A stretch of 64,000 nt of DNA, taken from positions 1 to 64,000 of the forward strand of contig JABDAV010000005.1 of the NCBI GenBank assembly GCA_013289015.1, written 5' to 3'. This document shows positions 1 through 64,000 of this stretch, in pieces. How positions within the stretch are numbered: position 1 is the first letter of the stretch; every line of letters starts with the position of its first letter. The position numbers and the translations under genes were made by a program. The stretch comes from Bacteroidota bacterium (GTDB lineage Bacteria > Bacteroidota > Bacteroidia > Chitinophagales > Chitinophagaceae). Below the pieces are notes generated by a model, which was given only the letters and a program-made list of their open reading frames with translations, had not been told where the DNA came from and searched no databases.

Positions 1-35
1 AACTGAGAAGGCATAAGATACCAGGTGATATAAAA

Positions 36-63
36 CTTTGTGTCTTCGTGCCTTTGCGGTTCA
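36..63 (+). repeat. Short leader repeat, copy 1 (8-bp periodic)
   Basis: The stretch is built from units CTTTGTGT, CTTCGTGC, CTTTGCGG and then TTCA. It ends 10 bases before the start codon of the epimerase gene. Close relatives occur at 2918-2944 and, on the minus strand, at 61836-61863, each in the same orientation relative to the gene that follows. Repeats of this kind are common between genes in Bacteroidota. No function can be read from the sequence. Confidence 0.7.
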
Positions 64-73
64 AAAAAATAAA

Positions 74-1402
74 ATGAAACTTAAATTTTTAATTGCAACA
101 TTATTTATTACAACGAGTTTATCTGCGCAAACTACTAACCTTGACAGCATTGAATTACAGATGCGTTACGCTGCGAAACAGGGATTGCTGGATAAATATT
201 ATCCACGTAACATTGATACTTTATATGGAGGTTATTTAAGCACGTTCTCTTTCGATTTTAAACCTGTTGGTGAACAGGATAAAATGATTGTCACGCAATC
301 AAGAAATGTTTGGAGCACTGCAAAGGCCGCAATGTTTTATCATGATACTTCATACATCTCTATGTCACGTCACGGGTTTTATTTTTTGCGTGATAAAATG
401 TGGGATTCAACATATGGTGGCTTTTATAATTTGGTTACAAGAGATGGTACACCAAAAAGCATGATCAAAGAAGCTTATGGAAACGCATTTGCTATTTATG
501 GTTTAAGTGCTTATTATGAATGCTCTCATGATGAAACTGCATTGAACTTTGCAAAGACTGCATTTATGTGGCTGGAAAAGTATAGCCACGATTCAATTTA
601 TAAAGGTTATTATCAACACTTAAACAGGGATGGTTCGCATGTGATAAGAACAGCTGATGTAAAAAGCACTTCTGACCTGGGTTATAAAGATCAAAACAGT
701 TCGATACATATTTTAGAAGCGTTGACTGAATTATATAAAGTATGGCCCGATGATCTGGTGCGACAAAGATTGCAGGAAATGCTTGAGTTGATCAGGGATA
801 AAATTGTTACACCGAAAGGTTACCTGCAATTGTATTTTACTTACGACTGGAAGCCTGTTTCATATCGTGATTCAGCAGATTCTATCATTAAAAAAAATCA
901 TTACATAGATCATGTATCATTTGGCCATGATGTGGAGACTGCATATTTAATGCAGGAAGCTGATGAAACATTGAACGGGAAAGCATCTGCGAAAACTTTG
1001 GCTGTGGGAAAGAAGATGGTTGATCATGCATTGAAAAATGGTTGGGATAATTCTGCCGGCGGATTTTATGACGAAGGATATTATTTTAAAAACAAACCCG
1101 GCATCACGATAACATACAATACAAAAAACTGGTGGGCGCAGGCTGAAGCTTTAAATACCTTGCTGATGTTTTCTGAAATGTATCCAGGAAATTCAATGAA
1201 TTACCAGCAAAAATTTTTTAAAGAATGGCAATATGTGCAAACCTATTTAATAGATCATGAACACGGAGATTGGTATGAAGAAGGTCTGGATAATTCGCCG
1301 GAATACAAAACAAAATTAAAAGCGCAAATCTGGAAAACTACTTATCACAATTTTCGCGCATTAATGAATTGCATCAACAGGATTGATAGTCTAAAAAAAT
1401 AA
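74..1402 (+). CDS. AGE-family epimerase/isomerase, secreted
   Basis: Member of the N-acylglucosamine 2-epimerase (AGE) family, (alpha/alpha)6-barrel enzymes that epimerise or isomerise sugars such as N-acetylglucosamine, mannose or beta-1,4-mannobiose. The start at 74 is chosen because it gives a clean signal peptide ending LSAQ at about residue 19; an upstream in-frame start at 38 lies inside a repeat. Family-like segments include KDQNSSIHILEALTELY at about residues 214-230 and GHDVETAYLM near 288. The length (442 residues) fits the family. It is followed after 14 bases by a GH28 gene and then a GH97 gene, so it probably acts in the periplasm on products of plant polysaccharide breakdown. 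The exact substrate cannot be told from sequence. Confidence 0.85.
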   Translation: MKLKFLIATLFITTSLSAQTTNLDSIELQMRYAAKQGLLDKYYPRNIDTLYGGYLSTFSFDFKPVGEQDKMIVTQSRNVWSTAKAAMFYHDTSYISMSRHGFYFLRDKMWDSTYGGFYNLVTRDGTPKSMIKEAYGNAFAIYGLSAYYECSHDETALNFAKTAFMWLEKYSHDSIYKGYYQHLNRDGSHVIRTADVKSTSDLGYKDQNSSIHILEALTELYKVWPDDLVRQRLQEMLELIRDKIVTPKGYLQLYFTYDWKPVSYRDSADSIIKKNHYIDHVSFGHDVETAYLMQEADETLNGKASAKTLAVGKKMVDHALKNGWDNSAGGFYDEGYYFKNKPGITITYNTKNWWAQAEALNTLLMFSEMYPGNSMNYQQKFFKEWQYVQTYLIDHEHGDWYEEGLDNSPEYKTKLKAQIWKTTYHNFRALMNCINRIDSLKK

Positions 1403-1416
1403 ATCAAATACATCCG

Positions 1417-2907
1417 ATGATCTTAAAACGATTGCTATTATTAAGTATGATTTTTACAGTGCTTAATCTGTGCGCACAAAAACAAAGCATATTTTATAAT
1501 GTAAAAGATTATGGTGCTAAAGGTGATGGTAAAACGCTTGATGTGAATGCCATCAACAAAACCATTGATATTGCTGCAAAGGCAGGCGGCGGCACTGTTT
1601 ATTTTCCAGCAGGAAATTATTTAACGGGTTCTATTCACTTGCAGAATTATATCACCTTATACATTGATAATGGCGCAACTATTATTGCTGCGCCTGTTAC
1701 TGCATCCAATGGTTACGATGAGGAAGAACCGGGCCCGGCAAATGAATATGAAGATGCCGGCCACAGGCATTGGCACAATAGTTTGATCTGGGGCGATAGC
1801 ATTCACAACATTGCTATTATTGGCCATGGATTAATAAATGGAGAAAACTTATATCATACACAAGTAAACGGCAATAAGCAAAGTGCTAATAAAGCCATTG
1901 GTTTAATAAGATGCAGGAATGTTATTATAAAAGATATTTCCATTTTACACGGCGGATGGTTTGGTATTCTTGCAACGGGCGTTGACAATTTTACTTTGGA
2001 TAATGTAAAGTTTGATACCAATCGGGATGGCGTTGATGTTGATTGCTGCCACAATGTGCGTATTTCAAATTGCTTTGTAAACTCGCCTTATGATGACGGC
2101 ATTTGTTTGAAGAGTTCTTATGCCTTGGGTTATGCACGGTCAACTGAAAATGTAACCATCACCAATTGCCAGTTGAGCGGCTATGATGAAGGTACATTGC
2201 TGGATGGAACGTACCAGCGCAGCGATAATCCACAATATCATTTTTCGCCGACAGGCAGAATAAAATTCGGAACAGAATCTAATGGTGGTTTTAAAAATAT
2301 TACCATTACAAATTGCGTATTTGATTATTGCCGCGGCCTTGCATTGGAAAGCGTTGACGGCGCTTTGCTGGAAGATGTAACCATCAATAATATAACCATG
2401 CGTGATGTGGTGAACGATCCCATCTTTATTCGTTTGGGTGCGCGAATGCGCGGGCCTGAAGGCACACCCGTTGGCGAAATAAGAAGAGTGATCATCAGCA
2501 ATATTGTTTCATATAATTCCGCAGGTAATTATGCATGTACCATTACAGGAATTCCAAATCATTATGTTGATGATATTACTTTAAGCAACATCAAGATGTA
2601 TTTTAAAGCTGGTGAAAATAAACTTGCGCCAGATACAATTGCAGAGAATGAAAAGAATTATCCTGAGCCGGGAATGTTTGGAAAGAATCCTGCTTATGGA
2701 ATGTTTATCCGCCACGCGAAAAATATAAAGCTTTCAGATGTTGAATTCAGTTTTATTAATGAAGATGAACGGCCTGCTTTTTATCTTGACGATGTAAAAA
2801 GCATTTACATGTTTCATATAACACCGCAAATAAAAGCCGGTGTTGATGCAATGGTTACAAAAGATGTTTCTGATATAACTGTCGTTCAAAGCCCTTTTTT
2901 GAAATAG
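1417..2907 (+). CDS. Glycoside hydrolase family 28 (polygalacturonase-like), secreted
   Basis: Right-handed beta-helix enzyme of the pectin-degrading GH28 family. A signal peptide (ending NLCAQ, about residue 20) is followed by the N-terminal pectate-lyase-superfamily motif VKDYGAKGDGKT. The helix region carries the acidic cluster DDGICLKSS (about residue 226), where GH28 enzymes keep two catalytic aspartates, and an RIKFGTES segment (about 282) matching the family's RIK motif. Length (496 residues) is normal for bacterial members. It lies 14 bases after the epimerase gene and is likely co-transcribed. Substrate could be homogalacturonan, rhamnogalacturonan or a side chain; sequence alone does not decide. 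Confidence 0.9.
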   Translation: MILKRLLLLSMIFTVLNLCAQKQSIFYNVKDYGAKGDGKTLDVNAINKTIDIAAKAGGGTVYFPAGNYLTGSIHLQNYITLYIDNGATIIAAPVTASNGYDEEEPGPANEYEDAGHRHWHNSLIWGDSIHNIAIIGHGLINGENLYHTQVNGNKQSANKAIGLIRCRNVIIKDISILHGGWFGILATGVDNFTLDNVKFDTNRDGVDVDCCHNVRISNCFVNSPYDDGICLKSSYALGYARSTENVTITNCQLSGYDEGTLLDGTYQRSDNPQYHFSPTGRIKFGTESNGGFKNITITNCVFDYCRGLALESVDGALLEDVTINNITMRDVVNDPIFIRLGARMRGPEGTPVGEIRRVIISNIVSYNSAGNYACTITGIPNHYVDDITLSNIKMYFKAGENKLAPDTIAENEKNYPEPGMFGKNPAYGMFIRHAKNIKLSDVEFSFINEDERPAFYLDDVKSIYMFHITPQIKAGVDAMVTKDVSDITVVQSPFLK

Positions 2908-2917
2908 TTATACTTTT

Positions 2918-2944
2918 TTTCGTGACTTTGTGCATTCGTGTTCA
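2918..2944 (+). repeat. Short leader repeat, copy 2
   Basis: A diverged copy of the 8-bp-periodic leader repeat (TTTCGTGA, CTTTGTGC, ATTCGTG, TTCA) between the GH28 and GH97 genes, pointing the same way relative to the next gene as copy 1. The copy contains a GTG at 2938 that opens the GH97 frame 23 codons early. That N-terminal extension is read out of repeat DNA and is unlikely to be the true protein start. Confidence 0.6.
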
Positions 2945-3006
2945 AAAAGTTAAACTACAAAACCGTAAAAGCAGCTTTAAATAATTTATCAAATTCAATT
3001 TTGCAT

Positions 3007-4977
3007 ATGAAATTCTATTTACTGATTATTACATGTTCTCTTTGTTCGGTAGTATCGTCAGCGCAAAAAATAAAAAGCTTTGATGTTGCATCTCCAAATG
3101 GTAATATACAATTGCATATTGATGTTTCAAACAAAATACAATGGAGCGTACACGATCATGAACAAACCATTATTGAACCATCATCCATTTCATTGCAGTT
3201 GCAAAATGAAGTTTTGGGTGATAATGCAGTGATCACATCTTCCAAAACAGATAAAGTGAGCGCAACGTTTACTGCAATTAACTATATCAAATCAATCGTT
3301 GCAGATGAGTACAACCAGCTTACATTAAATTGTAAGAATGACTACGGAATAATTTTCAGGGTGTATAATGATGCGGTGGCTTACCGTTTCTTCACAAAAA
3401 AGAAAGACAGTATTATTATAAAAAACGAAGAAGCCAATTTTAATTTTACAGATGACGACAGTGCTTTTATTCCTGTTCAATGGGATTACCGCGACAAGCA
3501 GAATTTTAATTCTTCTTTTGAAGCTTTATATCATCATATACCATTATCGCAATTTCCAAAAGATTCACTTGCATTTCTTCCTGTGTTGATTGATGTGGGC
3601 AATGGCAGAAAAGCAGAGATACTTGAAGCTGATCTTGAAAATTATCCCGGCATGTATCTGGATCTGAATGAAACACAAAAAGGTTTTAAAACTGTGTATG
3701 CGCCTTATCCGTCAAAAGAATATGTGTTTAATATAGATTATGTGGCTTCAGACAGGTATGATTACATCTCTAAAACAAATGGCACAAGAAGTTTTCCCTG
3801 GCGCATTGTTGCTATAAGCGAACAGGATAAAGACCTGTTGAATAATGACATTGTTCAAAAGCTTGCATCGCCGCCAAGAATTGCAGATTATTCATGGGTA
3901 AAGCCCGGACTTGTTGCATGGGATTGGTGGAATAACTGGAATATTACGGGCGTTGATTTTAAAGCGGGCATCAATACAGAAACATATAAGTACTACATAG
4001 ATTTTGCTGCTGCAAATAAGTTGTCTTATATAATTATGGATGAAGGTTGGTCAAATGATTTTGATCTCTTTCAAATAAAACCCGGTATTGATCTGCAGGC
4101 AATCGTTGATTATGGCAAACAAAAAAATGTTGGTGTTATTCTTTGGGCAATATGGTATGAAGTTGCACACCAGATGGATTCTGCATTTGCATTTTATTCA
4201 AAAATGGGCGTAAAAGGTTTTAAGATAGATTTTTTTGATCGTGATGACCAGGAAGTTGTTAGTTCAATTTATGCTATTGCAAAAAAGGCTGCAGAAAATA
4301 AACTGATGGTAGATTTTCATGGTGTGTATAAACCAACCGGCTTGCAACGTACTTATCCAAATGCAATTGGATTTGAAGGCGTGAAGGGATTGGAAAATTT
4401 TAAGTGGGCAAATGAAGATCAGCCAACATATACGGTGAGCATTCCTTACATACGCATGATGGCGGGCCCGATGGATTATACGCCGGGTGCAATGCGCAAT
4501 GCAACACAGTCGACATTCAGACCTGTTAATGATAACCCGATGGCGAAAGGCACGCGCTGTAACCAGCTTGCTGAATATGTTGTATTCTTTGCGCCCTTGC
4601 AAATGCTTTCCGATAATCCAACAACATACATGAAAGAGCAGGAGTGTACAGATTTTATAAAGAATGTACCAACAACATGGGATGAAACCGTTCCGCTTGA
4701 TGGCAAAGCAGGCGCGTATGTTGCGCTTGCGCGAAGAAAAAATAATGATTGGTTTGTTGGGGCGATGACAAACTGGACGCCGCGTGATCTTGCATTGGAT
4801 CTTTCATTTCTTCCTCCAGGAAAATATACGGCTGAAGTATTTAAAGATGGCGTGAATGCAGACCGCAATGCAACCGATTATAAAAAAGAAATCATCAATG
4901 TTTCACCTGGTGATAAAATAAATATTCATTTAGCGCCGGGTGGCGGTTGGGTTGCAAGAATAAGTGCAGTGAAATAA
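3007..4977 (+). CDS. Glycoside hydrolase family 97 (alpha-glucosidase/alpha-galactosidase type), secreted
   Basis: GH97 enzymes (the SusB family) have an N-terminal beta-super-sandwich, a catalytic (beta/alpha)8 barrel and a C-terminal beta-sheet domain. The start at 3007 gives a signal peptide ending VSSAQ at about residue 20. Barrel motifs visible are VAWDWWNNWN (about 305), IIMDEGWSND (about 341) and GFKIDFFDRDDQ (about 405). An Asp in the last motif suits the retaining branch, typified by alpha-galactosidases, rather than the inverting SusB branch; this is inference. Length is 656 residues. It closes the three-gene secreted CAZyme run. Its stop abuts the stop of the convergent gene that follows. 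Confidence 0.9.
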   Translation: MKFYLLIITCSLCSVVSSAQKIKSFDVASPNGNIQLHIDVSNKIQWSVHDHEQTIIEPSSISLQLQNEVLGDNAVITSSKTDKVSATFTAINYIKSIVADEYNQLTLNCKNDYGIIFRVYNDAVAYRFFTKKKDSIIIKNEEANFNFTDDDSAFIPVQWDYRDKQNFNSSFEALYHHIPLSQFPKDSLAFLPVLIDVGNGRKAEILEADLENYPGMYLDLNETQKGFKTVYAPYPSKEYVFNIDYVASDRYDYISKTNGTRSFPWRIVAISEQDKDLLNNDIVQKLASPPRIADYSWVKPGLVAWDWWNNWNITGVDFKAGINTETYKYYIDFAAANKLSYIIMDEGWSNDFDLFQIKPGIDLQAIVDYGKQKNVGVILWAIWYEVAHQMDSAFAFYSKMGVKGFKIDFFDRDDQEVVSSIYAIAKKAAENKLMVDFHGVYKPTGLQRTYPNAIGFEGVKGLENFKWANEDQPTYTVSIPYIRMMAGPMDYTPGAMRNATQSTFRPVNDNPMAKGTRCNQLAEYVVFFAPLQMLSDNPTTYMKEQECTDFIKNVPTTWDETVPLDGKAGAYVALARRKNNDWFVGAMTNWTPRDLALDLSFLPPGKYTAEVFKDGVNADRNATDYKKEIINVSPGDKINIHLAPGGGWVARISAVK

Positions 4978-5433
4978 TTACATGTCAGCGGTTAACCTGT
5001 CCAGCACATGAACCACAATAGGACAAAACGTTGCATTCTTTAAAGTGATGTTGGTTCGTTTTATAAACACATCTTCATTAGTATAAGGAAATCGTTCACA
5101 ATCTGAAGGACGTATTTCATAAATGCTGCAATAATTATCTGAACCAAGAAAAGGGCATGGCGTCGATTTAACTACGTAATCGCCATCTTCATCAAGCTTT
5201 AAATATTTTTCTATAAAATCACTTTCTTTTAATTGAAGGTGTTTGCTGATACGTTTTATATCAGGTGTTTTAAAACGCGGAGAATAATTTTTGCAACAGG
5301 CGGCACAATCAAGGCAATTTATTTTTGCGAAAGCTTCTTCATGCAAAGCAGGCAGGGCTTTCAGCACTTTGTTTTTATCAGCACGCTGTAAGAATTGTTT
5401 ATATTTTTTTTGTTGAAGTTTATCGGCTTGCAT
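4978..5433 (-). CDS. YkgJ-family cysteine cluster protein
   Basis: Small cytosolic protein with the family's Cys-rich zinc or iron-binding cluster: CLDCAACC near residues 41-48, further cysteines in STPCPFLGSDNYCSIYE and DCERFP. Such proteins (UPF0153/CxxCxxCC family) are widespread and poorly characterised. The start at 5433 is preferred; a longer frame beginning at 5454 adds only seven residues. It is convergent with the GH97 gene, with no gap between the two stop codons, and lies 12 bases downstream of the PLP decarboxylase gene stop on the same strand, so the two may be co-transcribed. Confidence 0.85.
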   Translation of the reverse strand: MQADKLQQKKYKQFLQRADKNKVLKALPALHEEAFAKINCLDCAACCKNYSPRFKTPDIKRISKHLQLKESDFIEKYLKLDEDGDYVVKSTPCPFLGSDNYCSIYEIRPSDCERFPYTNEDVFIKRTNITLKNATFCPIVVHVLDRLTADM

Positions 5434-5465
5434 TAGTACAAAAGTAGTTATCAAGAAAATTCGAT

Positions 5466-6812
5466 TTACATTTTTGCATGTTTGATGATTGATCGTACAG
5501 ATAGTTGAACATCTTCATTTGTTGTTGCCCAACTGCTTACACTTATGCGCATTGCGGGCTTACCTTGCCAAACAGTTCCGCCACACCAGCAAACGCCTTC
5601 TTCCTGTATGCTTTTGATAATCGCATTTGTTTTTTCAACGTCGCCAAAATGAACCAATACCTGGTTTAAAACAACATCATTTAAAATTGCAAAGCCTTCT
5701 GCAGTCAGCGCATCAGCAAATTGTTTTGCCTGTATACAATTTTTTTCAATCATTGCAGATAATCCTGATGTGCCTAAAGATTTTAAAGCAGCCCATACCG
5801 GAATTGCACGCGCCTGCCTTGACATTTCAGGCACATACTGAAATGGTTCACGCAATGCGTTTGTTGGAATATATGCTGCTGTTGTTGCTGACATGGATGA
5901 AAACATTGCTTCTTTATCACGCACAAAAACAATTCCGCAATCGTAAGGCACGTTCAGCCATTTATGTGCATCAGTTGCCCATGAATCTGCAAGCTCAATA
6001 CCTTTTACCAAATATTTTTTTTGCGGTGATGCTGCAGCCCATAAGCCAAAAGCTCCATCAACATGCACCCATGTGTTTTTTCCTTTCATTGAACAAATGG
6101 TTTCAACATCATCAAACGCGCCTGAGTTTACATTTCCTGATTGGGTGCAAATAATAGCAGGATCATTTGATACAGGAACTTTTTCTGCAATCATTCTGCC
6201 CTGTCCATCAACAGGAATGCGAATAATCCTGTCGCGGCCAAAGCCGAGCATGTTTAATACTTTCAGAACGCTTATATGAACTTCTTCACCAACGATCACT
6301 TTAATTTCCGGCGCATTAAATAAACCTTTTGATTCAACATCCCATCCTGCTTTTTGTAAAACCGAATGCCTTGCTGCAGCCAATGCGGTAAAGTTTGCCA
6401 TGGTATCACCGGTTACAAAACCAAATCCACATTCTGCGGGCAGGCTAAATATCTGTAACAGCCATTTACCGGCAATATTTTCACATGCTGAAGCAATAGG
6501 TGACATTACGGTCAATGCACCATTTTGATCCCACACTGTTGCTAATAATTTTGCACTCATTGCTGCTGGTAAGCATCCTCCGGTTACGAATCCGAAATAT
6601 CTTCCGCCTGTTGATTTTACAGTGGCAGGAGAACCCAATTCATGTAAAAGATGCAACACAGCATTTGTGTCCGTTGATTCATGTTGCAACGTTGTATCCA
6701 ATTGCTTTAAATTATCGATTACATTTTTGCCAGGGTAAACCGGATCTTCATGAATCTTATCTATATAATTTTTAGCGATGGTTGCAAACCCGTCTATAAA
6801 ATGCATAAGCAC
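5466..6812 (-). CDS. PLP-dependent group II decarboxylase-like protein
   Basis: Fold-type I PLP enzyme related to aromatic amino acid, glutamate and diaminobutyrate decarboxylases. The PLP-lysine motif DAHKWLNVPYDCG is clear at about residue 279, preceded by the WVHVDGAFGLWA segment with the PLP-contacting Asp. FVTGDTMANFTAL near residue 130 matches the cofactor phosphate site. The length (448 residues) is typical. An alternative ATG lies two codons in, at 6806. Substrate is uncertain; many Bacteroidota homologues are annotated only as aminotransferase class V or decarboxylase. The neighbouring genes give no pathway clue. Confidence 0.85.
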   Translation of the reverse strand: MLMHFIDGFATIAKNYIDKIHEDPVYPGKNVIDNLKQLDTTLQHESTDTNAVLHLLHELGSPATVKSTGGRYFGFVTGGCLPAAMSAKLLATVWDQNGALTVMSPIASACENIAGKWLLQIFSLPAECGFGFVTGDTMANFTALAAARHSVLQKAGWDVESKGLFNAPEIKVIVGEEVHISVLKVLNMLGFGRDRIIRIPVDGQGRMIAEKVPVSNDPAIICTQSGNVNSGAFDDVETICSMKGKNTWVHVDGAFGLWAAASPQKKYLVKGIELADSWATDAHKWLNVPYDCGIVFVRDKEAMFSSMSATTAAYIPTNALREPFQYVPEMSRQARAIPVWAALKSLGTSGLSAMIEKNCIQAKQFADALTAEGFAILNDVVLNQVLVHFGDVEKTNAIIKSIQEEGVCWCGGTVWQGKPAMRISVSSWATTNEDVQLSVRSIIKHAKM

Positions 6813-6926
6813 TATTTGTCAGAAAAGATATTAATAATACGATTGTTCTTCTGAAAAATTACATGCGTGGAGGATGGCAAATTATTATGCAAATGCTAAA
6901 TGAAATTTTTTTAACATTCACTGATT

Positions 6927-6934
6927 TATTTTTG
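6927..6934 (+). promoter_or_regulatory. Bacteroidota-type -7 promoter box (TATTTTTG)
   Basis: Perfect match to the TAnnTTTG -7 consensus of the phylum's primary sigma factor, 14 bases before the sterol desaturase start. A good -33 TTTG box is not evident. Confidence 0.45.
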
Positions 6935-6948
6935 CGCTTTCTTATATA

Positions 6949-7890
6949 ATGGATTCAATACGCGAACAATGGCTGATTCTTATTTCAACACCAATCTATT
7001 TTATTATAATTGGTATTGAACTGGTTCTTTCGCATGTTAGTCACAGAAAAGCATACACAATAAAAGGCAGTCTTGCCAATCTCTATTTAATGCTGCTGAA
7101 TTCAGGAATTGATCTTGCATTTCGTTTGGTATATCTCGCCATTTTGCAATACTTTTTTCTGCATGCTGTAATGCAATGGCAAAATGCATTTGCTTACTGG
7201 CTGATATTATTGCTGGCTGAAGATTTTCTTTATTATTGGCTGCATCGCTTTGATCATGAGATTCGTTTTTTCTGGGCTATACATGTTACACATCACAGCT
7301 CGGAACAGCTGAATTTTTCTGTAGGGTTTCGTTCTTCCGTATTTCAGCCTTTATACCGGTTCATCTATTTTATTCCGCTGGCGTGGCTTGGCTTTAAGCC
7401 GCTTGATATTGTTTTTATGTATTCAGCCACGCAGATCTGGGGCATATTTGTACATACAGAAATGATAAACAAAATGGGATGGCTTGAGTACGTTTTAATA
7501 ACGCCTTCTCATCACCGCGTGCATCATGCTTCCAATGCAAAATACCTTGATAAAAACATGGGAATGTTTTTAGTGCTCTGGGATAAACTATTCGGAACAT
7601 TCCAACCTGAATTATCTGCCGGTGAATATCAATCCATAAAATACGGACTGACAAAAAATGTAGAGCAACCCAATGCCATAAACATTGTCTTTCATGAATG
7701 GAAACAAATGTGGAAGGATGTTTTTCAAAAAGGCATAACCTTTCAACAACGATGGAGTTACCTGCTCGGGCCTCCGGGCTGGAGCCATGATGGCAGCCGT
7801 TTGACCAGCCAGGAAATGCGTGCTTTGGAAGACACTGAAAAACCCGCTGTTGAAGATATTTACAGTGAGCCGAAACCGTTACCTGTGTAG
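6949..7890 (+). CDS. Sterol desaturase / fatty acid hydroxylase family membrane protein
   Basis: Integral membrane di-iron enzyme family that hydroxylates or desaturates lipids. The His clusters are intact: LHRFDHE (about residues 98-104), HVTHH (about 111-115) and HHRVHHASN (about 188-196), the HX3H, HX2HH, HX2HH pattern that binds two irons. Hydrophobic spans lie near residues 8-26, 45-70 and 80-95. Length is 313 residues; the C-terminal 60 residues are hydrophilic. Bacteroidota homologues often act on membrane lipids, but the substrate is unknown here. It stands alone between divergent and downstream genes, with its own likely promoter. Confidence 0.88.
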   Translation: MDSIREQWLILISTPIYFIIIGIELVLSHVSHRKAYTIKGSLANLYLMLLNSGIDLAFRLVYLAILQYFFLHAVMQWQNAFAYWLILLLAEDFLYYWLHRFDHEIRFFWAIHVTHHSSEQLNFSVGFRSSVFQPLYRFIYFIPLAWLGFKPLDIVFMYSATQIWGIFVHTEMINKMGWLEYVLITPSHHRVHHASNAKYLDKNMGMFLVLWDKLFGTFQPELSAGEYQSIKYGLTKNVEQPNAINIVFHEWKQMWKDVFQKGITFQQRWSYLLGPPGWSHDGSRLTSQEMRALEDTEKPAVEDIYSEPKPLPV

Positions 7891-7936
7891 CTTCACACGT
7901 TTTCCACTTTCACTTTTATTAACGAATGTTAGGACT

Positions 7937-7944
7937 TAACTTTG
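7937..7944 (+). promoter_or_regulatory. Bacteroidota-type -7 promoter box (TAACTTTG) upstream of gcvP
   Basis: Perfect TAnnTTTG match 38 bases before the gcvP start codon, which leaves room for a normal leader. No glycine-riboswitch-like structure is seen in the short leader. Confidence 0.5.
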
Positions 7945-7982
7945 CGCATCTTTTTAATACCTATTTTTTACAGGAGAGAAAC

Positions 7983-10979
7983 ATGAATTTATTTGAATCG
8001 CAATCCGCGGAATTTACACGCAGACATATTGGTGCAGATGAGTCAGAAACAAGCGAAATGCTTAAAGCAATGGGAGAGAGGAGTGTTGAAGATCTTATAG
8101 ATAAGACAGTGCCTTCATCCATTCGCATGAACCACGAATTGAATTTGCCTGAAGCCATGGGTGAATATGAATATCTTCAACACATAAAGAACCTGTCTCT
8201 TAAAAATGAACTTTTCAAAAGCTATATTGGCCAGGGTTATTATGATACTATTACGCCTTCTGTAATTCTTCGTAACGTTTTTGAAAACCCGGGGTGGTAC
8301 ACACAATACACACCTTACCAGGCTGAGATATCGCAGGGCCGTTTGGAAAGTTTGCTGAACTTTCAAACAATGGTGAGCGATCTTACAGGCTTGCCTATTG
8401 CAAACGCTTCCCTGCTTGATGAAGCAACTGCGGCGGCAGAAGCGATGACCATGTTCTTTAATATACTTAACCGCGATCATGATCATATTTAACGATCGAA
8501 ATTTTTTATTGACAATGAAATTTTTCCCCAAACAAAAAATGTATTGATAACAAGAGCAAAACCTATCGGTATTGAACTGGTCTTTGGTGATTACACATCT
8601 GCAGAAATAGATAAAAGCTTTTTCGGTGCGATCGTTCAATATCCGAATGATAAAGGCTCAATTGAAGATTACCGCGAGTTCATTCACGAAGTGCATAACA
8701 ACAATGCTTTTGTTATAATGGCTACAGATCTTTTGGCGCTTACATTGTTGGCTTCACCCGGAGATCTGAATGCAGATTGCGCTGTCGGCTCTGCACAACG
8801 TTTTGGTGTGCCTTTAGGATATGGCGGACCGCACGCTGCTTTTTTTGCAGCAAAAGATGAATTTAAAAGAAACATTCCCGGAAGAATAATTGGTATCAGT
8901 GTTGATGCGCAGAATAACCGTGCATTGCGCATGGCTTTGCAAACAAGAGAGCAGCATATTAAACGCGAGAAAGCAACTTCAAATATTTGTACAGCGCAGG
9001 CATTGCTGGCAAATATGGCGGCAATGTATGCAGTGTTTCATGGTGCGGAAGGATTGAAAAGTATTGCAGAGCGCACAGCATTATTAACGCAGATTGTTGC
9101 AGAAGGTATTGAAGCAAGAGGTTTTAAGCTTGTATCGCAGAATTATTTTGATACGATAACAGTTAAGACTGACGATGCTATTAAGATTCATGCAAAGGCA
9201 GAACGGCAAAAAATAAACCTAAGATATACCGGGGAAAATCTTATTGGCATTTCGCTGGATGAAACAGTAATGCTTAATGACCTGTATGATCTTATTAATT
9301 GTTTTGAAAATGATGTTGATCCTGTTGGTTTTGAAATTGAAGAAGATGCAACGCCTGAACACATTCCTGCATTTGCAAAGCGTACTTCATCCTACTTAAC
9401 GCATCCTGTTTTTAATATTCATCGCAGCGAAAGCCAGATGATGCGTTATATAAAATCGTTAGAGAATAAAGATCTTTCCCTGAACACTTCAATGATATCG
9501 CTGGGAAGCTGCACAATGAAATTGAATGCAGCTACCGAAATGATCCCATTAAGCTGGAATCACTGGAGCAAGATACATCCATTTGCTCCTGTTGAACAGG
9601 CAGGCGGTTATCAACAGGTAATAACAGAACTTGAAAATTATTTATGTGAGATCACAGCTTTTGATGCATGCAGCCTTCAGCCAAACAGCGGCGCGCAAGG
9701 CGAATATGCCGGTTTGTTAACCATCAAAGCGTATCATGAAAGCAATGGTGAAGCGCATAGAAATATTATGCTGATACCCATTTCTGCACATGGTACCAAT
9801 CCTGCATCAGCAGTAATGGCAGGAATGAAAGTAGTTGTAGTAAAAGCTTTGGAGAATGGTTATATTGATGTGAATGATCTGAAAGCAAAAGCACAACAAC
9901 ATGCCGCAAATCTTGCCGGCATCATGATCACTTATCCGAGTACTTATGGTGTGTATGAAGAAACAGTAAAAGAAATTACAGAGATCGTTCATGAACATGG
10001 CGGCCAGGTGTATATGGATGGCGCTAACATGAATGCACAGGTAGGTTTAACAGCGCCTGGTTTGATCGGTGCTGATGTTTGTCATTTGAATTTACACAAA
10101 ACATTTGCTATTCCGCATGGCGGCGGCGGACCGGGTATGGGACCGATTTGTGTGAAGAAACATTTAGAGCCTTTTCTTCCAAGGGAAGCCCCCTCTAACT
10201 CCCCCTTCTGGGGAGAACCCTTAGCACAAGGCTGCCTCAGCGAGGATGCTGCTAATAATGCAACCACGTTGAAAAGCAAGGTGGGTGCGTTGGACGCTTC
10301 CCCTATAGGGGGAAGTAGGCAGGGGGCTGCTGTTTCTGCTGCGCCTTATGGTTCAGCATCTATCTTACTCATCAGTTATGCATATATAAGAATGTTGGGA
10401 AGAAATGGTGTGAAGCAGGCAAGTAAGTATGCAATACTGAATGCAAATTATATGCGCGCAAGATTGGAGAACGATTATGATATTCTATACCTTGGAACGA
10501 ATGGAACCTGTGCTCATGAATTTATTGTTGACCTGAGGCCATTTAAAAAATCTGCAGATATAGAAGCAGAAGATATTGCAAAGCGTTTAATAGATTTTGG
10601 CTTTCATGCGCCAACAATGAGCTTTCCTGTTCCGGGTACAATTATGATCGAGCCAACAGAAAGTGAAGACAAGGCAGAGCTTGACCGTTTCTGCGATGCA
10701 ATGCTTACTATTCGTGAAGAGATAAAAGCTATTGAAGAAGGTAAAGCAGATAAGAAAGACAATGCTCTAAAGAGTGCGCCGCATACACAGGCTGTAATTT
10801 GTGCCGATGAATGGAATCATTCTTATTCAAGAAAAGAAGCAGCATTCCCATTATATTATGTTACGCTGAATAAATTCTGGCCATCTGTTGCAAGAGTAAA
10901 TAATACATACGGCGATCGTAATCTCGTATGTACCTGTGAGCCTGTAAGCGCTTATACAGGCGAAACGGTTGATGAATAG
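7983..10979 (+). pseudogene. gcvP: Glycine dehydrogenase (decarboxylating), P-protein, interrupted by an in-frame TAA
   Basis: P-protein of the glycine cleavage system: PLP-dependent decarboxylation of glycine with transfer of aminomethyl to lipoylated GcvH. The frame from 7983 ([11 protein letters not shown]) reads a full-length P-protein of about 998 positions, except for a TAA at 8490-8492. The same frame continues beyond it with [15 protein letters not shown], exactly what P-proteins have there, so a single AAA-to-TAA change explains it and no frameshift is needed. Both halves are otherwise well kept: HLNLHKTF carries the PLP lysine at about residue 706, and the glycine-rich [10 protein letters not shown] follows. 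About 30 extra residues are inserted near positions 735-783 by a palindromic repeat. The stop is at residue 170, not at the natural GcvPA/GcvPB junction (about residue 450). It may be a recent pseudogene or a base-call error. The TTG at 8544 is not a credible start. Confidence 0.88.
10185..10330. repeat. Inverted pair of C/G-rich palindromic repeats inserted in the gcvP frame
   Basis: The left arm (10185-10218) contains AAGCCCCCT, CTAACT, CCCCCTTCTGGGGAG. The right arm (10296-10330) reads, on the opposite strand, AGCCCCCTGCCTACTT then CCCCCTATAGGGGAAG. The arms are therefore inverted copies of one unit around a spacer of about 77 bases. The whole insert stays open in the gcvP frame and replaces the short loop that P-proteins normally have between the FLPGH segment and [10 protein letters not shown]. 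Single copies of the same unit occur at 43966-43998 and 41143-41164. Confidence 0.75.
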
Positions 10980-11024
10980 ATTGAAGAAGCAGCACGACTT
11001 CATTTACAAAACTGCCTGTGAAGT

Positions 11025-11071
11025 GTAATGCAGAATAAAGAGAACAATATTTGCTCTTTATTCTGCATTAC
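11025..11071 (+). terminator. Strong stem-loop after gcvP
   Basis: A perfect 18-bp stem (left arm 11025-11042 with core TAATGCAGAATAAAGAG, right arm 11054-11071) encloses an 11-base loop and is followed by a short T-rich run. It would end gcvP transcription. It finishes only six bases before the ATG of the next gene, so it may also sit in that gene's leader. Confidence 0.75.
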
Positions 11072-11077
11072 TTTTAT

Positions 11078-12109
11078 ATGATGGTCAAAAAAAATAAAAA
11101 TATCTCCCTTATAAATACGGTGTTGGCGTTACATGGACTTGCGATTGTTTTATTACTCGCTTACTTTGGAAAGCTTTTGTTCATCCCTTTGTTCTTTTCT
11201 TTTTTAATTGCTATCTTTTTATACCCACTTAGCAGGCGGTTTGAAAAATTTGGATTGAACCGTTTGGCTTCATCACTGTTATGTATAGTGATTCTTATTT
11301 TGAGTTGCTGCATTGTATTGTATTTTGTTGCATCGCAATTTCAAAATTTTGTAAAAGATATTCCTCAATTAAAAACAGGCCTGAATACAATTGTTCAAAA
11401 TCTGCAGGCATGGTTAAAGCAACGATTGAACATTGATGATGATATACAAACAAGTTATATCGATAAATTATTTGGCGGTTTAATCGGAGCGATTGGTTTT
11501 ACGGTAGCCAGTTTTCTTTCATTGATTGTTTTCTTTACGCTTTGTCTCTTCTTTATTTTTTACATGCTTTACTACAGGAAAGTGTTGAATGATTTTATTC
11601 TTTCTTTTTTCAGCTATTCAGATAAAAAGAAAATTGCTGAAATGTCTGGAAGTATTCATGTAACAACAGTAAATTATGTAAAAGGATTGTTGACCGAGAT
11701 TTTTATACTGATGTGTTTAAGTTGTACAACGTTATTAATACTTGGTATAAAATACGCAATACTGATGGCTTTTTTTGCAGGCATGTTCAACATCATACCT
11801 TATGTTGGAATATATACTGCTGCATTATTGAACATGCTTATAACCGTAATTGATGGCAATGGAAAACAAAGCCTTGAAGTGTTATTGGTTTTCGTTATCA
11901 TTCATATTATTGATGCAAATCTTATAACACCATTCATAGTGGGCAAGCGCATAAAAATAAATCCGCTTGTAACATTAATGTCAGTTATTGCAGGCGAAAT
12001 AGTTTGGGGTATTCCCGGAATGTTTTTATTTATTCCGCTTGCAGCAATAATTAATATTGTGCTTGAAAAATCGAGAGGGTTAAGAACCGGGGAAATTACA
12101 GCATCTTAA
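11078..12109 (+). CDS. AI-2E family transporter (PerM/YdiK-like), first of two
   Basis: Polytopic inner-membrane protein of the AI-2E exporter superfamily, whose members include proteins exporting the quorum-sensing molecule AI-2 and sodium/proton antiporters; most have unknown substrates. Hydrophobic segments run in the family order: two near the N-terminus (about residues 10-60), one near 60-85, a hydrophilic stretch with amphipathic helices (about 85-140), then five or more further spans. The family C-terminal segment GEIVWGIPGMFLFIPLAAI is present. Starts at 11078 or 11081; an upstream frame start at 11051 lies inside the hairpin and is unlikely. Length 343 residues. A paralogue lies at 24523-25656. 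Confidence 0.85.
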   Translation: MMVKKNKNISLINTVLALHGLAIVLLLAYFGKLLFIPLFFSFLIAIFLYPLSRRFEKFGLNRLASSLLCIVILILSCCIVLYFVASQFQNFVKDIPQLKTGLNTIVQNLQAWLKQRLNIDDDIQTSYIDKLFGGLIGAIGFTVASFLSLIVFFTLCLFFIFYMLYYRKVLNDFILSFFSYSDKKKIAEMSGSIHVTTVNYVKGLLTEIFILMCLSCTTLLILGIKYAILMAFFAGMFNIIPYVGIYTAALLNMLITVIDGNGKQSLEVLLVFVIIHIIDANLITPFIVGKRIKINPLVTLMSVIAGEIVWGIPGMFLFIPLAAIINIVLEKSRGLRTGEITAS

Positions 12110-12110
12110 A

Positions 12111-13748
12111 TTACTTCTGAGCCATTAAATTATTGTTAGGCGTAAATAATTTTGCGGCCATTGCTGAGTCATGTTTATATATATCGTTCCGGAAATTTAA
12201 TTTGCCGCTCGAATCAACAAAAGCTGTGTAATAACTTATCATCACCGGAACAGAATTTTTAAGTGTAACCCATTTTTCTTTAGGAAGGTTCATGAGGCTA
12301 TCTACTTTTTCGCTGCTGAAATGTGTTGTATCATCCCGCAATAAATACATAGCTAATTTTTTGGGATCGCTTAAGCGAATGCAACCATGACTAAGATTTC
12401 TGTTGGAAGAATTAAATGCTCCGTGATTGTTTGTATCATGAAAATAAATATCAAAGTTGTTGGGGAATAGAAACTTCACATGTCCCAAAGCATTATCTGC
12501 GCCAGGCAATTGGCGAATTTCGGGAACACCGCCTGCGCCTTTACCATAAACTTCCATGTGATGATCTGCGAGATAATTTTTGTTACGATCAATGCCAGGC
12601 AAAATTTCTTTTTTAATAATGCTTGGTGGAATATTCCAATACGGGCTAAATACAATGTATTTTAAATTTCCTGTAAAGATTACTGTGCCTGTAGCCGTTG
12701 AACCAACCACCACATCCATGGCAAATTGAAGCCTTGCGCTATCATACACATACATTTTATACTCAGGAATATTTACAATAATGGCATTGCTGTCATTAGT
12801 AGCAGGCATCCAACGCAGGCGCTCAAGGTTTACAAGAATTTGTTCTATTCTTTTTGAAGGCGTAATGTTTAGTTGCTTAATAAACGTTTTTCCAATTACA
12901 CCATCAGGGCTAAATCCCATACGTATTTGGAATCTTTTTGCTGCATGTAAAAGCGCAGTATCATACACTGTTGTGCTATCCTCCTCACTTAAATCACCCA
13001 AAGCATACAGGCGTTCTTTTATTGTTTTAATGTTATATGATGAACTGCCTTTGTGAAATGCCTGTTCAGGATATGCTATCGAATCCCAATTTACAGACAA
13101 ATCTATCTTGCGATAAAGCGGCAGGTAATCAAGCAATTTTTTATAAGCATCGCTCAATTGCAGTGCTGAGTTTTTGATGTCTGATTTATTTTCGATCAAC
13201 GAATCAAGTAAAACAGTAAGGTCAAGTTTTTTGCGGGGAATAAACCAACCTAATTCCTGTATATTTATGTCAGAACCTCCATAAATTTTAGAGGCATACA
13301 AAAAGAATTGACCTGTAAGCTTTAATTCTGTTTCACTGATATCAGGCGTAACTATTAACGCTTTATTTGAAGTATCTGTTTTAAATGCATCTACTTCATT
13401 GGAAAGTTGTTTGTTGTATAAACTGCTGTCATTATAAGTGTCAACGACATTGGCAAGCAGGTTCATGAAATTATAAGCCTGTTCACCCATTCCACTGCTG
13501 TCGAACCACGCACATTGATAATTGCGCAGTTTATAAAAATCGTTGTACTGTTGCTTGAATTTCTGGTATTCAGAATGCTTGCTTAAGAAATTGCTTATTG
13601 CATTACTATCTATAAATAAATTATTGAATGATGTTTTTTTAGTGATGCTTTTATCAACCTGTATCTCTTCCTGATTGCTGTGTTTGGTATTATGACATGA
13701 ATAAATAAGACAACAAAAAATGAAAACACCGTTCAATATTTTTTTCAT
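12111..13748 (-). CDS. Murein L,D-transpeptidase (YcbB/LdtD type)
   Basis: Periplasmic enzyme that makes 3-3 cross-links in peptidoglycan or attaches proteins to it. N-terminal hydrophobic segment with a Cys in IFCCLIYSCHN suggests a lipoprotein or signal peptide. A peptidoglycan-binding-like domain lies at about residues 235-280 (LHAAKRFQIRMGFSPDGVIG). The YkuD catalytic domain follows, with HDTNNHGAFNSS and the Cys motif LSHGCIRL at about residue 450, the hallmark of active enzymes. The 545-residue length and the large N-terminal scaffold domain match the YcbB group, typical of Bacteroidota. It is convergent with the AI-2E gene with a one-base gap. Confidence 0.9.
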   Translation of the reverse strand: MKKILNGVFIFCCLIYSCHNTKHSNQEEIQVDKSITKKTSFNNLFIDSNAISNFLSKHSEYQKFKQQYNDFYKLRNYQCAWFDSSGMGEQAYNFMNLLANVVDTYNDSSLYNKQLSNEVDAFKTDTSNKALIVTPDISETELKLTGQFFLYASKIYGGSDINIQELGWFIPRKKLDLTVLLDSLIENKSDIKNSALQLSDAYKKLLDYLPLYRKIDLSVNWDSIAYPEQAFHKGSSSYNIKTIKERLYALGDLSEEDSTTVYDTALLHAAKRFQIRMGFSPDGVIGKTFIKQLNITPSKRIEQILVNLERLRWMPATNDSNAIIVNIPEYKMYVYDSARLQFAMDVVVGSTATGTVIFTGNLKYIVFSPYWNIPPSIIKKEILPGIDRNKNYLADHHMEVYGKGAGGVPEIRQLPGADNALGHVKFLFPNNFDIYFHDTNNHGAFNSSNRNLSHGCIRLSDPKKLAMYLLRDDTTHFSSEKVDSLMNLPKEKWVTLKNSVPVMISYYTAFVDSSGKLNFRNDIYKHDSAMAAKLFTPNNNLMAQK

Positions 13749-13781
13749 AAAAGGTTTTATACGGATTTTATTTTTAAAATA

Positions 13782-14705
13782 TCATACCAAAGAAATATCA
13801 AAACTTATTAATTGAACAAATTCCCTGATCCTTTCTTCAATATCTGTTTTGGAAATTTCTTTCAAACGTTGCGGGCCGAATTTTTCAACACAGAAACTTG
13901 CCATTGCAGAGCCAACGATAATCGCAGTCTTCATATTTTCAAATGATACATCTTGTGTTTTTGCAAGGTGACCAATAAATCCACCTGCGAATGTATCGCC
14001 AGCACCCGTTGGATCAAAAACTTCTTCTAACGGTAATGCCGGTGCAAAAAACACATTGTTATCATTAAATAACAAAGCGCCGTGTTCACCCTTTTTTACA
14101 ACAAGAAATTTTGGACCCATTTTTAAAATTTTCTTAGCTGCTTTTACCAGTGAATATTCCCCGGATATTTGCCTTGCTTCGCTATCATTCACCAGCAATA
14201 CATCAACCATCGTAAACACTTTTTTCAGATCTTCCCATGCTGTTTCTATCCAAAAATTCATTGTGTCCAACACTATCAGCTTCGGACGTTTTATAAATTG
14301 TTCGATAACCTTTTGCTGAATTGCGGGTACAAGATTTCCAAGCATAAGAAAATCACAGTCCTGGTAACTATCGGGTACTTTGGGATCAAAATCTGCCAAC
14401 ACGTTAAGATCTGTGATCAATGTATCGCGGGTGTTCATATCCAAATGATATCGCCCGCTCCAGAAAAACGACTTCTTATCATTTACAATTACCACGCCAT
14501 CGGTCTTTACACCCCTTTGTTGAAGGGCTTCCAATTCCTGCTGCGGAAAATCGTAGCCTACGATTGAAATTTGCTGAACAGGATGCACAAAATTCGAAGC
14601 AGCATAGGCAACATACGTTGCTGAACCGCCGATTATCTTATCTGTTTTGTCAAAAGGAGTTTCAATAGCATCAAAAGCCATTGAGCCTACAACTGTTATG
14701 CTCAT
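13782..14705 (-). CDS. PfkB-family sugar/nucleoside kinase
   Basis: Ribokinase-like ATP-dependent kinase. The N-terminal glycine motif IIGGSATYVAYAAS (about residues 25-38) contacts sugar, and the C-terminal DPTGAGDTFAGGFIGHLA (about 246-263) carries the catalytic Asp and anion hole. LVVKKGEHGALLF is a standard strand before the ATP site. The start at 14705 (MSITVVGSMAFDAIETPFD) fits the family; a longer frame begins at 14738. The substrate is not clear; homologues in this phylum are annotated only as PfkB kinase. The gene follows a strong terminator, so it is probably transcribed on its own. Confidence 0.85.
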   Translation of the reverse strand: MSITVVGSMAFDAIETPFDKTDKIIGGSATYVAYAASNFVHPVQQISIVGYDFPQQELEALQQRGVKTDGVVIVNDKKSFFWSGRYHLDMNTRDTLITDLNVLADFDPKVPDSYQDCDFLMLGNLVPAIQQKVIEQFIKRPKLIVLDTMNFWIETAWEDLKKVFTMVDVLLVNDSEARQISGEYSLVKAAKKILKMGPKFLVVKKGEHGALLFNDNNVFFAPALPLEEVFDPTGAGDTFAGGFIGHLAKTQDVSFENMKTAIIVGSAMASFCVEKFGPQRLKEISKTDIEERIREFVQLISFDISLV

Positions 14706-14752
14706 TGTTTTTTTAGTTATGCCGCAAACGTAAAGCAATTATGTTTTACACT

Positions 14753-14781
14753 AAAAAAAACCGTCCCGAAAAGCAGGACGG
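14753..14781 (-). terminator. Intrinsic terminator downstream of the class III aminotransferase gene
   Basis: Read on the minus strand, CCGTCC, a nine-base loop and GGACGG (stem 14761-14781) are followed by eight T residues. It lies about 170 bases past the aminotransferase stop and separates that gene from the pfkB-family gene. Confidence 0.8.
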
Positions 14782-14951
14782 ACAGGGAAACATAACCAGT
14801 ATATTCTCAGAAAATGAAATGATGTAATTAAAAAGGCGGTGATTAAAAAACCAAAGATGAAAAGTAAGTAATTTTTCCTGTGTAATAAAAAGATATTATA
14901 ATATTTTTTAAACTTTTTTTATCGGTAAACCTTCTGAATTTTAATCCGTAT

Positions 14952-16151
14952 TTATACGGCTTCTTCGTTAATTGACTCTGTAATAATGCTGCATGCTTTT
15001 ATTATTTCCCCTTCATTTATTGTAAGTGGAGGCGCTATGCGAAGGCAATCGGGCGCAAATAAAAACCAATCAGTAATACAACCCTTTTCCACGCATCTGT
15101 GTATTATGTTTTGTGCATTTTCTGCAGTGTTGAATTGTAACGACGCCCATAATCCGAAATGATTGAATCTTTTTATTGCCGGATGATTTAATTGTGAAAG
15201 TAAGATGGATTCTTTGTCTTTCACCGTTTCAATACAATGTTCATTTAGCAATACTTCAAAAGCAGCTTTCCCGGCAGCACAACTTACAGGATGCCCGCCA
15301 AATGTTGTAATATGCCCGAGAACCGGATTGAAACTTAATTGCTTCATCAATTCCTTATTGGAAATAAAAGCGCCCAATGGCATACCGCCGCCGAGTGCCT
15401 TGCCTAATAATAAAATATCGGGAATTATATCAAATTGTTCAAATGCCCACAGCGTTCCTGTCCTGCCGAAGCCTGCCTGTATCTCATCCAATATCAGCAA
15501 AGCGCCATGTTTGGTACACTTGCTTCGCAATTGCTGCATCCAGCTTTTATCAGGAACATTTAAACCGCTTTCTGCCTGTATCGTTTCAAGTATAACGCAG
15601 GATGTATCTTCATCAATAAAGTGAAAAACCTCATTGCTGTTATAATCTACATGAATGATACCGGGTAACAACGGCCTGAAAGCATTGCGGTAGTATTCAT
15701 CACCCATAACACTTAAAGCACCCTGGGTGCTGCCATGATAACTGTTATTAAACGAAATAATATTGGCTCTGCCTGTAGCACGTTTTGCCAGTTTCATGGC
15801 GCCTTCAGTAGCTTCTGCGCCGCTGTTGGTAAAATATACACAGTCAAGTGAGGCCGGAAGATGATTGACAAGAAGATTAGCATAAGCAGTTTGAGGCGAT
15901 TCAATAAATTCTCCGTAGACGATCAAATGCATGTAACGTTCTGCCTGTTCCTTCACAGCTTTTATAACTTTCGGATGCGAATGCCCAATGTTGGCCACGC
16001 TAAAACCTGAGATGAGGTCAATATATTGTTTGCCCGACGTATCGTACTGGAAAATTCCCTGTGCTCTCACGATTTCCAAAGCTATCGGAGCAAAAGAAGT
16101 TTGCGCAATGTGCCTAAAAAATATTTCACGATTTGAAATAATACGCATCAT
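14952..16151 (-). CDS. Class III (ornithine/acetylornithine-type) aminotransferase
   Basis: Fold-type I PLP aminotransferase. Key segments: TNSGAEATEGAMKLAKRATGR (about residues 108-128, phosphate binding), LILDEIQAGFGRTGTLWAFE (about 216-235, with the PLP-ring Asp) and LLGKALGGGMPLGAF, whose Lys near 252 forms the Schiff base. Length 399 residues is usual. Similar stand-alone genes in Bacteroidota are labelled aspartate aminotransferase family. No arginine or lysine biosynthesis genes are nearby, so acetylornithine, ornithine or another omega-amino substrate is possible. Two adjacent ATG codons (16151, 16148) could start it. Confidence 0.87.
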   Translation of the reverse strand: MMRIISNREIFFRHIAQTSFAPIALEIVRAQGIFQYDTSGKQYIDLISGFSVANIGHSHPKVIKAVKEQAERYMHLIVYGEFIESPQTAYANLLVNHLPASLDCVYFTNSGAEATEGAMKLAKRATGRANIISFNNSYHGSTQGALSVMGDEYYRNAFRPLLPGIIHVDYNSNEVFHFIDEDTSCVILETIQAESGLNVPDKSWMQQLRSKCTKHGALLILDEIQAGFGRTGTLWAFEQFDIIPDILLLGKALGGGMPLGAFISNKELMKQLSFNPVLGHITTFGGHPVSCAAGKAAFEVLLNEHCIETVKDKESILLSQLNHPAIKRFNHFGLWASLQFNTAENAQNIIHRCVEKGCITDWFLFAPDCLRIAPPLTINEGEIIKACSIITESINEEAV

Positions 16152-16201
16152 TTTGGCATTTTATATATAAGTTCGGTCTTGAAAATTCAAACTTAAACAT
16201 T

Positions 16202-16732
16202 ATGGCTGTTATTATTCCTTGTCTTGATAAAAGACCCCAATTTGGCAAGAATTGTTTTGTTGCTCCTAATGGAACTGTTATAGGAGATGTAATTATGGGC
16301 GATGATTGCAGTGTTTGGTTCAATGCTGTTGTGCGTGGCGACGTAAACTATATACGCATTGGTAATAAGGTTAATATTCAGGATGGGGCCATTATCCATT
16401 GTACTTACCAGCGGAATGCTACAATAATAGGCAATAATGTTTCCATCGGTCATAATGCTATTGTACATGGCTGCACTGTACAGGATAATGTACTTATTGG
16501 AATGGGATCAATTATTATGGATAAGTGCGAAATTAAAAGCAACGCTATCATTGCAGCCGGAGCTGTAGTATTGGAAGGCACAGTAGTAGAGTCGGGTTCA
16601 ATTTATGCCGGCATTCCCGCAAAAAAAGTAAAAGACATTTCTAAAGATAACCTTCACAGCGAAATTGAACGTATCGCTAATAACTACATAAAATATTCTT
16701 CATGGTTTTCTGACGTTAATGCAGCGAAATAA
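16202..16732 (+). CDS. Gamma-carbonic anhydrase family protein (left-handed beta-helix)
   Basis: Hexapeptide-repeat protein of the YrdA/PaaY/CaiE family related to gamma-carbonic anhydrase. The helix repeats run over about residues 10-150, with the family signature WFNAVVRGDVNYIRIG (about 39-54), QDGAIIHC and IGHNAIVHGC. Histidines at about 63, 80 and 85 sit where the trimer's zinc ligands lie in the family. Length (176 residues) is standard. It is divergent from the class III aminotransferase gene with about 50 bases between starts. Real carbonic anhydrase activity varies within this family. Confidence 0.88.
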   Translation: MAVIIPCLDKRPQFGKNCFVAPNGTVIGDVIMGDDCSVWFNAVVRGDVNYIRIGNKVNIQDGAIIHCTYQRNATIIGNNVSIGHNAIVHGCTVQDNVLIGMGSIIMDKCEIKSNAIIAAGAVVLEGTVVESGSIYAGIPAKKVKDISKDNLHSEIERIANNYIKYSSWFSDVNAAK

Positions 16733-16745
16733 GAAAACGTTTTGT

Positions 16746-16859
16746 CTATTTGGCTAGGATCCCCTTGGCCGCAATCGAATACCTCCTGTTGATGAAGAAC
16801 CCGAAGCAGCGATGTTTCTGAAATTACAAACACCGTTTTTAAAGGTTAATAATTTGTAA
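16746..16859 (+). pseudogene. Possible C-terminal gene fragment
   Basis: One frame reads CLFG, a TAG stop at 16755-16757, then 33 sensible residues beginning DPLGRNRIPPVDEEPEAA and ending at a TAA. The composition and codon use look coding and there is no start codon. TAG could derive from a Trp codon. The parent family is not recognised. It may be the tail of a gene deleted between the carbonic anhydrase and the next gene. Confidence is limited by its length. Confidence 0.4.
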
Positions 16860-16915
16860 CTAAGTAGATAGTTTGTAACAAGTGGAATGAATATTGCTAA
16901 CATATGTAATTATAT

Positions 16916-17194
16916 ATGAAACCTTTTGAATATACTACACACTCAGAAATGGTAATTAATGAAAGTGGGAACCTTCAGGAATTTTATCGTTTGGCAAATG
17001 TTTTAAGTAAAACACGCCACGTACATTTAACATCAAAAGTTGATGATGCTTTTATTGTTGAATGGAATTACACTTACAAAGGTGGTGAGCTTTCGCTTCA
17101 GTACAGCATTTATAATGGTGTAACATTGCTGTACAATGGCAGGGATAAAAAATACGCTGATAAGCTCGCCGGACGCCTGCGCATAGGTCAATAA
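16916..17194 (+). CDS. Small hypothetical protein (92 aa)
   Basis: Soluble 92-residue protein with no signal peptide or membrane segment. The pattern alternates charged and hydrophobic residues, as in a compact alpha/beta domain; FIVEWNYTYKGGELSLQYSI suggests two beta strands. I do not recognise the family. Codon use matches the neighbours. Its last seven bases overlap the end of the convergent rsgA gene. Two TTTGTAAC direct repeats (16853-16860 and 16872-16879) lie in its upstream region and might belong to its promoter. Confidence 0.6.
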   Translation: MKPFEYTTHSEMVINESGNLQEFYRLANVLSKTRHVHLTSKVDDAFIVEWNYTYKGGELSLQYSIYNGVTLLYNGRDKKYADKLAGRLRIGQ

Positions 17195-18114
17195 TCATTT
17201 TCTTGAATGGATATCAGAATGTTATAATAACTTTGATAACGTTCAAAATAAATTTTTCTCTCTTCTACTGCTTTCTTTACTGCGCAACCCGGTTCTTCAA
17301 TATGAAGGCAATTATTAAACCTGCAATTATTTAATACAGCCCGCATTTCAGGAAAATAATGCGATAATTCAGAACGCTCCATGTCATTTATAGCAAACTC
17401 TCTTATACCTGGTGTATCAATTATTCTTCCGCCAAAAGGCAAGTCGAACATCTCTGCAAATGTTGTAGTGTGCATGCCTTTTCCGCTCCAGTTACTTACT
17501 TCTCTTGTTCTTAGTTCTAACCGGGGAAGCAGGTAATTGATCAGGGTTGATTTTCCGGTGCCGCTGTGTCCATAAAATAAAGTTATTTTATCCTGCATTA
17601 ACCGTTTTAATTCATCAAGTCCCTCAAAAGTTTTCATACTTATTTTGTTCACCTTATAGTCGGTGTCGGTATACATTCTGTGAAGTTTTTCAAAAACATC
17701 CCATTCCTTATTTTTATAGAGATCGGTTTTGTTAAATACAATAATGGATGGAATATGGTATGCTTCTGCTGCTACCAGACATCTGTCAATAAATCCCTGT
17801 GATGTTTTTGGTTCTTTTAGTGTTGCCAGTATTAACGCCTGGTCAATATTGGAGGCAATTATATGATGCTGTTTTTTGTTGCGGGGAGAACTTCTGGCGA
17901 TATAATTTTTGCGTTCATAGATTTTGTCGATAAGTGCTGTATTATTGCCGGCGTCTTCTGGTTCAATATCAACAATATCTCCTACTGCAACCGGGTTGGT
18001 TGAAGTAATATCATCAATTTTAAAAATACCTTTCATACGTGTATTATAAACAAAGCCCGTTTCAGTTTTGGCTGTATACCAGCTTCCTGTTGATCTGTAA
18101 ATTGTTGCGAGCAT
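17188..18114 (-). CDS. rsgA: Ribosome small-subunit biogenesis GTPase RsgA
   Basis: Circularly permuted GTPase that helps mature the 30S subunit. The order is an N-terminal OB fold (about residues 1-70), then G4 NKTD (about 125), then G1 GHSGTGKSTLIN (about 182-193), then G3 DTPGIREF (about 233), and a C-terminal zinc motif with Cys and His in NCRFNNCLHIEEPGC. The G4-before-G1 order is diagnostic. Length 308 residues is typical. It overlaps the end of the convergent 92-residue gene by seven bases. Confidence 0.95.
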   Translation of the reverse strand: MLATIYRSTGSWYTAKTETGFVYNTRMKGIFKIDDITSTNPVAVGDIVDIEPEDAGNNTALIDKIYERKNYIARSSPRNKKQHHIIASNIDQALILATLKEPKTSQGFIDRCLVAAEAYHIPSIIVFNKTDLYKNKEWDVFEKLHRMYTDTDYKVNKISMKTFEGLDELKRLMQDKITLFYGHSGTGKSTLINYLLPRLELRTREVSNWSGKGMHTTTFAEMFDLPFGGRIIDTPGIREFAINDMERSELSHYFPEMRAVLNNCRFNNCLHIEEPGCAVKKAVEERKIYFERYQSYYNILISIQENDY

Positions 18115-18192
18115 TTTACGAAGTTAATTGTTGAAAGCTGATAATCTCATAAGTGGAATGAGCTTTGCAGCATATCAAATACAATTTTTAAT

Positions 18193-18921
18193 ATGCATAA
18201 TTTTAAACTTAGCGGAAATAGTTTTGAGCCACGTGCAACTAAATTATATGAGAGCAGTAATGTAATAAACGTAGGAAAGACGGAGCGCATCATTTCATTG
18301 GCTGCAGGTGCTTTCTTATATTCGGCTTCTGCCAAAGGCAAACAAAACATAATTAAGAAAGCCATCCGGTATGGAGGTATTTATTTTTTATACAGAGGAG
18401 CTTCGGGCAATTGTCCTTTAACAGCGATCTTAAAAAAACAGGAATTTGAAAAACATTCACCTGCGGTAAATATCCGCACCTGCTTTATTGTGAGAGCGCC
18501 GAGAAAACTTGCGTATGATAGCTGGCGTAAACTTGAAAAGCTGCCACGCTTTTTGAAGCATATTAAAAATATACGAGTGACAGATGAATCGCATTCGCGC
18601 TGGATACTTAGAACGCCGGGCAGTATGCCTGCAATTGAATGGAATGCAGAGATCATTGACCAGGAAGAAGGCCGTGAATTAAGCTGGCGTTCTATGCCGG
18701 GTTCAAGAATTGAAACGGCGGGTAAAATAAATTTTGCTGATACCACCGGTGGTACTGAAGTAAATGTACTTATCACTTACAGGCCACCTGCAGGGTATAT
18801 TGGTTTTGCTTTGGCAAGTGTTGTAAATCCCAGCCTGAGGCAAATGGTTGAAAGAGATCTTTCAAATTTCAAAAGATATATAGAAGCCAAGGCAATAGAA
18901 TTCAGTCACGATCCTGAGTGA
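18193..18921 (+). CDS. SRPBCC (polyketide cyclase-like) protein with N-terminal DUF2892 membrane segment
   Basis: Two-part protein. The N-terminal region (about residues 20-85) resembles DUF2892/YgaP-like membrane segments, with NVGKTERIISLAAGAFLYS and IRYGGIYFLYRGASGNCPL forming short hydrophobic spans. The C-terminal part (about 95-235) is an SRPBCC lipid-binding fold of the cyclase/dehydrase group, with RKLAYDSWRKLEKLPRFL and IEWNAEIIDQEEGRELSW. Such proteins probably bind hydrophobic ligands at the membrane; no reaction is known. Length 242 residues. It converges on the BatA gene. Confidence 0.8.
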   Translation: MHNFKLSGNSFEPRATKLYESSNVINVGKTERIISLAAGAFLYSASAKGKQNIIKKAIRYGGIYFLYRGASGNCPLTAILKKQEFEKHSPAVNIRTCFIVRAPRKLAYDSWRKLEKLPRFLKHIKNIRVTDESHSRWILRTPGSMPAIEWNAEIIDQEEGRELSWRSMPGSRIETAGKINFADTTGGTEVNVLITYRPPAGYIGFALASVVNPSLRQMVERDLSNFKRYIEAKAIEFSHDPE

Positions 18922-18942
18922 TGTATGATTTTTGAAAGTTTA

Positions 18943-19956
18943 CTACGGAAACTTTTTAAACACGGTATAGCGAAGCAATACTTCAAGTATTAAATAGATA
19001 AGTGCCGCAATAACCAGAGGCTGAAATTTGTCTGTGTAGCGGTCATAACTTGTTACCTGTATCCTCGATTTTTCCATCTGGTTGATGCTGTCATAAATTT
19101 TTTGCAGGGCTGTATTATCTGTTGCATGAAAGTACTGCCCACCGGTTTCATCAGCGAGCTTCTTTAATAAAGGTTCGTTAAAGTCCAAAGTCTTATGTTG
19201 TACAACAGGGCCTATCGGCGATTGGACTACCTCGTCTACTTCTTTTTCTGAACCCACGCCAATTGTATATATTTTTATCCCGTAATATTTTGCCATTTGC
19301 AAAGCTACGTCGGGTGGAATAGTGCCTCCGAAATCAACGCCATCTGTAAGAAGAATAATTATTTTGGATTTTGTTTTACTGTTGCGCAACCTGTCAACGC
19401 TAGTGGCAATACCACTGCCAATAGCAGTTCCTTCGTCCTGCAAATAACCGCTCTCAATAGTTTTGATCTGGTTTAAAACAGCATTGTGATCTGTTGTTAA
19501 CGGACAAAGCGTATAGCTCAGGTTGCTGAAAATAACAATACCTATTTCATCGCCGGGCCTGTTGCTTACAAAAGCAGCAGCAACTTGTTTGGATGCTTCC
19601 AGACGATCCGGCATAAAATCTTTTTCGGTCATGCTGCCGCTTATATCAAAGCACAACATTATATCAATGCCTTCGCCTTGTGTTTTTGTTTCCGTAAATT
19701 TCTCACGGGGACCCGCCAAAGCAATTACAAGACAGATAACCGCAAAACATCTTAAAACAAAAGGCAAATGGCGCAATGAAGTACTTAAACCGCGCGAGCT
19801 TTTTACAAAATGTGTTGTTGTAACAAGCATAGATGCCTGTTGTTTTTTATATCTCCTTGCATATTCATAAATGAGCACAGGCAGTAGTAACAACGCACCT
19901 AATACCCAGCTATGCGCATATTCAATATTTTGATACCATTCTGTTAGCATTCGCAT
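18943..19956 (-). CDS. BatA-like von Willebrand factor A membrane protein
   Basis: Bacteroides aerotolerance-type protein. Two N-terminal hydrophobic segments (about residues 15-30 and 65-85) precede a vWA domain with an intact MIDAS: FDISGSM near 98-104 and later the LLTDGVDFG segment. A C-terminal membrane helix (LVIAALIYLILEVLLRY) ends the protein. The length (337 residues) is normal for BatA. It is last in the MoxR-DUF58-BatD-like-BatA operon and overlaps the preceding gene by 35 bases. No batB, batC or batE follows; the next gene faces it. Confidence 0.87.
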   Translation of the reverse strand: MRMLTEWYQNIEYAHSWVLGALLLLPVLIYEYARRYKKQQASMLVTTTHFVKSSRGLSTSLRHLPFVLRCFAVICLVIALAGPREKFTETKTQGEGIDIMLCFDISGSMTEKDFMPDRLEASKQVAAAFVSNRPGDEIGIVIFSNLSYTLCPLTTDHNAVLNQIKTIESGYLQDEGTAIGSGIATSVDRLRNSKTKSKIIILLTDGVDFGGTIPPDVALQMAKYYGIKIYTIGVGSEKEVDEVVQSPIGPVVQHKTLDFNEPLLKKLADETGGQYFHATDNTALQKIYDSINQMEKSRIQVTSYDRYTDKFQPLVIAALIYLILEVLLRYTVFKKFP

Positions 19957-20923
19957 TGTTTCTTGAAAGATTTACATGATCGTCAATCTCACGCAGGCTG
20001 TTTATTATCTCTGATAAGGTATTCCTGCTTTCTTCATTTGATGGAATATACTTCGCAAATTTTACGGCAGCATTCAGTTCAAACACCTGTTGAAATTTTC
20101 TGCGCAATGTAACATCGCGTAAATAAACATTTAAACGAGAGAATATCTCCGCTATGGTTAAATGCATTGCTTTTATATGGGTTACTTCTTCAAAATATTC
20201 CCTTGTAATAATATCTGCCGTGGAATGAAAATTTCTTATTTGTTGTGCCGCCGATAACGGTTCTTTTTCCAGCGCATATAATTTTTCAAGTGTGCGTTCT
20301 AAAGCGGTTCCTTTCAAAACCACTTTGGGCACTTTGGTTTTTTTCTTTTTTGTTTTTTTAATGATGATGAAAACAATAATTACCAGCAGTAAAATCACTG
20401 CACCGATTAGGAAAGGCGTCCAGTCAAATCTGGTTTGCACATCTATGATGTCTTTTATCGGGTGATAATTTTGCAAAGAAGAAACGTCAACAGGCAACAC
20501 AGTTAAATACAAACGCGTTGTGGTAACTGTTACTTTTTTTCCTGATGATCTGCTTTGCAGTATAAATTCAAAAGGACCGAGCTGCCAGTAACCCGAGTCG
20601 AATGAAGTAAGTGTAAATTTTTGCTGATAAGTATAGGAATTATCTACATTAATTGTATCAATGGCTGTTTTATTAATAATCTCTGCATGATTGAGTGTAT
20701 CGTTTAACTGAGGCCAGCCTGCAACAAAATAATCAGCAGCATTCACATTGCTCAATGTAAACTGCATTGATACCTGTTCGCCCAACAAAATTTTATCGCG
20801 ATCTAAAGAAGCCGAAACAGTCTGAGCGGAAGAAGTAAGTAATAAGAAGTAAAAAGTAAAAAGTAAAAAAAGTTTTACTCCGTAAATTTTGAATTTTGAA
20901 TTTTGAGTTTTGAATTTCCTCAT
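19922..20923 (-). CDS. BatD-like/DUF4381-like membrane protein of the MoxR operon
   Basis: Protein with an N-terminal signal segment, a periplasmic beta-sandwich-like region (about residues 35-165, BatD-like strands such as LGEQVSMQFTLS), one transmembrane helix (about 173-193, FLIGAVILLLVIIVFIII) and a cytosolic tail of about 130 residues starting with a Lys-rich run. The start at 20923 is fixed by an ATGA overlap with the upstream gene. The first 33 residues are oddly repetitive (FKTQNSKFKI, then LLFTFYFLLLT) and are read from simple intergenic-type repeats. It probably helps the vWA protein assemble in the membrane; this is inferred from operon position. Confidence 0.75.
   Translation of the reverse strand: MRKFKTQNSKFKIYGVKLFLLFTFYFLLLTSSAQTVSASLDRDKILLGEQVSMQFTLSNVNAADYFVAGWPQLNDTLNHAEIINKTAIDTINVDNSYTYQQKFTLTSFDSGYWQLGPFEFILQSRSSGKKVTVTTTRLYLTVLPVDVSSLQNYHPIKDIIDVQTRFDWTPFLIGAVILLLVIIVFIIIKKTKKKKTKVPKVVLKGTALERTLEKLYALEKEPLSAAQQIRNFHSTADIITREYFEEVTHIKAMHLTIAEIFSRLNVYLRDVTLRRKFQQVFELNAAVKFAKYIPSNEESRNTLSEIINSLREIDDHVNLSRNNANANRMVSKY
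20828..20919. repeat. Simple repeats that encode the BatD-like signal peptide
   Basis: On the plus strand there are several units of AAGTA(A)AA at 20834-20870 and several units of TTTTGAATTTTGA at 20884-20915. Such runs are common between genes in Bacteroidota. Here they fall inside a coding frame and supply the hydrophobic core of the signal segment. Confidence 0.65.
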
Positions 20924-21786
20924 GCTCTCTTCATAAAAAATTGCTGCAAAGCTTTTACATAATCATCGCCGGTTGCAAGCTGAATAAGATCAGCGCCTGC
21001 AAGCCTGAAATTCAATTGCGCATCTTCACGTATTTTCTTAAACTGCCGTTTATATTCATACCGGTTAAAATCATTTCTTGTATTGAGTAAAATTGTTTCG
21101 CCGGTTTCCGCATCCTGTATTTGTATCAATCCTGATCTGGGCAGTTCTATATCGCGCCTGTCATGCACCTGTATACCTGTAATATCATGTCTTTTAGCGG
21201 CAACCTTTAATGTGTGCTCATAGCCGGCATCAGCAAAATCACTCAGGATGAAAACAATGCTTTTATGTTTTGTTACATTGTTCAGGTAACCAAGCGCTTT
21301 TGTGATATCGGTATGTGCAGAGCGTGGCTGATGCGTTATCATTTCACGCATCATATACAACACATGTTCTTTGCCCTTTTTTGCAGGAATATATTTTTCC
21401 ACTTTATCGCTAAAAAAAATCAACCCGGCTTTATCATTATTTGTAACAGCTGAAAATGCAAGCACTGCCGCCATTTCCGTGATCAATTCTTTTTTATTTT
21501 GTTTAAACGTACCGAATAAACTGCTGGCGCTTACATCAATCAGCAAATACACGCTTAACTCTCTTTCTTCTTCAAATACTTTACTGTAAGTGTTGCTCAT
21601 TCTTGCAGAAACATTCCAGTCGATAAAACGTATGTCATCACCGGGCTGATATTCTCTTACTTCTTTAAATGCCATTCCCTGGCCGCGGAATGCAGTATGA
21701 TATTCACCTGTAAAAAGATGATTGGTCAAACGCCTGCTTTTTATTTCAAGCGCTCTTACTTTTTTTAACAGTTCAGTTATTTCCAT
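20920..21786 (-). CDS. DUF58 domain protein of the MoxR operon
   Basis: Cytosolic 288-residue protein with a DUF58/vWA-like fold. Signature segments: GEYHTAFRGQGMAFKEVREY (about residues 27-46), GDDIRFIDWNVSAR, and LLIDVSASS (about 86-94), a MIDAS-like DxSxS. DUF58 proteins sit with MoxR ATPases in nearly all bacteria and are thought to be chaperone partners. The gene begins 74 bases after the MoxR gene stop, and its stop overlaps the next start (ATGA), so translation is probably coupled. Confidence 0.9.
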   Translation of the reverse strand: MEITELLKKVRALEIKSRRLTNHLFTGEYHTAFRGQGMAFKEVREYQPGDDIRFIDWNVSARMSNTYSKVFEEERELSVYLLIDVSASSLFGTFKQNKKELITEMAAVLAFSAVTNNDKAGLIFFSDKVEKYIPAKKGKEHVLYMMREMITHQPRSAHTDITKALGYLNNVTKHKSIVFILSDFADAGYEHTLKVAAKRHDITGIQVHDRRDIELPRSGLIQIQDAETGETILLNTRNDFNRYEYKRQFKKIREDAQLNFRLAGADLIQLATGDDYVKALQQFFMKRA

Positions 21787-21811
21787 TATGCAAGTTTATT
21801 GTTCATAGATC

Positions 21812-21847
21812 ATAGTTCATGGTACTTAGCAATCACCTATGAACTAT
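21812..21847. repeat. Inverted repeat between the MoxR and DUF58 genes
   Basis: ATAGTTCAT at 21812-21820 pairs with ATGAACTAT at 21839-21847 around an 18-base loop. It lies inside the operon, so it could be an mRNA-stabilising or processing hairpin or simply a dispersed repeat (CATAG/TTCAT units are also repeated at 21801-21815). No T-run follows on the coding strand. Confidence 0.5.
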
Positions 21848-21859
21848 AACCCATAAACT

Positions 21860-22858
21860 CTACGGTACATTAACTGTTCTTAAAATTTCTGATACGATTG
21901 TTTCTGCTGTAATGTTTTCTGCTTCTGCTTCGTAAGTAAGGCCAATGCGGTGACGCATTACATCTTTACAAATTGTTTTTATATCGTCCGGAATTACAAA
22001 GCCACGCTTTTGCATAAACGCATGTGCTTTTGCTGCCAACGCAAGATTTATACTTGCTCTTGGCGATGCACCATAGCTAATCGTACTTTTTAATTTTGAT
22101 AAGCCATATTGTTCCGGAAATCTTGTTGCAAAAACTATATCAACAATGTATTTTTCTATTTTTTCATCAGTGTAGATTTGCCTTGTAAGACGTTTGCCTG
22201 TATTAATTTCATCGAGATTTATTACAGGGTAAATTACTGTTGGTGGAATATCCCGCACCTGGCTTCTTATGATTAACTGCTCTTCATTTTTATCAGGATA
22301 ATTTACAATCACCTTCATCATAAAACGGTCAACCTGCGCTTCAGGCAAAGGATAAGTGCCTTCCTGTTCCAATGGATTTTGTGTTGCCAGCACAAGAAAA
22401 GGTTCCTCTAATAAATAAGTCTGATCACCAATGGTTACCTGTTTTTCCTGCATCGCCTCCAGCAAAGCGCTTTGCACTTTTGCCGGCGCGCGGTTTATTT
22501 CATCAGCTAAAATAAAATTGGCAAAGATCGGGCCTTTGCGAACAAAGAATTCGTTGCGTTGCTGGTTATAGATCATTGTGCCGGTTACGTCTGCAGGCAA
22601 AAGATCGGGCGTGAACTGTATGCGGCTGAACTTTGCATTTACTGCCTGCGCCAGTGATTTTATGGCCAACGTTTTTGCAAGACCCGGAACGCCTTCCAGC
22701 AGAATATGCCCGTTACTTAGTAATGCAATAATAAGCCGGTCTATCATTTCATATTGACCAATAATAACTTTACCCAAAGCATCGCGCAATGTTTCTGTAA
22801 AAGTTGCTGCGTGTTGTATTTTTTCATTTAATATTCTTATGTCTTCTCCTGTTTGCAT
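21860..22858 (-). CDS. MoxR-family AAA+ ATPase
   Basis: AAA+ chaperone-like ATPase. Starting at 22858 (MQTGEDIRIL), the Walker A motif EGVPGLAKT lies at about residues 55-63, Walker B ILADEINRAP at about 122-131, and sensor-like ATQNPLEQEGTYPLPEAQ near 163-180. The length (332 residues) matches MoxR proteins; the longer frame from 22960 adds 34 residues with no family match. First gene of the MoxR-DUF58-BatD-like-BatA operon, which is linked to envelope stress and aerotolerance in Bacteroides. Confidence 0.93.
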   Translation of the reverse strand: MQTGEDIRILNEKIQHAATFTETLRDALGKVIIGQYEMIDRLIIALLSNGHILLEGVPGLAKTLAIKSLAQAVNAKFSRIQFTPDLLPADVTGTMIYNQQRNEFFVRKGPIFANFILADEINRAPAKVQSALLEAMQEKQVTIGDQTYLLEEPFLVLATQNPLEQEGTYPLPEAQVDRFMMKVIVNYPDKNEEQLIIRSQVRDIPPTVIYPVINLDEINTGKRLTRQIYTDEKIEKYIVDIVFATRFPEQYGLSKLKSTISYGASPRASINLALAAKAHAFMQKRGFVIPDDIKTICKDVMRHRIGLTYEAEAENITAETIVSEILRTVNVP

Positions 22859-23081
22859 AACTGAATTTACGATTGAACAATTTGCTGAATGTACAAAGTA
22901 AAACGGGGATGCATGATGCAAAAAATTCTCATGCAGTTTTGCGAAAACATTAACCAACAATTATGCCGTAAGAAATGCCTGTAACAATTGCCAAAAGCAT
23001 TCAAACTATTTGATCAAACTTGCAATTACAATATAATGAGCGTTTAATTTATTGTTGCCGGATTGTTTTTAAACGGATACC

Positions 23082-23089
23082 TATCTTCG
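23082..23089 (+). promoter_or_regulatory. -7-like box (TATCTTCG) directly upstream of ubiE
   Basis: A one-mismatch match to TAnnTTTG ends four bases before the ubiE ATG. If used, the transcript would start at or next to the start codon, giving a leaderless mRNA. Confidence 0.4.
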
Positions 23090-23093
23090 CGGC

Positions 23094-23837
23094 ATGGCTA
23101 TATATGCACATGATAAAATTGTGCCCGATAAGAAAAGTAATACTGCCAAAAAAATACAGGTGGCTGAAATGTTTGATTCCATTGCAAACCGTTATGATTT
23201 TTTGAATCATTTTTTAAGCGCAGGTATTGATAAAGGCTGGAGAAAAAAAGGCATTAAAGAGCTTCAAGGCATCCATCCTAAAACTATACTCGATGTGGCT
23301 ACCGGAACAGGCGATCTTGCTATTACAGCCAATACAATTTTACATCCTGATAAAATAACCGGAATTGATATTTCGGAAGGCATGCTTGAGCTGGGAAGAA
23401 AAAAAATAAAAGCCCTGAACATAGATGATAAAATTGAACTAATACAGGGCGACAGTGAGACAATAAATTATAAGAACTCTTCGTTTGATGCAATAACTGT
23501 TGCATTTGGCGTGAGAAATTTTGAGAACCTTGAAAAAGGATTGAGTGAAATGTTCAGGGTGCTTAAGCCCGGCGGAAAAGTTTCAATTATTGAATGCACA
23601 ATACCAAAGAATTTTTTGTTGAAAGGGCTATATAATTTTTACATGTTCACTGTGGTGCCTGTTTTTGGAAAATTGTTTGCCAGTAACGGTAAAGCTTACA
23701 AATACCTGAATAGTTCTGTGCAGGCTTTTCCCAACAGGCAGAGTTTTCTGAATATCATGCATAAAGCCGGGTTTAAAAACGTTTATTACAAATCGCTTAG
23801 TTTGGGAATATGCTGTATCTACTGCGGAAGCAAATAA
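23094..23837 (+). CDS. ubiE: Demethylmenaquinone methyltransferase
   Basis: SAM-dependent methyltransferase of the UbiE/MenG family, which performs the last step of menaquinone synthesis. Family motifs are present: VAEMFDSIANRYDFLNHFLS (about residues 23-42), DVATGTGDLA (about 65-74, SAM binding), AITVAFGVRNFENLEKGL (about 135) and LKPGGKVSIIE. C-terminal SFLNIMHKAGFKNVYYKSL fits. Length 247 residues is standard. Since Bacteroidota make menaquinone, MenG is the likely role. Its last 28 bases overlap porT. Confidence 0.95.
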   Translation: MAIYAHDKIVPDKKSNTAKKIQVAEMFDSIANRYDFLNHFLSAGIDKGWRKKGIKELQGIHPKTILDVATGTGDLAITANTILHPDKITGIDISEGMLELGRKKIKALNIDDKIELIQGDSETINYKNSSFDAITVAFGVRNFENLEKGLSEMFRVLKPGGKVSIIECTIPKNFLLKGLYNFYMFTVVPVFGKLFASNGKAYKYLNSSVQAFPNRQSFLNIMHKAGFKNVYYKSLSLGICCIYCGSK

Positions 23838-24526
23838 TTATTTTTTGTTTAATGTTGATGGCATTGTCTTCTAATGCACAGAAAGATTTTAATCGTGCCG
23901 ATCATGATGACCTGCCTTATTATTTCGGACTGACGTTTGGATATTCCAGCATGAATTTGCATACAGAAAAAGATCCACGCTTTCTTCAGTATGACAGTGT
24001 GCTTTCTGTTGAGCCCGGCGCAAGCGGGGGCCTTTCTGCAGGGTTAATGGGTACTTTAAAATTAAGTGACCGCTTTGAATTAAGAGTGGCGCCTCAACTG
24101 ATTATTGGCGGTGCAAAAACTTTTACTTATACGCTTAAATATCCTAATTCGCTTGAACAAGCGGTTGAGAAAAAAACACTTCCCTCCACTATATTTTCAT
24201 TCCCTTTGCAACTTAAATTCAATTCAGACCGCATTGATAATTTTCGTGTGTACATGATGACGGGTTTAACGTATGATGTAGACCTGGCAAGTAATTCAAA
24301 CGAACGCAATGCTGAAGATCTTATCAAGCTGAATAAAACCGATTATGGTATTGAAGCCGGTGTTGGCTTTAATTTCTTTCTGAAGTTTGTAACGCTTTCA
24401 CCTGAGATAAAAGTACATAATGGTCTCACGAACATTCATGACAGGGATCCAAATCTTAAATTCTCAAACGTTTTGGGTGATCTTAAATCGCGCATGATCA
24501 TGTTCTCCATTAACATCGAACCTTAA
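23810..24526 (+). CDS. porT: PorT-family outer-membrane protein of the type IX secretion system
   Basis: Outer-membrane beta-barrel protein required for T9SS secretion and gliding in Bacteroidota. Signal peptide ends near LSSNAQ (about residue 23). The barrel strands alternate hydrophobic residues, with GLTFGYSSMNLH (about 39-50), a central strand region RVAPQLIIGG and a C-terminal strand ending FSINIEP. The ubiE-porT order, with overlapping ends, is a conserved arrangement in the phylum. Length 238 residues. A T9SS cargo protein is encoded in this window at 55297-58362, which supports a working system. Confidence 0.87.
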   Translation: MLYLLRKQIIIFCLMLMALSSNAQKDFNRADHDDLPYYFGLTFGYSSMNLHTEKDPRFLQYDSVLSVEPGASGGLSAGLMGTLKLSDRFELRVAPQLIIGGAKTFTYTLKYPNSLEQAVEKKTLPSTIFSFPLQLKFNSDRIDNFRVYMMTGLTYDVDLASNSNERNAEDLIKLNKTDYGIEAGVGFNFFLKFVTLSPEIKVHNGLTNIHDRDPNLKFSNVLGDLKSRMIMFSINIEP

Positions 24527-25656
24527 CGTTGGTGCCTTGAGTTTTCAGCAGCGGTATCTGTTGGCTTCTTTTTAATTCGTTTGATGCCAAGAAATGGTTG
24601 CATGTAAGCGGGAACAATTTGCCGTTTTTTTACCTGTTTTGTCAATACTGGTTTTTGAAATTCTACATAATATATTTTCAGTAAAATGAAAAAGTAGGAG
24701 ATGAGCAACGGACCAAAGATCAATCCCAGGAAACCAAAATACTGCAGTCCTAAAATAACGCCAAGCACTGTAATAATGGGATGAACATCAGCCATTTTTT
24801 TTGCCAGTATAAACCGCACAACATTATCAGCAGTACCCATAATCAAGGCACCATACAATATCATAAAAACACCTTGCCATGTATGCGCGGTAATTAACAT
24901 ATACAACGCTACCGGAACCCATACCAGCCCGGTTCCTACAACAGGTATAAAAGAAGTAAACCCGGTTATTACTCCCCAAAACCCTGCTTCTTTCAAGCCA
25001 ATTATCCAGTAACAAAGAAACCCTGCCAGGCCTTGTATTACTGCTATTGACGGAATGCCTACAGCATTGCTGAAAGTTTGACGAACCAGTTCATCTCCAA
25101 AAATTTTTATTTTATCTTTTTTGAAAGGAAGATACAATACTATCGCAGCCTCCATGCGATTCATATTTGTCATCATAAAATAAAGAAAGAAATACATCAT
25201 TATTACAGTAGAAACAAAACCGAGGCTTTTATTCAGCACAATAGATAACACATCTGTGGCTTTAGACTTAATGGAATTGATCGTATCATTCGAAATAAGA
25301 TCAACATGGAATTTTTGTTGCAGCATTTCATCTGCCTGTTTTGCTGAATTGGAAATTACGTCAGGGTTGGCCAAGACGGCACTAATCTTGTTATACAACA
25401 AACTGATAAGACCGGCTACAGGAAGAAGAATAAGGAAGAAAGAAATAATAATAACTAATATAGCAGTCATATTTTTACTCCAGCCTTTTTTTTGTACTAA
25501 CCATCCTGCAAAGGGTTTACTCAAAATGTAAAAGGTTAGTGCTCCCAAAAAAGCAGGAAAAAATTGTTGAAGACTGGCAAAAAGAAAAAAAGCAAAAATT
25601 ATTATGATAGCAAGAAAAATATAGCGGTTGATTTCTTTAACGGGATTTTTTTCCAT
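24523..25656 (-). CDS. AI-2E family transporter, second copy
   Basis: Polytopic membrane protein of the AI-2E exporter superfamily. Two hydrophobic hairpins fill about residues 12-90, an amphipathic loop follows (about 90-145), and several spans run from about 150 to 330, including the family segment GLQYFGFLGLIFGPLLISYF. A basic tail (about 40 residues, KRIKKKPTD) follows the last helix. Length 377 residues. The stop overlaps that of porT by four bases. Its paralogue at 11078-12109 is shorter and not closely similar at the termini. Confidence 0.87.
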   Translation of the reverse strand: MEKNPVKEINRYIFLAIIIIFAFFLFASLQQFFPAFLGALTFYILSKPFAGWLVQKKGWSKNMTAILVIIISFFLILLPVAGLISLLYNKISAVLANPDVISNSAKQADEMLQQKFHVDLISNDTINSIKSKATDVLSIVLNKSLGFVSTVIMMYFFLYFMMTNMNRMEAAIVLYLPFKKDKIKIFGDELVRQTFSNAVGIPSIAVIQGLAGFLCYWIIGLKEAGFWGVITGFTSFIPVVGTGLVWVPVALYMLITAHTWQGVFMILYGALIMGTADNVVRFILAKKMADVHPIITVLGVILGLQYFGFLGLIFGPLLISYFFILLKIYYVEFQKPVLTKQVKKRQIVPAYMQPFLGIKRIKKKPTDTAAENSRHQR

Positions 25657-25718
25657 TGTTCTAAGTTAGTTAATGATAATTTTATTAATCAAATATTCAT
25701 CCAATTAAATCTACAGTT

Positions 25719-25967
25719 ATGACATCGGGACAAAAATTTTTAGGTGGCATCTTGCTTGGCGTAGCGGCAGGTGTTGCAATTGCTTTATTTGTTAACAGCG
25801 ATAAAGGCCAAGAAATGATCTCTGATATATCTGACGCAGCAGACGATGCGGCAGATAATATCAAAAGCAAATATTCAGATCTTGGAAAACAATTAAAAGA
25901 TCTGCTCAAGAAAGGTAAAAGAGTTCTTGATGATGTTGAAGATAAGGTAAGTGAATACGCGGGATAA
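25719..25967 (+). CDS. YtxH-domain small membrane protein
   Basis: 82-residue protein with the YtxH pattern: one N-terminal transmembrane helix rich in Gly and Ala (FLGGILLGVAAGVAIALF, about residues 7-24), the turn NSDKGQEM, then an amphipathic coiled-coil-like tail (KSKYSDLGKQLKDLLKKGK). YtxH proteins are often induced by general stress. It heads a three-gene run with a holin-like protein and a further hypothetical protein. Confidence 0.85.
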   Translation: MTSGQKFLGGILLGVAAGVAIALFVNSDKGQEMISDISDAADDAADNIKSKYSDLGKQLKDLLKKGKRVLDDVEDKVSEYAG

Positions 25968-26000
25968 ACAAAAGCGCATTACATCAATAAAAATTAAATA

Positions 26001-26348
26001 ATGAACCAGGAAGAAAATTACTTTCAGGATACAAGAAGTAAGTTAAAGCAATATGTTTATAAACGCATATTGCTTTTACGATTGCAGGCAATAGAAAAGG
26101 CTTCCAAGCTTGCATCAGCAATAATAACAATTACGGTTGTTGTTATTGTGGCATTATTTGTTTTGATATTTTTAAGCATTACTGCTGCCTATTGGCTTGC
26201 ATCGTTAACAGGAAGTATTATTCTGGGATTCGGCATTGTTGCTTTGTTTTATCTCATTGCCTTTGTTTTTGTGGCCTTGTTTCTGAGAAAGATGTTGCAG
26301 GATTTCTTTATCAATAAATTCATTCACCTATTAACAAAAAAGGATTAA
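26001..26348 (+). CDS. Putative holin-superfamily/Holin-X-like membrane protein
   Basis: 115-residue protein with two adjacent hydrophobic helices (about residues 37-60 and 68-92) and basic termini; it resembles the phage_holin_3_6 / Holin-X group common in non-phage genomes. There are no phage genes around, so a role in envelope homeostasis is more likely than lysis. It is two bases upstream of the next gene and 33 downstream of the YtxH gene, implying one operon. Confidence 0.75.
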   Translation: MNQEENYFQDTRSKLKQYVYKRILLLRLQAIEKASKLASAIITITVVVIVALFVLIFLSITAAYWLASLTGSIILGFGIVALFYLIAFVFVALFLRKMLQDFFINKFIHLLTKKD

Positions 26349-26350
26349 AC

Positions 26351-26809
26351 ATGCCATCGAGAATCGTGCTTAACAATGGTGAATATGATCTTTCGCATAT
26401 AATCAACCTTAAAGAGTTAGAGGAAGAAATTCAATCTTTAAAACTGGATATAAAAAAACAAGGAGAGGAGCTTGAAGTTCAGATACGCAGGCTGCCTCAA
26501 CAGGCAGTAAAGTCTGCTACAGAAACCCTGCTGCCTTCTTTCTTAAATAATTTAGTAAGCAGCGGCACATGGAAATTGTTGCTAAGCGGTGCTGCAATGT
26601 TTGCAAATCCTTTTGCAAAAGGATTTGGTTTTAAAAAGAATATTGTAAGTTCTGCAAAAAGACTTGGATTGATTACGTTGGTAAAAACTGCGTATAATTT
26701 GTGGAGCAACCGGCGGGCATCAAAAAATAATGAGTCAATAAATAAACAACATGGCGCTAAAAAACCTGTTGTTACTATGTTGAATACAAAAGGACCTAGG
26801 AAAAATTAG
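26351..26809 (+). CDS. Hypothetical protein of the YtxH/holin-like operon
   Basis: 152-residue protein. An N-terminal heptad-like region (LKELEEEIQSLKLDIKKQGE, about residues 18-37) suggests a coiled coil; the middle (NLVSSGTWKLLLSGAAMFAN, about 67-86) is weakly hydrophobic; the tail is basic. The family is unknown to me. Position suggests a membrane-associated partner of the two preceding small proteins. Its last 14 bases overlap the convergent RelA/SpoT gene. Confidence 0.65.
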   Translation: MPSRIVLNNGEYDLSHIINLKELEEEIQSLKLDIKKQGEELEVQIRRLPQQAVKSATETLLPSFLNNLVSSGTWKLLLSGAAMFANPFAKGFGFKKNIVSSAKRLGLITLVKTAYNLWSNRRASKNNESINKQHGAKKPVVTMLNTKGPRKN

Positions 26810-29057
26810 CATCTTCGTCATCAAGTCTTTGCACTTCCTGTATTCCGTTTAATTGCTTAAGCCTGTTTACAAGATCTTCGAGTTCTTCTTTATCGTGAAC
26901 GAACACTTTTATTATTCCTTCGAATAAGCCGTCGCCGGATTCAATAGTAAGTGCTGAAATATTAATGCCTAACTCGCCGCTTATAATGTTGGTTATTTTA
27001 TTAATAACGCCAACGTCATCAATACCAATGATCTTAACGCCTGTTAAGAAAGATATTTCTTTATTCTTTGCCCATTTTGTTTTTACAATGCGTGGTGCAT
27101 AATTAGCCATTAATTGTGCTGCATTAGGGCAGTTTGTTCTGTGGATGATGAGGCCTTTGCCTGTACTTACAAATCCAAACACATCATCACCTGGAATTGG
27201 GCTGCAACATTTTGCAAGTGAATATTTTATTTTATCGCTGCTTTCACCAAAGATTATAAGTTCAGAATCTTTTTTAGATGAATGTTTATATTCGGTTTCA
27301 TGTTTTACTTCAACAATTGTTTTTTGCGGCCTCGGCATTTCAAGTTTTCCGGCGATAACCACAGCATCTTTTAATTCTTTTAATTCATTCTGTTTTATGG
27401 CAATGTTATAAAAGAGATCAAGCTGGGAGGGCGTTTTATAAAAAGATACAATCTCATCAATATTCTGTTGATTAAATGCAACATTTATGTGTTCAAGCTT
27501 ACGCTGCAAAACACTTTTTCCATCTTCTGCAACCTTTCTTTTTTCTTCCTTGAGTGAATCTTTTATTTTAGTCCGGGCCTTTGCGGTAACTACAAATTTC
27601 AGCCAGTCTTCCGTTGGTTTTTGTTTATTGCTTGTAATGATCTCTACCTGGTCTCCGCTGCGCAATTTGTGACTGATAGGAACGAGCTTATGATTTACTT
27701 TAGCCCCTATACAACGGCTTCCGATTGCAGAATGTATTATGAAAGCAAAGTCAAGTGCTGTACTGTTTACAGGTAACATTTTTACGTCGCCCTTTGGTGT
27801 AAATACATAAATTTCTTCAGCAAGGAAACTGGTTTTAAAATCCTGTAAGAAATCCACACTGTCTGTATCCTGGCCGCTTATTACTTCCCTTATCTGTGCA
27901 AACCATTTATCAAAGCGGTCTTCATCGGCACTTCCTTCTTTATATTTATAGTGTGCTGCCAAACCTTTTTCCGCGATCTCGTTCATACGGTTGGTGCGTA
28001 TCTGCACTTCCACCCATTTTCCCTGCGGGCCCATTACTGTTGTATGCAGCGCTTCATAGCCATTGCTTTTAGGATTGCTTATCCAATCGCGCAGACGTTC
28101 GGGTGAAGGGAGGTATTCATCCGTTATGAGTGAATATACTTTCCAGCATTCTTCTTTTTCTTTTTCGGGTGATGAAAAAACAATGATGCGGATGGCAAAC
28201 AAATCATACACTTCATCAAAATCAACGCCTTTCTTTTTCATTTTATTCCAGATGGAATGAATGCTTTTAGGCCTGCCATAGATATCAAAATTGAATCCTG
28301 CTTTTTTTAGTTTATCTTTTAATGGTTTGATAAATTCATTGATATAGCGGCTACGCTCTCTTTTTGTTTCAGAAAGTTTTTGTGCAATTTCTTTGTAACC
28401 TTCCGGTTCAAGATATTTCATTGAAAGATCTTCAAGCTCTGTTTTGATGTTATATAAACCCATGCGGTGTGCAAGTGGCGCGTACACCCAGATCGTTTCG
28501 CTGGATATCTTCAATTGTTTTTCGCGCTTCATGTAATCAAGCGTGCGCATATTATGAAGCCGGTCTGCAAGTTTTATCAGAATTACACGTGGGTCATCAG
28601 TAAGTGTAAGTAATATCTTTTTAAAATTCTCAGCCTGTTGGCTGGTACTTGTATCAATAACATTTGAAATTTTTGTCAGCCCGTCAACAATGCGCGCTAT
28701 CTCGCTTCCAAATTCTCTTTCTACATCTTCAGTAGTTACATCAGTATCTTCAACAGTGTCGTGTAATAAAGAACAAATAGTAGAACGAACGCCAAGACCG
28801 ATCTCTTCAACACAAATTATAGCTACGGCGATAGGATGCAAAATGTAAGGCTCACCACTTTTGCGCCTCATGGTCTTATGCGCTTCTGCAGCAATTTCAA
28901 AAGCACGGCGCACTAATTCCTCGTCGCCTTTTTTCAGCTTTGGCCGCAGCACTTTTAATAAAGCACGATATTGCCTTAGAATTAATTTTTTTTCCTGCTC
29001 GGGGGTTAGATTATATTTCGGTAACTCAACCTGTTGCTCAATTGCCTGTTCACTCAT
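26796..29057 (-). CDS. Bifunctional (p)ppGpp synthetase/hydrolase (RelA/SpoT)
   Basis: Stringent-response enzyme. Domains in order: HD hydrolase (LHDTVEDTDVT at about residue 95 has the catalytic His-Asp), synthetase (DLFAIRIIV at about 285), TGS (IYVFTPKGDVKMLP at about 410), a helical region with CCSPIPGDDVFGF, and a C-terminal ACT domain (GVKIIGIDDVGVINKITNI). Both catalytic regions look intact, so synthesis and hydrolysis are expected. ATG at 29057 is preferred; the frame could begin at a TTG two codons earlier. 753 residues is usual for a single Rsh enzyme in this phylum. Confidence 0.95.
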   Translation of the reverse strand: MSEQAIEQQVELPKYNLTPEQEKKLILRQYRALLKVLRPKLKKGDEELVRRAFEIAAEAHKTMRRKSGEPYILHPIAVAIICVEEIGLGVRSTICSLLHDTVEDTDVTTEDVEREFGSEIARIVDGLTKISNVIDTSTSQQAENFKKILLTLTDDPRVILIKLADRLHNMRTLDYMKREKQLKISSETIWVYAPLAHRMGLYNIKTELEDLSMKYLEPEGYKEIAQKLSETKRERSRYINEFIKPLKDKLKKAGFNFDIYGRPKSIHSIWNKMKKKGVDFDEVYDLFAIRIIVFSSPEKEKEECWKVYSLITDEYLPSPERLRDWISNPKSNGYEALHTTVMGPQGKWVEVQIRTNRMNEIAEKGLAAHYKYKEGSADEDRFDKWFAQIREVISGQDTDSVDFLQDFKTSFLAEEIYVFTPKGDVKMLPVNSTALDFAFIIHSAIGSRCIGAKVNHKLVPISHKLRSGDQVEIITSNKQKPTEDWLKFVVTAKARTKIKDSLKEEKRKVAEDGKSVLQRKLEHINVAFNQQNIDEIVSFYKTPSQLDLFYNIAIKQNELKELKDAVVIAGKLEMPRPQKTIVEVKHETEYKHSSKKDSELIIFGESSDKIKYSLAKCCSPIPGDDVFGFVSTGKGLIIHRTNCPNAAQLMANYAPRIVKTKWAKNKEISFLTGVKIIGIDDVGVINKITNIISGELGINISALTIESGDGLFEGIIKVFVHDKEELEDLVNRLKQLNGIQEVQRLDDEDANFS

Positions 29058-29109
29058 ACACAACGAATTTACAAAAATGTACAGAATGCTTATATTAATA
29101 CTTAGCTAA

Positions 29110-29303
29110 GAAGCTGTTTAAATTTATAATTTTCAAACACTTCATATAAGAAAAAGAGCATAATATACATTTGAACCACATAGGATCACAGGCACATAGT
29201 GATCACATAGACTTAGCTATGTGTGTATTTTCTATGTATCTATGTGTCTATTGTGGTAAAATACCTGCATACGAAATATTTGAAATCATTTTTAAACAGC
29301 TTC
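29110..29303. mobile_element. MITE-like element, 194 bp
   Basis: Perfect 13-bp terminal inverted repeats, GAAGCTGTTTAAA (29110-29122) and TTTAAACAGCTTC (29291-29303), are flanked on both sides by TAA (29107-29109 and 29304-29306), a likely 3-bp target duplication. Homology between the arms continues imperfectly for another dozen bases. There is no credible transposase gene inside. The core (29171-29257) is itself an imperfect palindrome of CACATAG/CTATGTG units that begins TTGAACCACATAG and ends ATTGTGGT. Confidence 0.7.
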
Positions 29304-29455
29304 TAAGAGTAATATACAAAGACAGTTTATACAGCAAAGAGTTGTCAGAATTTTTTTAATTTCAAATTCTTAATGTAATAAGAGATGTTTCAATTTTTGT
29401 TTTCTGTACCTTAGGGCAATGCTAATTGCTTGCCATTGATTAAATCATTAATGGT

Positions 29456-29707
29456 ATGATGTACGAATACTTCTTGTACCCTCTTATTATATTGTTGCTG
29501 TTATTGATAACAGTAAAAACAGTCTTATTTTTTTCAAGCACAACAAACCCCAGCTTACAGAATTGGTTTTTTTTCAGCAATTATTCCATTTACAATTCAA
29601 GAAATCTTAAAAGCAGGAAGCTAAAGCTGTTGCAAAATAAATTAACGCTGTCTATAGTTATTATAGGCTTGCTTACCGTAGTAGTATTTTTTCTCTTTCA
29701 CAGCTAA
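29456..29707 (+). CDS. Small hypothetical two-helix membrane protein
   Basis: 83 residues with an N-terminal helix (FLYPLIILLLLLITVKTVLF, about residues 6-25) and a C-terminal helix (LTLSIVIIGLLTVVVFFLF, about 63-81), with a short, aromatic and basic middle. No family recognised. Codon use is compatible with a gene, but the AT-rich composition makes such an ORF easier by chance. Start at 29456 or 29459. It converges on feoB with an 17-base gap. Confidence 0.5.
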   Translation: MMYEYFLYPLIILLLLLITVKTVLFFSSTTNPSLQNWFFFSNYSIYNSRNLKSRKLKLLQNKLTLSIVIIGLLTVVVFFLFHS

Positions 29708-29724
29708 GGAGCCAGTATTTCAGA

Positions 29725-31863
29725 TCAAAAGATATGAAATATCAGAAGGCTCATCAGGTATGCAAGGCCCGTCATATATATAAACTGAACTGCAGGCCAT
29801 TTCCATGAACCGGTTTCTTTTCTTACAATAGCAAGCGTACTCATACATTGCATGGCAAAAACATAAAAAACCATCAACGATAAAGCAGCGGGTAAAGTAT
29901 AAACCTTAGTACCATCTTCATTCACTGCGCTTTGCATTTTCTGTTGCAATGTGCTGTTATCTTTATCTTCAACACTGTAAAGCGTTGCCATTGTTCCAAC
30001 AAAAACTTCTCTTGCTGCAAATGAAGTAATTAATGCAATGCCTATTTTCCAATCGTAGCCCAGAGGTTTAATAACAGGTTCAATCGTTTTACCCAAAATA
30101 CCTGCGAAAGAATTTTGAAGTTTTTCTGATTTGTATTGTTTTTCTATAACAATTGCCTGTTGTTCCGATTTATTTTGCTGTTGTAATATTGCGTATTTTT
30201 CATCAACAGTACGCATGCGACCCGGCGGTCCATAGTTGCTGAGAACCCATAATAATAAACTGATAAAAAGAATAACTCTTCCTGCATCGGTTACAAAAAT
30301 TTTTGCCTTCTCAATCATTGTTATACCAACATTTTTCCAGCGTGGTGCACGATAAACAGGCAGCTCCAGGATGAAGTAACTTTTTTCTTTCATCTTAATG
30401 ATGAACTTAAAAACATAACTAACAATAAGCGCCATTACGGTACCCAAAAGGTACAAGCTCATCATTACCAAACCCTGAAGGCTTAAAAAACCTAAATAAT
30501 ATTTATTTGGAATTACCAATGCTATCAAAATAGTATAGACAGGCAAACGCGCACTGCAACTCATCAAAGGTGTTACCAGTATGGTTAGTAATCTTTCTTT
30601 TTTGTTTTCAATATTCCGCGCTGACATTATAGCCGGCACAGCACAGGCAAAGCCGCTGATCATCGGCATTACGCTTTTGCCATTCAATCCAACTTTGCGC
30701 ATAAGCTTATCACTTAAAAAACTTATCCGCGCCATATAACCTGTGTCTTCAAGCAAGGTTATCAATCCAAACAAGATCATTATTTGCGGCACAAAAACAA
30801 GGATGCCATTTAAGCCTGCTATCAAACCATTTATGATAAGATCGCTCCACCACGCTGTTGGCAAAACAGATGTTAGCCATCCGCTGATCTGTGAAAAACT
30901 CCAGTCAATGGCATTCATCGGGTATTGCGCCAGCCAGAATATACTTTGAAATAATATGAACAGAACAACCAGCAGTATAGCGTAACCCCAAACGCGGTTC
31001 AATAAAATATTATCAAGATGTTCGGTGAATAATTTGCGTTGCAAAGGATCAGGCTCAACAACGTTTTGCTGCATCACCTGTTTAATGCGTTTATAACGCT
31101 GTAAAATTTCTTCAGCCTGTGTTTTTGAGGAATTAAAGTTTGTAGCTCTTTCTGCTTCTTCAATTGCTTCATTAACCTGAAAAGACAATCCAAAATTTTC
31201 ATGATTGATGAGATAATGGATGCCTTCATAATCGCCAACTCCGGGCAAGATCTTTTTTATTTTATTCACTGCGGTATTTGCCAGCGAAGCATTGTCAATG
31301 AAATCTCTTTTTTGAACGGGCGCAATTTGTTTAGTGGTTTGTACCAGCACTTTTTTTAGCTGTCCAATGCCTTTATTTTTTCTTGGATTTACCGGTATAA
31401 CCGGGACGCCTAATTCAGTTGAAAGGCCGTCAACGTCAATCTCAATACCTTTCCTGCGCGCAATATCCATCATGGTAAGCGCTATTACAACAGGATATTT
31501 AAGATCAATAACCTGGCTGCAGAAAAGCAGGTTGCGTTTAAGATTGCTGGCATCCGCGATCAATAAAATTATTTCCGGATGAATATGTTCATCAGCACGC
31601 ATCAACACTTTATAGGCAACCCATTCATCACTACGGCGCGGATATAAACTATATGTTCCCGGCAGATCAATGATGGTGGAACTGATATCTTCATCAAGTA
31701 TACTTGTGCCTGTTTTTTTGTCAACAGTAACACCCGGAAAATTTCCAACTTTTTGGTTAAGCCCTGTTAATGCATTAAATAAAGAAGATTTGCCACTATT
31801 AGGATTGCCAACCAACGCTATATTAACACTATTACGTACCAGCAGATAAAATTTAGCGGGCAA
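29725..31863 (-). CDS. feoB: Ferrous iron transport protein B
   Basis: Inner-membrane Fe(II) transporter with a cytosolic G domain. G1 GNPNSGKSSLFN (about residues 19-30), switch region FPGVTVDKK, and G3 DLPGTYSLYP (about 66-75) are clear. The membrane part carries the two gate repeats, GFACAVPAIMSARNIENKKE with the conserved Cys near residue 405, and a later ASLFAAREVF-like segment around ITSFAAREVFVGTM. Length 712 is normal. No ATG fits: the frame starts at a TTG (31863), with an upstream stop at 31879-31881. No feoA lies next to it. Confidence 0.93.
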   Translation of the reverse strand: MPAKFYLLVRNSVNIALVGNPNSGKSSLFNALTGLNQKVGNFPGVTVDKKTGTSILDEDISSTIIDLPGTYSLYPRRSDEWVAYKVLMRADEHIHPEIILLIADASNLKRNLLFCSQVIDLKYPVVIALTMMDIARRKGIEIDVDGLSTELGVPVIPVNPRKNKGIGQLKKVLVQTTKQIAPVQKRDFIDNASLANTAVNKIKKILPGVGDYEGIHYLINHENFGLSFQVNEAIEEAERATNFNSSKTQAEEILQRYKRIKQVMQQNVVEPDPLQRKLFTEHLDNILLNRVWGYAILLVVLFILFQSIFWLAQYPMNAIDWSFSQISGWLTSVLPTAWWSDLIINGLIAGLNGILVFVPQIMILFGLITLLEDTGYMARISFLSDKLMRKVGLNGKSVMPMISGFACAVPAIMSARNIENKKERLLTILVTPLMSCSARLPVYTILIALVIPNKYYLGFLSLQGLVMMSLYLLGTVMALIVSYVFKFIIKMKEKSYFILELPVYRAPRWKNVGITMIEKAKIFVTDAGRVILFISLLLWVLSNYGPPGRMRTVDEKYAILQQQNKSEQQAIVIEKQYKSEKLQNSFAGILGKTIEPVIKPLGYDWKIGIALITSFAAREVFVGTMATLYSVEDKDNSTLQQKMQSAVNEDGTKVYTLPAALSLMVFYVFAMQCMSTLAIVRKETGSWKWPAVQFIYMTGLAYLMSLLIFHIF

Positions 31864-32016
31864 AAATAAATGCTTCGGTCAAAATATAATTACGAGATAA
31901 GGAGTTTTGCAATGGTTTAAGGGTTATTTAATATGCTAATCTTAAATCTTTTTCGTTATAAATGAAAACAGGTTATCATTTCTGATTTCAAAAAGGTTAA
32001 TAAAAATTCTGTCTCT

Positions 32017-32024
32017 TACATTTG
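32017..32024 (+). promoter_or_regulatory. Bacteroidota-type -7 box (TACATTTG) upstream of the M28 peptidase
   Basis: Perfect TAnnTTTG match 18 bases before the start codon at 32043; the -33 element is not obvious. Confidence 0.5.
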
Positions 32025-32042
32025 TTACCACAAGAAAGAAAA

Positions 32043-33683
32043 ATGAAAAAATTATTGCTGATTCTGATGACGCTCCCTTGTTTGTTTTTTGCCCAGGCAC
32101 AATCCAAAAAAGCCAAGGCAAAAGCTGATAAAACAATTTTAGTAAATATTCAAAACCACATTCAGTACCTCGCATCTGATAAGCTGGAAGGAAGGAGAGC
32201 GGGAACCAACGGTGAAGCATTGGCAATGCAATACATCAGCAGCCAGTTTCAAAAATATAATCTTACACCGAAAGGAGATGACGGCTTTATTCAGCAGTTT
32301 GAAATAAGCGAAGGCAAAGCCTTTAACTCACCTGACAATTATTTTAGTGTAAATGGCGCTAAGCTTGAATCCAAAACAGATTATTACCCTTTAGCATTCT
32401 CTGCAAACAATTCTGCAAAAGGAAGTGTTTCGCCCATGTTGCGCGAAGCAAACCAAATATGGTTCTGGAATGTATCTGATATGCTTGAAGACAATAAAGG
32501 CAATCCGCATTTTGATATGATAAATGCCGTAAAGGAAGAAGCCCTGAAAGATGCAAAAAAGGGAGCGAAGGCATTAATAGTTTATAACACTTCAAATGCA
32601 GCGGATAATATTTTATTCGAAAAAAAAGATACCACTGATGCAGTGGCTATTCCTGTATTATATCTTACGCAAGGTGCTATGTCGAAATATTTTGCTGATC
32701 CTACCAGCATTTATGACCTCGACTTAAATGTACATATAGCAACAGATAACCGCGAGGCTCATAATGTTATCGGGTATATGAATTTTAATGCACCTACCAC
32801 AGTTGTGATCGGCGCGCACTACGATCATTTGGGTTATGGAGAAGATGGTAACAGTTTGGATGGAACCGGCCAGATTCATAATGGAGCCGATGATAATGCA
32901 AGTGGCACAGCCGCGTTGATAGAGCTTGCAAGAATATTATACAATACCAAAGCGCGTAATAATAATTACCTGTTCATTGCTTTTTCGGGCGAGGAATTAG
33001 GGTTATTGGGTTCAAAATATTGGTTACAGCATCCAACAGCTAATGTGAATACCAATTACATGATAAACATGGATATGATCGGGAGATATGATTCTTCACG
33101 CAAACTTACTATTGGTGGCTATGGTACTTCACCAACCTGGGGTGAAGTTTTTCAAACAACTACCGATCGCAACCTGGTGGTAAAGTTTGACAGCAGCGGC
33201 AGCGGCCCTAGTGATCATTCTTCTTTCTATCATGACAGCATTCCTGTACTTTTCTTTTTTACAAACACAGAACCTGATTATCATAAAGCAACCGATGACG
33301 CAGATAAAATAAATTATAAAGACGAAACAGAAATCATTGATTATATCGCCAACATAATTAATGCAACAAATGATAAAGGCAAGCTTACATTTCTTAAAAC
33401 AAAAGACCAGGAAATGCGCAGCACTCATTTACCGGTAACATTAGGTGTTATGCCTGATTATGCTTATACCGGTTCAGGTATGCGCATTGATGCTGTAAGT
33501 AAAGGTAAAACTGCTGAAAAAGCGGGTTTAAAAGCAGGCGATGTTTTAATGCAGTTGGGTGATTACAAATTTGTTGATGTTGAAACGTACATGCAGGCGC
33601 TTCAGCATTTTAAGAAAGGAGATGCAACTACCCTGATCATCCAAAGAGAGGGCAAAGAGATGAAATTTGATGTGCAGTTTTAA
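32043..33683 (+). CDS. Secreted M28-family metallopeptidase with PDZ domain
   Basis: Zinc aminopeptidase-like enzyme exported by a signal peptide (ends FFAQAQ, about residue 19). Domains in order: M28 N-terminal part, an inserted protease-associated (PA) region (about 120-220), the M28 core and a C-terminal PDZ domain (about 455-545; AEKAGLKAGDVLMQLGDY). Zinc ligands and catalytic residues are visible: GAHYDHLG (His), GADDNASG (Asp), FSGEELGLLG (catalytic Glu and ligand), NMDMIGR (Asp) and SDHSSF (His). Length 546. Similar proteins digest peptides in the periplasm or outside the cell. Confidence 0.92.
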   Translation: MKKLLLILMTLPCLFFAQAQSKKAKAKADKTILVNIQNHIQYLASDKLEGRRAGTNGEALAMQYISSQFQKYNLTPKGDDGFIQQFEISEGKAFNSPDNYFSVNGAKLESKTDYYPLAFSANNSAKGSVSPMLREANQIWFWNVSDMLEDNKGNPHFDMINAVKEEALKDAKKGAKALIVYNTSNAADNILFEKKDTTDAVAIPVLYLTQGAMSKYFADPTSIYDLDLNVHIATDNREAHNVIGYMNFNAPTTVVIGAHYDHLGYGEDGNSLDGTGQIHNGADDNASGTAALIELARILYNTKARNNNYLFIAFSGEELGLLGSKYWLQHPTANVNTNYMINMDMIGRYDSSRKLTIGGYGTSPTWGEVFQTTTDRNLVVKFDSSGSGPSDHSSFYHDSIPVLFFFTNTEPDYHKATDDADKINYKDETEIIDYIANIINATNDKGKLTFLKTKDQEMRSTHLPVTLGVMPDYAYTGSGMRIDAVSKGKTAEKAGLKAGDVLMQLGDYKFVDVETYMQALQHFKKGDATTLIIQREGKEMKFDVQF

Positions 33684-33724
33684 ATTGTTTTATGCTTCAC
33701 TATTTCGTCATATTCTGGAATACA

Positions 33725-33747
33725 ACGTCACCAATAAACGGTGACGT
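33725..33747 (+). terminator. Stem-loop after the M28 peptidase gene
   Basis: ACGTCACC (33725-33732) and GGTGACGT (33740-33747) pair around a seven-base loop, followed by TTTGTG. A second, stronger terminator lies 45 bases further on. Confidence 0.6.
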
Positions 33748-33785
33748 TTGTGTTGTGCGTATAATTAATAATGATATCAATTAAA

Positions 33786-33826
33786 TAAAAAGCCGCAGTT
33801 CGTTTGTATGAGCTGCGGCTTTTTTA
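33786..33826. terminator. Bidirectional terminator
   Basis: AGCCGCAG (33791-33798) pairs with CTGCGGCT (33813-33820); A residues precede and T residues follow, so it can end transcription from both sides. It separates the convergent M28 peptidase and HisB-N-like genes. Confidence 0.85.
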
Positions 33827-33843
33827 TTGAAACAAGTAAATAA

Positions 33844-34419
33844 TTATTTGCTGTTTACATTCTTTAAAAAATTATAAATGTCTTCCCATCCTTTTGTTTC
33901 AAGCGCCAACGAAGTTTCGCGCAGCACTTCAACCGTATCGGTTAATTCTTTTAAGCCAAGGCCATCGCGCCTGTGAATCCATATTCCTTTGCAACCAAGA
34001 TTTTTCGCCATCTGCACATCGGTTATACGATCACCTATCACAAAAGAATTTTCAATATCATAATCAGGATTATTCAAATATTGTTTTACCATTCCTATGC
34101 GTGGTTTGCGGTTTGGCGATTTATCTTCTTTAAAAGAACCATCGATATAAACGGCTGCAAAATTCACATCTTCATTGCTGAAAGCTTTCATTATAAAATC
34201 CTGTATTGGCTGAAAATGTTCGTATGGGAAATAATCTGTTCCCAGGCCATCCTGGTTACTTACTATCACTAATTCATAATCAAATTCCGCAGCAATTAAA
34301 TTCATGTATTTAAAAACATGTGGAAGAAACTCAAGCTTATCCCAGCTATCAATATTGCCACTTTGAGGTTCAATTATAAGCGTGCCGTCACGATCAATAA
34401 ATAAAATTCTCTTTGCCAT
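33844..34419 (-). CDS. HAD phosphatase similar to the HisB N-terminal (histidinol-phosphatase) domain
   Basis: 191-residue HAD-superfamily phosphatase. The nucleophile motif FIDRDGTL (about residues 7-14), VSNQDGLGTDYFP (about 52-64), RKPRIGMVKQYL (about 103-114) and FVIGDRITDVQMAKNLG (about 126-142) match HisB-N. The four Cys/His zinc ligands present in the E. coli HisB domain (C-x-H and C-x-C just before RKP) are absent; the segment reads YIDGSFKEDKSPN. There is no IGP dehydratase domain and no other his gene nearby, so histidinol phosphate is only one possible substrate. Confidence 0.75.
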   Translation of the reverse strand: MAKRILFIDRDGTLIIEPQSGNIDSWDKLEFLPHVFKYMNLIAAEFDYELVIVSNQDGLGTDYFPYEHFQPIQDFIMKAFSNEDVNFAAVYIDGSFKEDKSPNRKPRIGMVKQYLNNPDYDIENSFVIGDRITDVQMAKNLGCKGIWIHRRDGLGLKELTDTVEVLRETSLALETKGWEDIYNFLKNVNSK

Positions 34420-34534
34420 AGGTGCAATGTTAGCAATTTGTTTTTATGTTGAATATTATTAAGCCGCAATATTATCTGCAGATAAAACAAAATAAGTATT
34501 TTTAAAAACCATTTATTCACCTAACGATGTTATC

Positions 34535-35455
34535 ATGAATACTACAAGAAGAAAATTTGTAACACAAAGTACGCTGGCAATTGCCGGCTTTTCATTACTG
34601 AGATCAAAAACCTTTGCAACGCCGTTTGCAAGTGATCACATTACCGGAATTCAATTGTATTCTGTAAGAGATGATATGACCAAAGATCCTTCAGGAACTT
34701 TAAAGCAGCTTTCAGCAATTGGTTACAGCTATGTTGAGCATGCAAATTATGTAAACCGGAAATTTTATGGATACAGCGCTGCCGATTTTAAAAAGTTGCT
34801 GGATGATCTTAATTTAAAAATGCGCAGCGGCCATACTGTAATGAATGCAGGGCATTGGGATGATTCAAAAAATGATTTTACTGATGTATGGAAAAACACT
34901 GTTGAAGATGCTGCAACTGTTGGACAGGAATTTGTGATAAGTCCATGGCTGGATGAAGCATTGCGAACAGATGTTGACAAGCTGAAAAAATTCATGGATG
35001 TATTTAATAAGAGCGGTGAATTATGCAAGCAATACAACATGAAGTTTGGCTATCACAATCATGATTTTGAAATAAGCACAAAGGTTGGCGATGAAAACCT
35101 ATACGATTTCATTATAAAAAACACCGATCCGAATCTTGTTATACAGCAAATGGATATTGGCAATATGTATGGCAATGGCGGACGGGCGATTGACATAATG
35201 AAAAAATACCCGGGAAGATTTGTATCAATGCATGTAAAAGATGAAATAAAATCCACCAAGAGCGAAATGGGCGGTGAACCTTATGAGAGCACTATTCTCG
35301 GAAAAGGCGTGCTTGATGTAAAGGCCATTATTGATTATGGCAAAAAGTATGGCGGCACAAAACATTTTATTATTGAACAGGAATCTTACCAGGGCTTGGC
35401 GCCGCTTGATTGCGCCAAAGAAGATCTCGCAGTAATGAAAAAATGGAAATATTAA
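34535..35455 (+). CDS. Sugar phosphate isomerase/epimerase (TIM barrel) with Tat-like signal
   Basis: Xylose-isomerase-like TIM-barrel protein. The N-terminus has a twin-arginine pattern, TTRRKFVTQSTLAIAGFSLL, and the mature part begins around residue 28. Barrel segments include GIQLYSVRDDM, MKFGYHNHDFEI (about 169-180, metal-ligand region), VIQQMDIGNMY and SMHVKDE with a final IIEQESY. Substrates of this family in Bacteroidota are usually sugars or keto-sugars and are seldom known. Length 306. Its terminator is shared with convergent bioB. Confidence 0.87.
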   Translation: MNTTRRKFVTQSTLAIAGFSLLRSKTFATPFASDHITGIQLYSVRDDMTKDPSGTLKQLSAIGYSYVEHANYVNRKFYGYSAADFKKLLDDLNLKMRSGHTVMNAGHWDDSKNDFTDVWKNTVEDAATVGQEFVISPWLDEALRTDVDKLKKFMDVFNKSGELCKQYNMKFGYHNHDFEISTKVGDENLYDFIIKNTDPNLVIQQMDIGNMYGNGGRAIDIMKKYPGRFVSMHVKDEIKSTKSEMGGEPYESTILGKGVLDVKAIIDYGKKYGGTKHFIIEQESYQGLAPLDCAKEDLAVMKKWKY

Positions 35456-35534
35456 TTTAAAAAACCAATATACAAGACTCAATCTTCAATAATCAATTAA
35501 AAAAACAATTTGAATATTAGTGTTCAAAGAAATA

Positions 35535-35569
35535 AAAAATCCTGCAAACAAATATTGCAGGATTTTTTT
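35535..35569. terminator. Bidirectional terminator between the TIM-barrel gene and bioB
   Basis: ATCCTGCAA (35539-35547) and TTGCAGGAT (35555-35563) form a nine-bp stem with a seven-base loop, flanked by an A-run and a T-run. Confidence 0.88.
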
Positions 35570-35585
35570 ATAAACAATAATTGAT

Positions 35586-36590
35586 TTAATCTATTATTTC
35601 TTCAAGCAATTCTTTTTCTTCTTTAAATGCAGCTCTTGGTTTTAAACCCAGCAAGTGAAACATTGCATCATCTTCTTCAAAACTTGGGTTAGGTGTGGTT
35701 AATAATTTATCGCCGGCAAATATTGAATTGGCGCCAGCCATAAAACACAAAGCCTGTTCAGCAACAGTCATATTAGTTCTGCCTGCACTTAAGCGCACCA
35801 TTGCTTTTGGCATTAAAATACGCGCAGCAGCTATCATGCGAATCATATCCCACACGTCAATTCTTTGGTTATGTTCTAACGGTGTTCCTGCAACAGGCAC
35901 CAATGCATTAATAGGAACACTCTCAGGATGTTCAGGCATCGTTGATAATGTATGCAACATCTTAATACGGTCTTCATGTGTTTCACCCAAACCAATTATT
36001 CCGCCGCAGCAAACACTAACGCCGGCTTTGCGAACACTGTCTAACGTTTGCAGGCGATCATTATAAGTACGTGTGGTAATGATATGCTCATAATATTCTG
36101 AAGATGTATCGAGGTTATGATTGTATGCATATAAACCTGCATCTGCTAATTTTTGAGCCTGGTTTTCCGTCAACATACCAAGTGTACAACAAACTTCCAT
36201 TCCCATTTCATTCACACCTTTTACCATTTCCAGCACACGGTCAAAATCTTTATTATCGCGCACCTCGCGCCAGGCTGCACCCATACAAAAACGTGTGCTG
36301 CCTGCATCTTTTGCTTTTTGCGCATAAGACAATACTTCATCTTTTTTCATTAATGCATGCACATTCACCCCTGTGTTATAACGCGCAGCCTGAGGACAAT
36401 AAGCACAATCTTCAGTGCAGCCGCCGGTTTTAATGCTCAACAAAGTACAAACCTGTACTTCTGCTGTATCATTATATTTTTTATGAACCGCTGCCGCTTT
36501 AAAAACAAGCCCGAGCAATGGCGTATTGTAAATTTCGTGTATCTCTTCAATTGACCAGTTATTGCGAATTGGATGTTGCATAATCATCAT
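35586..36590 (-). CDS. bioB: Biotin synthase
   Basis: Radical-SAM enzyme that inserts sulfur into dethiobiotin. The CxxxCxxC cluster CTEDCAYC lies at residues 58-65. Other family segments are [31 protein letters not shown] and LSAGRTNM. All expected cysteines and the AdoMet-binding region are present. Length 334. Three ATG codons near the start (36590, 36587, 36581) are possible. bioD lies 5 kb away in another operon, so biotin genes are dispersed. A minus-strand TATTTTTG promoter box is at 36600-36607. Confidence 0.95.
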
Positions 36591-36599
36591 TTAAAAAAA

Positions 36600-36607
36600 C
36601 AAAAATA
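36600..36607 (-). promoter_or_regulatory. Bacteroidota-type -7 box (TATTTTTG) upstream of bioB
   Basis: Perfect TAnnTTTG match on the minus strand, ten bases before the first possible start codon of bioB; transcription would begin close to the ATG cluster. Confidence 0.5.
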
Positions 36608-36748
36608 GGGAGTTCGCGTTTGATTTAAACCTATAAGGGTTTATGCACTTAAAGTTTCATAAGCATGAAGCTTATATTAATGAGAATGTAGAATATATAT
36701 TTAAGCGATCAGCAACAGTTGAATATTGTTCAGCGGAGTTCCAAACAA

Positions 36749-37858
36749 TTACACCACCAAAAATTGCGAATGGATATAATCCACAACATCATTGTAATCC
36801 TGTCTTCGGTTATAGGCTTCAAGCTGCCTGTCAGCTCCGGTGCCGAGTTCAAGAATTTTATGTACATACTCAATCGCATGCCTGCTGCCAAGATCATCCA
36901 CTACATCATCTACAAAGTCCAGCAATTCATAAATCAATACGCGTGTGTTCACTTCGGTTTCTTTACCAAAATCGATCAGGTTGCCATCAATACCATAGCG
37001 GCTGGCGCGCCATTTATTTTCATTCACCAAAACACGGGGGTAAATGATAAAGTTCAGATTCCGGCTGCGGAGCTTATATAGTTTTGCACAAATTGCCTGG
37101 AACAATGCTGCTATCGCTGCTGTTTCATTTATCGTCATGGGCACATCACATATCCTGAATTCAACCGTGTTAAAAAAAGGATGAACCCTTAGATCCCACC
37201 ATATTTTTTTTGCGTTATCAATACAATTGGTTTTGATAAGCAGGTTTACATAACTCTCATAAGCTTCAATGCTTTCAAAATAATCGGGAATGCCTGTGCG
37301 GGGAAATTTATCAAACACTTTTGTGCGGAATGATTTATAACCGGTGTGCCTGCCTTCCCAAAAGGGAGAATTAGTGCTGAGCGCATATACATGCGGTAAA
37401 AAATATCTTGCCGAATTGGCGATATGAATGGCCATCCTGCGGTCTTCCATGCCTACATGCACGTGCAACCCGAAAATAAGATTACTGCGGGCTGCTTCCT
37501 GCAATTCATTTACAATTTGATTATACCGGGCATGGTCTGTAATGAGCTGGCTTTCCCACGGACTAAAAGGATGTGTTCCCGATGCACCCATCCAAAAACC
37601 TGAACTTTCTGCAATTTGAGAGATCACCGTGCGCAGGGTGGTTACATCGTGACGGGCTTCTTCAACATCCTGGCAAATATCTGTGCCTACTTCTACAACC
37701 GCCTGGTGCATTTCGGCCTTTACTTTATCCTTAAGAATTTTATGGCCTTCGTTCACAATTTTTTGTTCATGGCTTTTAAGTTCACGCGTTTCCGGATCTA
37801 AAACCATGTACTCTTCTTCAACACCTAACGTAAAATGCTTATAGTTTACTTGCGACAT
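36749..37858 (-). CDS. YbdK-type carboxylate-amine ligase (GCS2 family)
   Basis: Enzyme of the glutamate-cysteine ligase type 2 / YbdK family, ATP-dependent ligases joining a carboxylate to an amine. N-terminal LGVEEEYMVLDPETREL (about residues 12-28) holds the acidic metal-binding residues; FGLHVHVGMEDRRMAIHI (about 129-146), WWDLRVHPFFNTVEFRICD (about 220-238) and SRYGIDGNLIDF are further family segments. Length 369. It is the last gene of an operon ATP-grasp, Uma2-like, YbdK-type; its first 20 bases overlap the Uma2-like gene. The metabolite made is unknown. Confidence 0.87.
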   Translation of the reverse strand: MSQVNYKHFTLGVEEEYMVLDPETRELKSHEQKIVNEGHKILKDKVKAEMHQAVVEVGTDICQDVEEARHDVTTLRTVISQIAESSGFWMGASGTHPFSPWESQLITDHARYNQIVNELQEAARSNLIFGLHVHVGMEDRRMAIHIANSARYFLPHVYALSTNSPFWEGRHTGYKSFRTKVFDKFPRTGIPDYFESIEAYESYVNLLIKTNCIDNAKKIWWDLRVHPFFNTVEFRICDVPMTINETAAIAALFQAICAKLYKLRSRNLNFIIYPRVLVNENKWRASRYGIDGNLIDFGKETEVNTRVLIYELLDFVDDVVDDLGSRHAIEYVHKILELGTGADRQLEAYNRRQDYNDVVDYIHSQFLVV

Positions 37859-38471
37859 AATCAGCTTTTAAAATATCTCTTACCTGTATTTTTAATTCAG
37901 GAATAAAATGCGGAGAAATAGTTTTACCGGCATACATTTTACCACCCCCAAATTCTCCATCTTCATTCAAAATAAAGACCACAATATTTTCTTCAACAGG
38001 ATTAATTATCCAATATTCTTTTATGCAGGCTTCTTCATACAACTCAAATTTTAACTGAACTTCTTTTTGCGAATTACCTGGAGAAAGAATTTCAACCACG
38101 AGATCCGGCGCACCGCAACATCCACGCTCATCAATCTTTGAAACATCGCAAACAATGCCAAGATCAGGTTGAACAACTGTAGTTATTTCATTATCTTTTT
38201 TCCTGTTTTTTACAGGCAGGCGAACATCAAAAGGGGCAACGAAAAAAAAGCATGGCTGTTTTTCAAGAAAGCTGCCAATTCTTAATTGTAGTTTCATTGA
38301 AATAACCTGGTGCTTTGTATTCGGCGCAGATAATTTAAATATCTTACCGCGAAACAATTCAAGCCTTTCTTCAAACTGCCATTTTAAATAATCAGCATAA
38401 GTATAAACATAATCCGGTGATGGTTCTTCTACTATGCTTATCCCTCCTTCATCATTCATTATTGTAAGCAT
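37839..38471 (-). CDS. Uma2-family (DUF820) nuclease-fold protein
   Basis: PD-(D/E)XK-fold protein of the Uma2 family. The core motif APDLVVEILSPGNSQKEVQL (about residues 126-145) carries the Asp, Glu and the conserved SPGN turn, followed by KFELYEEACIKEYWIINP. The N-terminal TYADYLKWQFEERLELF is typical. ATG at 38471 lies 11 bases after the ATP-grasp stop. Uma2 genes are abundant in cyanobacteria and scattered elsewhere; their role is unclear. Its place between two ligases, overlapping the second, is unusual and suggests insertion into an operon or a functional link. Confidence 0.82.
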   Translation of the reverse strand: MLTIMNDEGGISIVEEPSPDYVYTYADYLKWQFEERLELFRGKIFKLSAPNTKHQVISMKLQLRIGSFLEKQPCFFFVAPFDVRLPVKNRKKDNEITTVVQPDLGIVCDVSKIDERGCCGAPDLVVEILSPGNSQKEVQLKFELYEEACIKEYWIINPVEENIVVFILNEDGEFGGGKMYAGKTISPHFIPELKIQVRDILKADYVASKL

Positions 38472-38481
38472 AAAATATTTT

Positions 38482-39438
38482 TTATGGAAACAAAGGTTGT
38501 TTGTTTGCACTGGTTCTTATGTATTCTCCCCATGTAAGGTTATCCTTGCCTTCTGCATAAGCCTGTGCTTTTTCAATAGCATAAGCAGCAGCAGTTTCTA
38601 CTACCCAGGCAAAATTTTCTTCGCCCACACTGTTACGGTCTGCATCAGGAGCCGGGTTGCAAAAATCAATAGCATACGGCACTCCATCCCGCAACGCCAA
38701 TTCGACAGTATTAAAATCATAACCGAGATATTTATTAATGCGCAGTACAATATCTTCCATTTCCTTTAATTTTTCTGCGGTAGGCTTAAATCCTGCCACA
38801 TAACGCAGATGATGCGGATTTCTCGGTTCATAGGGCATTATGCGTACATACTTTCCACCAATGCAATAGCAGCGGTAATACTCTTCAAATACTATTTCTT
38901 CCTGCAACAACATAACCAATTGACCTGTTTCAGCATGCTTATCAAAAAAATCATTCATGTCGTGAAGCTTGTAAACATTTTTCCATCCGCCGCCTGCAAA
39001 AGGTTTCATGTAAGCAGGAAATCCAACATAACTAAAAATGCTGTCCCAATCCAAAGGATAATCAAGATTAGTAAACGAATCATCGCTTGTATCTGTTGGT
39101 AAATCTCTTGATGGCAGGATCACCGTATTAGGCACAGGAACATTGATTTTTGTAGCAAGACAATTATTAAAAAATTTTTCATCAGCACTCCACCAGAAAG
39201 GGTTGTTAATAACGGCTGTGCCGCATAATGCTGCATTCTTTAAATACGCGCGATAAAAAGGAACGTCCTGGCTTATGCGGTCTATGATAACCGAATATTC
39301 TGTTGGCACACCCTGCATTACCTTGCTGATCTTAACCGGCTCTGCCTGTATGCCGTCAATATTTTTACTATTTATCCGTTCAATGAATGCGTCAGGAAAA
39401 GTTCTTTCCTTGCCGAACAAAATGCCGATCTTTTTCAT
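38482..39438 (-). CDS. ATP-grasp ligase, glutathione-synthetase-like
   Basis: ATP-grasp carboxylate-amine/thiol ligase. ATP-binding residues are visible in YMKPFAGGGWKNVYKL (about residues 135-150) and LLQEEIVFEEYYRCYCIGG (about 170-188); the metal-binding end motif is AIDFCNPAPD (about 266-275). The start at 39438 (MKKIGILFGKE) fits; a longer frame from 39480 adds 14 residues. Length 318. It is first in an operon with an Uma2-like gene and a YbdK-type ligase, so a two-ligase pathway making a small amide or peptide is plausible. The product cannot be predicted. Confidence 0.85.
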   Translation of the reverse strand: MKKIGILFGKERTFPDAFIERINSKNIDGIQAEPVKISKVMQGVPTEYSVIIDRISQDVPFYRAYLKNAALCGTAVINNPFWWSADEKFFNNCLATKINVPVPNTVILPSRDLPTDTSDDSFTNLDYPLDWDSIFSYVGFPAYMKPFAGGGWKNVYKLHDMNDFFDKHAETGQLVMLLQEEIVFEEYYRCYCIGGKYVRIMPYEPRNPHHLRYVAGFKPTAEKLKEMEDIVLRINKYLGYDFNTVELALRDGVPYAIDFCNPAPDADRNSVGEENFAWVVETAAAYAIEKAQAYAEGKDNLTWGEYIRTSANKQPLFP

Positions 39439-39808
39439 ATAGTTTAAATTTTTTGCTGCATGAAAACGCAAAGCAGACAACTGGTGAATTTCATATCAGC
39501 AAGTTTAATAATTTTTGATTGAAGTTAACGGCTTCAAATTAAAGAAACTTATTGCAATTACTTTTTTTTAAAAAGAAATGTTCCAAACCTTCCGGTTCTT
39601 CTTCATTTAACAGAGAAAAGTACAGAAACAACAAAAGCAAATAGAAGAAGGAATAAGAATTGTGTGTGATAAGGCGGCCAAAAAAATGCAGGCGGCTTCA
39701 ATAACGTGAATTCGGCTAAAGCCAATGTTTCGATCAACACAACTACACCGTGGATGCAACAAAGAACAACTGCCGGTTACCTAAAAAATTCTTTTGTAAC
39801 ATTGCAGC
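39439..39808. other. Intergenic region between divergent operons, nothing clear
   Basis: About 370 bases between the ATP-grasp gene (minus) and the DUF3822 gene (plus). Both promoters must lie here, but no convincing TAnnTTTG box, stable hairpin, RNA gene or gene remnant was found. A short inverted match (GAAGTTAACGGCTTC, 39519-39533) is too weak to call. Confidence 0.5.
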
Positions 39809-40618
39809 ATGCTTCAAAAAACTTTTAGTTATTATTCTGACGATCTTGAAGATGTGGATCTGTTTGTGGAAGCTGGCAGAAATCATATTGTGTGCTGGTG
39901 CAAAAAAAAGAATGATAAGCGGCTTAAAGCCTTTGAGTTTTTTTTATGCGATGATTATACTGAAACAGCTTTCGTTGCTTTAATTAAAGAAGTGCAGTTG
40001 CATTCGCGGTTGCTTTCTATACGATCAAACAAAACAAATTTTTTCTGGAATACAGGTGAAGTGTTGTGCCTGCCGCCATCTACACAGGATGATGCAATTG
40101 TAAATACCCATTTTGAATTAATGTTTGGTAATACAGCCAACACAAAAATATTTTCAGCTTCAGCCAATGATTGCGTTGTTGCGTGGCGATTAAAATATGA
40201 ACAACAACGGGCTGCAGAAGAACTTTTCAGAAAAGCAAATTTTTCGCATCATTATGTTCCTTTGTTCAGCCAGGCCAAAGCAGATGATACAATTTGTTAC
40301 CTGTTTTTTTATCCAAACTATTTTAGTCTTGTTGTTTACAGTGCAGGCTTATTGCAATTGGCCCAAACAAAAAAATATAAAGCGTCTGAAGATGTTTTGT
40401 ATTTTGTTTTAAATGCATTTGAACAATATAATATTGCACAGCATACAAATGTTATTTGCGCGGGTTTTGTTGATGAAAGATCAAAGCTCTATGAACTATT
40501 ATATCTATACCTTGAGAATCTGAAGCTAATGAATGTTGATGAAGCAACATTTAACGATAAAGCTTTCAGCGAATATTCACAGCATTATTTTCTTCCTTAT
40601 ATAAATTATACTGTATGA
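39809..40618 (+). CDS. DUF3822 family protein
   Basis: 269-residue cytosolic protein of a Bacteroidota-specific family placed next to rsmD and often coaD. Visible features: a Cys-rich N-terminal stretch (NHIVCWCKKKND), strand-like segments (TIFSASANDCVVAWRLK) and FVDERSKLYELLYLYLENL near the end. The fold has been suggested to resemble actin-like ATPases; the function is unknown. Its stop overlaps the rsmD start in ATGA, implying coupled translation. Identification rests on overall sequence feel and on the rsmD neighbour. Confidence 0.75.
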   Translation: MLQKTFSYYSDDLEDVDLFVEAGRNHIVCWCKKKNDKRLKAFEFFLCDDYTETAFVALIKEVQLHSRLLSIRSNKTNFFWNTGEVLCLPPSTQDDAIVNTHFELMFGNTANTKIFSASANDCVVAWRLKYEQQRAAEELFRKANFSHHYVPLFSQAKADDTICYLFFYPNYFSLVVYSAGLLQLAQTKKYKASEDVLYFVLNAFEQYNIAQHTNVICAGFVDERSKLYELLYLYLENLKLMNVDEATFNDKAFSEYSQHYFLPYINYTV

Positions 40619-41166
40619 GGATAATTTCAGGCAGGCTTGGCGGCAGAAGAATTCATCCACCTTCAAAAATGCCTTATACAAGACCTACCACCGATATAGC
40701 AAAAGAAGGGTTGTTCAACATTTTGCAAACAAGAACAGATTTTGAAGGCGCTAAAACACTTGATCTTTTTGGCGGAACCGGGAGCATAAGTTATGAGCTT
40801 GCATCAAGAGGTGCATCGTCATTAACTATTATTGAAAAAGATGCAGCGATGTATGCCTTCATTAAAAAAAATATTGAAGAACTGAAAATTAAAAATGCCA
40901 ATGTAGTAAAAACGGATGTGTTTAGTTTTCTTTCAAACTGCAATGAAAAATATGACTTTATTTTTGCCGGGCCGCCGTATGCTTTGATTACAATTGATGA
41001 ATTGCCTAAGATGATTATTGAAAAAGATCTTATTGCAACAGGTGGATTTTTTGTACTGGAACACACACCGCGCAACGATTACGAAAACTATGCGGGTTTT
41101 AGTTTTAAAAGAAATTATGGAACTACTGTGTTTTCATTCTTTGCTCCAACCCCTGAAGGGGAGTAA
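40615..41166 (+). CDS. rsmD: RsmD-family 16S rRNA guanine-N2 methyltransferase
   Basis: SAM-dependent methyltransferase that modifies G966 of 16S rRNA. MRIISGRLGGRRI at the N-terminus, RPTTDIAKEGLFNIL (about residues 23-37), LDLFGGTGSISYE (about 49-61, SAM motif) and TIIEKDAAM match RsmD. The catalytic motif, normally (D/N)PPY/F, reads AGPPY: Gly119 replaces the expected Asp/Asn (codon GGG at 40969-40971). The last six or so residues (PTPEGE) are read from a palindromic repeat. The enzyme may be impaired or the base calls wrong. Operon: DUF3822-rsmD-bioD. Confidence 0.88.
   Translation: MRIISGRLGGRRIHPPSKMPYTRPTTDIAKEGLFNILQTRTDFEGAKTLDLFGGTGSISYELASRGASSLTIIEKDAAMYAFIKKNIEELKIKNANVVKTDVFSFLSNCNEKYDFIFAGPPYALITIDELPKMIIEKDLIATGGFFVLEHTPRNDYENYAGFSFKRNYGTTVFSFFAPTPEGE
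41143..41164. repeat. C/G-rich palindromic repeat forming the rsmD 3' end
   Basis: GCTCCAACCCCTGAAGGGGA, then GT, contains the palindrome CCCCTGAAGGGG and belongs to the same unit family as the two arms inside gcvP and the copy at 43966-43998. It supplies the last codons and leads straight into the rsmD stop (TAA at 41164-41166). Confidence 0.65.
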
Positions 41167-41176
41167 TTTTTTTATA

Positions 41177-41875
41177 ATGATAAATACAATTTTTATTACG
41201 GGCATTGGAACAGATGTTGGCAAAACAATTGTTTCAGCAATATTGGTTGAAGCATTGCAGGCTGATTACTGGAAGCCAGTGCAGGCAGGTTTTGATGAAG
41301 GAACTGATTCGGAATTTATACGTGCAGTTATCAATAATGACAAAACGATCATTCATCCCGAAACGTATAAATTAAAACTGGCAGCATCACCGCATATTGC
41401 GGCAAGAGATGAAGCAGTTAAAATTGACCTGGATAAAATTGAAGAAGATCATTTTAAAATAGTGAATGGTCAGTTGACAATGGTGAATGAAAAACACTCT
41501 GTTCATCACGCCCTACTTACTACTAACACTTTAATTATTGAAGGCGCAGGCGGATTAATGGTTCCTTTAAATGAGGAGGAATTTGTGCTTGATCTCATTA
41601 AGAAACTACATACAAAAGTTATTCTGGTGAGCAGGAATTATCTCGGCAGTATTAATCATTCTTTATTAACAGCAAAAGTTTGTAAAGAAAATAATATTGA
41701 TGTTGCAGGATGGATATTCAACGATCAATATCTTGATTATGAAAACGAAATCGTGCAATGGAGTGGTTATCCAACAATTGCTTCTCTTCCGTTTTCAAAA
41801 ACAGTTGACAAGGCTTTTATTAAAGACCAGGCTGATAAACTCAGAACAGAACTTGAAGTAATTTTAAATCAATAA
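41177..41875 (+). CDS. bioD: Dethiobiotin synthetase
   Basis: ATP-dependent enzyme that closes the ureido ring of dethiobiotin. The P-loop GIGTDVGKTIVS (about residues 9-20), WKPVQAGFDEGTD (about 31-43) and IIEGAGGLMVPL (about 118-129) are diagnostic. The ATG at 41177 is ten bases after the rsmD stop. A much longer reading frame runs upstream through rsmD in another frame and is an artefact. Length 232 residues. Its pathway partner bioB is at 35586-36590. No bioA, bioF or bioC is in the window. Confidence 0.93.
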   Translation: MINTIFITGIGTDVGKTIVSAILVEALQADYWKPVQAGFDEGTDSEFIRAVINNDKTIIHPETYKLKLAASPHIAARDEAVKIDLDKIEEDHFKIVNGQLTMVNEKHSVHHALLTTNTLIIEGAGGLMVPLNEEEFVLDLIKKLHTKVILVSRNYLGSINHSLLTAKVCKENNIDVAGWIFNDQYLDYENEIVQWSGYPTIASLPFSKTVDKAFIKDQADKLRTELEVILNQ

Positions 41876-41879
41876 AAGA

Positions 41880-42368
41880 TTACAACGGGTTCAAATCATT
41901 CAACTTTGTTTTCTTTACATCAATAACATAAGTTTTTGACCATTTGTCGTGCCAGGGGAAACATGGATTTCCAAAAGCGCTGAACTGTTCAAACGGAACT
42001 GCACGGCCAAGTGAGCGGATCAAAATTGTTTTAGGCTCCATCCGCGAGCCATCCATATTTACAGCTTTGGTTCCTGTAATTAATTTTCCGATCGTTCTTC
42101 CATCAAGAATTATTTCCGTAAGGCAATAAAGAAAAGCATAAAAAAGCAGGAATATGATCCTGTACCCCAGTTCACCCAGGAATGAATCTGAAGAACTGCT
42201 ATAGGTTGTAAAACCATTTACGCCTGTTCCATACAGCACCGCACCAATACCAAAAGCAATTACAACGTAAAATATAATGATATCAATAAGATAATTTAAG
42301 AAACGCTGGCCGGTGCTTGCTAAAACGGGTGTGAATTCAACTTCGGATAACAGGGACTGTTGTTCCAT
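41880..42368 (-). CDS. RDD-family membrane protein
   Basis: 162-residue protein with the RDD pattern: RFLNYLIDIIIFYVVIAFGI at about residues 22-41 (Arg-Asp signature variant followed by the first helix), a second helix around 68-88 and a third-helix region with GRTIGKLITGTKAVN. The C-terminal segment after the last helix, WSKTYVIDVKK, is typical for this family. Function is unknown; some RDD proteins act as ion exchangers. Convergent with bioD with a four-base gap. Confidence 0.85.
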   Translation of the reverse strand: MEQQSLLSEVEFTPVLASTGQRFLNYLIDIIIFYVVIAFGIGAVLYGTGVNGFTTYSSSSDSFLGELGYRIIFLLFYAFLYCLTEIILDGRTIGKLITGTKAVNMDGSRMEPKTILIRSLGRAVPFEQFSAFGNPCFPWHDKWSKTYVIDVKKTKLNDLNPL

Positions 42369-42450
42369 ATGCTAATTAGTTTTGGATGTTTAGTTTTGAA
42401 TGCTGCAATGATAGCTAAAATAAAACAATAGAAGAAATCAGTACAAATTT

Positions 42451-43299
42451 TTATTTAATGATCCTCCTGATCTTATTGGCATTTTCAATAAGTTCAGTTA
42501 AGTATTCTACATTTTCTTTTTCGAGGCTTGCTTTGAATTTTCTTAGTTGTGAAATATGTTCGTTCAAAACATCCAATACATTTTCCCTGTTTTGCATAAA
42601 CACAGGTACCCACATGGAAGCGGCACTTTTTGCAAGCCGTACAGTACTTTCAAAACCACCGCCTGATAATTCAAAAATGGCTTCCTCTTCCTTTTCTTTT
42701 TCAAGCACGGTATTAGCCAAAGCAAAAGAAGTTATATGCGAAATATGACTTACGTAAGCAGCATGTATATCATGACTTTCAGAATTCATCTGAACGATAT
42801 GCATACCCAGTTGTTTATAGATGTATTCAACAATTTTTACCGCATTATCGTCTGATTGTTCTGCGTCACAAATAACGCATGCCCTGCCTGCAAATGCGCC
42901 ATGTACCGCTGCTTCCGGGCCGCTGTATTCTGTTCCCCACATTGGGTGCGTAGATACAAAACGTTTGTGCATCGGGTGATCTTTCAAAGCATTACTCAAT
43001 GCAAATTTTGTTGATCCTGCATCGGCAACAACCTGGCGTTCATTTATCATATCCATTATTTGTAACACAACAGGAATGGTTACATCAACGGGGATTGCCA
43101 CATAAATAAAATCACTTTTTTCAACGGCTTCATTTAAAGGAAGTACTTCATCTATAATCCCAAGCTCCAATGCTTTTTTTGCACTGGCTTGTGTGCGGCT
43201 GACACCTATAATATGTTTGGCAAGATTTTTTTCTTTCAATGCAAGCGCAAATGAGCCGCTTATTAAACCTACACCTACAATAGTTACTGTATCGAACAT
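42451..43299 (-). CDS. tyrA: Prephenate dehydrogenase
   Basis: NAD(P)-dependent oxidative decarboxylation of prephenate to 4-hydroxyphenylpyruvate in tyrosine synthesis. A Rossmann start TIVGVGLISGSFALAL (about residues 6-21), DAGSTK (about 96), FVSTHPMWGTEYSGPEAA (about 113-130, substrate His) and SHISHITSFALAN match TyrA. Length 282. It sits 16 bases after the aminotransferase gene and belongs to a pheA-aminotransferase-tyrA operon. A DAHP synthase/chorismate mutase gene often found in this cluster in the phylum is not here. Confidence 0.9.
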   Translation of the reverse strand: MFDTVTIVGVGLISGSFALALKEKNLAKHIIGVSRTQASAKKALELGIIDEVLPLNEAVEKSDFIYVAIPVDVTIPVVLQIMDMINERQVVADAGSTKFALSNALKDHPMHKRFVSTHPMWGTEYSGPEAAVHGAFAGRACVICDAEQSDDNAVKIVEYIYKQLGMHIVQMNSESHDIHAAYVSHISHITSFALANTVLEKEKEEEAIFELSGGGFESTVRLAKSAASMWVPVFMQNRENVLDVLNEHISQLRKFKASLEKENVEYLTELIENANKIRRIIK

Positions 43300-43315
43300 T
43301 GTTTCAGATTGATGA

Positions 43316-44497
43316 TTAAAAAATGCTGTTTTGAATCCTGCTGATTGCTTCCTGTATCTTTTCTTTGGTTGCGCATAAACTTATTCTTATGTATGCATCA
43401 CCGGCATTACCAAAAATTCCACCGGGCGTAATAAATACATTGCTTTCGTATAAAACTTTATCGCTTAATATATATGCATTATCATATTCGGAGGGAATTT
43501 TTGCCCAAACAAACAAACCGCTTTGCTTAGTTGAATAATTGCATTTTAAAACATCAAGCAACTCATACACTTTTTCTCTCCGCCTGCTGTAAACAGTATT
43601 TACATTATCATACCATTGCTTATCAAGTGATAAAGCTTTTGCTGCCGCAAGCTGAACAGGAAGAAACATACCGCTGTCCATATTGCTTTTAAACCGCAGC
43701 ACTTCATTTATTCTTTCTTTATCGCCAAGCAATACCCCCACTCTCCAACCCGCCATGTTTTGCGATTTACTGAGAGAATTTAATTCAAGTGCAATGTCTT
43801 TTGCACCATCAATGCTTAAGATGCTGAGTGGTTCATCATTGAGAATAAAACTGTATGGATTATCGTGACAAATAAGAATATTATGTTTTTTACCGAATGC
43901 AATAATTTCTTCAAACACTTTTACCGATGCAGGCTGACCTGTAGGCATCTGCGGATAATTCACCCAAAGCCCCTTAACCCCCTGCAGGGGAGATTTTGAT
44001 CCTTCTTTAATCAACTGTTCTAACTGATTAAAGTCAGGTTCATAATTATTTTCTTCCTTTAATTCATAATATAAAGGCGTGGCCCCGGAAAGCTTTACCG
44101 CACTTGCATAAGCAGGATAGCCAGGGTTGGGAACCAACACAGCAGCTCCTTCTTCAAAATACGTCATACAAATATGCATGATGCCTTCTTTACTGCCAAT
44201 TAAAGGAAGTATTTCTGTTTCAGCATTAAGTTCAACTTTATACCACTGCCTGTACCAATCTGCAAAAGCATTACGTAAAACAGGCGAACCTTTATAGTTC
44301 TGATAACCATGCACATTCGGTTTTGTGCTTTCTTCCTGCAGCACTTTTATCACATCAGGATGCGGAGGCATGTCAGGGCTTCCAATACCAAGATTAATAA
44401 CCTGTTTGCCCTGTTTATTCAGCACTTCAATTTCTCTTAACTTTTGCGAGAAATAATATTCATTTATACTGTTGAGTCTTTTGGCAGTGGCGATCAT
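43316..44497 (-). CDS. Class I/II PLP aminotransferase, probably aromatic
   Basis: Fold-type I aminotransferase: NLGIGSPDMPPHPDVI (about residues 35-50), GYQNYKGSPVLRNA, VPNPGYPAYASAV (about 122-134), WVNYPQMPTGQPAS (about 178-191), HDNPYSF (about 211) and LSKSQNMAGWRVG, where the Lys binds PLP (about 242). Its place between pheA and tyrA suggests final transamination to phenylalanine and tyrosine. Residues about 167-177 (SKSPLQGVKGL) are read from a palindromic repeat that enlarges a surface loop. Length 393. Confidence 0.88.
   Translation of the reverse strand: MIATAKRLNSINEYYFSQKLREIEVLNKQGKQVINLGIGSPDMPPHPDVIKVLQEESTKPNVHGYQNYKGSPVLRNAFADWYRQWYKVELNAETEILPLIGSKEGIMHICMTYFEEGAAVLVPNPGYPAYASAVKLSGATPLYYELKEENNYEPDFNQLEQLIKEGSKSPLQGVKGLWVNYPQMPTGQPASVKVFEEIIAFGKKHNILICHDNPYSFILNDEPLSILSIDGAKDIALELNSLSKSQNMAGWRVGVLLGDKERINEVLRFKSNMDSGMFLPVQLAAAKALSLDKQWYDNVNTVYSRRREKVYELLDVLKCNYSTKQSGLFVWAKIPSEYDNAYILSDKVLYESNVFITPGGIFGNAGDAYIRISLCATKEKIQEAISRIQNSIF
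43966..43998. repeat. C/G-rich palindromic repeat inside the aminotransferase gene
   Basis: Plus-strand sequence AAAGCCCCTTAACCCCCT, GCA, GGGGAG resembles the gcvP left arm unit by unit. It stays in frame in the minus-strand gene and encodes a loop immediately before the WVNYP segment. Confidence 0.65.
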
Positions 44498-44501
44498 AAC
44501 A

Positions 44502-45329
44502 TTATTTCAATTTTCCATTTTTATAAACACCATAGATTTTCAGGTTCTCAGTGATCAGCCTGATACTTTCGATAACATCCTCAAATTGAGCATGTGTGTT
44601 AAACTCAAGGTCTGCATGAAAGCTGTATTTAAAATTACTGCCCGGTATGGGAAAGCTTTGCAGCTTGCTTAAGTTCACATCATCTTCTGCTATTTTGGTA
44701 AGCACTCTTGCAAGGCTGCCCTTTGAATGATCTGTATGAAAATTCACAGAAGCTTTATTTGCGTTTGCAACAGGTTCAGCCAGGTCGTTATGCTGCAATA
44801 CAAGAAAACGGGTATAATTATTTTTCATCGTTTGAATGTGCGGCACAATTATTTTCAGGTTAAATAATTCAGCAGCCAGTTTGCTTGCAATAGCAGCAAT
44901 ATGTTTGCTTGCGTGTTGATGAATATGCCTGGCGCTTAAAGCAGTGTCTTCTGTTTCTATAAGTTTCCAGTTGTATTTATCAAGAAAAGCGAAACATTGC
45001 TGTAATGCCATAGGATGGGAATGCACTTCACGGATATCTTCCAGTGCCACGTCTTTATTTACCAGCAGGTTTTGATCGATCTGCAGATACACTTCGCCTA
45101 TTATGGTAAGATTGCTTTTCTGAAGAAGATTGTAATTAGGCAAAATACTTCCGGCGATTGAATTTTCTATCGCCATGATTCCCTTCATATTGTCTTTCTT
45201 TGAGGATGTTTTTTTTATAACCTCATCAAATGTTGCGCAGGGAATAACCTGTGTTTCTTTTCCAAAAAAAGTTAAAGCTGCTGCCTGGTGAAAGCTTCCC
45301 TGGTAACCTTGAATATAAACCTCGTTCAT
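44502..45329 (-). CDS. pheA: Prephenate dehydratase
   Basis: Converts prephenate to phenylpyruvate. YIQGYQGSFHQAAAL (about residues 5-19), IMAIENSIAGSILPNY (about 51-66), EVHSHPMALQQC (about 100-111), ETEDTALSARHI and the IPxxxxNYTRF-like segment MKNNYTRFLVL (about 168) are typical. A C-terminal ACT domain (about 190-275; KASVNFHTDHSKGSLARVL) suggests feedback by phenylalanine. Length 275. First gene of the operon with the aminotransferase (four-base gap) and tyrA. Confidence 0.93.
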   Translation of the reverse strand: MNEVYIQGYQGSFHQAAALTFFGKETQVIPCATFDEVIKKTSSKKDNMKGIMAIENSIAGSILPNYNLLQKSNLTIIGEVYLQIDQNLLVNKDVALEDIREVHSHPMALQQCFAFLDKYNWKLIETEDTALSARHIHQHASKHIAAIASKLAAELFNLKIIVPHIQTMKNNYTRFLVLQHNDLAEPVANANKASVNFHTDHSKGSLARVLTKIAEDDVNLSKLQSFPIPGSNFKYSFHADLEFNTHAQFEDVIESIRLITENLKIYGVYKNGKLK

Positions 45330-45357
45330 TAGCAGATATATTAGTTGTATGAATCAT

Positions 45358-45391
45358 AATAAAAAAAAATCCCGAGCTGTTATTGCCGGGA
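45358..45391 (-). terminator. Minus-strand terminator upstream of pheA
   Basis: ATCCCG and CGGGAT (45368-45373 and 45386-45391) form a stem; on the minus strand a run of nine or more T residues follows. Confidence 0.7.
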
Positions 45392-45550
45392 TCTTTTAAT
45401 GTTTTTATATAAACACATATTACCCGGCTTTCATTTTAAAATAAAAGAAAAAATAAAAGGTATATGTAAATGCATTTTTCATTTGCACCAAAAATAGGGT
45501 TAAGAAACAAGTAATCAAAGGGTTTACTAAAATAATCATGCAATTATAAA

Positions 45551-45583
45551 AGAAAAAAAGCCCTTCCGTGGAAACGGAACGGC
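45551..45583 (-). terminator. Minus-strand terminator of the small lipoprotein gene
   Basis: Stem GCC-x-TTCCGT / ACGGAA-x-GGC with a GGAA tetraloop (45560-45583), followed by seven T residues on the minus strand. It lies about 100 bases past the lipoprotein stop. Confidence 0.8.
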
Positions 45584-45683
45584 CTCTAACGATTGCTTGC
45601 CATATGAAAAAAGTTTAAACTAAACGCCGGGCAAGCAAGCCACCTCAAATCAATTACACTGTTTAGTTATTGTAGTTGCTCAA

Positions 45684-45884
45684 TTATTTTTTTGTTGAGT
45701 CTTTCTTAGTAGAATCAGTCATCATCTTAGTTGTGTCCATACCCATCTTTGAAGAATCTGGGCTCATCGTAGTTGAAGAATCAGGACTCATTGTAGTTGC
45801 AGAATCACTGGTAGTGGTAGTGCTGGAGCTGCTGTTACAGGCAGCGAAAGTGCCAATAGCTAAAACGATCAAAAGCTTTTTCAT
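45684..45884 (-). CDS. Small Ser/Thr-rich lipoprotein
   Basis: 66 residues: a short signal peptide with lipobox IGTFAAC (Cys16), followed by low-complexity sequence with a repeated SATTMSPDSSTTMSPDSS pattern and a Lys/Asp/Thr-rich end. A lipid anchor and a disordered surface tail are expected. It is divergent from the ECF sigma gene, and the two promoters share the motif GGGTTAC plus GTATTAAAA, so it is a likely target of that sigma factor. A similar lipoprotein lies at 51435-51728. Confidence 0.8.
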   Translation of the reverse strand: MKKLLIVLAIGTFAACNSSSSTTTTSDSATTMSPDSSTTMSPDSSKMGMDTTKMMTDSTKKDSTKK

Positions 45885-45913
45885 TGTTTGTGTTTTTTGT
45901 GATGTAATTTTAT

Positions 45914-45943
45914 TTTAATACTCAAACACAGATAAGGTAACCC
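45914..45943 (-). promoter_or_regulatory. ECF-type promoter motif for the lipoprotein gene
   Basis: On the minus strand GGGTTAC (45937-45943) is followed after 15 bases by GTATTAAAA. The same two boxes, with a 16-base spacer, precede the divergent sigma gene. Confidence 0.55.
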
Positions 45944-45983
45944 ATGCTTAAAAGTTTTTTTATAAAATAATGAATAAAAAATT

Positions 45984-46015
45984 GGGTTACTTTTAACCCC
46001 TATCAGGTATTAAAA
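45984..46015 (+). promoter_or_regulatory. ECF-type promoter motif for the sigma-factor gene
   Basis: GGGTTAC (45984-45990), a 16-base spacer and GTATTAAAA (46007-46015) end eight bases before the GTG start, so the mRNA would have almost no leader. GGGTTA also pairs with TAACCC (45994-45999) as a small palindrome, which a repressor could use instead. Confidence 0.55.
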
Positions 46016-46023
46016 ACTCACAG

Positions 46024-46587
46024 GTGAAGGGCGATCCGAACGAACAAGTTTTATTAAAGGCATTAGCAAACAACGATTCGAAAGCAGCAGAAACCATTTA
46101 CAAGGACAATTTTAATATGATATTAAATTTTATCCTTAATAATAATGGTTCTTATGATGAAGCACGGGATATTTTTCAGGAAGCCATGATCACGCTCTAC
46201 CAAAAAGCCAAATCAGGATCATTTGTTCTTACAAGTCAAATTAAGACCTACCTGTATTCGGTTTGCAGGAGATTATGGCTTAAACGCCTGCAGCAACTTG
46301 GTAAAACAACTAATGGAATTGAGAACTATGAAACCGTTGTTGTAGAAGATGATGTAGAAATACATGAAAGGCAAAATGCAGAGTTGGGTATTATGGACAG
46401 GGCGTTGAATAGTTTGGGAGAACCCTGCAAAAGCCTGCTGGAGGCTTTTTACATAGAAAAGAAAAGTATGGATCAGATTGCATTGATGTTTGGTTATACC
46501 AATGCAGATAATGCAAAAAATCAAAAATATAAATGTCTTATTCGTTTAAAAAAATTATTCTTTTCGCAATATAATATAGGAGAGTGA
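46024..46587 (+). CDS. ECF-type RNA polymerase sigma factor
   Basis: 187-residue sigma-70 family protein of the extracytoplasmic-function type. Region 2 spans about residues 28-95 (ARDIFQEAMITLYQKAKSG is the 2.2-2.3 helix; LTSQIKTYLYSVCRRLW is region 2.4) and region 4 about 125-180 (LEAFYIEKKSMDQIALMFGY is the helix-turn-helix). No ATG is available near the family start; a GTG at 46024 begins the protein. Its stop overlaps the ATG of the anti-sigma/protease gene by one base. It probably controls its own gene and the divergent lipoprotein gene. Confidence 0.88.
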   Translation: MKGDPNEQVLLKALANNDSKAAETIYKDNFNMILNFILNNNGSYDEARDIFQEAMITLYQKAKSGSFVLTSQIKTYLYSVCRRLWLKRLQQLGKTTNGIENYETVVVEDDVEIHERQNAELGIMDRALNSLGEPCKSLLEAFYIEKKSMDQIALMFGYTNADNAKNQKYKCLIRLKKLFFSQYNIGE

Positions 46588-47696
46588 TGGAAGATATTCT
46601 TTTATTAAATTCAATTGAACGCTATCTTGAAGGAAGGATGCTTGAAGAAGAAAAGAACTTTTTCGAAGCGTTACGCCAGAATAACCCGGCTATTGATCAA
46701 ATGGTGGTTGAACATAAGCTTTTTCTTCACCACATGAATGAATACGCCGACGTTGAAAATTTTCGTGATTCCATTCATACCATACATTCAAAACTGTCTG
46801 CTACCGGCGAGGTCAGAAACAGTGAAGAGCCCGAAGGTTTTACAGGCAAGGTTGTTCAGCTTTGGCACCGTTACAGGAAAGTTACCGCTATCGCTGCTTC
46901 CATTGCCTGTATCACCGCTTTATTCATTAGTGCATTGGCAATGTACTTTTCACCTTCAGTTGATAAAACCCAATTGGAACGTTTAAGCAGAGATATAGCT
47001 GCTATAAAAGCCAATCAACAGGTTACCAACAATACGCTTAAAGAAGTTGCCGAGCCAAAAATTCCAAAAGGCGCTATTGTTAAAACAGGCGGCACTGCTT
47101 TTTTAATTGATGGCAAAGGCTATCTTGTAACAAGCGCTCACGTGCTTGCAGGAAGCGGAGCTATCGTAACAGACAATAATGGCAATGAATACAATTCAAA
47201 AATCTTATCTATAGATCAGTCAAAAGATCTTGCTATCCTTAAAATTGACGATAAAGATTTTAAGCCTGTAAAAAATCTTCCTTATGCCATTCGCCGCAAT
47301 CAGCCTGATCTTGGTGAAGAACTTTTTACGTTAGGCTATCCGCGTGATGAGATCGTTTATAACATGGGCTATTTAAGTGCAAAAACCGGTTACAAAGGCG
47401 ACACAACAAGCTGTCAGCTTTCACTTACCGCAAATCCAGGTAACTCCGGCGCACCTGTATTTAATAAGAATGGTGAAATAGTAGGTATTATCACCACAAA
47501 ACAAACACAAGCTGAAGATGTGGTGTTCGCGCTTAAATCGAATAATATTTTCAAATTGATTGACAGTTTAAGAACAACAGACACTTTTTTCAAAAATGTT
47601 AAGCTGCCGACTTTTTCTACTTTAAAAAATATGGACAGAGTTAGCCAGGTTAAGAAAGCAGAGAGCTATGTGTTCTTTGTAAAAGCTTATAACTAA
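46587..47696 (+). CDS. Membrane protein fusing anti-sigma-like region and trypsin-like serine protease
   Basis: 369 residues. The cytosolic N-terminal part (about 1-70) has the pattern of Bacteroidota anti-sigma adaptors (IERYLEGRMLEEEKNFFEAL). One membrane helix follows (about 100-121), then a short heptad-like stretch (LERLSRDIAAIKANQQ) and an S1C/DegP-like protease domain (about 160-330). The catalytic triad is complete: His185 in TSAHVLAG, Asp214 in SKDLAILK and Ser287 in NPGNSGAPV. There is no PDZ domain. The gene is coupled to the ECF sigma gene. A sigma-binding N-terminus and a periplasmic protease in one chain recall RseA and DegS joined together. Anti-sigma function is inferred from context and pattern. 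Confidence 0.83.
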   Translation: MEDILLLNSIERYLEGRMLEEEKNFFEALRQNNPAIDQMVVEHKLFLHHMNEYADVENFRDSIHTIHSKLSATGEVRNSEEPEGFTGKVVQLWHRYRKVTAIAASIACITALFISALAMYFSPSVDKTQLERLSRDIAAIKANQQVTNNTLKEVAEPKIPKGAIVKTGGTAFLIDGKGYLVTSAHVLAGSGAIVTDNNGNEYNSKILSIDQSKDLAILKIDDKDFKPVKNLPYAIRRNQPDLGEELFTLGYPRDEIVYNMGYLSAKTGYKGDTTSCQLSLTANPGNSGAPVFNKNGEIVGIITTKQTQAEDVVFALKSNNIFKLIDSLRTTDTFFKNVKLPTFSTLKNMDRVSQVKKAESYVFFVKAYN

Positions 47697-47723
47697 TAGA
47701 ATAAATTTTATTTTAATAAATCC

Positions 47724-47751
47724 AGTCCTGCATTTTTGCGGGACTTTTTTA
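47724..47751 (+). terminator. Terminator of the sigma/anti-sigma operon
   Basis: AGTCCTGC (47724-47731) pairs with GCGGGACT (47738-47745), one G-T wobble, and a T-run follows. Confidence 0.85.
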
Positions 47752-47798
47752 TAACTAACCGGTGTCATTCATTTATACTTTCGCTCAAACAAACCAAA

Positions 47799-47945
47799 AT
47801 GAAACCAGCTTGTCAGCCTTTTCTTATTGCAATGTTATAATATCATTTAGTAGTTGTGCAAGTATTGTAAGTAAGAGCAGCTTGGCCGTTTTCTGTTATG
47901 TCTAATTCTGGTGGTACTACTATAATTATAACTACATGAGTCCGG
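47799..47945 (+). pseudogene. Remnant of a short lipoprotein gene
   Basis: A frame starts MKPACQPFLIAML, shifts, and continues ISFSSCASIVSKSS, a typical lipobox, then shifts again to WPFSVMSNSGGTTIII before a stop. Read across two frameshifts this resembles small Bacteroidota lipoproteins that begin with a SSCASIVSKS segment. A TACTTTCG promoter-like box at 47776-47783 fits a former gene. It is broken and probably not translated. Confidence 0.55.
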
Positions 47946-48081
47946 TTTAAGCATAAAGTAATCTTAAAAGGATTAAGTTTGAATAGGCCCCGTAAGAATT
48001 AAGTGAGAATAAATGTGTAAAAGAACATTGAACCACACAGGGGTTTAATTAATTGATCATAAAATTCAGCCTCTGACCTAA

Positions 48082-48213
48082 CCGGAAGCTATTCATATTA
48101 AGGCCCTCCAGGCTTACCCGGATTCACGTTATTTAGTATGCGATAGTACAGGCTTGCCTATACACCCGGATACCTTTTGCCATGGAATTGACAGGGAGCT
48201 GACAGGGAGTTGA
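48082..48213 (+). pseudogene. Gene fragment without start codon (43 aa)
   Basis: Open between stops at 48079 and 48211, reading PEAIHIKALQAYPDSRYLVC and then STGLPIHPDTFCHGIDREL. The composition looks genuinely coding, but no start exists and the frame ends in the tandem repeat. The family is not recognised. Confidence 0.45.
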
Positions 48214-48286
48214 CAGGGGTTTGGTATGGAGTAAGGTTACTATAAGGTTACTATAAAGTCTCTATAAGGTTACTATAAAGTCTCTA
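48189..48286 (+). repeat. 11-bp-periodic tandem array
   Basis: Nine units in a row: three of TGACAGGGAG(C/T)-type (48189-48221), one 10-base linker-like unit, then TAAGGTTACTA, TAAGGTTACTA, TAAAGTCTCTA, TAAGGTTACTA, TAAAGTCTCTA (48232-48286). The period of 11 is not a multiple of three, so it is not an in-frame peptide repeat. Confidence 0.85.
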
Positions 48287-48425
48287 TGAAAGTGAAGCAG
48301 AATGAAAAGCAATGTATAGTTTTATACAGTTATTTACAAACAGGATATCGTGGTATGTAAAATAAGTATAAACCCAGGAATAGCAAAAAGAACCAGGAAA
48401 AATAAATTATTGGGCAGAAAGCCAA

Positions 48426-48638
48426 ATGATCTACCTGGCGGCACGTGCTGCGAAAACGGAAGCGATCCATGCAGCAACCAAAGCAGTTTATGATGTGCTG
48501 AAGATATATACTACATGTTCCAGGGAAGGACAGTTATGGCGGCATATATTAAACAGAATGCGGAATGCCAACAGCATGCATTTTGAAGGCCTGAAGGATG
48601 TACTTTGCGTTTACCTGCCCATACTCTTATTAAAATAA
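48426..48638 (+). CDS. Uncertain small ORF or gene fragment (70 aa)
   Basis: Reads IYLAARAAKTEAIHAATKAV, then CSREGQLWRHILNRMRNANS, with an Arg/Ala-rich helical look, and ends in a hydrophobic LPILLLK. The open frame extends upstream to 48384 without another start, so it may be the 3' end of a broken gene. The family is unknown. It lies in a stretch of gene fragments. Confidence 0.35.
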   Translation: MIYLAARAAKTEAIHAATKAVYDVLKIYTTCSREGQLWRHILNRMRNANSMHFEGLKDVLCVYLPILLLK

Positions 48639-48689
48639 TACCTGTCTACATAATTATGATGCATGGCAGTATCCCGACTGTTAATTTGA

Positions 48690-48803
48690 ATGGGTATTTC
48701 TGAAGACCTTCAGCATGAAAAACTATCAACACAGTTAAATATAATCAACCCGAAAGATGTGCCCGATAGTCTTAAACCCAGTCTTGTGAAAACAGATGCT
48801 TAA
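48690..48803 (+). CDS. Uncertain tiny ORF (37 aa)
   Basis: MGISEDLQHEKLSTQLN then IINPKDVPDSLKPSLVKTDA. Short and of plausible composition, but no family or clear start signal. It could be another fragment of the degenerate region. Confidence 0.25.
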   Translation: MGISEDLQHEKLSTQLNIINPKDVPDSLKPSLVKTDA

Positions 48804-48814
48804 TGCGATAATTT

Positions 48815-49717
48815 TTATTTCCATAGATTTTCAGGATACTCTCCTGTTTCAACAAGATGCTTTACTGAAGCTGCAACAACTGGTGCATCTTCTTTATAAG
48901 TAACACCAAACCATTTTGAGCTTGTTGGAATTACTTCAACCTTTCCTGCTCCTGATTTAATAAAATAATCAGTCATAGTTGGTATTAGAAACTCAGCTTT
49001 TAAATTTTGTGCGTTGTTATCAAGAAATACTTTAAACTGTTCTTCACACAAATCAATAAACTGTGGTGCATAGCAGAAAAAATTCATACTAACTTTTGTA
49101 CTTGCAGATAATTCGGTTAAGCTGCTGTCTTCACCTTCATAAATAATAGCATCATCTTTTTTATAGATCTTAAGACATTCTTTTATGCCTTCCATCTGGT
49201 GCTGCTCATTTTCTGAAATAACACCACGGCTTACGCTTCCATGTTCGCTTAAAGTATTGGGCAATTCATAAGCAATAACAGCATAAGTTTTTTCATTGCA
49301 GCGCGTTTGCAAAAAATCAAAAGCTTTTCTAAAAGAATCTTTACCATAAAAATCATCAGCGTTAATAACAGCAAAAGGCTCTTTCACTTTGCCTTTGCAG
49401 CAAAGTACTGCGTGTGCAGTTCCCCATGGCTTTGTTCTTTCAGGATTAATTTCTTTTCCATCAGTAAAACTGCTTAACTGCTGATATACGTAATCAATTT
49501 CAATTTTGCCTTTAAGCTTAGGTTCTACAATACCTTTAAAAATTTCAGCAAAGTCTTCGCGAATAATAAAAATTACTTTTTCAAAACCTGCAGCGATAGC
49601 ATCATAAACAGAATATTCCATTATAGTTTCTCCCGAAGGTCCAAATGATTGTGTTTGTTTCATGCTGCCGTAACGGCTTGCCATTCCTGCGGCTAAAATT
49701 ACAAGTGTTGATTGCAT
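48815..49717 (-). CDS. Nucleotidyltransferase (NTP-transferase) family protein
   Basis: GT-A-fold sugar-phosphate nucleotidyltransferase-like protein. The N-terminal signature LVILAAGMASRYGSMKQ (about residues 5-21) is the usual LAAGxGSR..xK motif, here with Ala replacing the second Gly. GTAHAVLCCKGKVKEPFAVI (about 99-118), NADDFYG with the metal-binding Asp pair, and VSMNFFCYAP (about 211) support the call. Length 300. Substrate is unknown. The divergent acyl-CoA carboxylase gene shares its upstream region. Confidence 0.85.
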   Translation of the reverse strand: MQSTLVILAAGMASRYGSMKQTQSFGPSGETIMEYSVYDAIAAGFEKVIFIIREDFAEIFKGIVEPKLKGKIEIDYVYQQLSSFTDGKEINPERTKPWGTAHAVLCCKGKVKEPFAVINADDFYGKDSFRKAFDFLQTRCNEKTYAVIAYELPNTLSEHGSVSRGVISENEQHQMEGIKECLKIYKKDDAIIYEGEDSSLTELSASTKVSMNFFCYAPQFIDLCEEQFKVFLDNNAQNLKAEFLIPTMTDYFIKSGAGKVEVIPTSSKWFGVTYKEDAPVVAASVKHLVETGEYPENLWK

Positions 49718-49786
49718 AGAGGTTATTAGTATTTAGGGTTGCGAAGCTAATTAAATTTATAAAGTAAACACAGTAACGGTGTTCTA

Positions 49787-49794
49787 TATCTTTG
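49787..49794 (+). promoter_or_regulatory. Bacteroidota-type -7 box (TATCTTTG) upstream of the carboxylase gene
   Basis: Perfect TAnnTTTG match, 23 bases before the ATG at 49818. A weaker minus-strand TAGCTTCG near 49745 may serve the divergent nucleotidyltransferase gene. Confidence 0.55.
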
Positions 49795-49817
49795 TTGCAA
49801 ATAACTAACCTGATTGC

Positions 49818-51431
49818 ATGGATATGAAATTAAACGGTAGCGGTAACTGGATGCTTGCTTTGCTAAACACTGTAAAAGATAATTTTGAAAAAATTAAAGC
49901 AGGTGGAGGCAAAAAATCTGTAGAAAAACAAAAGGAAAAAAATAAACTTACCGCAAGAGAGCGTATTAAATATTTAACTGATAATGATAAACCCTTTATA
50001 GAAATCGGCGCATTTGCAGGCCACGGTATGTATGAAGAGTATGGTGGCTGTCCCGCCGGCGGAACGGTTGCAGGCATTGGTTATGTAAGCAGAAGGCAAT
50101 GCGTGATTGTTGCCAACGATCAAACTGTAAAGGCAGGTGCATGGTTTCCGATTACGGGCAAGAAAAATCTACGCATGCAGGAAATTGCTATGGAAAATCA
50201 TTTGCCTATAATTTACCTGGTTGATAGTGCCGGCATTTTTCTGCCCATGCAGGATGAAATATTTCCTGACAAAGAACATTTCGGCCGCATATTTCGTAAC
50301 AACGCACGTATGAGTGCAATGGGTATAACACAAATTGCAGCGGTGCTTGGTGCATGTGTTGCCGGTGGCGCTTATCTGCCAATAATGAGTGATGAAACTT
50401 TAATGGTGAAAGGTAATGGAAGTATTTTTTTAGCAGGTCCATATTTAGTTAAAGCTGCTATTGGTGAAGATATTGATGCTGAAACTTTAGGTGGTGCTGA
50501 AACGCACAATGCAATAAGTGGTATTGCAGATTATGAATGTGCTGATGAATATGAATGTCTTGATAAAATAAAAAATATTGTAAGTAAATTAGGGGAACCA
50601 CAGCAAGCAGGTTTTAACCGTATTGAAAGTATTGCTCCATCAAAAAACATGGAAACGATTTATTCGATCATGCAGGAAAACAATGCAAAACCTTATGATG
50701 TGGTTGATATAATTGAATGTATTGTTGATGCAGCTTCGTTTGAACAATTCAAAGAGCAGTATGGCAAAACAATAGTTTGCGGTTATGCAAGAATCGATGG
50801 TTGGTCTGTTGGAATTGTTGCCAATCAACGTTTGATCAGTAAAACAAAAAGAGGAGAAATGCAGATGGGCGGTGTTATTTATAATGACAGCGCTGATAAA
50901 GCTGCACGGTTTATTCTTAACTGTAATCAGAAAAAAATACCATTGGTCTTTTTACAGGATGTTACCGGCTTTATGGTTGGTAGCCGCAGTGAGCATGCAG
51001 GCATAATTAAAGATGGCGCAAAACTGGTGAATGCTGTTGCAAATTCTGTTGTTCCAAAAATTACGATTATCACTGGCAATAGTTATGGCGCGGGCAATTA
51101 TGCTATGTGTGGCAAAGCATACGATCCGCGTTTTATATATGCGTGGCCAAGTGCAAAGATTGCGGTGATGGGTGGAGAACAAGCTGCAAAGACTTTATTG
51201 CAAATACAGGTCTCGGGTAAAAAAATAAGTGAGGTTGAACAACAGCAAATGCTTGATGCAATAAAATCGCGTTATGAAAAACAAACAATACCTTATTATG
51301 CTGCTGCGCGTTTATGGATTGATGACATCATTGATCCTGCTGATACACGAAAACTAATAAGTGAAGGCATTGCAGCTTCAAACAATAACCCGGACATTAA
51401 AGAAATGAAAGTTGGGGTTTTCCAGGTATAA
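49818..51431 (+). CDS. Acyl-CoA carboxylase beta (carboxyltransferase) subunit
   Basis: Biotin-dependent carboxyltransferase subunit of the propionyl-CoA / methylcrotonyl-CoA carboxylase type. KLTARERIKYL (about residues 43-53), a first crotonase-like half with IYLVDSAGIFLPMQDEIFPD (about 133-152) and FLAGPYLVKAAIGEDIDAE (about 205), and a second half with PLVFLQDVTGFMVGS (about 375-389) and GNSYGAGNYAMCGKAYDPRF (about 415-434). Length 537. The DAGGAFLP-like segment SAGIFLPMQDEIFPD resembles methylcrotonyl-CoA carboxylase. No biotin carboxylase subunit is next to it. Confidence 0.9.
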   Translation: MDMKLNGSGNWMLALLNTVKDNFEKIKAGGGKKSVEKQKEKNKLTARERIKYLTDNDKPFIEIGAFAGHGMYEEYGGCPAGGTVAGIGYVSRRQCVIVANDQTVKAGAWFPITGKKNLRMQEIAMENHLPIIYLVDSAGIFLPMQDEIFPDKEHFGRIFRNNARMSAMGITQIAAVLGACVAGGAYLPIMSDETLMVKGNGSIFLAGPYLVKAAIGEDIDAETLGGAETHNAISGIADYECADEYECLDKIKNIVSKLGEPQQAGFNRIESIAPSKNMETIYSIMQENNAKPYDVVDIIECIVDAASFEQFKEQYGKTIVCGYARIDGWSVGIVANQRLISKTKRGEMQMGGVIYNDSADKAARFILNCNQKKIPLVFLQDVTGFMVGSRSEHAGIIKDGAKLVNAVANSVVPKITIITGNSYGAGNYAMCGKAYDPRFIYAWPSAKIAVMGGEQAAKTLLQIQVSGKKISEVEQQQMLDAIKSRYEKQTIPYYAAARLWIDDIIDPADTRKLISEGIAASNNNPDIKEMKVGVFQV

Positions 51432-51434
51432 AAC

Positions 51435-51728
51435 TTATTGTTTTTTTGAACTGTCTTTGCTTCCTTTTGTAGTATTATACGTTTTTTGTGTACCTGTATT
51501 TGGCGTAGCTTCAGAACCATTAATAGTATCTGTTCCAATAGTATTTGAAGAATCAGGCGTTGGTATATGCTGACGCTGATCAGGGTGATCATCCATTGCA
51601 TCAGATGTTGGATTAGCTGAAGAGCTGTCATTAACATCAAGCGCTGAGCTTTTACTTGTTGAATTATTACATGCTGCCATCATTGAAACACTAAAAAATG
51701 ATATCAATATAAATTTAAATGCTTTCAT
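51435..51728 (-). CDS. Small Ser/Thr/Asp-rich lipoprotein
   Basis: 97 residues from the ATG at 51728: signal peptide with lipobox VSMMAAC (Cys near residue 20), then low-complexity Ser/Thr/Asn/Asp sequence (SSANPTSDAMDDHPDQRQ) ending in a Lys-rich tail KGSKDSSKKQ. Similar in style to the lipoprotein at 45684-45884, which also ends in TKK-type residues. Function is unknown. A longer frame starting at 51764 lacks a signal peptide and is less likely. Confidence 0.75.
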   Translation of the reverse strand: MKAFKFILISFFSVSMMAACNNSTSKSSALDVNDSSSANPTSDAMDDHPDQRQHIPTPDSSNTIGTDTINGSEATPNTGTQKTYNTTKGSKDSSKKQ

Positions 51729-51773
51729 ATCTTTTTTAAACAATAATCTCAAACATTGTTCCACAATAGTTAA

Positions 51774-51797
51774 TTAAAAAAGGGCTAAAAGCCCTTT
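51774..51797 (-). terminator. Minus-strand terminator after the TolC-family gene
   Basis: AAAGGGCT and AGCCCTTT (51779-51797) form an eight-bp stem with a three-base loop, followed by T residues on the minus strand, 80 bases past the TolC-family stop. Confidence 0.8.
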
Positions 51798-51878
51798 CTG
51801 AATGTTCCCCTATATTATTATTAAATGCAAAAACTAAATCTATACCAATAATGACTTTTAAAGGAAATATTTTTTGTT

Positions 51879-53315
51879 TTAAAATTTTAGTTTGCCGCTA
51901 TAATAATCGAGCACCATTGTACGCAGCACATAATCATACTTTGCTATAATCAGATTTAAACTTGACTGATCTACGTTATTTTTTGCAACAAGATAATCTA
52001 CTGAATTAATTGCACCCGAATTAAATTTAATTTCCGCTTCCCTGAAAGATTCTTTAAATGCATTTACCTGGTCTGTCAAAACATCATAACGATTTTTAGC
52101 TGAAGTTACGTTTACATAAGCACGCTCAACGTCTTGCTGTAGTTGCACTTTTGTTGCATTCAATGTAATTTCCGCATCCTTTTTCTGGTAAAACGCTGTT
52201 TTGATATTTGTTTTATTGGTAAGATTATTTAATATCGGGACGCTTATACCAATAGTTAAAGTGCTATTGAAGTTATTAGAGAACTGGTTTCCATAATTTA
52301 TTTTATTGATGTTATAATTATCCTCAGGTGCAATAACAGGCAACTTGTCATTGCCATTCATTACATAACTGTTTGTTTGCACATCAGTTGTATTCACATA
52401 TTGTTGCGTAGTAGCATTGCTTGAATAATTTGTAAAAAGTCCGCCACTCATATAAACTGAAGGATAACGCTGTGAACGATACGTTTTCAAATTATACAAT
52501 GCGCTGTTATTTCTTAATTCGGCAGCTTTCACCACAGCAAGATTTTGTAAAGCTGCCTGGTAAATTGAGTCTGTATTGTTTGAAGTATTTTCAGCAATAT
52601 CAGATAATGTTAAACGTTCAAGGTTGGTATTCGAATTATAAGGCAAATTAAGCAACTGGAATAAAGCCAGCTTTGCAGTAGAAAGATTATCCCTCGCATT
52701 TACTACGCTAAGTTCATTATTTGCATACTCCCCTTTAAGATCATACAATTGGCTTGGACTTATATTTCCTGCCCTGTTTAAAATATCAAGTCTTTCAACC
52801 TGCTTTTCAGAAACATCTTGTTGCTGCAGAGAAACAGAAAGCAGATCTTCATTGGTTAATACCTGCAGGTATTGCAGAATAACATTCAGTGCCACAAAAT
52901 CTTTTTGATTTTGCACTTCAAACTCACTCGCCTGGAATGCCAGTTTATTTCCTTTGATATTATTCTGTATTGCGAAAGCATTAAATAAAGTTACAGATGT
53001 ATTAAGGCTGTAATTACCATAACGCACAGTTTGATTGGCATAAGTATTTGTATAAGGATCAATATTACGTCCTGTGTTTATACCATGACTTATATCACCG
53101 TTAAGTGTTGGTATCATATATCCTTTCGCGCCCTGCCAATTATTTTTATCAATATCAGAAGTTATCTCACGATGTTGCACATCAGCATTATTCTTCAAAG
53201 CTATTTCTATGCATTGTTGTAACGTCACTTTTTGCATAGATGTATCAGTTAATTGCGCAAACAATGTTGCTGTAAAAAATAGTAAAACTGCTGAGCAAAT
53301 TATTTTTCTCATCAT
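51879..53315 (-). CDS. TolC-family outer-membrane efflux protein
   Basis: Outer-membrane channel with a periplasmic helical tunnel. Signal peptide ends near TLFAQL (about residue 21). Two OEP repeats: VTLQQCIEIALKNNADVQ (about 29-46) to about 240 and AELRNNSALYNLKTYRSQRY to about 460. The conserved proline-rich YPSVYMSGG at about 285 and the closing VDYLVAKNNVDQSSLNLI are usual. Length 478. It follows an ABC ATPase gene with an 18-base gap, suggesting an export system, although no permease or periplasmic adaptor gene is next to them. Confidence 0.92.
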   Translation of the reverse strand: MMRKIICSAVLLFFTATLFAQLTDTSMQKVTLQQCIEIALKNNADVQHREITSDIDKNNWQGAKGYMIPTLNGDISHGINTGRNIDPYTNTYANQTVRYGNYSLNTSVTLFNAFAIQNNIKGNKLAFQASEFEVQNQKDFVALNVILQYLQVLTNEDLLSVSLQQQDVSEKQVERLDILNRAGNISPSQLYDLKGEYANNELSVVNARDNLSTAKLALFQLLNLPYNSNTNLERLTLSDIAENTSNNTDSIYQAALQNLAVVKAAELRNNSALYNLKTYRSQRYPSVYMSGGLFTNYSSNATTQQYVNTTDVQTNSYVMNGNDKLPVIAPEDNYNINKINYGNQFSNNFNSTLTIGISVPILNNLTNKTNIKTAFYQKKDAEITLNATKVQLQQDVERAYVNVTSAKNRYDVLTDQVNAFKESFREAEIKFNSGAINSVDYLVAKNNVDQSSLNLIIAKYDYVLRTMVLDYYSGKLKF

Positions 53316-53333
53316 AAATCGTTTCGTCTTTAA

Positions 53334-53999
53334 TTAAGATTCTATTCTGCCGTCTAATAAATTAATTATTCGTGATCCATATTCAGCATTTTTTTCTGAG
53401 TGCGTAACCTGTATAATAGTTACTCCATCTTCTTTATTGAGTTTTGTAAAGAGGCCCATTATTTCCTCGCTTTGCTTTGAATTTAAATTTCCTGTTGGTT
53501 CATCTGCAAGAATTAATTTTGGGTTTGCAATAATTGCTCTTGCTATACCAACCAGCTGTTGCTGACCGCCTGATAACTGGGTTGGAAACAGGTCTTTTTT
53601 TCCAACAATATTAAAGCGATCAAGCGTATCTGAAACAATTGCTTTTCTTTCGGATTCTTTTACTTTATGATATATCAAAGGCACTTCAATGTTTTCATAA
53701 ACAGTCAACTCATCAATTAAATGATAAGCCTGGAAAACAAAGCCTATATATTGTTTAGATAATTGTGTACGGTATTTTTCTTTTAGTTTGTGCACCGTTT
53801 CACCGAGAAAAAAATAATCGCCTTCATTAAAATCATCCAACATTCCAATTACATTCAACAATGTTGATTTGCCCGATCCTGAAGGGCCCATTACAGAAAC
53901 AAATTCGCCCTGGTTTATTTTGAGATTAATATCTTTTAGCAAAAAAGTTCTGGTACCGCCGATATTTATCCATTTCGAAAGGTGTTGTAATTCTATCAT
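53334..53999 (-). CDS. ABC transporter ATP-binding protein (MacB/LolD type)
   Basis: 221-residue ATPase. Walker A MGPSGSGKSTLLNVIGMLD (about residues 37-55), Q-loop VFQAYHLIDELTV (about 87-99), signature LSGGQQQLVGIARA (about 143-156) and Walker B LILADEPTGNLNS (about 162-174) are all present. The signature carries Leu where Arg is usual (LSGGQQQRV). The family works with FtsX/MacB-type permeases, but none is encoded nearby. TolC-family gene lies downstream in the same operon. Confidence 0.93.
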   Translation of the reverse strand: MIELQHLSKWINIGGTRTFLLKDINLKINQGEFVSVMGPSGSGKSTLLNVIGMLDDFNEGDYFFLGETVHKLKEKYRTQLSKQYIGFVFQAYHLIDELTVYENIEVPLIYHKVKESERKAIVSDTLDRFNIVGKKDLFPTQLSGGQQQLVGIARAIIANPKLILADEPTGNLNSKQSEEIMGLFTKLNKEDGVTIIQVTHSEKNAEYGSRIINLLDGRIES

Positions 54000-54173
54000 G
54001 CCTTAAGGTATTTTTTTAAATTATCAGTAGTATAAGAAAGATATACCAAACACCACAAGTATTGAAAAGCAATGATTTATTAAATTCAGAGAGAGCAATT
54101 GTGTTCGATTTTGATACAATGGCTGTTCATTTTCAGCATAAGATTGTATCATTTATTTACCAGTACTAAAAAG

Positions 54174-54422
54174 CTATTTTAGTAATGAATTTATGGATTC
54201 AGCAAGCTTAATATCTTTATTCGTTATTACATCACCGGCATCATGCGTGCTTAACCAAATTTCGACTATATTATAAACGTTCTTCCACAATGGATGATGG
54301 TTCATACGTTCTGCTTCTATTGCTATACGTACCATAAAAGCAAATGCTTCAGAAAAATTCTTAAACTGAAACTTTCTGTAGATTGAATTATCTTTTTCAA
54401 TCCAGTCATTAGGGAGCTGCAT
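54174..54422 (-). CDS. 4a-hydroxytetrahydrobiopterin dehydratase (PCD/DCoH family)
   Basis: 82-residue pterin-4a-carbinolamine dehydratase. FKNFSEAFAFMVRIAIEAE (about residues 20-38) followed by MNHHPLWKNVYNIVEIWLST with the catalytic His pair and the invariant HDAGDVI motif (about 60-66). It recycles the pterin cofactor after aromatic amino acid hydroxylation; no hydroxylase gene is nearby. It lies four bases after the IPExxxVDY gene stop, so they are probably co-transcribed. Confidence 0.92.
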   Translation of the reverse strand: MQLPNDWIEKDNSIYRKFQFKNFSEAFAFMVRIAIEAERMNHHPLWKNVYNIVEIWLSTHDAGDVITNKDIKLAESINSLLK

Positions 54423-54425
54423 AAT

Positions 54426-54863
54426 CTATAAAATTAAATTTTCCTTGTTTCTTATTTTCTCTTTTGCTAATTCAGTAACCAATTGAATGCCGTTTATTTT
54501 TTTCAGGCTTTGCTGAAGATTAGCCAAATTCTCTTTGGGAATAATGTCTGCCTTAATCAGCCATAGAAAGTCAAAATGCTTAAACTCAGGCAAAAGATAT
54601 TCACCTTCACACTGATTGTTATAAATGTAATGTTCAGACTCATGGTCTGTTTCGAAAAAGCTATACACATCAAAAAAATAATTACGGCCTTTTTTCTTCA
54701 GTTGAATTTCAATTTCCGTGTTCAGCCTGAAGTCGAAGTTTAATGTTGAATTTATAAGCCAGCAAAAACGGTAATTTTTTAGTTGAGACATAATTCCGAG
54801 CAAATAACTTCCTGTAAAAAAATTATCCTCTATTGTATCTACATTTAATTTAAGCTTTGCCAT
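54426..54863 (-). CDS. IPExxxVDY family protein
   Basis: 145-residue protein of a Bacteroidota-restricted family named after its central motif; here LLPEFKHFDFLWLIKAD (about residues 89-105) matches the motif position with changed residues. There is no signal peptide. The N-terminal LNVDTIEDNFFTGSYLLGI is characteristic. Function is unknown; in the phylum it is usually found near central-metabolism genes. It is likely in an operon with the pterin dehydratase gene. Confidence 0.75.
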   Translation of the reverse strand: MAKLKLNVDTIEDNFFTGSYLLGIMSQLKNYRFCWLINSTLNFDFRLNTEIEIQLKKKGRNYFFDVYSFFETDHESEHYIYNNQCEGEYLLPEFKHFDFLWLIKADIIPKENLANLQQSLKKINGIQLVTELAKEKIRNKENLIL

Positions 54864-55296
54864 AAAAATTTATGGAGTAAAAATATTTACCAATCCGCAA
54901 TGATAAAAGTAAAAGCATTTTATAATCACTGAAACTCCTCATATAAAAAAAACATTAAAAAAATCTAATGATATTACTTCATGATTTTTTCTTTTTACCA
55001 GAAGCCAAACCAATTTGTATGATTTGCTCAGTCTGCATTGAAAGTTACACTGTAAAAAACCAAACTAACATTTGTTTAATACTGAATGATGATAATAAAG
55101 TGTTACTGCCGGTTTAGAAGGGCAAAATTTTAAAAAAAAATTGCATTTCGGCTTGATTTTTGCTCACTGCTGATCCACGAAACCGAAAAGGAATTTGCTT
55201 ATTTATTTACATAAAAGTTTCGAAAAAGTCTAAAAAAATCAACAAGGGTTAGGTGTTTTTAAGGGGGAAACATCTTTCAAACCCAACACTGTTTTT
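54864..55296. other. Intergenic region between divergent genes, nothing clear
   Basis: About 430 AT-rich bases between the IPExxxVDY gene and the T9SS cargo gene. No RNA gene, gene remnant, stable hairpin or convincing TAnnTTTG box was found. Both divergent promoters must lie here. Confidence 0.5.
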
Positions 55297-58200
55297 ATGA
55301 GCAGCCATCACAAGGGGCATTGTATTGCCTTACTGTATCTTTTTGCCTTTTTTGTAACAAAAGGCCAAACTACAAACCGGATATCATCAAATGATGGTAT
55401 TTGGGAAGACTACGGACCTACAGTGAGCGCCAAAACTTATCCTGAGTTTCATGGGCGACTTGTGAATGTTAACTGGTCTGATATTGAAACTTCAAACAAT
55501 AATTGGGATTGGACCATATTCGATAGTGATGTTAATCAACATGCTGCCGACAACATGCCTGTTATCATTCTTGTTTATACAGGCCCTAACGTGCCGGATT
55601 GGATATACTCCAACGGAGTGCCAAAAGTTAATGCTACTGATTCTTCAGGCAACATTGTAGCATCTTCACCTTATTATCTTGATAGTGATTATAATTTTTA
55701 TTTTAAAAGAATGATTGATAGTGTATGCCAGCACATTCAAATTTATCCTTCATCAACAAGAAACCTGATCATAGGTATACAAGGTTGTTTTGGAAGCACC
55801 GGAGATCCTATTGCATATAAGGGAAGTGTTGCATCTAAATACCAGATCACTTCTGCGCAGTTCGATAGCTTATTCAAAGTTTACTCATTATATTACTATA
55901 ACAGATACCAGGGGCTTGTGCCCGCAATTCGATTACTGAGTAACCCGGTTACTACAGATTCATCGGAAACATATTGGCTATTGAATAATTGTCCTGGCGG
56001 ATGGCTAAAATGCGGAACTTTTGCAAAAGGGTCTCAGATAAATATGGAGCTTGACAAACAGAGTTGGTTGTATAGCGTTTTGAATCAACCGCAAAGTGGT
56101 CAGTTTGTAATGGTGAGAAGCGAGATAACAGGACAACAGTTATATGCAGGATGGTGGGTAAAGAATCACTACAAAGAAATGTTTGGCATTATGTGCTATT
56201 GCATTTATTGGGGGCTTGACTGGCCGAATGAAACTTCAGATTTCATTTCCAATCATAATTATGATTCAACCTTTGCATTTTTTAATAAATATGCAGGTCA
56301 GAAAATACCGGGGCTTGCAACAAATGCAATGTGCGCCTTAAAAGATGCACTCGATGCTTCTGACAGCATAAGATTTCCTTCAAGCATATATGGCACTGTT
56401 AGTCAAGATAGCTTAAGGTATACCAATATTTATAATGCCTACAGGAGTTACGGAGCAAAGCTGGATGATGTTTCATCTGTATTAAATAATGACTTAGGCT
56501 GTTTGACAGCAAAAGGCACGAACGATGTTGGCTGGCATTTATTTCCTGGTAATTATGAAAGATACCTTCACCAGATAAATTCCAATGCAACAAGTGCAGG
56601 ATACTGGAATGTAGATGGCGCTGATAGTACTGTTATGTATGGAAGATATGCAAGAGGCTTTGATATGGCGAATAAAAAGAATGCATTGTATTTTGATGTG
56701 GATGATAATTTTTTAAGAAATGCACCTTTAAAGGGAGCATATCCCGTAACCATTGAAATAACATATTTTGACAGTGGAAGAGGAAGCTGGAGAATATTTT
56801 ATGATGCTGTTGGTAATAATAATAAAGCCTCTGTAAAAGTGATTGGCACTAATACAAAGACATGGAAAAAATGCAAAGTAATTTTATCAGATGCGAATTT
56901 TGGAAACGGCTCTTTAAACAATTCTGATTTCTATATTCAGAACATAGGCTTTCAAAATGTAATATTTAGTGTAGTTGAATTATCGAGAGCCCAATTGACC
57001 GATTCAGGATTTATCACAACTAACCTCAATCCTTTTGATACTGCGTGCATCAACTCCGTTATTCCTCCAAATTCATTTGTGTTACACGCTGCAAATTTAG
57101 ATAATACTAATGTACAGATCGGTCCCTTTAATAGCTGTAGCTTTTCAACTTCTGCTACGGGAAATTTTACTGATTCATTGGTTATAAATAATTACAGCAA
57201 CAATACAATTAATCAAACTATTTATGTAAAAATAAACACTGCTACTGCAGTAAATATATCCGGCAATATTCCAATAAAAGGCGGCGGCAAAAAAAAGGTT
57301 TTTATAAGTGTAAAAGCATCTGTTGTGAATACAAGCCCTATACTGAATGCAGTTGTTTCTACTGTAAATTGCTATAACAATAAAGACGGGTCTATCGATC
57401 TACAACCAACAGGCGGCATCGATTCATCCACGTTTGTATATAAATGGACAAATGATTTTCAACAGTCCTGGAGCGCAACAACACAAGATATTAGCAACCT
57501 GCAGCCTGGTAATTATACGGTTGTAGTAAATTCCGATCATGGATGCAATACTTCAAAAATATTTGCTATAACCCAGCCCCAGGATTTAATAACAATCATT
57601 ACCCAGGATAGTAATATCGTTTGTAAAGGAGGTTCAACTACAGTTACAGTATCAGCAACCGGAGGAACACTTCCCTATGCAGGCACCGGCGATTTTCCTC
57701 AGTCCTGGGGTTTCAAATCATACAATGTGACTGATGCGCATGGATGCACCGATCAACAAGGAATAAATTTAAGCAATGGGCTTCTATCAGCCCCGTCAAA
57801 ACCAGATGGAATACGTGGCCCCGACGAAGTAAAGAGCTATCAATTAGCAATCAATTTCAAGATTATGAATCCTGATTTGAGCAATCTTTATATTTGGAGC
57901 GTTCCATCAGACGCAAAAATAATTGCAGGTAATGGCACTCCAACTATTATTGTAAACTGGGGCAGTTCAACAGGATCAGTTACCGTAAACGCAAGTAATG
58001 TTTGCGGGAGTTCTGGTTCGTCGTCTTTGAAAGTGAAAATATCAAATGACTTAACAGATAACTCTGATTCCGGTATGTCAGCCGCAACAGCAACAAGAAT
58101 TTCATCAAATGATGAAATTGTGATAATGCCTAACCCTGTTAATGACGTTGCGACCATCAGGTTCTTAACTAAAACAAGTGAAACTTATACAATAGAGATA

Positions 58201-58362
58201 AATGATGTAAATGGCAAAAGATTGCTTATAAAAAAGAATATTTCTTCACCGGGCACTAACCTCGAAAAATTTGACGTATCTAACTTTTCCGCAGGCTTAT
58301 ATTTAATTACACTTATAGATGAAAATAGTGGAAGAAGGACGCTGAAAATGATAAAACAATAA
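55297..58362 (+). CDS. Secreted T9SS cargo protein with glycoside-hydrolase-like TIM barrel and SprB repeat
   Basis: 1021 residues. A signal peptide (ends near TKGQ, about residue 24) precedes a beta-galactosidase/GH42-like barrel (about 30-350; RLVNVNWSDIETSNNNWDW, then IILVYTGPNVPDWIY). A second beta-rich region (about 410-565) is followed by Ig-like strands, a SprB-type repeat (about 680-770; NCYNNKDGSIDLQPTGG), a PKD-like segment (about 830-920) and a C-terminal type A sorting domain (about 943-1021; IMPNPVNDVATIRF and FSAGLYLITLID). T9SS exports such proteins and cuts off the sorting domain. It probably binds or degrades carbohydrate at the cell surface. Confidence 0.85.
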   Translation: MSSHHKGHCIALLYLFAFFVTKGQTTNRISSNDGIWEDYGPTVSAKTYPEFHGRLVNVNWSDIETSNNNWDWTIFDSDVNQHAADNMPVIILVYTGPNVPDWIYSNGVPKVNATDSSGNIVASSPYYLDSDYNFYFKRMIDSVCQHIQIYPSSTRNLIIGIQGCFGSTGDPIAYKGSVASKYQITSAQFDSLFKVYSLYYYNRYQGLVPAIRLLSNPVTTDSSETYWLLNNCPGGWLKCGTFAKGSQINMELDKQSWLYSVLNQPQSGQFVMVRSEITGQQLYAGWWVKNHYKEMFGIMCYCIYWGLDWPNETSDFISNHNYDSTFAFFNKYAGQKIPGLATNAMCALKDALDASDSIRFPSSIYGTVSQDSLRYTNIYNAYRSYGAKLDDVSSVLNNDLGCLTAKGTNDVGWHLFPGNYERYLHQINSNATSAGYWNVDGADSTVMYGRYARGFDMANKKNALYFDVDDNFLRNAPLKGAYPVTIEITYFDSGRGSWRIFYDAVGNNNKASVKVIGTNTKTWKKCKVILSDANFGNGSLNNSDFYIQNIGFQNVIFSVVELSRAQLTDSGFITTNLNPFDTACINSVIPPNSFVLHAANLDNTNVQIGPFNSCSFSTSATGNFTDSLVINNYSNNTINQTIYVKINTATAVNISGNIPIKGGGKKKVFISVKASVVNTSPILNAVVSTVNCYNNKDGSIDLQPTGGIDSSTFVYKWTNDFQQSWSATTQDISNLQPGNYTVVVNSDHGCNTSKIFAITQPQDLITIITQDSNIVCKGGSTTVTVSATGGTLPYAGTGDFPQSWGFKSYNVTDAHGCTDQQGINLSNGLLSAPSKPDGIRGPDEVKSYQLAINFKIMNPDLSNLYIWSVPSDAKIIAGNGTPTIIVNWGSSTGSVTVNASNVCGSSGSSSLKVKISNDLTDNSDSGMSAATATRISSNDEIVIMPNPVNDVATIRFLTKTSETYTIEINDVNGKRLLIKKNISSPGTNLEKFDVSNFSAGLYLITLIDENSGRRTLKMIKQ

Positions 58363-58382
58363 ACCATTTGGGTTCACCATTA

Positions 58383-58508
58383 TCAATTGCATATTTTGTT
58401 TTCATCGTATCAACGAAACGCAAGCGGGTTACCGGTTTCATCGCCTTCATATTTAACCTGGCTTACATTGTGAAAGAGTTCTTTGTTGCTTTTTATAGAA
58501 TTTATTTG
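58383..58508 (-). pseudogene. xylA: N-terminal remnant of xylose isomerase
   Basis: One minus-strand frame reads SNKELFHNVSQVKYEGDETG, then NPLAFR, TGA, YDENKI. This matches the first 35 residues of xylose isomerases, where the segment is K-x-Y/F-E-G ... NP-L/M-AFR-W/Y-YD. The TGA (58410-58412) stands where Trp (TGG) or Tyr is usual. No ATG is in frame and similarity ends at about 58389, shortly before the convergent T9SS gene. The rest of xylA is absent. It lies downstream of xylB on the same strand, as expected for an xylB-xylA operon. Confidence 0.75.
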
Positions 58509-58603
58509 TTACGGATTCTTTTCAATGTTTAACAATAGAGTTGCACTGAATTATCATAAAAAACACATAACGTTATGTTTAGACTCATGCATTAGTTGAT
58601 TGC

Positions 58604-60082
58604 TTATTGCAACTTTCTTTCCAATTCTTTCTTCCATTTTTCATAACTCTTATCGTATGCATGTTTGCCGTTTGGCTCAATTAGTTTTAAACGGTTCATG
58701 TTGCTGAAAGCTGCTTTCTCATCTTCAAAGATTTTAGCGCCAATGCCTGCACCAAGCGCAGCGCCAACGCTGCCATCATTTTCATATAATTCAACGGGTA
58801 CATTGGTAATATTCACAAATGCATCTGTAAACACATCACTCAAAAACATATTGGCTTTGCCTGCGCGAATAACTTTTGGCTCAATATTATTTTCACGCAT
58901 AATGTCCAATCCATACCTGAATGCGTAAGCAATGCCTTCCTGCGCAGCGCGGTAAATATGTGCAGGCGTGTGTTTATTCAAATCTATATGCTGAATAGAA
59001 GAGCCAACTATTTTATTGTTTAACATGCGTTCGGCGCCATTGCCAAAAGGGAATACCGATAAACCTTCACTTCCTGGTGCAACTGTTGCAGCTTCCTCAT
59101 TTAGTTGCGCATAAGTTTTATTCGCACCGATCATTTTTTTAGTCCAGCTATTCATAATGCCTGTGCCATTGATGCAAAGCAATACACCAATTCTTTTATC
59201 TTTTGCTGAATGATTGAGATGCGCAAAACTGTTTACGCGACTGAGTTTATCATGAACCAGATCGTCTGCAACGGCATAAATAACACCTGATGTTCCTGCA
59301 GTTGCGGCAACTTCACCCGGCTGCATAACATTTAATGAAAGTGCATTGTTCAATTGATCACCGGCCTTGTAACTAACCGGTATGCCCTGTTTCAATCCAA
59401 GCTTATTGGCCACTTCTTCTTTTAAGAAACCATGTGTGCTGAATACATCTTTTACGTGCGGTATAAGATCTGTTTTGAAATTAAAATACCGCATTACATC
59501 TTTTGAAATTTCATCTTTTTTAAAATCCCAGAAGATGCCTTCGGATAGGGCGGAAGGAGTTGTAGTGATATCGCCTGTTAAACGCATGGCGAGAAAATCA
59601 CCGGGCAACATTATTTTATATACCTGTTTAAATGTTACAGGTTCATTTTCTTTTAACCATGCAAGTTTTGAAGCAGTGAAGTTTCCCGGAGAATTTAATA
59701 AACAACTTAAACATTTTTGTTCACCTATTGCAGCCAAAGCTTTTTCACCATAAGACACTGCGCGGCTATCACACCAAATAATGCTGTTGCGCAAAGAGAG
59801 CTGCATTTTATTCACTACAACCAGCCCGTGCATTTGATAGGCAATGCCGATAGCAGCAATTTGTTTCGGGTCATATTTTCCTGAAACATTTGCTTCCATT
59901 AATGCATGTTGTAAATATTCCCACCACGTATCTGGATTTTGTTCAGCCCAGCCGTTTTGAAGACTAATGATCTCCGCCTCATTTTCCGGGTATTGTGCAG
60001 AAACAATACGCTTTTGTGAAGCCGCATCAACCACAGAAACTTTTACTGATGATGTTCCTATATCTATACCAAGCAATAGCAT
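58604..60082 (-). CDS. xylB: Xylulokinase (FGGY family)
   Basis: Phosphorylates D-xylulose in xylose use. N-terminal LLGIDIGTSSVKVSVVD (about residues 2-18) binds phosphate; YQMHGLVVVNKM (about 88-99) and NSIIWCDSRA (about 106) hold the sugar-contact residues QMHG and WCD-R typical of xylulokinases. AGDQLNNALSLNVMQPGEVA (about 243-262) carries the catalytic Asp, and the C-terminal GAALGAGIGAKIF closes the ATPase core. Length 492. It is in line with esterase genes upstream and a xylA remnant downstream. Confidence 0.93.
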   Translation of the reverse strand: MLLLGIDIGTSSVKVSVVDAASQKRIVSAQYPENEAEIISLQNGWAEQNPDTWWEYLQHALMEANVSGKYDPKQIAAIGIAYQMHGLVVVNKMQLSLRNSIIWCDSRAVSYGEKALAAIGEQKCLSCLLNSPGNFTASKLAWLKENEPVTFKQVYKIMLPGDFLAMRLTGDITTTPSALSEGIFWDFKKDEISKDVMRYFNFKTDLIPHVKDVFSTHGFLKEEVANKLGLKQGIPVSYKAGDQLNNALSLNVMQPGEVAATAGTSGVIYAVADDLVHDKLSRVNSFAHLNHSAKDKRIGVLLCINGTGIMNSWTKKMIGANKTYAQLNEEAATVAPGSEGLSVFPFGNGAERMLNNKIVGSSIQHIDLNKHTPAHIYRAAQEGIAYAFRYGLDIMRENNIEPKVIRAGKANMFLSDVFTDAFVNITNVPVELYENDGSVGAALGAGIGAKIFEDEKAAFSNMNRLKLIEPNGKHAYDKSYEKWKKELERKLQ

Positions 60083-60236
60083 TGCAGAAATTTTAGCAGG
60101 GCGAATATAGCAAGAGATCGCTTAGCAGTAATGGTGAAGACGAATATTTGTCAACTTAACATTTTTTTTAAATTAGCATGCTTGTCGAATGCTTGCATAC
60201 GCATCTTTGTAGCATAACCATTGTTTATTGAATGAT

Positions 60237-61778
60237 TTATTGCGCTTTCATTTTTGAATATAAAAAATCAAGTTGTTTATAATCTGGTAATGTTGTTGAT
60301 TGTTGTGTTATATCAAGTATCATTACTTGTTTATCTTTTGTATTGTATGCTTTCCATTCAGGTAAATTTTTGCTGTTTGGATTTCCTGTCTTTATAAAAT
60401 TTGCCCAATAAGATGACATTACATCTGCAAGATGATGATCCACATCTTCCCATGGCCTGTTCACGAATTTTAAATTATCATACGCATAAGCCACTTCTCC
60501 TGTATGAAAAGCACCATACTTTACATATTCACCGGTTGCAGGTACTTTGCGTGTGAAACGATATATAAATACTTTTTTGCCCTGATCGCTTTCAACATTT
60601 GCCCATGTATAATTCTGTACGCCAAATATTGCGTCACGCGAAAGTTTGTATTGTGATATGCCTGCAACAGAATCATCTGTTGCAGGATAATATTCTAAAA
60701 TAGTTTGTGCGTTGTTGCCGTATTGTTCTTTGATTTGTTTTATATAATCACCTGTTTTTTTAATCGGCCCGAAAACCAAACCTTCATTCTCATTCCATCC
60801 GGTTAATAAAGTAACATTGTTTTCTTTTCCTGATGCAAAGATGCCGGCAATAGGTTGAGGCAACACATAACCATCAATAATAGGTCCTCCGCGCATTGTT
60901 TGTGCCCTCATCAATACAGATGCGGGTAATTTTCTTAAATCTTCAATCGAATTTGCTTTTAATGATGTTGCTGTTTTTGTTCCATCCTGTTCTGACTGCT
61001 GTAAATTATTATTTGCAAAACCTCTTACAAAGCCTGCCCCGCTCTCAGCAATGGCTTTGTTGAATAAACCTTTGGCAAGGGGGGAAGCCACCAAAATATT
61101 TACACTCATTGAACCTGCAGACTGACCGGCGATTGTTACATTGTTTGGATCACCGCCGAATGCAGTAATATTTTTCTGCACCCATTTTAATGCAGCGATC
61201 TGGTCTAATATTCCATAATTGCCTGAAGCATTATAACCTGATTCTTTAGTGAGTTCAGGATGTGCGAAAAATCCGAATATGCCAACGCGGTAATTAATGC
61301 TTACAAACACAATTCCTTTCTTCGCCATGGCTTCACCATCATAAATAGGAACATTGGTGCCACCGCTTACAAAACCGCCTCCGTAAATCCAAACCAGTAC
61401 AGGTAATTTTTTATTGGATGATGTTGAGCTTGTCCAAATATTCAAATACAAACAATCTTCGCTGATAGGTTCTTTTCTTATTAAAAATTCTTCACTCCAC
61501 ATACTGAATGGAACAGGAGCGGCCTGCATCGGACTTGCGCTGAATGTATCGCATTGCCTTGTGCCTTTCCATGGTTGTACCGGTTGCGGAGCTTTCCATC
61601 TTAAGGCTCCAACAGGTGGTGCAGCGAAAGGAATGCCTTTAAAAATATTTATGTTGCTGTCAGTAATACCGGAAATCAAGCCTGCGTCTGTTTTTGCAAC
61701 AGGTGTTTTTGTTTGTGCGAAAGATGCAACTGCAATAAATAATGAAAGCGAAAAAACAAGCAATCTTTTTGAGATCAT
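60237..61778 (-). CDS. Secreted type-B carboxylesterase
   Basis: Alpha/beta hydrolase of the carboxylesterase type B (cholinesterase) family. From ATG 61778 a signal peptide ends VASFAQ (about residue 22). GIPFAAPPVGALRWKAPQP (about 47-65), SEDCLYLNIW (about 105-114), oxyanion-hole WIYGGGFVSG and nucleophile motif IAGQSAGSMS (about 216-225, Ser) are intact; the catalytic His lies in YGAFHTGEVAYAY (about 430). Length 513. With the next upstream gene it may deacetylate or de-esterify plant polysaccharides. A longer frame from 61859 begins in repeat DNA. Confidence 0.9.
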   Translation of the reverse strand: MISKRLLVFSLSLFIAVASFAQTKTPVAKTDAGLISGITDSNINIFKGIPFAAPPVGALRWKAPQPVQPWKGTRQCDTFSASPMQAAPVPFSMWSEEFLIRKEPISEDCLYLNIWTSSTSSNKKLPVLVWIYGGGFVSGGTNVPIYDGEAMAKKGIVFVSINYRVGIFGFFAHPELTKESGYNASGNYGILDQIAALKWVQKNITAFGGDPNNVTIAGQSAGSMSVNILVASPLAKGLFNKAIAESGAGFVRGFANNNLQQSEQDGTKTATSLKANSIEDLRKLPASVLMRAQTMRGGPIIDGYVLPQPIAGIFASGKENNVTLLTGWNENEGLVFGPIKKTGDYIKQIKEQYGNNAQTILEYYPATDDSVAGISQYKLSRDAIFGVQNYTWANVESDQGKKVFIYRFTRKVPATGEYVKYGAFHTGEVAYAYDNLKFVNRPWEDVDHHLADVMSSYWANFIKTGNPNSKNLPEWKAYNTKDKQVMILDITQQSTTLPDYKQLDFLYSKMKAQ

Positions 61779-61835
61779 TTTTATTGAATTGATGTTATGT
61801 AAATTAAATCCTGCGTTTGTAGTTTTATTTTTTTG

Positions 61836-61863
61836 TGAACCACAAAGACACGAAGGCACAAAG
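61836..61863 (-). repeat. Short leader repeat, copy 3
   Basis: The minus strand reads CTTTGTGC, CTTCGTGT, CTTTGTGG, TTCA, nearly identical to copy 1 at 36-63. It lies 58 bases upstream of the carboxylesterase start, in the same orientation to its gene as the other copies. Confidence 0.75.
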
Positions 61864-61873
61864 GATTAAAAAC

Positions 61874-63421
61874 TTATTTCTGTTTTAACGCATTATCAAT
61901 ACCTTTCTGCACCAATGGTTCCATTATTTGGTATCCCGCCAACGTTGGATGCACGCCATCGTTAGATAAGTTTTTCGGTAAACCTTTTTTATCATCAACC
62001 ATTGCGGAGTAGTAATCAACAAAAATCATTTTGTTTTTATCAGCATATTCTTTCAACATTTTATTTAATGCTATTACTGAATCTGCAGGATGAATATAAG
62101 TGCGCCATGGAATTGCATTGGCAGGCAAAGTTGAAGTGATCACCACTTTAATGTTGTTGGCTTTTGCAAGCTCAGCCATTGAAATAATATTCCCATAAGT
62201 GTCTTCCAGTTTTATTGGTCCCGTGTTTTGAGCAATATCATTTATACCTGCAAGAATTACTACCACTGCAGGTTTCAGGTCAATCACATCTTCACGAAAA
62301 CGAATAAGCATTTGCGGTGTTGTTTGTCCGCTTATGCCACGATCAACATAATCATTATTTATAAAAAATGCTGAATCATTGTTCTTCCATCCTTCAGTAA
62401 TAGAGTTGCCCATAAATACAACACGCTTCTTATCGGTAACAGTTTTCAGCTTTTCATTCTCATCTGCATAACGTTGTATATTGGGCCAGTCTTTCAATGT
62501 TCTTTGCATCCAGTCAACCTGTTGTGATGCAGGTGATGCAGTTCCTTTCGCAATATTCATTACCTGCAGCCAATCGCCGAACCTGTCAATCCATGAATCG
62601 GTAGGGATATTCTGTATGCGCATACCAAAACCATGTCCGCCTTCTACATACATGTGTAATTCTGCAGAGTGTTTTGATGAAAGCCATTTGTTATACAAAC
62701 TAACGCTGTGCGGCGCCAATCCTAACTGATCGTTTGATGCAGCCACAATGAACATCGGCGGCGCATCTGAAGCAATAGCTGTTTGCATACTATCAGGAAA
62801 GAAAGGATAAATAGGTGCAACAAAATCAGGCTTGTTATCAGCCGTATAATTAAATGCAGCAGATGCAGCAACAGTGCCGCCTGCAGAAAAGCCTATAATG
62901 CCTATTTTATCCGGATTGATATTGTATTCAGCAGCGTGTTTGCGCACATAAGTAATGGCTTCGCGGCCATCGCTTATGCCCATCATAATTACATTTTTTG
63001 TTTGATCGTCTGATTCTCCTTTTTTGTTGATCATATCCATCATATCCTGAACCGGATCGTTAGATGTGCTATGAATCAATCTATACTTCAACACAAAACA
63101 GGTAACACCTTTTTTTGCAAGCCATGTTGCAACATCAATGCCTTCACTATTGATAGATAAAAGATGAAAGCCGCCGCCGGGACAAATAACGATTGCGGTT
63201 CCGTTTGCAACAGATGGATCCGGCGCATATACAGTAAGCGTTGGCTTCGAAACATTATAAACAATGTTTGTTTTGAACATGTTCTTACCGGCATCAATAA
63301 ACTGTTCATCCCAATTCCAGTTTTCAGAACCAGGTGCTGCACCGCTGTATAACTGAATTACTTTTTGCTGTGCCTGTGCAATTGATGCAATAAAGAGTAA
63401 TAGAAAAAGAATTTTTTTCAT
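61874..63421 (-). CDS. Two-domain secreted esterase: alpha/beta hydrolase plus SGNH hydrolase
   Basis: 515 residues with signal peptide (ends IAQAQ, about 18). The N-terminal alpha/beta-hydrolase domain (about 25-290) has oxyanion CPGGGFHLLS, nucleophile GFSAGGTVAAS (Ser about 173) and a His in EGGHGFGM (about 264). The C-terminal SGNH/GDSL domain (about 325-515) has block I FMGNSITEGW (GNS instead of GDS), block III GINDIAQ and block V DGVHPTLAGY. Both catalytic sets look complete. Such pairs are found in bacterial acetylxylan or other carbohydrate esterases. It lies in line with xylB. Confidence 0.88.
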   Translation of the reverse strand: MKKILFLLLFIASIAQAQQKVIQLYSGAAPGSENWNWDEQFIDAGKNMFKTNIVYNVSKPTLTVYAPDPSVANGTAIVICPGGGFHLLSINSEGIDVATWLAKKGVTCFVLKYRLIHSTSNDPVQDMMDMINKKGESDDQTKNVIMMGISDGREAITYVRKHAAEYNINPDKIGIIGFSAGGTVAASAAFNYTADNKPDFVAPIYPFFPDSMQTAIASDAPPMFIVAASNDQLGLAPHSVSLYNKWLSSKHSAELHMYVEGGHGFGMRIQNIPTDSWIDRFGDWLQVMNIAKGTASPASQQVDWMQRTLKDWPNIQRYADENEKLKTVTDKKRVVFMGNSITEGWKNNDSAFFINNDYVDRGISGQTTPQMLIRFREDVIDLKPAVVVILAGINDIAQNTGPIKLEDTYGNIISMAELAKANNIKVVITSTLPANAIPWRTYIHPADSVIALNKMLKEYADKNKMIFVDYYSAMVDDKKGLPKNLSNDGVHPTLAGYQIMEPLVQKGIDNALKQK

Positions 63422-63518
63422 AATGGAAGAATCAAAGCTTTATAATTAAAAGAAAATTGAACTTTATTAATAATAGCAATAATTAAATATACCCATCAAC
63501 AGCTTAGTTTTAAAGCCG

Positions 63519-64000
63519 CTATTGTTTTGTTGCAGCATCCCAATGTTCAGCAATCTTTCCGTTTTCAATACGAAACATGTCGAACCACGTGGCCGTATAT
63601 GTTTTCGAACTGTCTTTTGGATCGGGCAGTTCTCTTGCAAAACTTATCATCACCATATCACCTTCTGCAATAATAGATACAACGGGCGCCTTGATGGTAT
63701 CAGCAATCGGTTGTGGTTTTTTGAATCTTGAAAAGAAATCAACAAAAGCTTTTCTGCCTGTGGGAACATTTGGATTATGCTGAATGTATGTTTCAGCCAT
63801 GTATTTATCTGCAAGTTCAAGATGGCCACCTTCAAACACTTCGCGCCAGAAATCGTACAAAAGCTTTTTATTTTGTGCAAGTTTCGGATCGTTGCTTTGA
63901 AGCATTGATCTCTGATCCGACAGCGGTGTTACTGCTACCTGTGCATAACTTTTAAATGAAATGCATGAAAAAGCAATTACAAAGAATAAAACGATTTTTT
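63519..64000 (-). CDS. SnoaL-like/NTF2-like secreted protein, 5' end outside the window
   Basis: Small cone-shaped NTF2-fold protein: FWREVFEGGHLELADKYMAE, HNPNVPTGRKAFVDFFSRF, FDMFRIENGKIAEHWDA, the usual pattern of SnoaL-like polyketide cyclase or unknown-function proteins. The frame stays open to the window edge: before the first Met (63905) it reads a hydrophobic IVLFFVIAFSCISFKSYAQ, a signal peptide whose start codon lies beyond base 64000. The gene therefore encodes an exported protein and is partial here. It is 97 bases upstream of the two-domain esterase gene. Confidence 0.8.
   Translation of the reverse strand, partial: KIVLFFVIAFSCISFKSYAQVAVTPLSDQRSMLQSNDPKLAQNKKLLYDFWREVFEGGHLELADKYMAETYIQHNPNVPTGRKAFVDFFSRFKKPQPIADTIKAPVVSIIAEGDMVMISFARELPDPKDSSKTYTATWFDMFRIENGKIAEHWDAATKQ

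Follow-up and report, generated by a model that had tools for sequence, protein, structure and literature searches.

Within the window, by which we mean the whole 64,000-nucleotide stretch of Chitinophagaceae DNA analysed here, the intergenic region between a small lipoprotein gene and an ECF sigma factor gene carries two oppositely oriented copies of a two-part motif, which are very probably divergent ECF-type promoters (-35 GGGTTAC, a spacer of 15-16 bases, -10 GTATWAA) recognised by the product of the sigma gene itself (46024-46587). This sigma factor would accordingly be autoregulated and control a small envelope regulon. We infer its binding to these sites from features that can be read directly in the DNA, namely the sites, their conservation, their co-distribution with the sigma clade and the recurring classes of target genes. 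An autoregulated ECF sigma factor sharing a -35/-10 pair with its target had been proposed in an earlier sequence-only reading, and the proposal gains support from the geometry of the sites, their conservation, their specificity to orthologs and the coherence of the predicted targets. Sequence and conservation both fit a promoter common to the sigma gene and the genes it is predicted to control.

Two divergent sites and their conservation

On the minus strand, an exact match to GGGTTAC-N15-GTATTAAAA runs from 45943 to 45913 and represents the predicted lipoprotein promoter (-35 GGGTTAC, 15-nt spacer, -10 GTATTAA(AA)), with a distance of 28 nt from the last A of GTATTAAAA to the ATG. On the plus strand, an exact match to GGGTTAC-N16-GTATTAAAA at 45984-46015 represents the predicted sigma-gene promoter, which has the same two boxes, a 16-nt spacer and 8 nt from GTATTAAAA to the GTG start. 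The sequence-only reading had described both elements in both directions from one intergenic region, with spacers of 15 and 16 bases, and was exact in this; the interval that it assigned, 45914-46015, is correct at its right end and one base short at its left, where the site extends to 45913.

The genome search that it had proposed for the two-part motif returns the exact pattern at these two sites only. The draft genome (G000; 3.59 Mb, 66% complete) has two exact matches, both of them in the ECF sigma/lipoprotein intergenic region; no third exact copy of GGGTTAC-N15/16-GTATTAAAA was found in it, and the number of exact matches expected by chance from shuffles of the window is 0.00. Looser matching loses this resolution: with up to three mismatches, the genome-wide counts are 67 against 88 in the reversed-pattern control for the 16-base spacer and 64 against 106 for the 15-base spacer, and in the absence of any excess over the control such a search is uninformative. 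It drowns the signal, and comparison with relatives was therefore needed. The abundance of three-mismatch matches is also what might suggest that the resemblance between the two sites arose by coincidence in a short A+T-rich spacer, but this is extremely improbable and already refuted by the comparative data, given the zero expectation for exact matches and the retention of the pair across the family at 36-100% sigma identity.

The main comparison covered 70 sigma loci from Chitinophagaceae genomes spanning that identity range, with a site threshold of at least 12/14. Sites reaching the threshold are present on the sigma side in 68 of the 70 loci and on the lipoprotein side in 65, and across Chitinophagaceae no part of the intergenic region is better conserved than the two-part motif. 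In these 70 loci the information content is about 2.0 bits at each position of GGTTAC and about 1.9-2.0 bits at most positions of the -10 box, whereas it stays at about 0-0.4 bits over most of the spacer, except for a run of T after the -35 box. The -10 core kept in relatives is GTATTAA/GTATAAA, the terminal AA of GTATTAAAA not being retained. Sigma-side spacers of 15 and 16 bases are equally common (34/34), lipoprotein-side spacers are mostly of 15 (53 vs 12 with 16), and a slight difference is seen immediately after the -35 box, with CTTT in lipoprotein promoters and TTTT in sigma promoters. The boxes point towards each gene, and the distance from motif to start is 9-18 nt or 19-49 nt. An independent set of 58 further loci from named genomes, previously unused, gave the same picture, with the sigma site in 57 loci, both sites in 55 and the reversed-pattern control in none.

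In the source genome, the sigma-side -35 box and the bases following it (45984-45999) form an inverted repeat, GGGTTACTTTTAACCC, of the kind expected if the motif were the operator of a separate DNA-binding regulator and not a sigma recognition element. Such an operator is highly improbable. A dimeric operator built on this repeat was rejected, as relatives do not keep its second arm and their spacer holds about 0.1-0.4 bits beyond the T-run; the lipoprotein site, moreover, has no repeat, and two fixed boxes 15-16 nt apart, oriented towards each gene and lying within the distances from the starts given above, are better explained by a promoter.

The sigma factor, the lipoprotein and the operon partner

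The gene at 46024-46587 (+) encodes an ECF (group 4) sigma factor of 187 aa with a GTG start. It matches TIGR02937 with 66.6 bits (cut-off 42.9) over residues 21-177 and, in sigma region 2, the Pfam Sigma70_r2 family (PF04542) with 26 bits (cut-off 24); the match of sigma region 4 to PF08281 is weak, at 12 bits, and lies under the cut-off of 25.7. A C-terminal block, YTN-NAK-QKYKCL, is nearly invariant among orthologs, which were detected in 137 of 147 family genomes; close relatives occur in the named genomes of Sediminibacterium, Hydrotalea, Filimonas, Ilyomonas, Parafilimonas and other Chitinophagaceae. The TIGR02937 match, together with a lipobox in the divergent product, bears out the earlier identification of this gene pair as an ECF sigma factor and a lipoprotein.

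GTG is the sole start codon upstream of the conserved sigma N-terminus and lies 10 nt after GTATTAA. Across the family the sigma gene almost always starts with GTG or, rarely, TTG, and not with ATG, at the conserved position about 10 nt after the -10 box, and the independent set contains 57 GTG starts and one TTG. ECF transcription usually starts several bases downstream of the -10 box, which would leave the sigma mRNA practically without a leader; it probably begins at the GTG or a few bases before it, being leaderless or nearly so. Since leaderless mRNAs make up only 5.5% in Flavobacterium psychrophilum (PMC9723704), the conservation of a near-leaderless GTG start is notable, and this arrangement may limit basal sigma synthesis.

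The divergent gene (45684-45884, -) encodes a 66-aa lipoprotein, MKKLLIVLAIGTFAAC..., whose translation has a lipobox, is rich in S, T, D and K and ends in KK. In relatives the divergent gene nearly always encodes a small lipoprotein of low-complexity S/T/D/A/K sequence. Lipoproteins of the same type stand behind the divergent site in 63 loci; they measure 55-116 aa, mostly 55-80, and end in K in 43 and in H in 12 of the 63. At 45564-45579 (-), TTCCGTTTCCACGGAA followed by GGGCTTTTTT is likely, though on weak evidence, to form an intrinsic terminator for the mRNA of the lipoprotein gene; it comes from a consensus scan that found no more terminators than in shuffles. The window also contains a second lipoprotein-like ORF rich in D, S, T and N (MKAFKFILISFFSVSMMAACNNS...) at 51435-51764 (-), with no exact motif upstream.

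The ATG of the next gene overlaps the sigma stop codon (TGATG, 46587). This operon partner (46587-47696, +) is a predicted single-pass membrane protein of 369 aa with an HtrA/DegS-like protease, an assignment based on PF13365, an AF2 model with a mean pLDDT of 84.8 and a fold match. The trypsin-fold protease domain, residues 165-331 (47079-47579, +), matches PF13365 (Trypsin_2) with 80.7 bits, as do all 32 aligned orthologs, in which H185, D214 and S287 are invariant; the fold aligns with the protease domains of DegS-deltaPDZ and HtrA1 at Z 19-20. A PDZ domain has no match in any of the 32 orthologs, the AF2 model ends soon after the protease fold, and the score against the NCBIfam DegS equivalog is 55 vs a cut-off of 423. 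The predicted transmembrane helix, residues 93-121 (46863-46949, +; AIAASIACITALFISALAMYF), is hydrophobic in sequence and helical in the AF2 model, where a linker helix lies between it and the trypsin fold.

Residues 1-72 (46587-46802, +), modelled as three helices (2-15, 20-32 and 34-72), form a putative cytoplasmic domain. These approximately 72 N-terminal residues are likely an anti-sigma domain, given their position directly behind the sigma factor, the topology of the protein and weak profile hits. The latter comprise sub-threshold matches to zf-HC2 in 8 of 30 members (best E 0.011), weak RskA_N matches among orthologs and weak matches to anti-sigma models in two members; no match of the domain to known anti-sigma families is significant. 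PPAR gamma-type matches from a sequence search against solved structures were at chance level and were discarded, no PDB match being significant, and in a fold search with the whole model all matches were taken by the protease domain. Sequence and model together suggest a partner in which an HtrA/DegS-like protease that lacks PDZ is preceded by a single membrane helix and, ahead of it, by a putative anti-sigma domain.

Distribution of the motif and the predicted wider regulon

With 17 first-look sigma candidates in the source genome, and with ECF specificities that can overlap, the two promoters might be read by another ECF sigma factor of the same genome, the one encoded at 46024-46587 having a different regulon. 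This is very unlikely in view of where the motif occurs. Orthologs of this sigma gene, down to about 40% identity, almost all have the motif directly before them, and almost none of the paralogous ECF genes examined has it upstream. Of 16 ECF relatives from outside the family, which are at most about 41% identical, 15 lack the promoter-proximal site; the exception (L180) has an imperfect one with two mismatches, and at one locus of another family (L179) an exact match lies on the divergent strand. Seven of 118 genomes examined phylum-wide match, three of them Chitinophagaceae and four belonging to two other families of the class, and the four sites in the latter precede the same kind of lipoprotein. 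Family genomes in which the sigma factor is not detectable mostly lack the motif too. The exceptions are an incomplete genome (G046), which has the motif with the lipoprotein, and two genomes (G079, G105) in each of which a lone match has no target-like gene behind it. As judged from these genomes, the motif and the sigma clade share their distribution. Reading by the encoded sigma factor itself is further favoured by covariation of the two sites: where one side of a locus has an unusual -10 box, the other side tends to have it too (GAATTAA in L063; GGATWAA in L076 and L077; permutation p 0.004, in a test that ignores shared ancestry), as is expected if one protein reads both sites.

At two of these four loci from outside Chitinophagaceae (L206, L207, in another family), a sigma factor of the same type adjoins two or three tandem lipoprotein genes. 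Several of these genes have their own copy of the motif, and two L207 copies look identical.

The predicted regulon beyond the locus was delineated by pattern searches. The strict pattern GGGTTACYTTN11-13GTATTAA gave 50 matches vs 2 in the reversed control across 60 genomes, far from the many random genomic matches that the sequence-only reading had named as the outcome that would speak against it; a relaxed pattern gave 160 vs 29 across 75 genomes (hand-summed from tabulated counts). Matches off the locus recur before homologous genes, which fall into four classes. The first consists of extra lipoprotein copies. The second is a secreted beta-domain protein of 136-146 aa, and it includes the source genome, where a third site (G000:C8:45792-45820; L014, L167) lies 119 nt before the gene for a 143-aa secreted single-beta-domain protein; homologs likewise follow the motif in nine further genomes. 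The model of this protein, of moderate confidence (pLDDT 72), shows a signal-peptide region of low confidence followed by a single beta domain, and Foldseek matches it to beta-sandwich domains (best E 0.004), no more specifically than Ig-like. Five other candidates for a third site in the source genome (C173:226, C1:39409, C9:16345, C34:12497 and C48:15824) are coding or do not precede a recurring target, and C8:45792 alone was kept.

The third class is a 96-aa AMPK/CBM48-like protein (AMPK1_CBM 32.5 bits, cut-off 26.8). The copy in the source genome (C61:21265) has no acceptable motif upstream, and this target is therefore not claimed for that genome. The protein appears as a target in seven genomes (L148, L150, L162, L165, L166, L121 and L122); its domain is of a glycogen-binding type, and a signal peptide is not apparent. 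The fourth class is a protein of about 48 aa (MKNLKRLFFDKEVVSQIRSAKV...), found in two genera (L124, L161), one of which is the window's own genus; no Pfam match was found for it. No T9SS genes are among the targets seen.

A proposed circuit and its relation to known systems

In the circuit that we propose, the active sigma factor on core polymerase would read GGGTTAC-N15/16-GTATWAA and transcribe its own operon, consisting of the sigma gene and the gene for the membrane protease with its putative anti-sigma domain, in one direction and the small lipoprotein gene in the other. It would also drive a few unlinked genes, in the source genome at least that of the secreted beta-domain protein. When no signal is present, the sigma factor would be held at the membrane by the first approximately 72 residues of the partner, and it would be set free through an event in the periplasm that the HtrA-like domain either senses or carries out. 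The transcription step is strongly backed by the genome comparison, and around it we infer the steps of holding and release. The products would be mainly lipoproteins and secreted proteins, which suggests a response concerned with the cell envelope. A tentative and rather doubtful elaboration is a one-protein RseA-DegS relay, in which the cytoplasmic N-terminus of the partner would sequester the sigma factor, and the fused HtrA-type domain would cleave the partner itself or a neighbouring copy in the periplasm to start release, while the leaderless GTG-start sigma mRNA would keep basal levels low.

The arrangement recalls the RpoE (sigma E)-RseA-DegS system of Escherichia coli, in which an ECF sigma factor likewise autoregulates its operon, a single-pass membrane regulator is encoded downstream and envelope proteins are among the targets (PMC8103513). 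The fold match of the partner adds a DegS-type periplasmic protease fold to this likeness, but here the protease and the putative anti-sigma domain are one polypeptide, without PDZ and with no RseB seen, and the promoter is unlike that of RpoE. The sigma E promoter is GGAACTT/TCAAA, as opposed to GGGTTAC/GTATWAA. The Das/Dma system of Bacteroides, an ECF21 sigma factor with a dual membrane-spanning anti-sigma factor, offers a second parallel, as a Bacteroidota ECF sigma factor is followed by a large membrane-spanning anti-sigma factor (putative in our case); it is linked to outer-membrane physiology and has lipoprotein-type targets such as NigD (PMC13088901, PMC9308784). In Dma, however, a disordered tether leads to a C-terminal outer-membrane beta-barrel, whereas the partner described here has no such barrel and ends in a trypsin-fold protease. 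The system thus resembles both the sigma E circuit and Das/Dma but is neither, as its promoter differs and its partner is not RseA, DegS or a beta-barrel Dma. The ECF promoters of PorX-SigP and Flavobacterium SM6, likewise from Bacteroidota and likewise with a -10 box of the CGT type (PMC9723704), are also comparable, but the motif GGGTTAC/GTATWAA and the target set differ from theirs. Among the papers listed by literature searches, none contained the motif string or described the sigma/protease operon.

Little is known of the promoter codes of Bacteroidota ECF sigma factors. Here, genome sequences are by themselves enough to read a consensus promoter, a circuit of autoregulation and a limited regulon throughout one family. 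Cultured carriers, including Sediminibacterium salmoneum, Hydrotalea sandarakina and Filimonas zeae, make the predictions directly testable. Bacteroidota ECFs lie beside a recognised class I anti-sigma gene in 6% of cases vs 32% overall (PMC7406223), and the operon suggests a class of regulator, a putative anti-sigma domain fused to an HtrA-like protease, that is missed by searches for anti-sigma domains.
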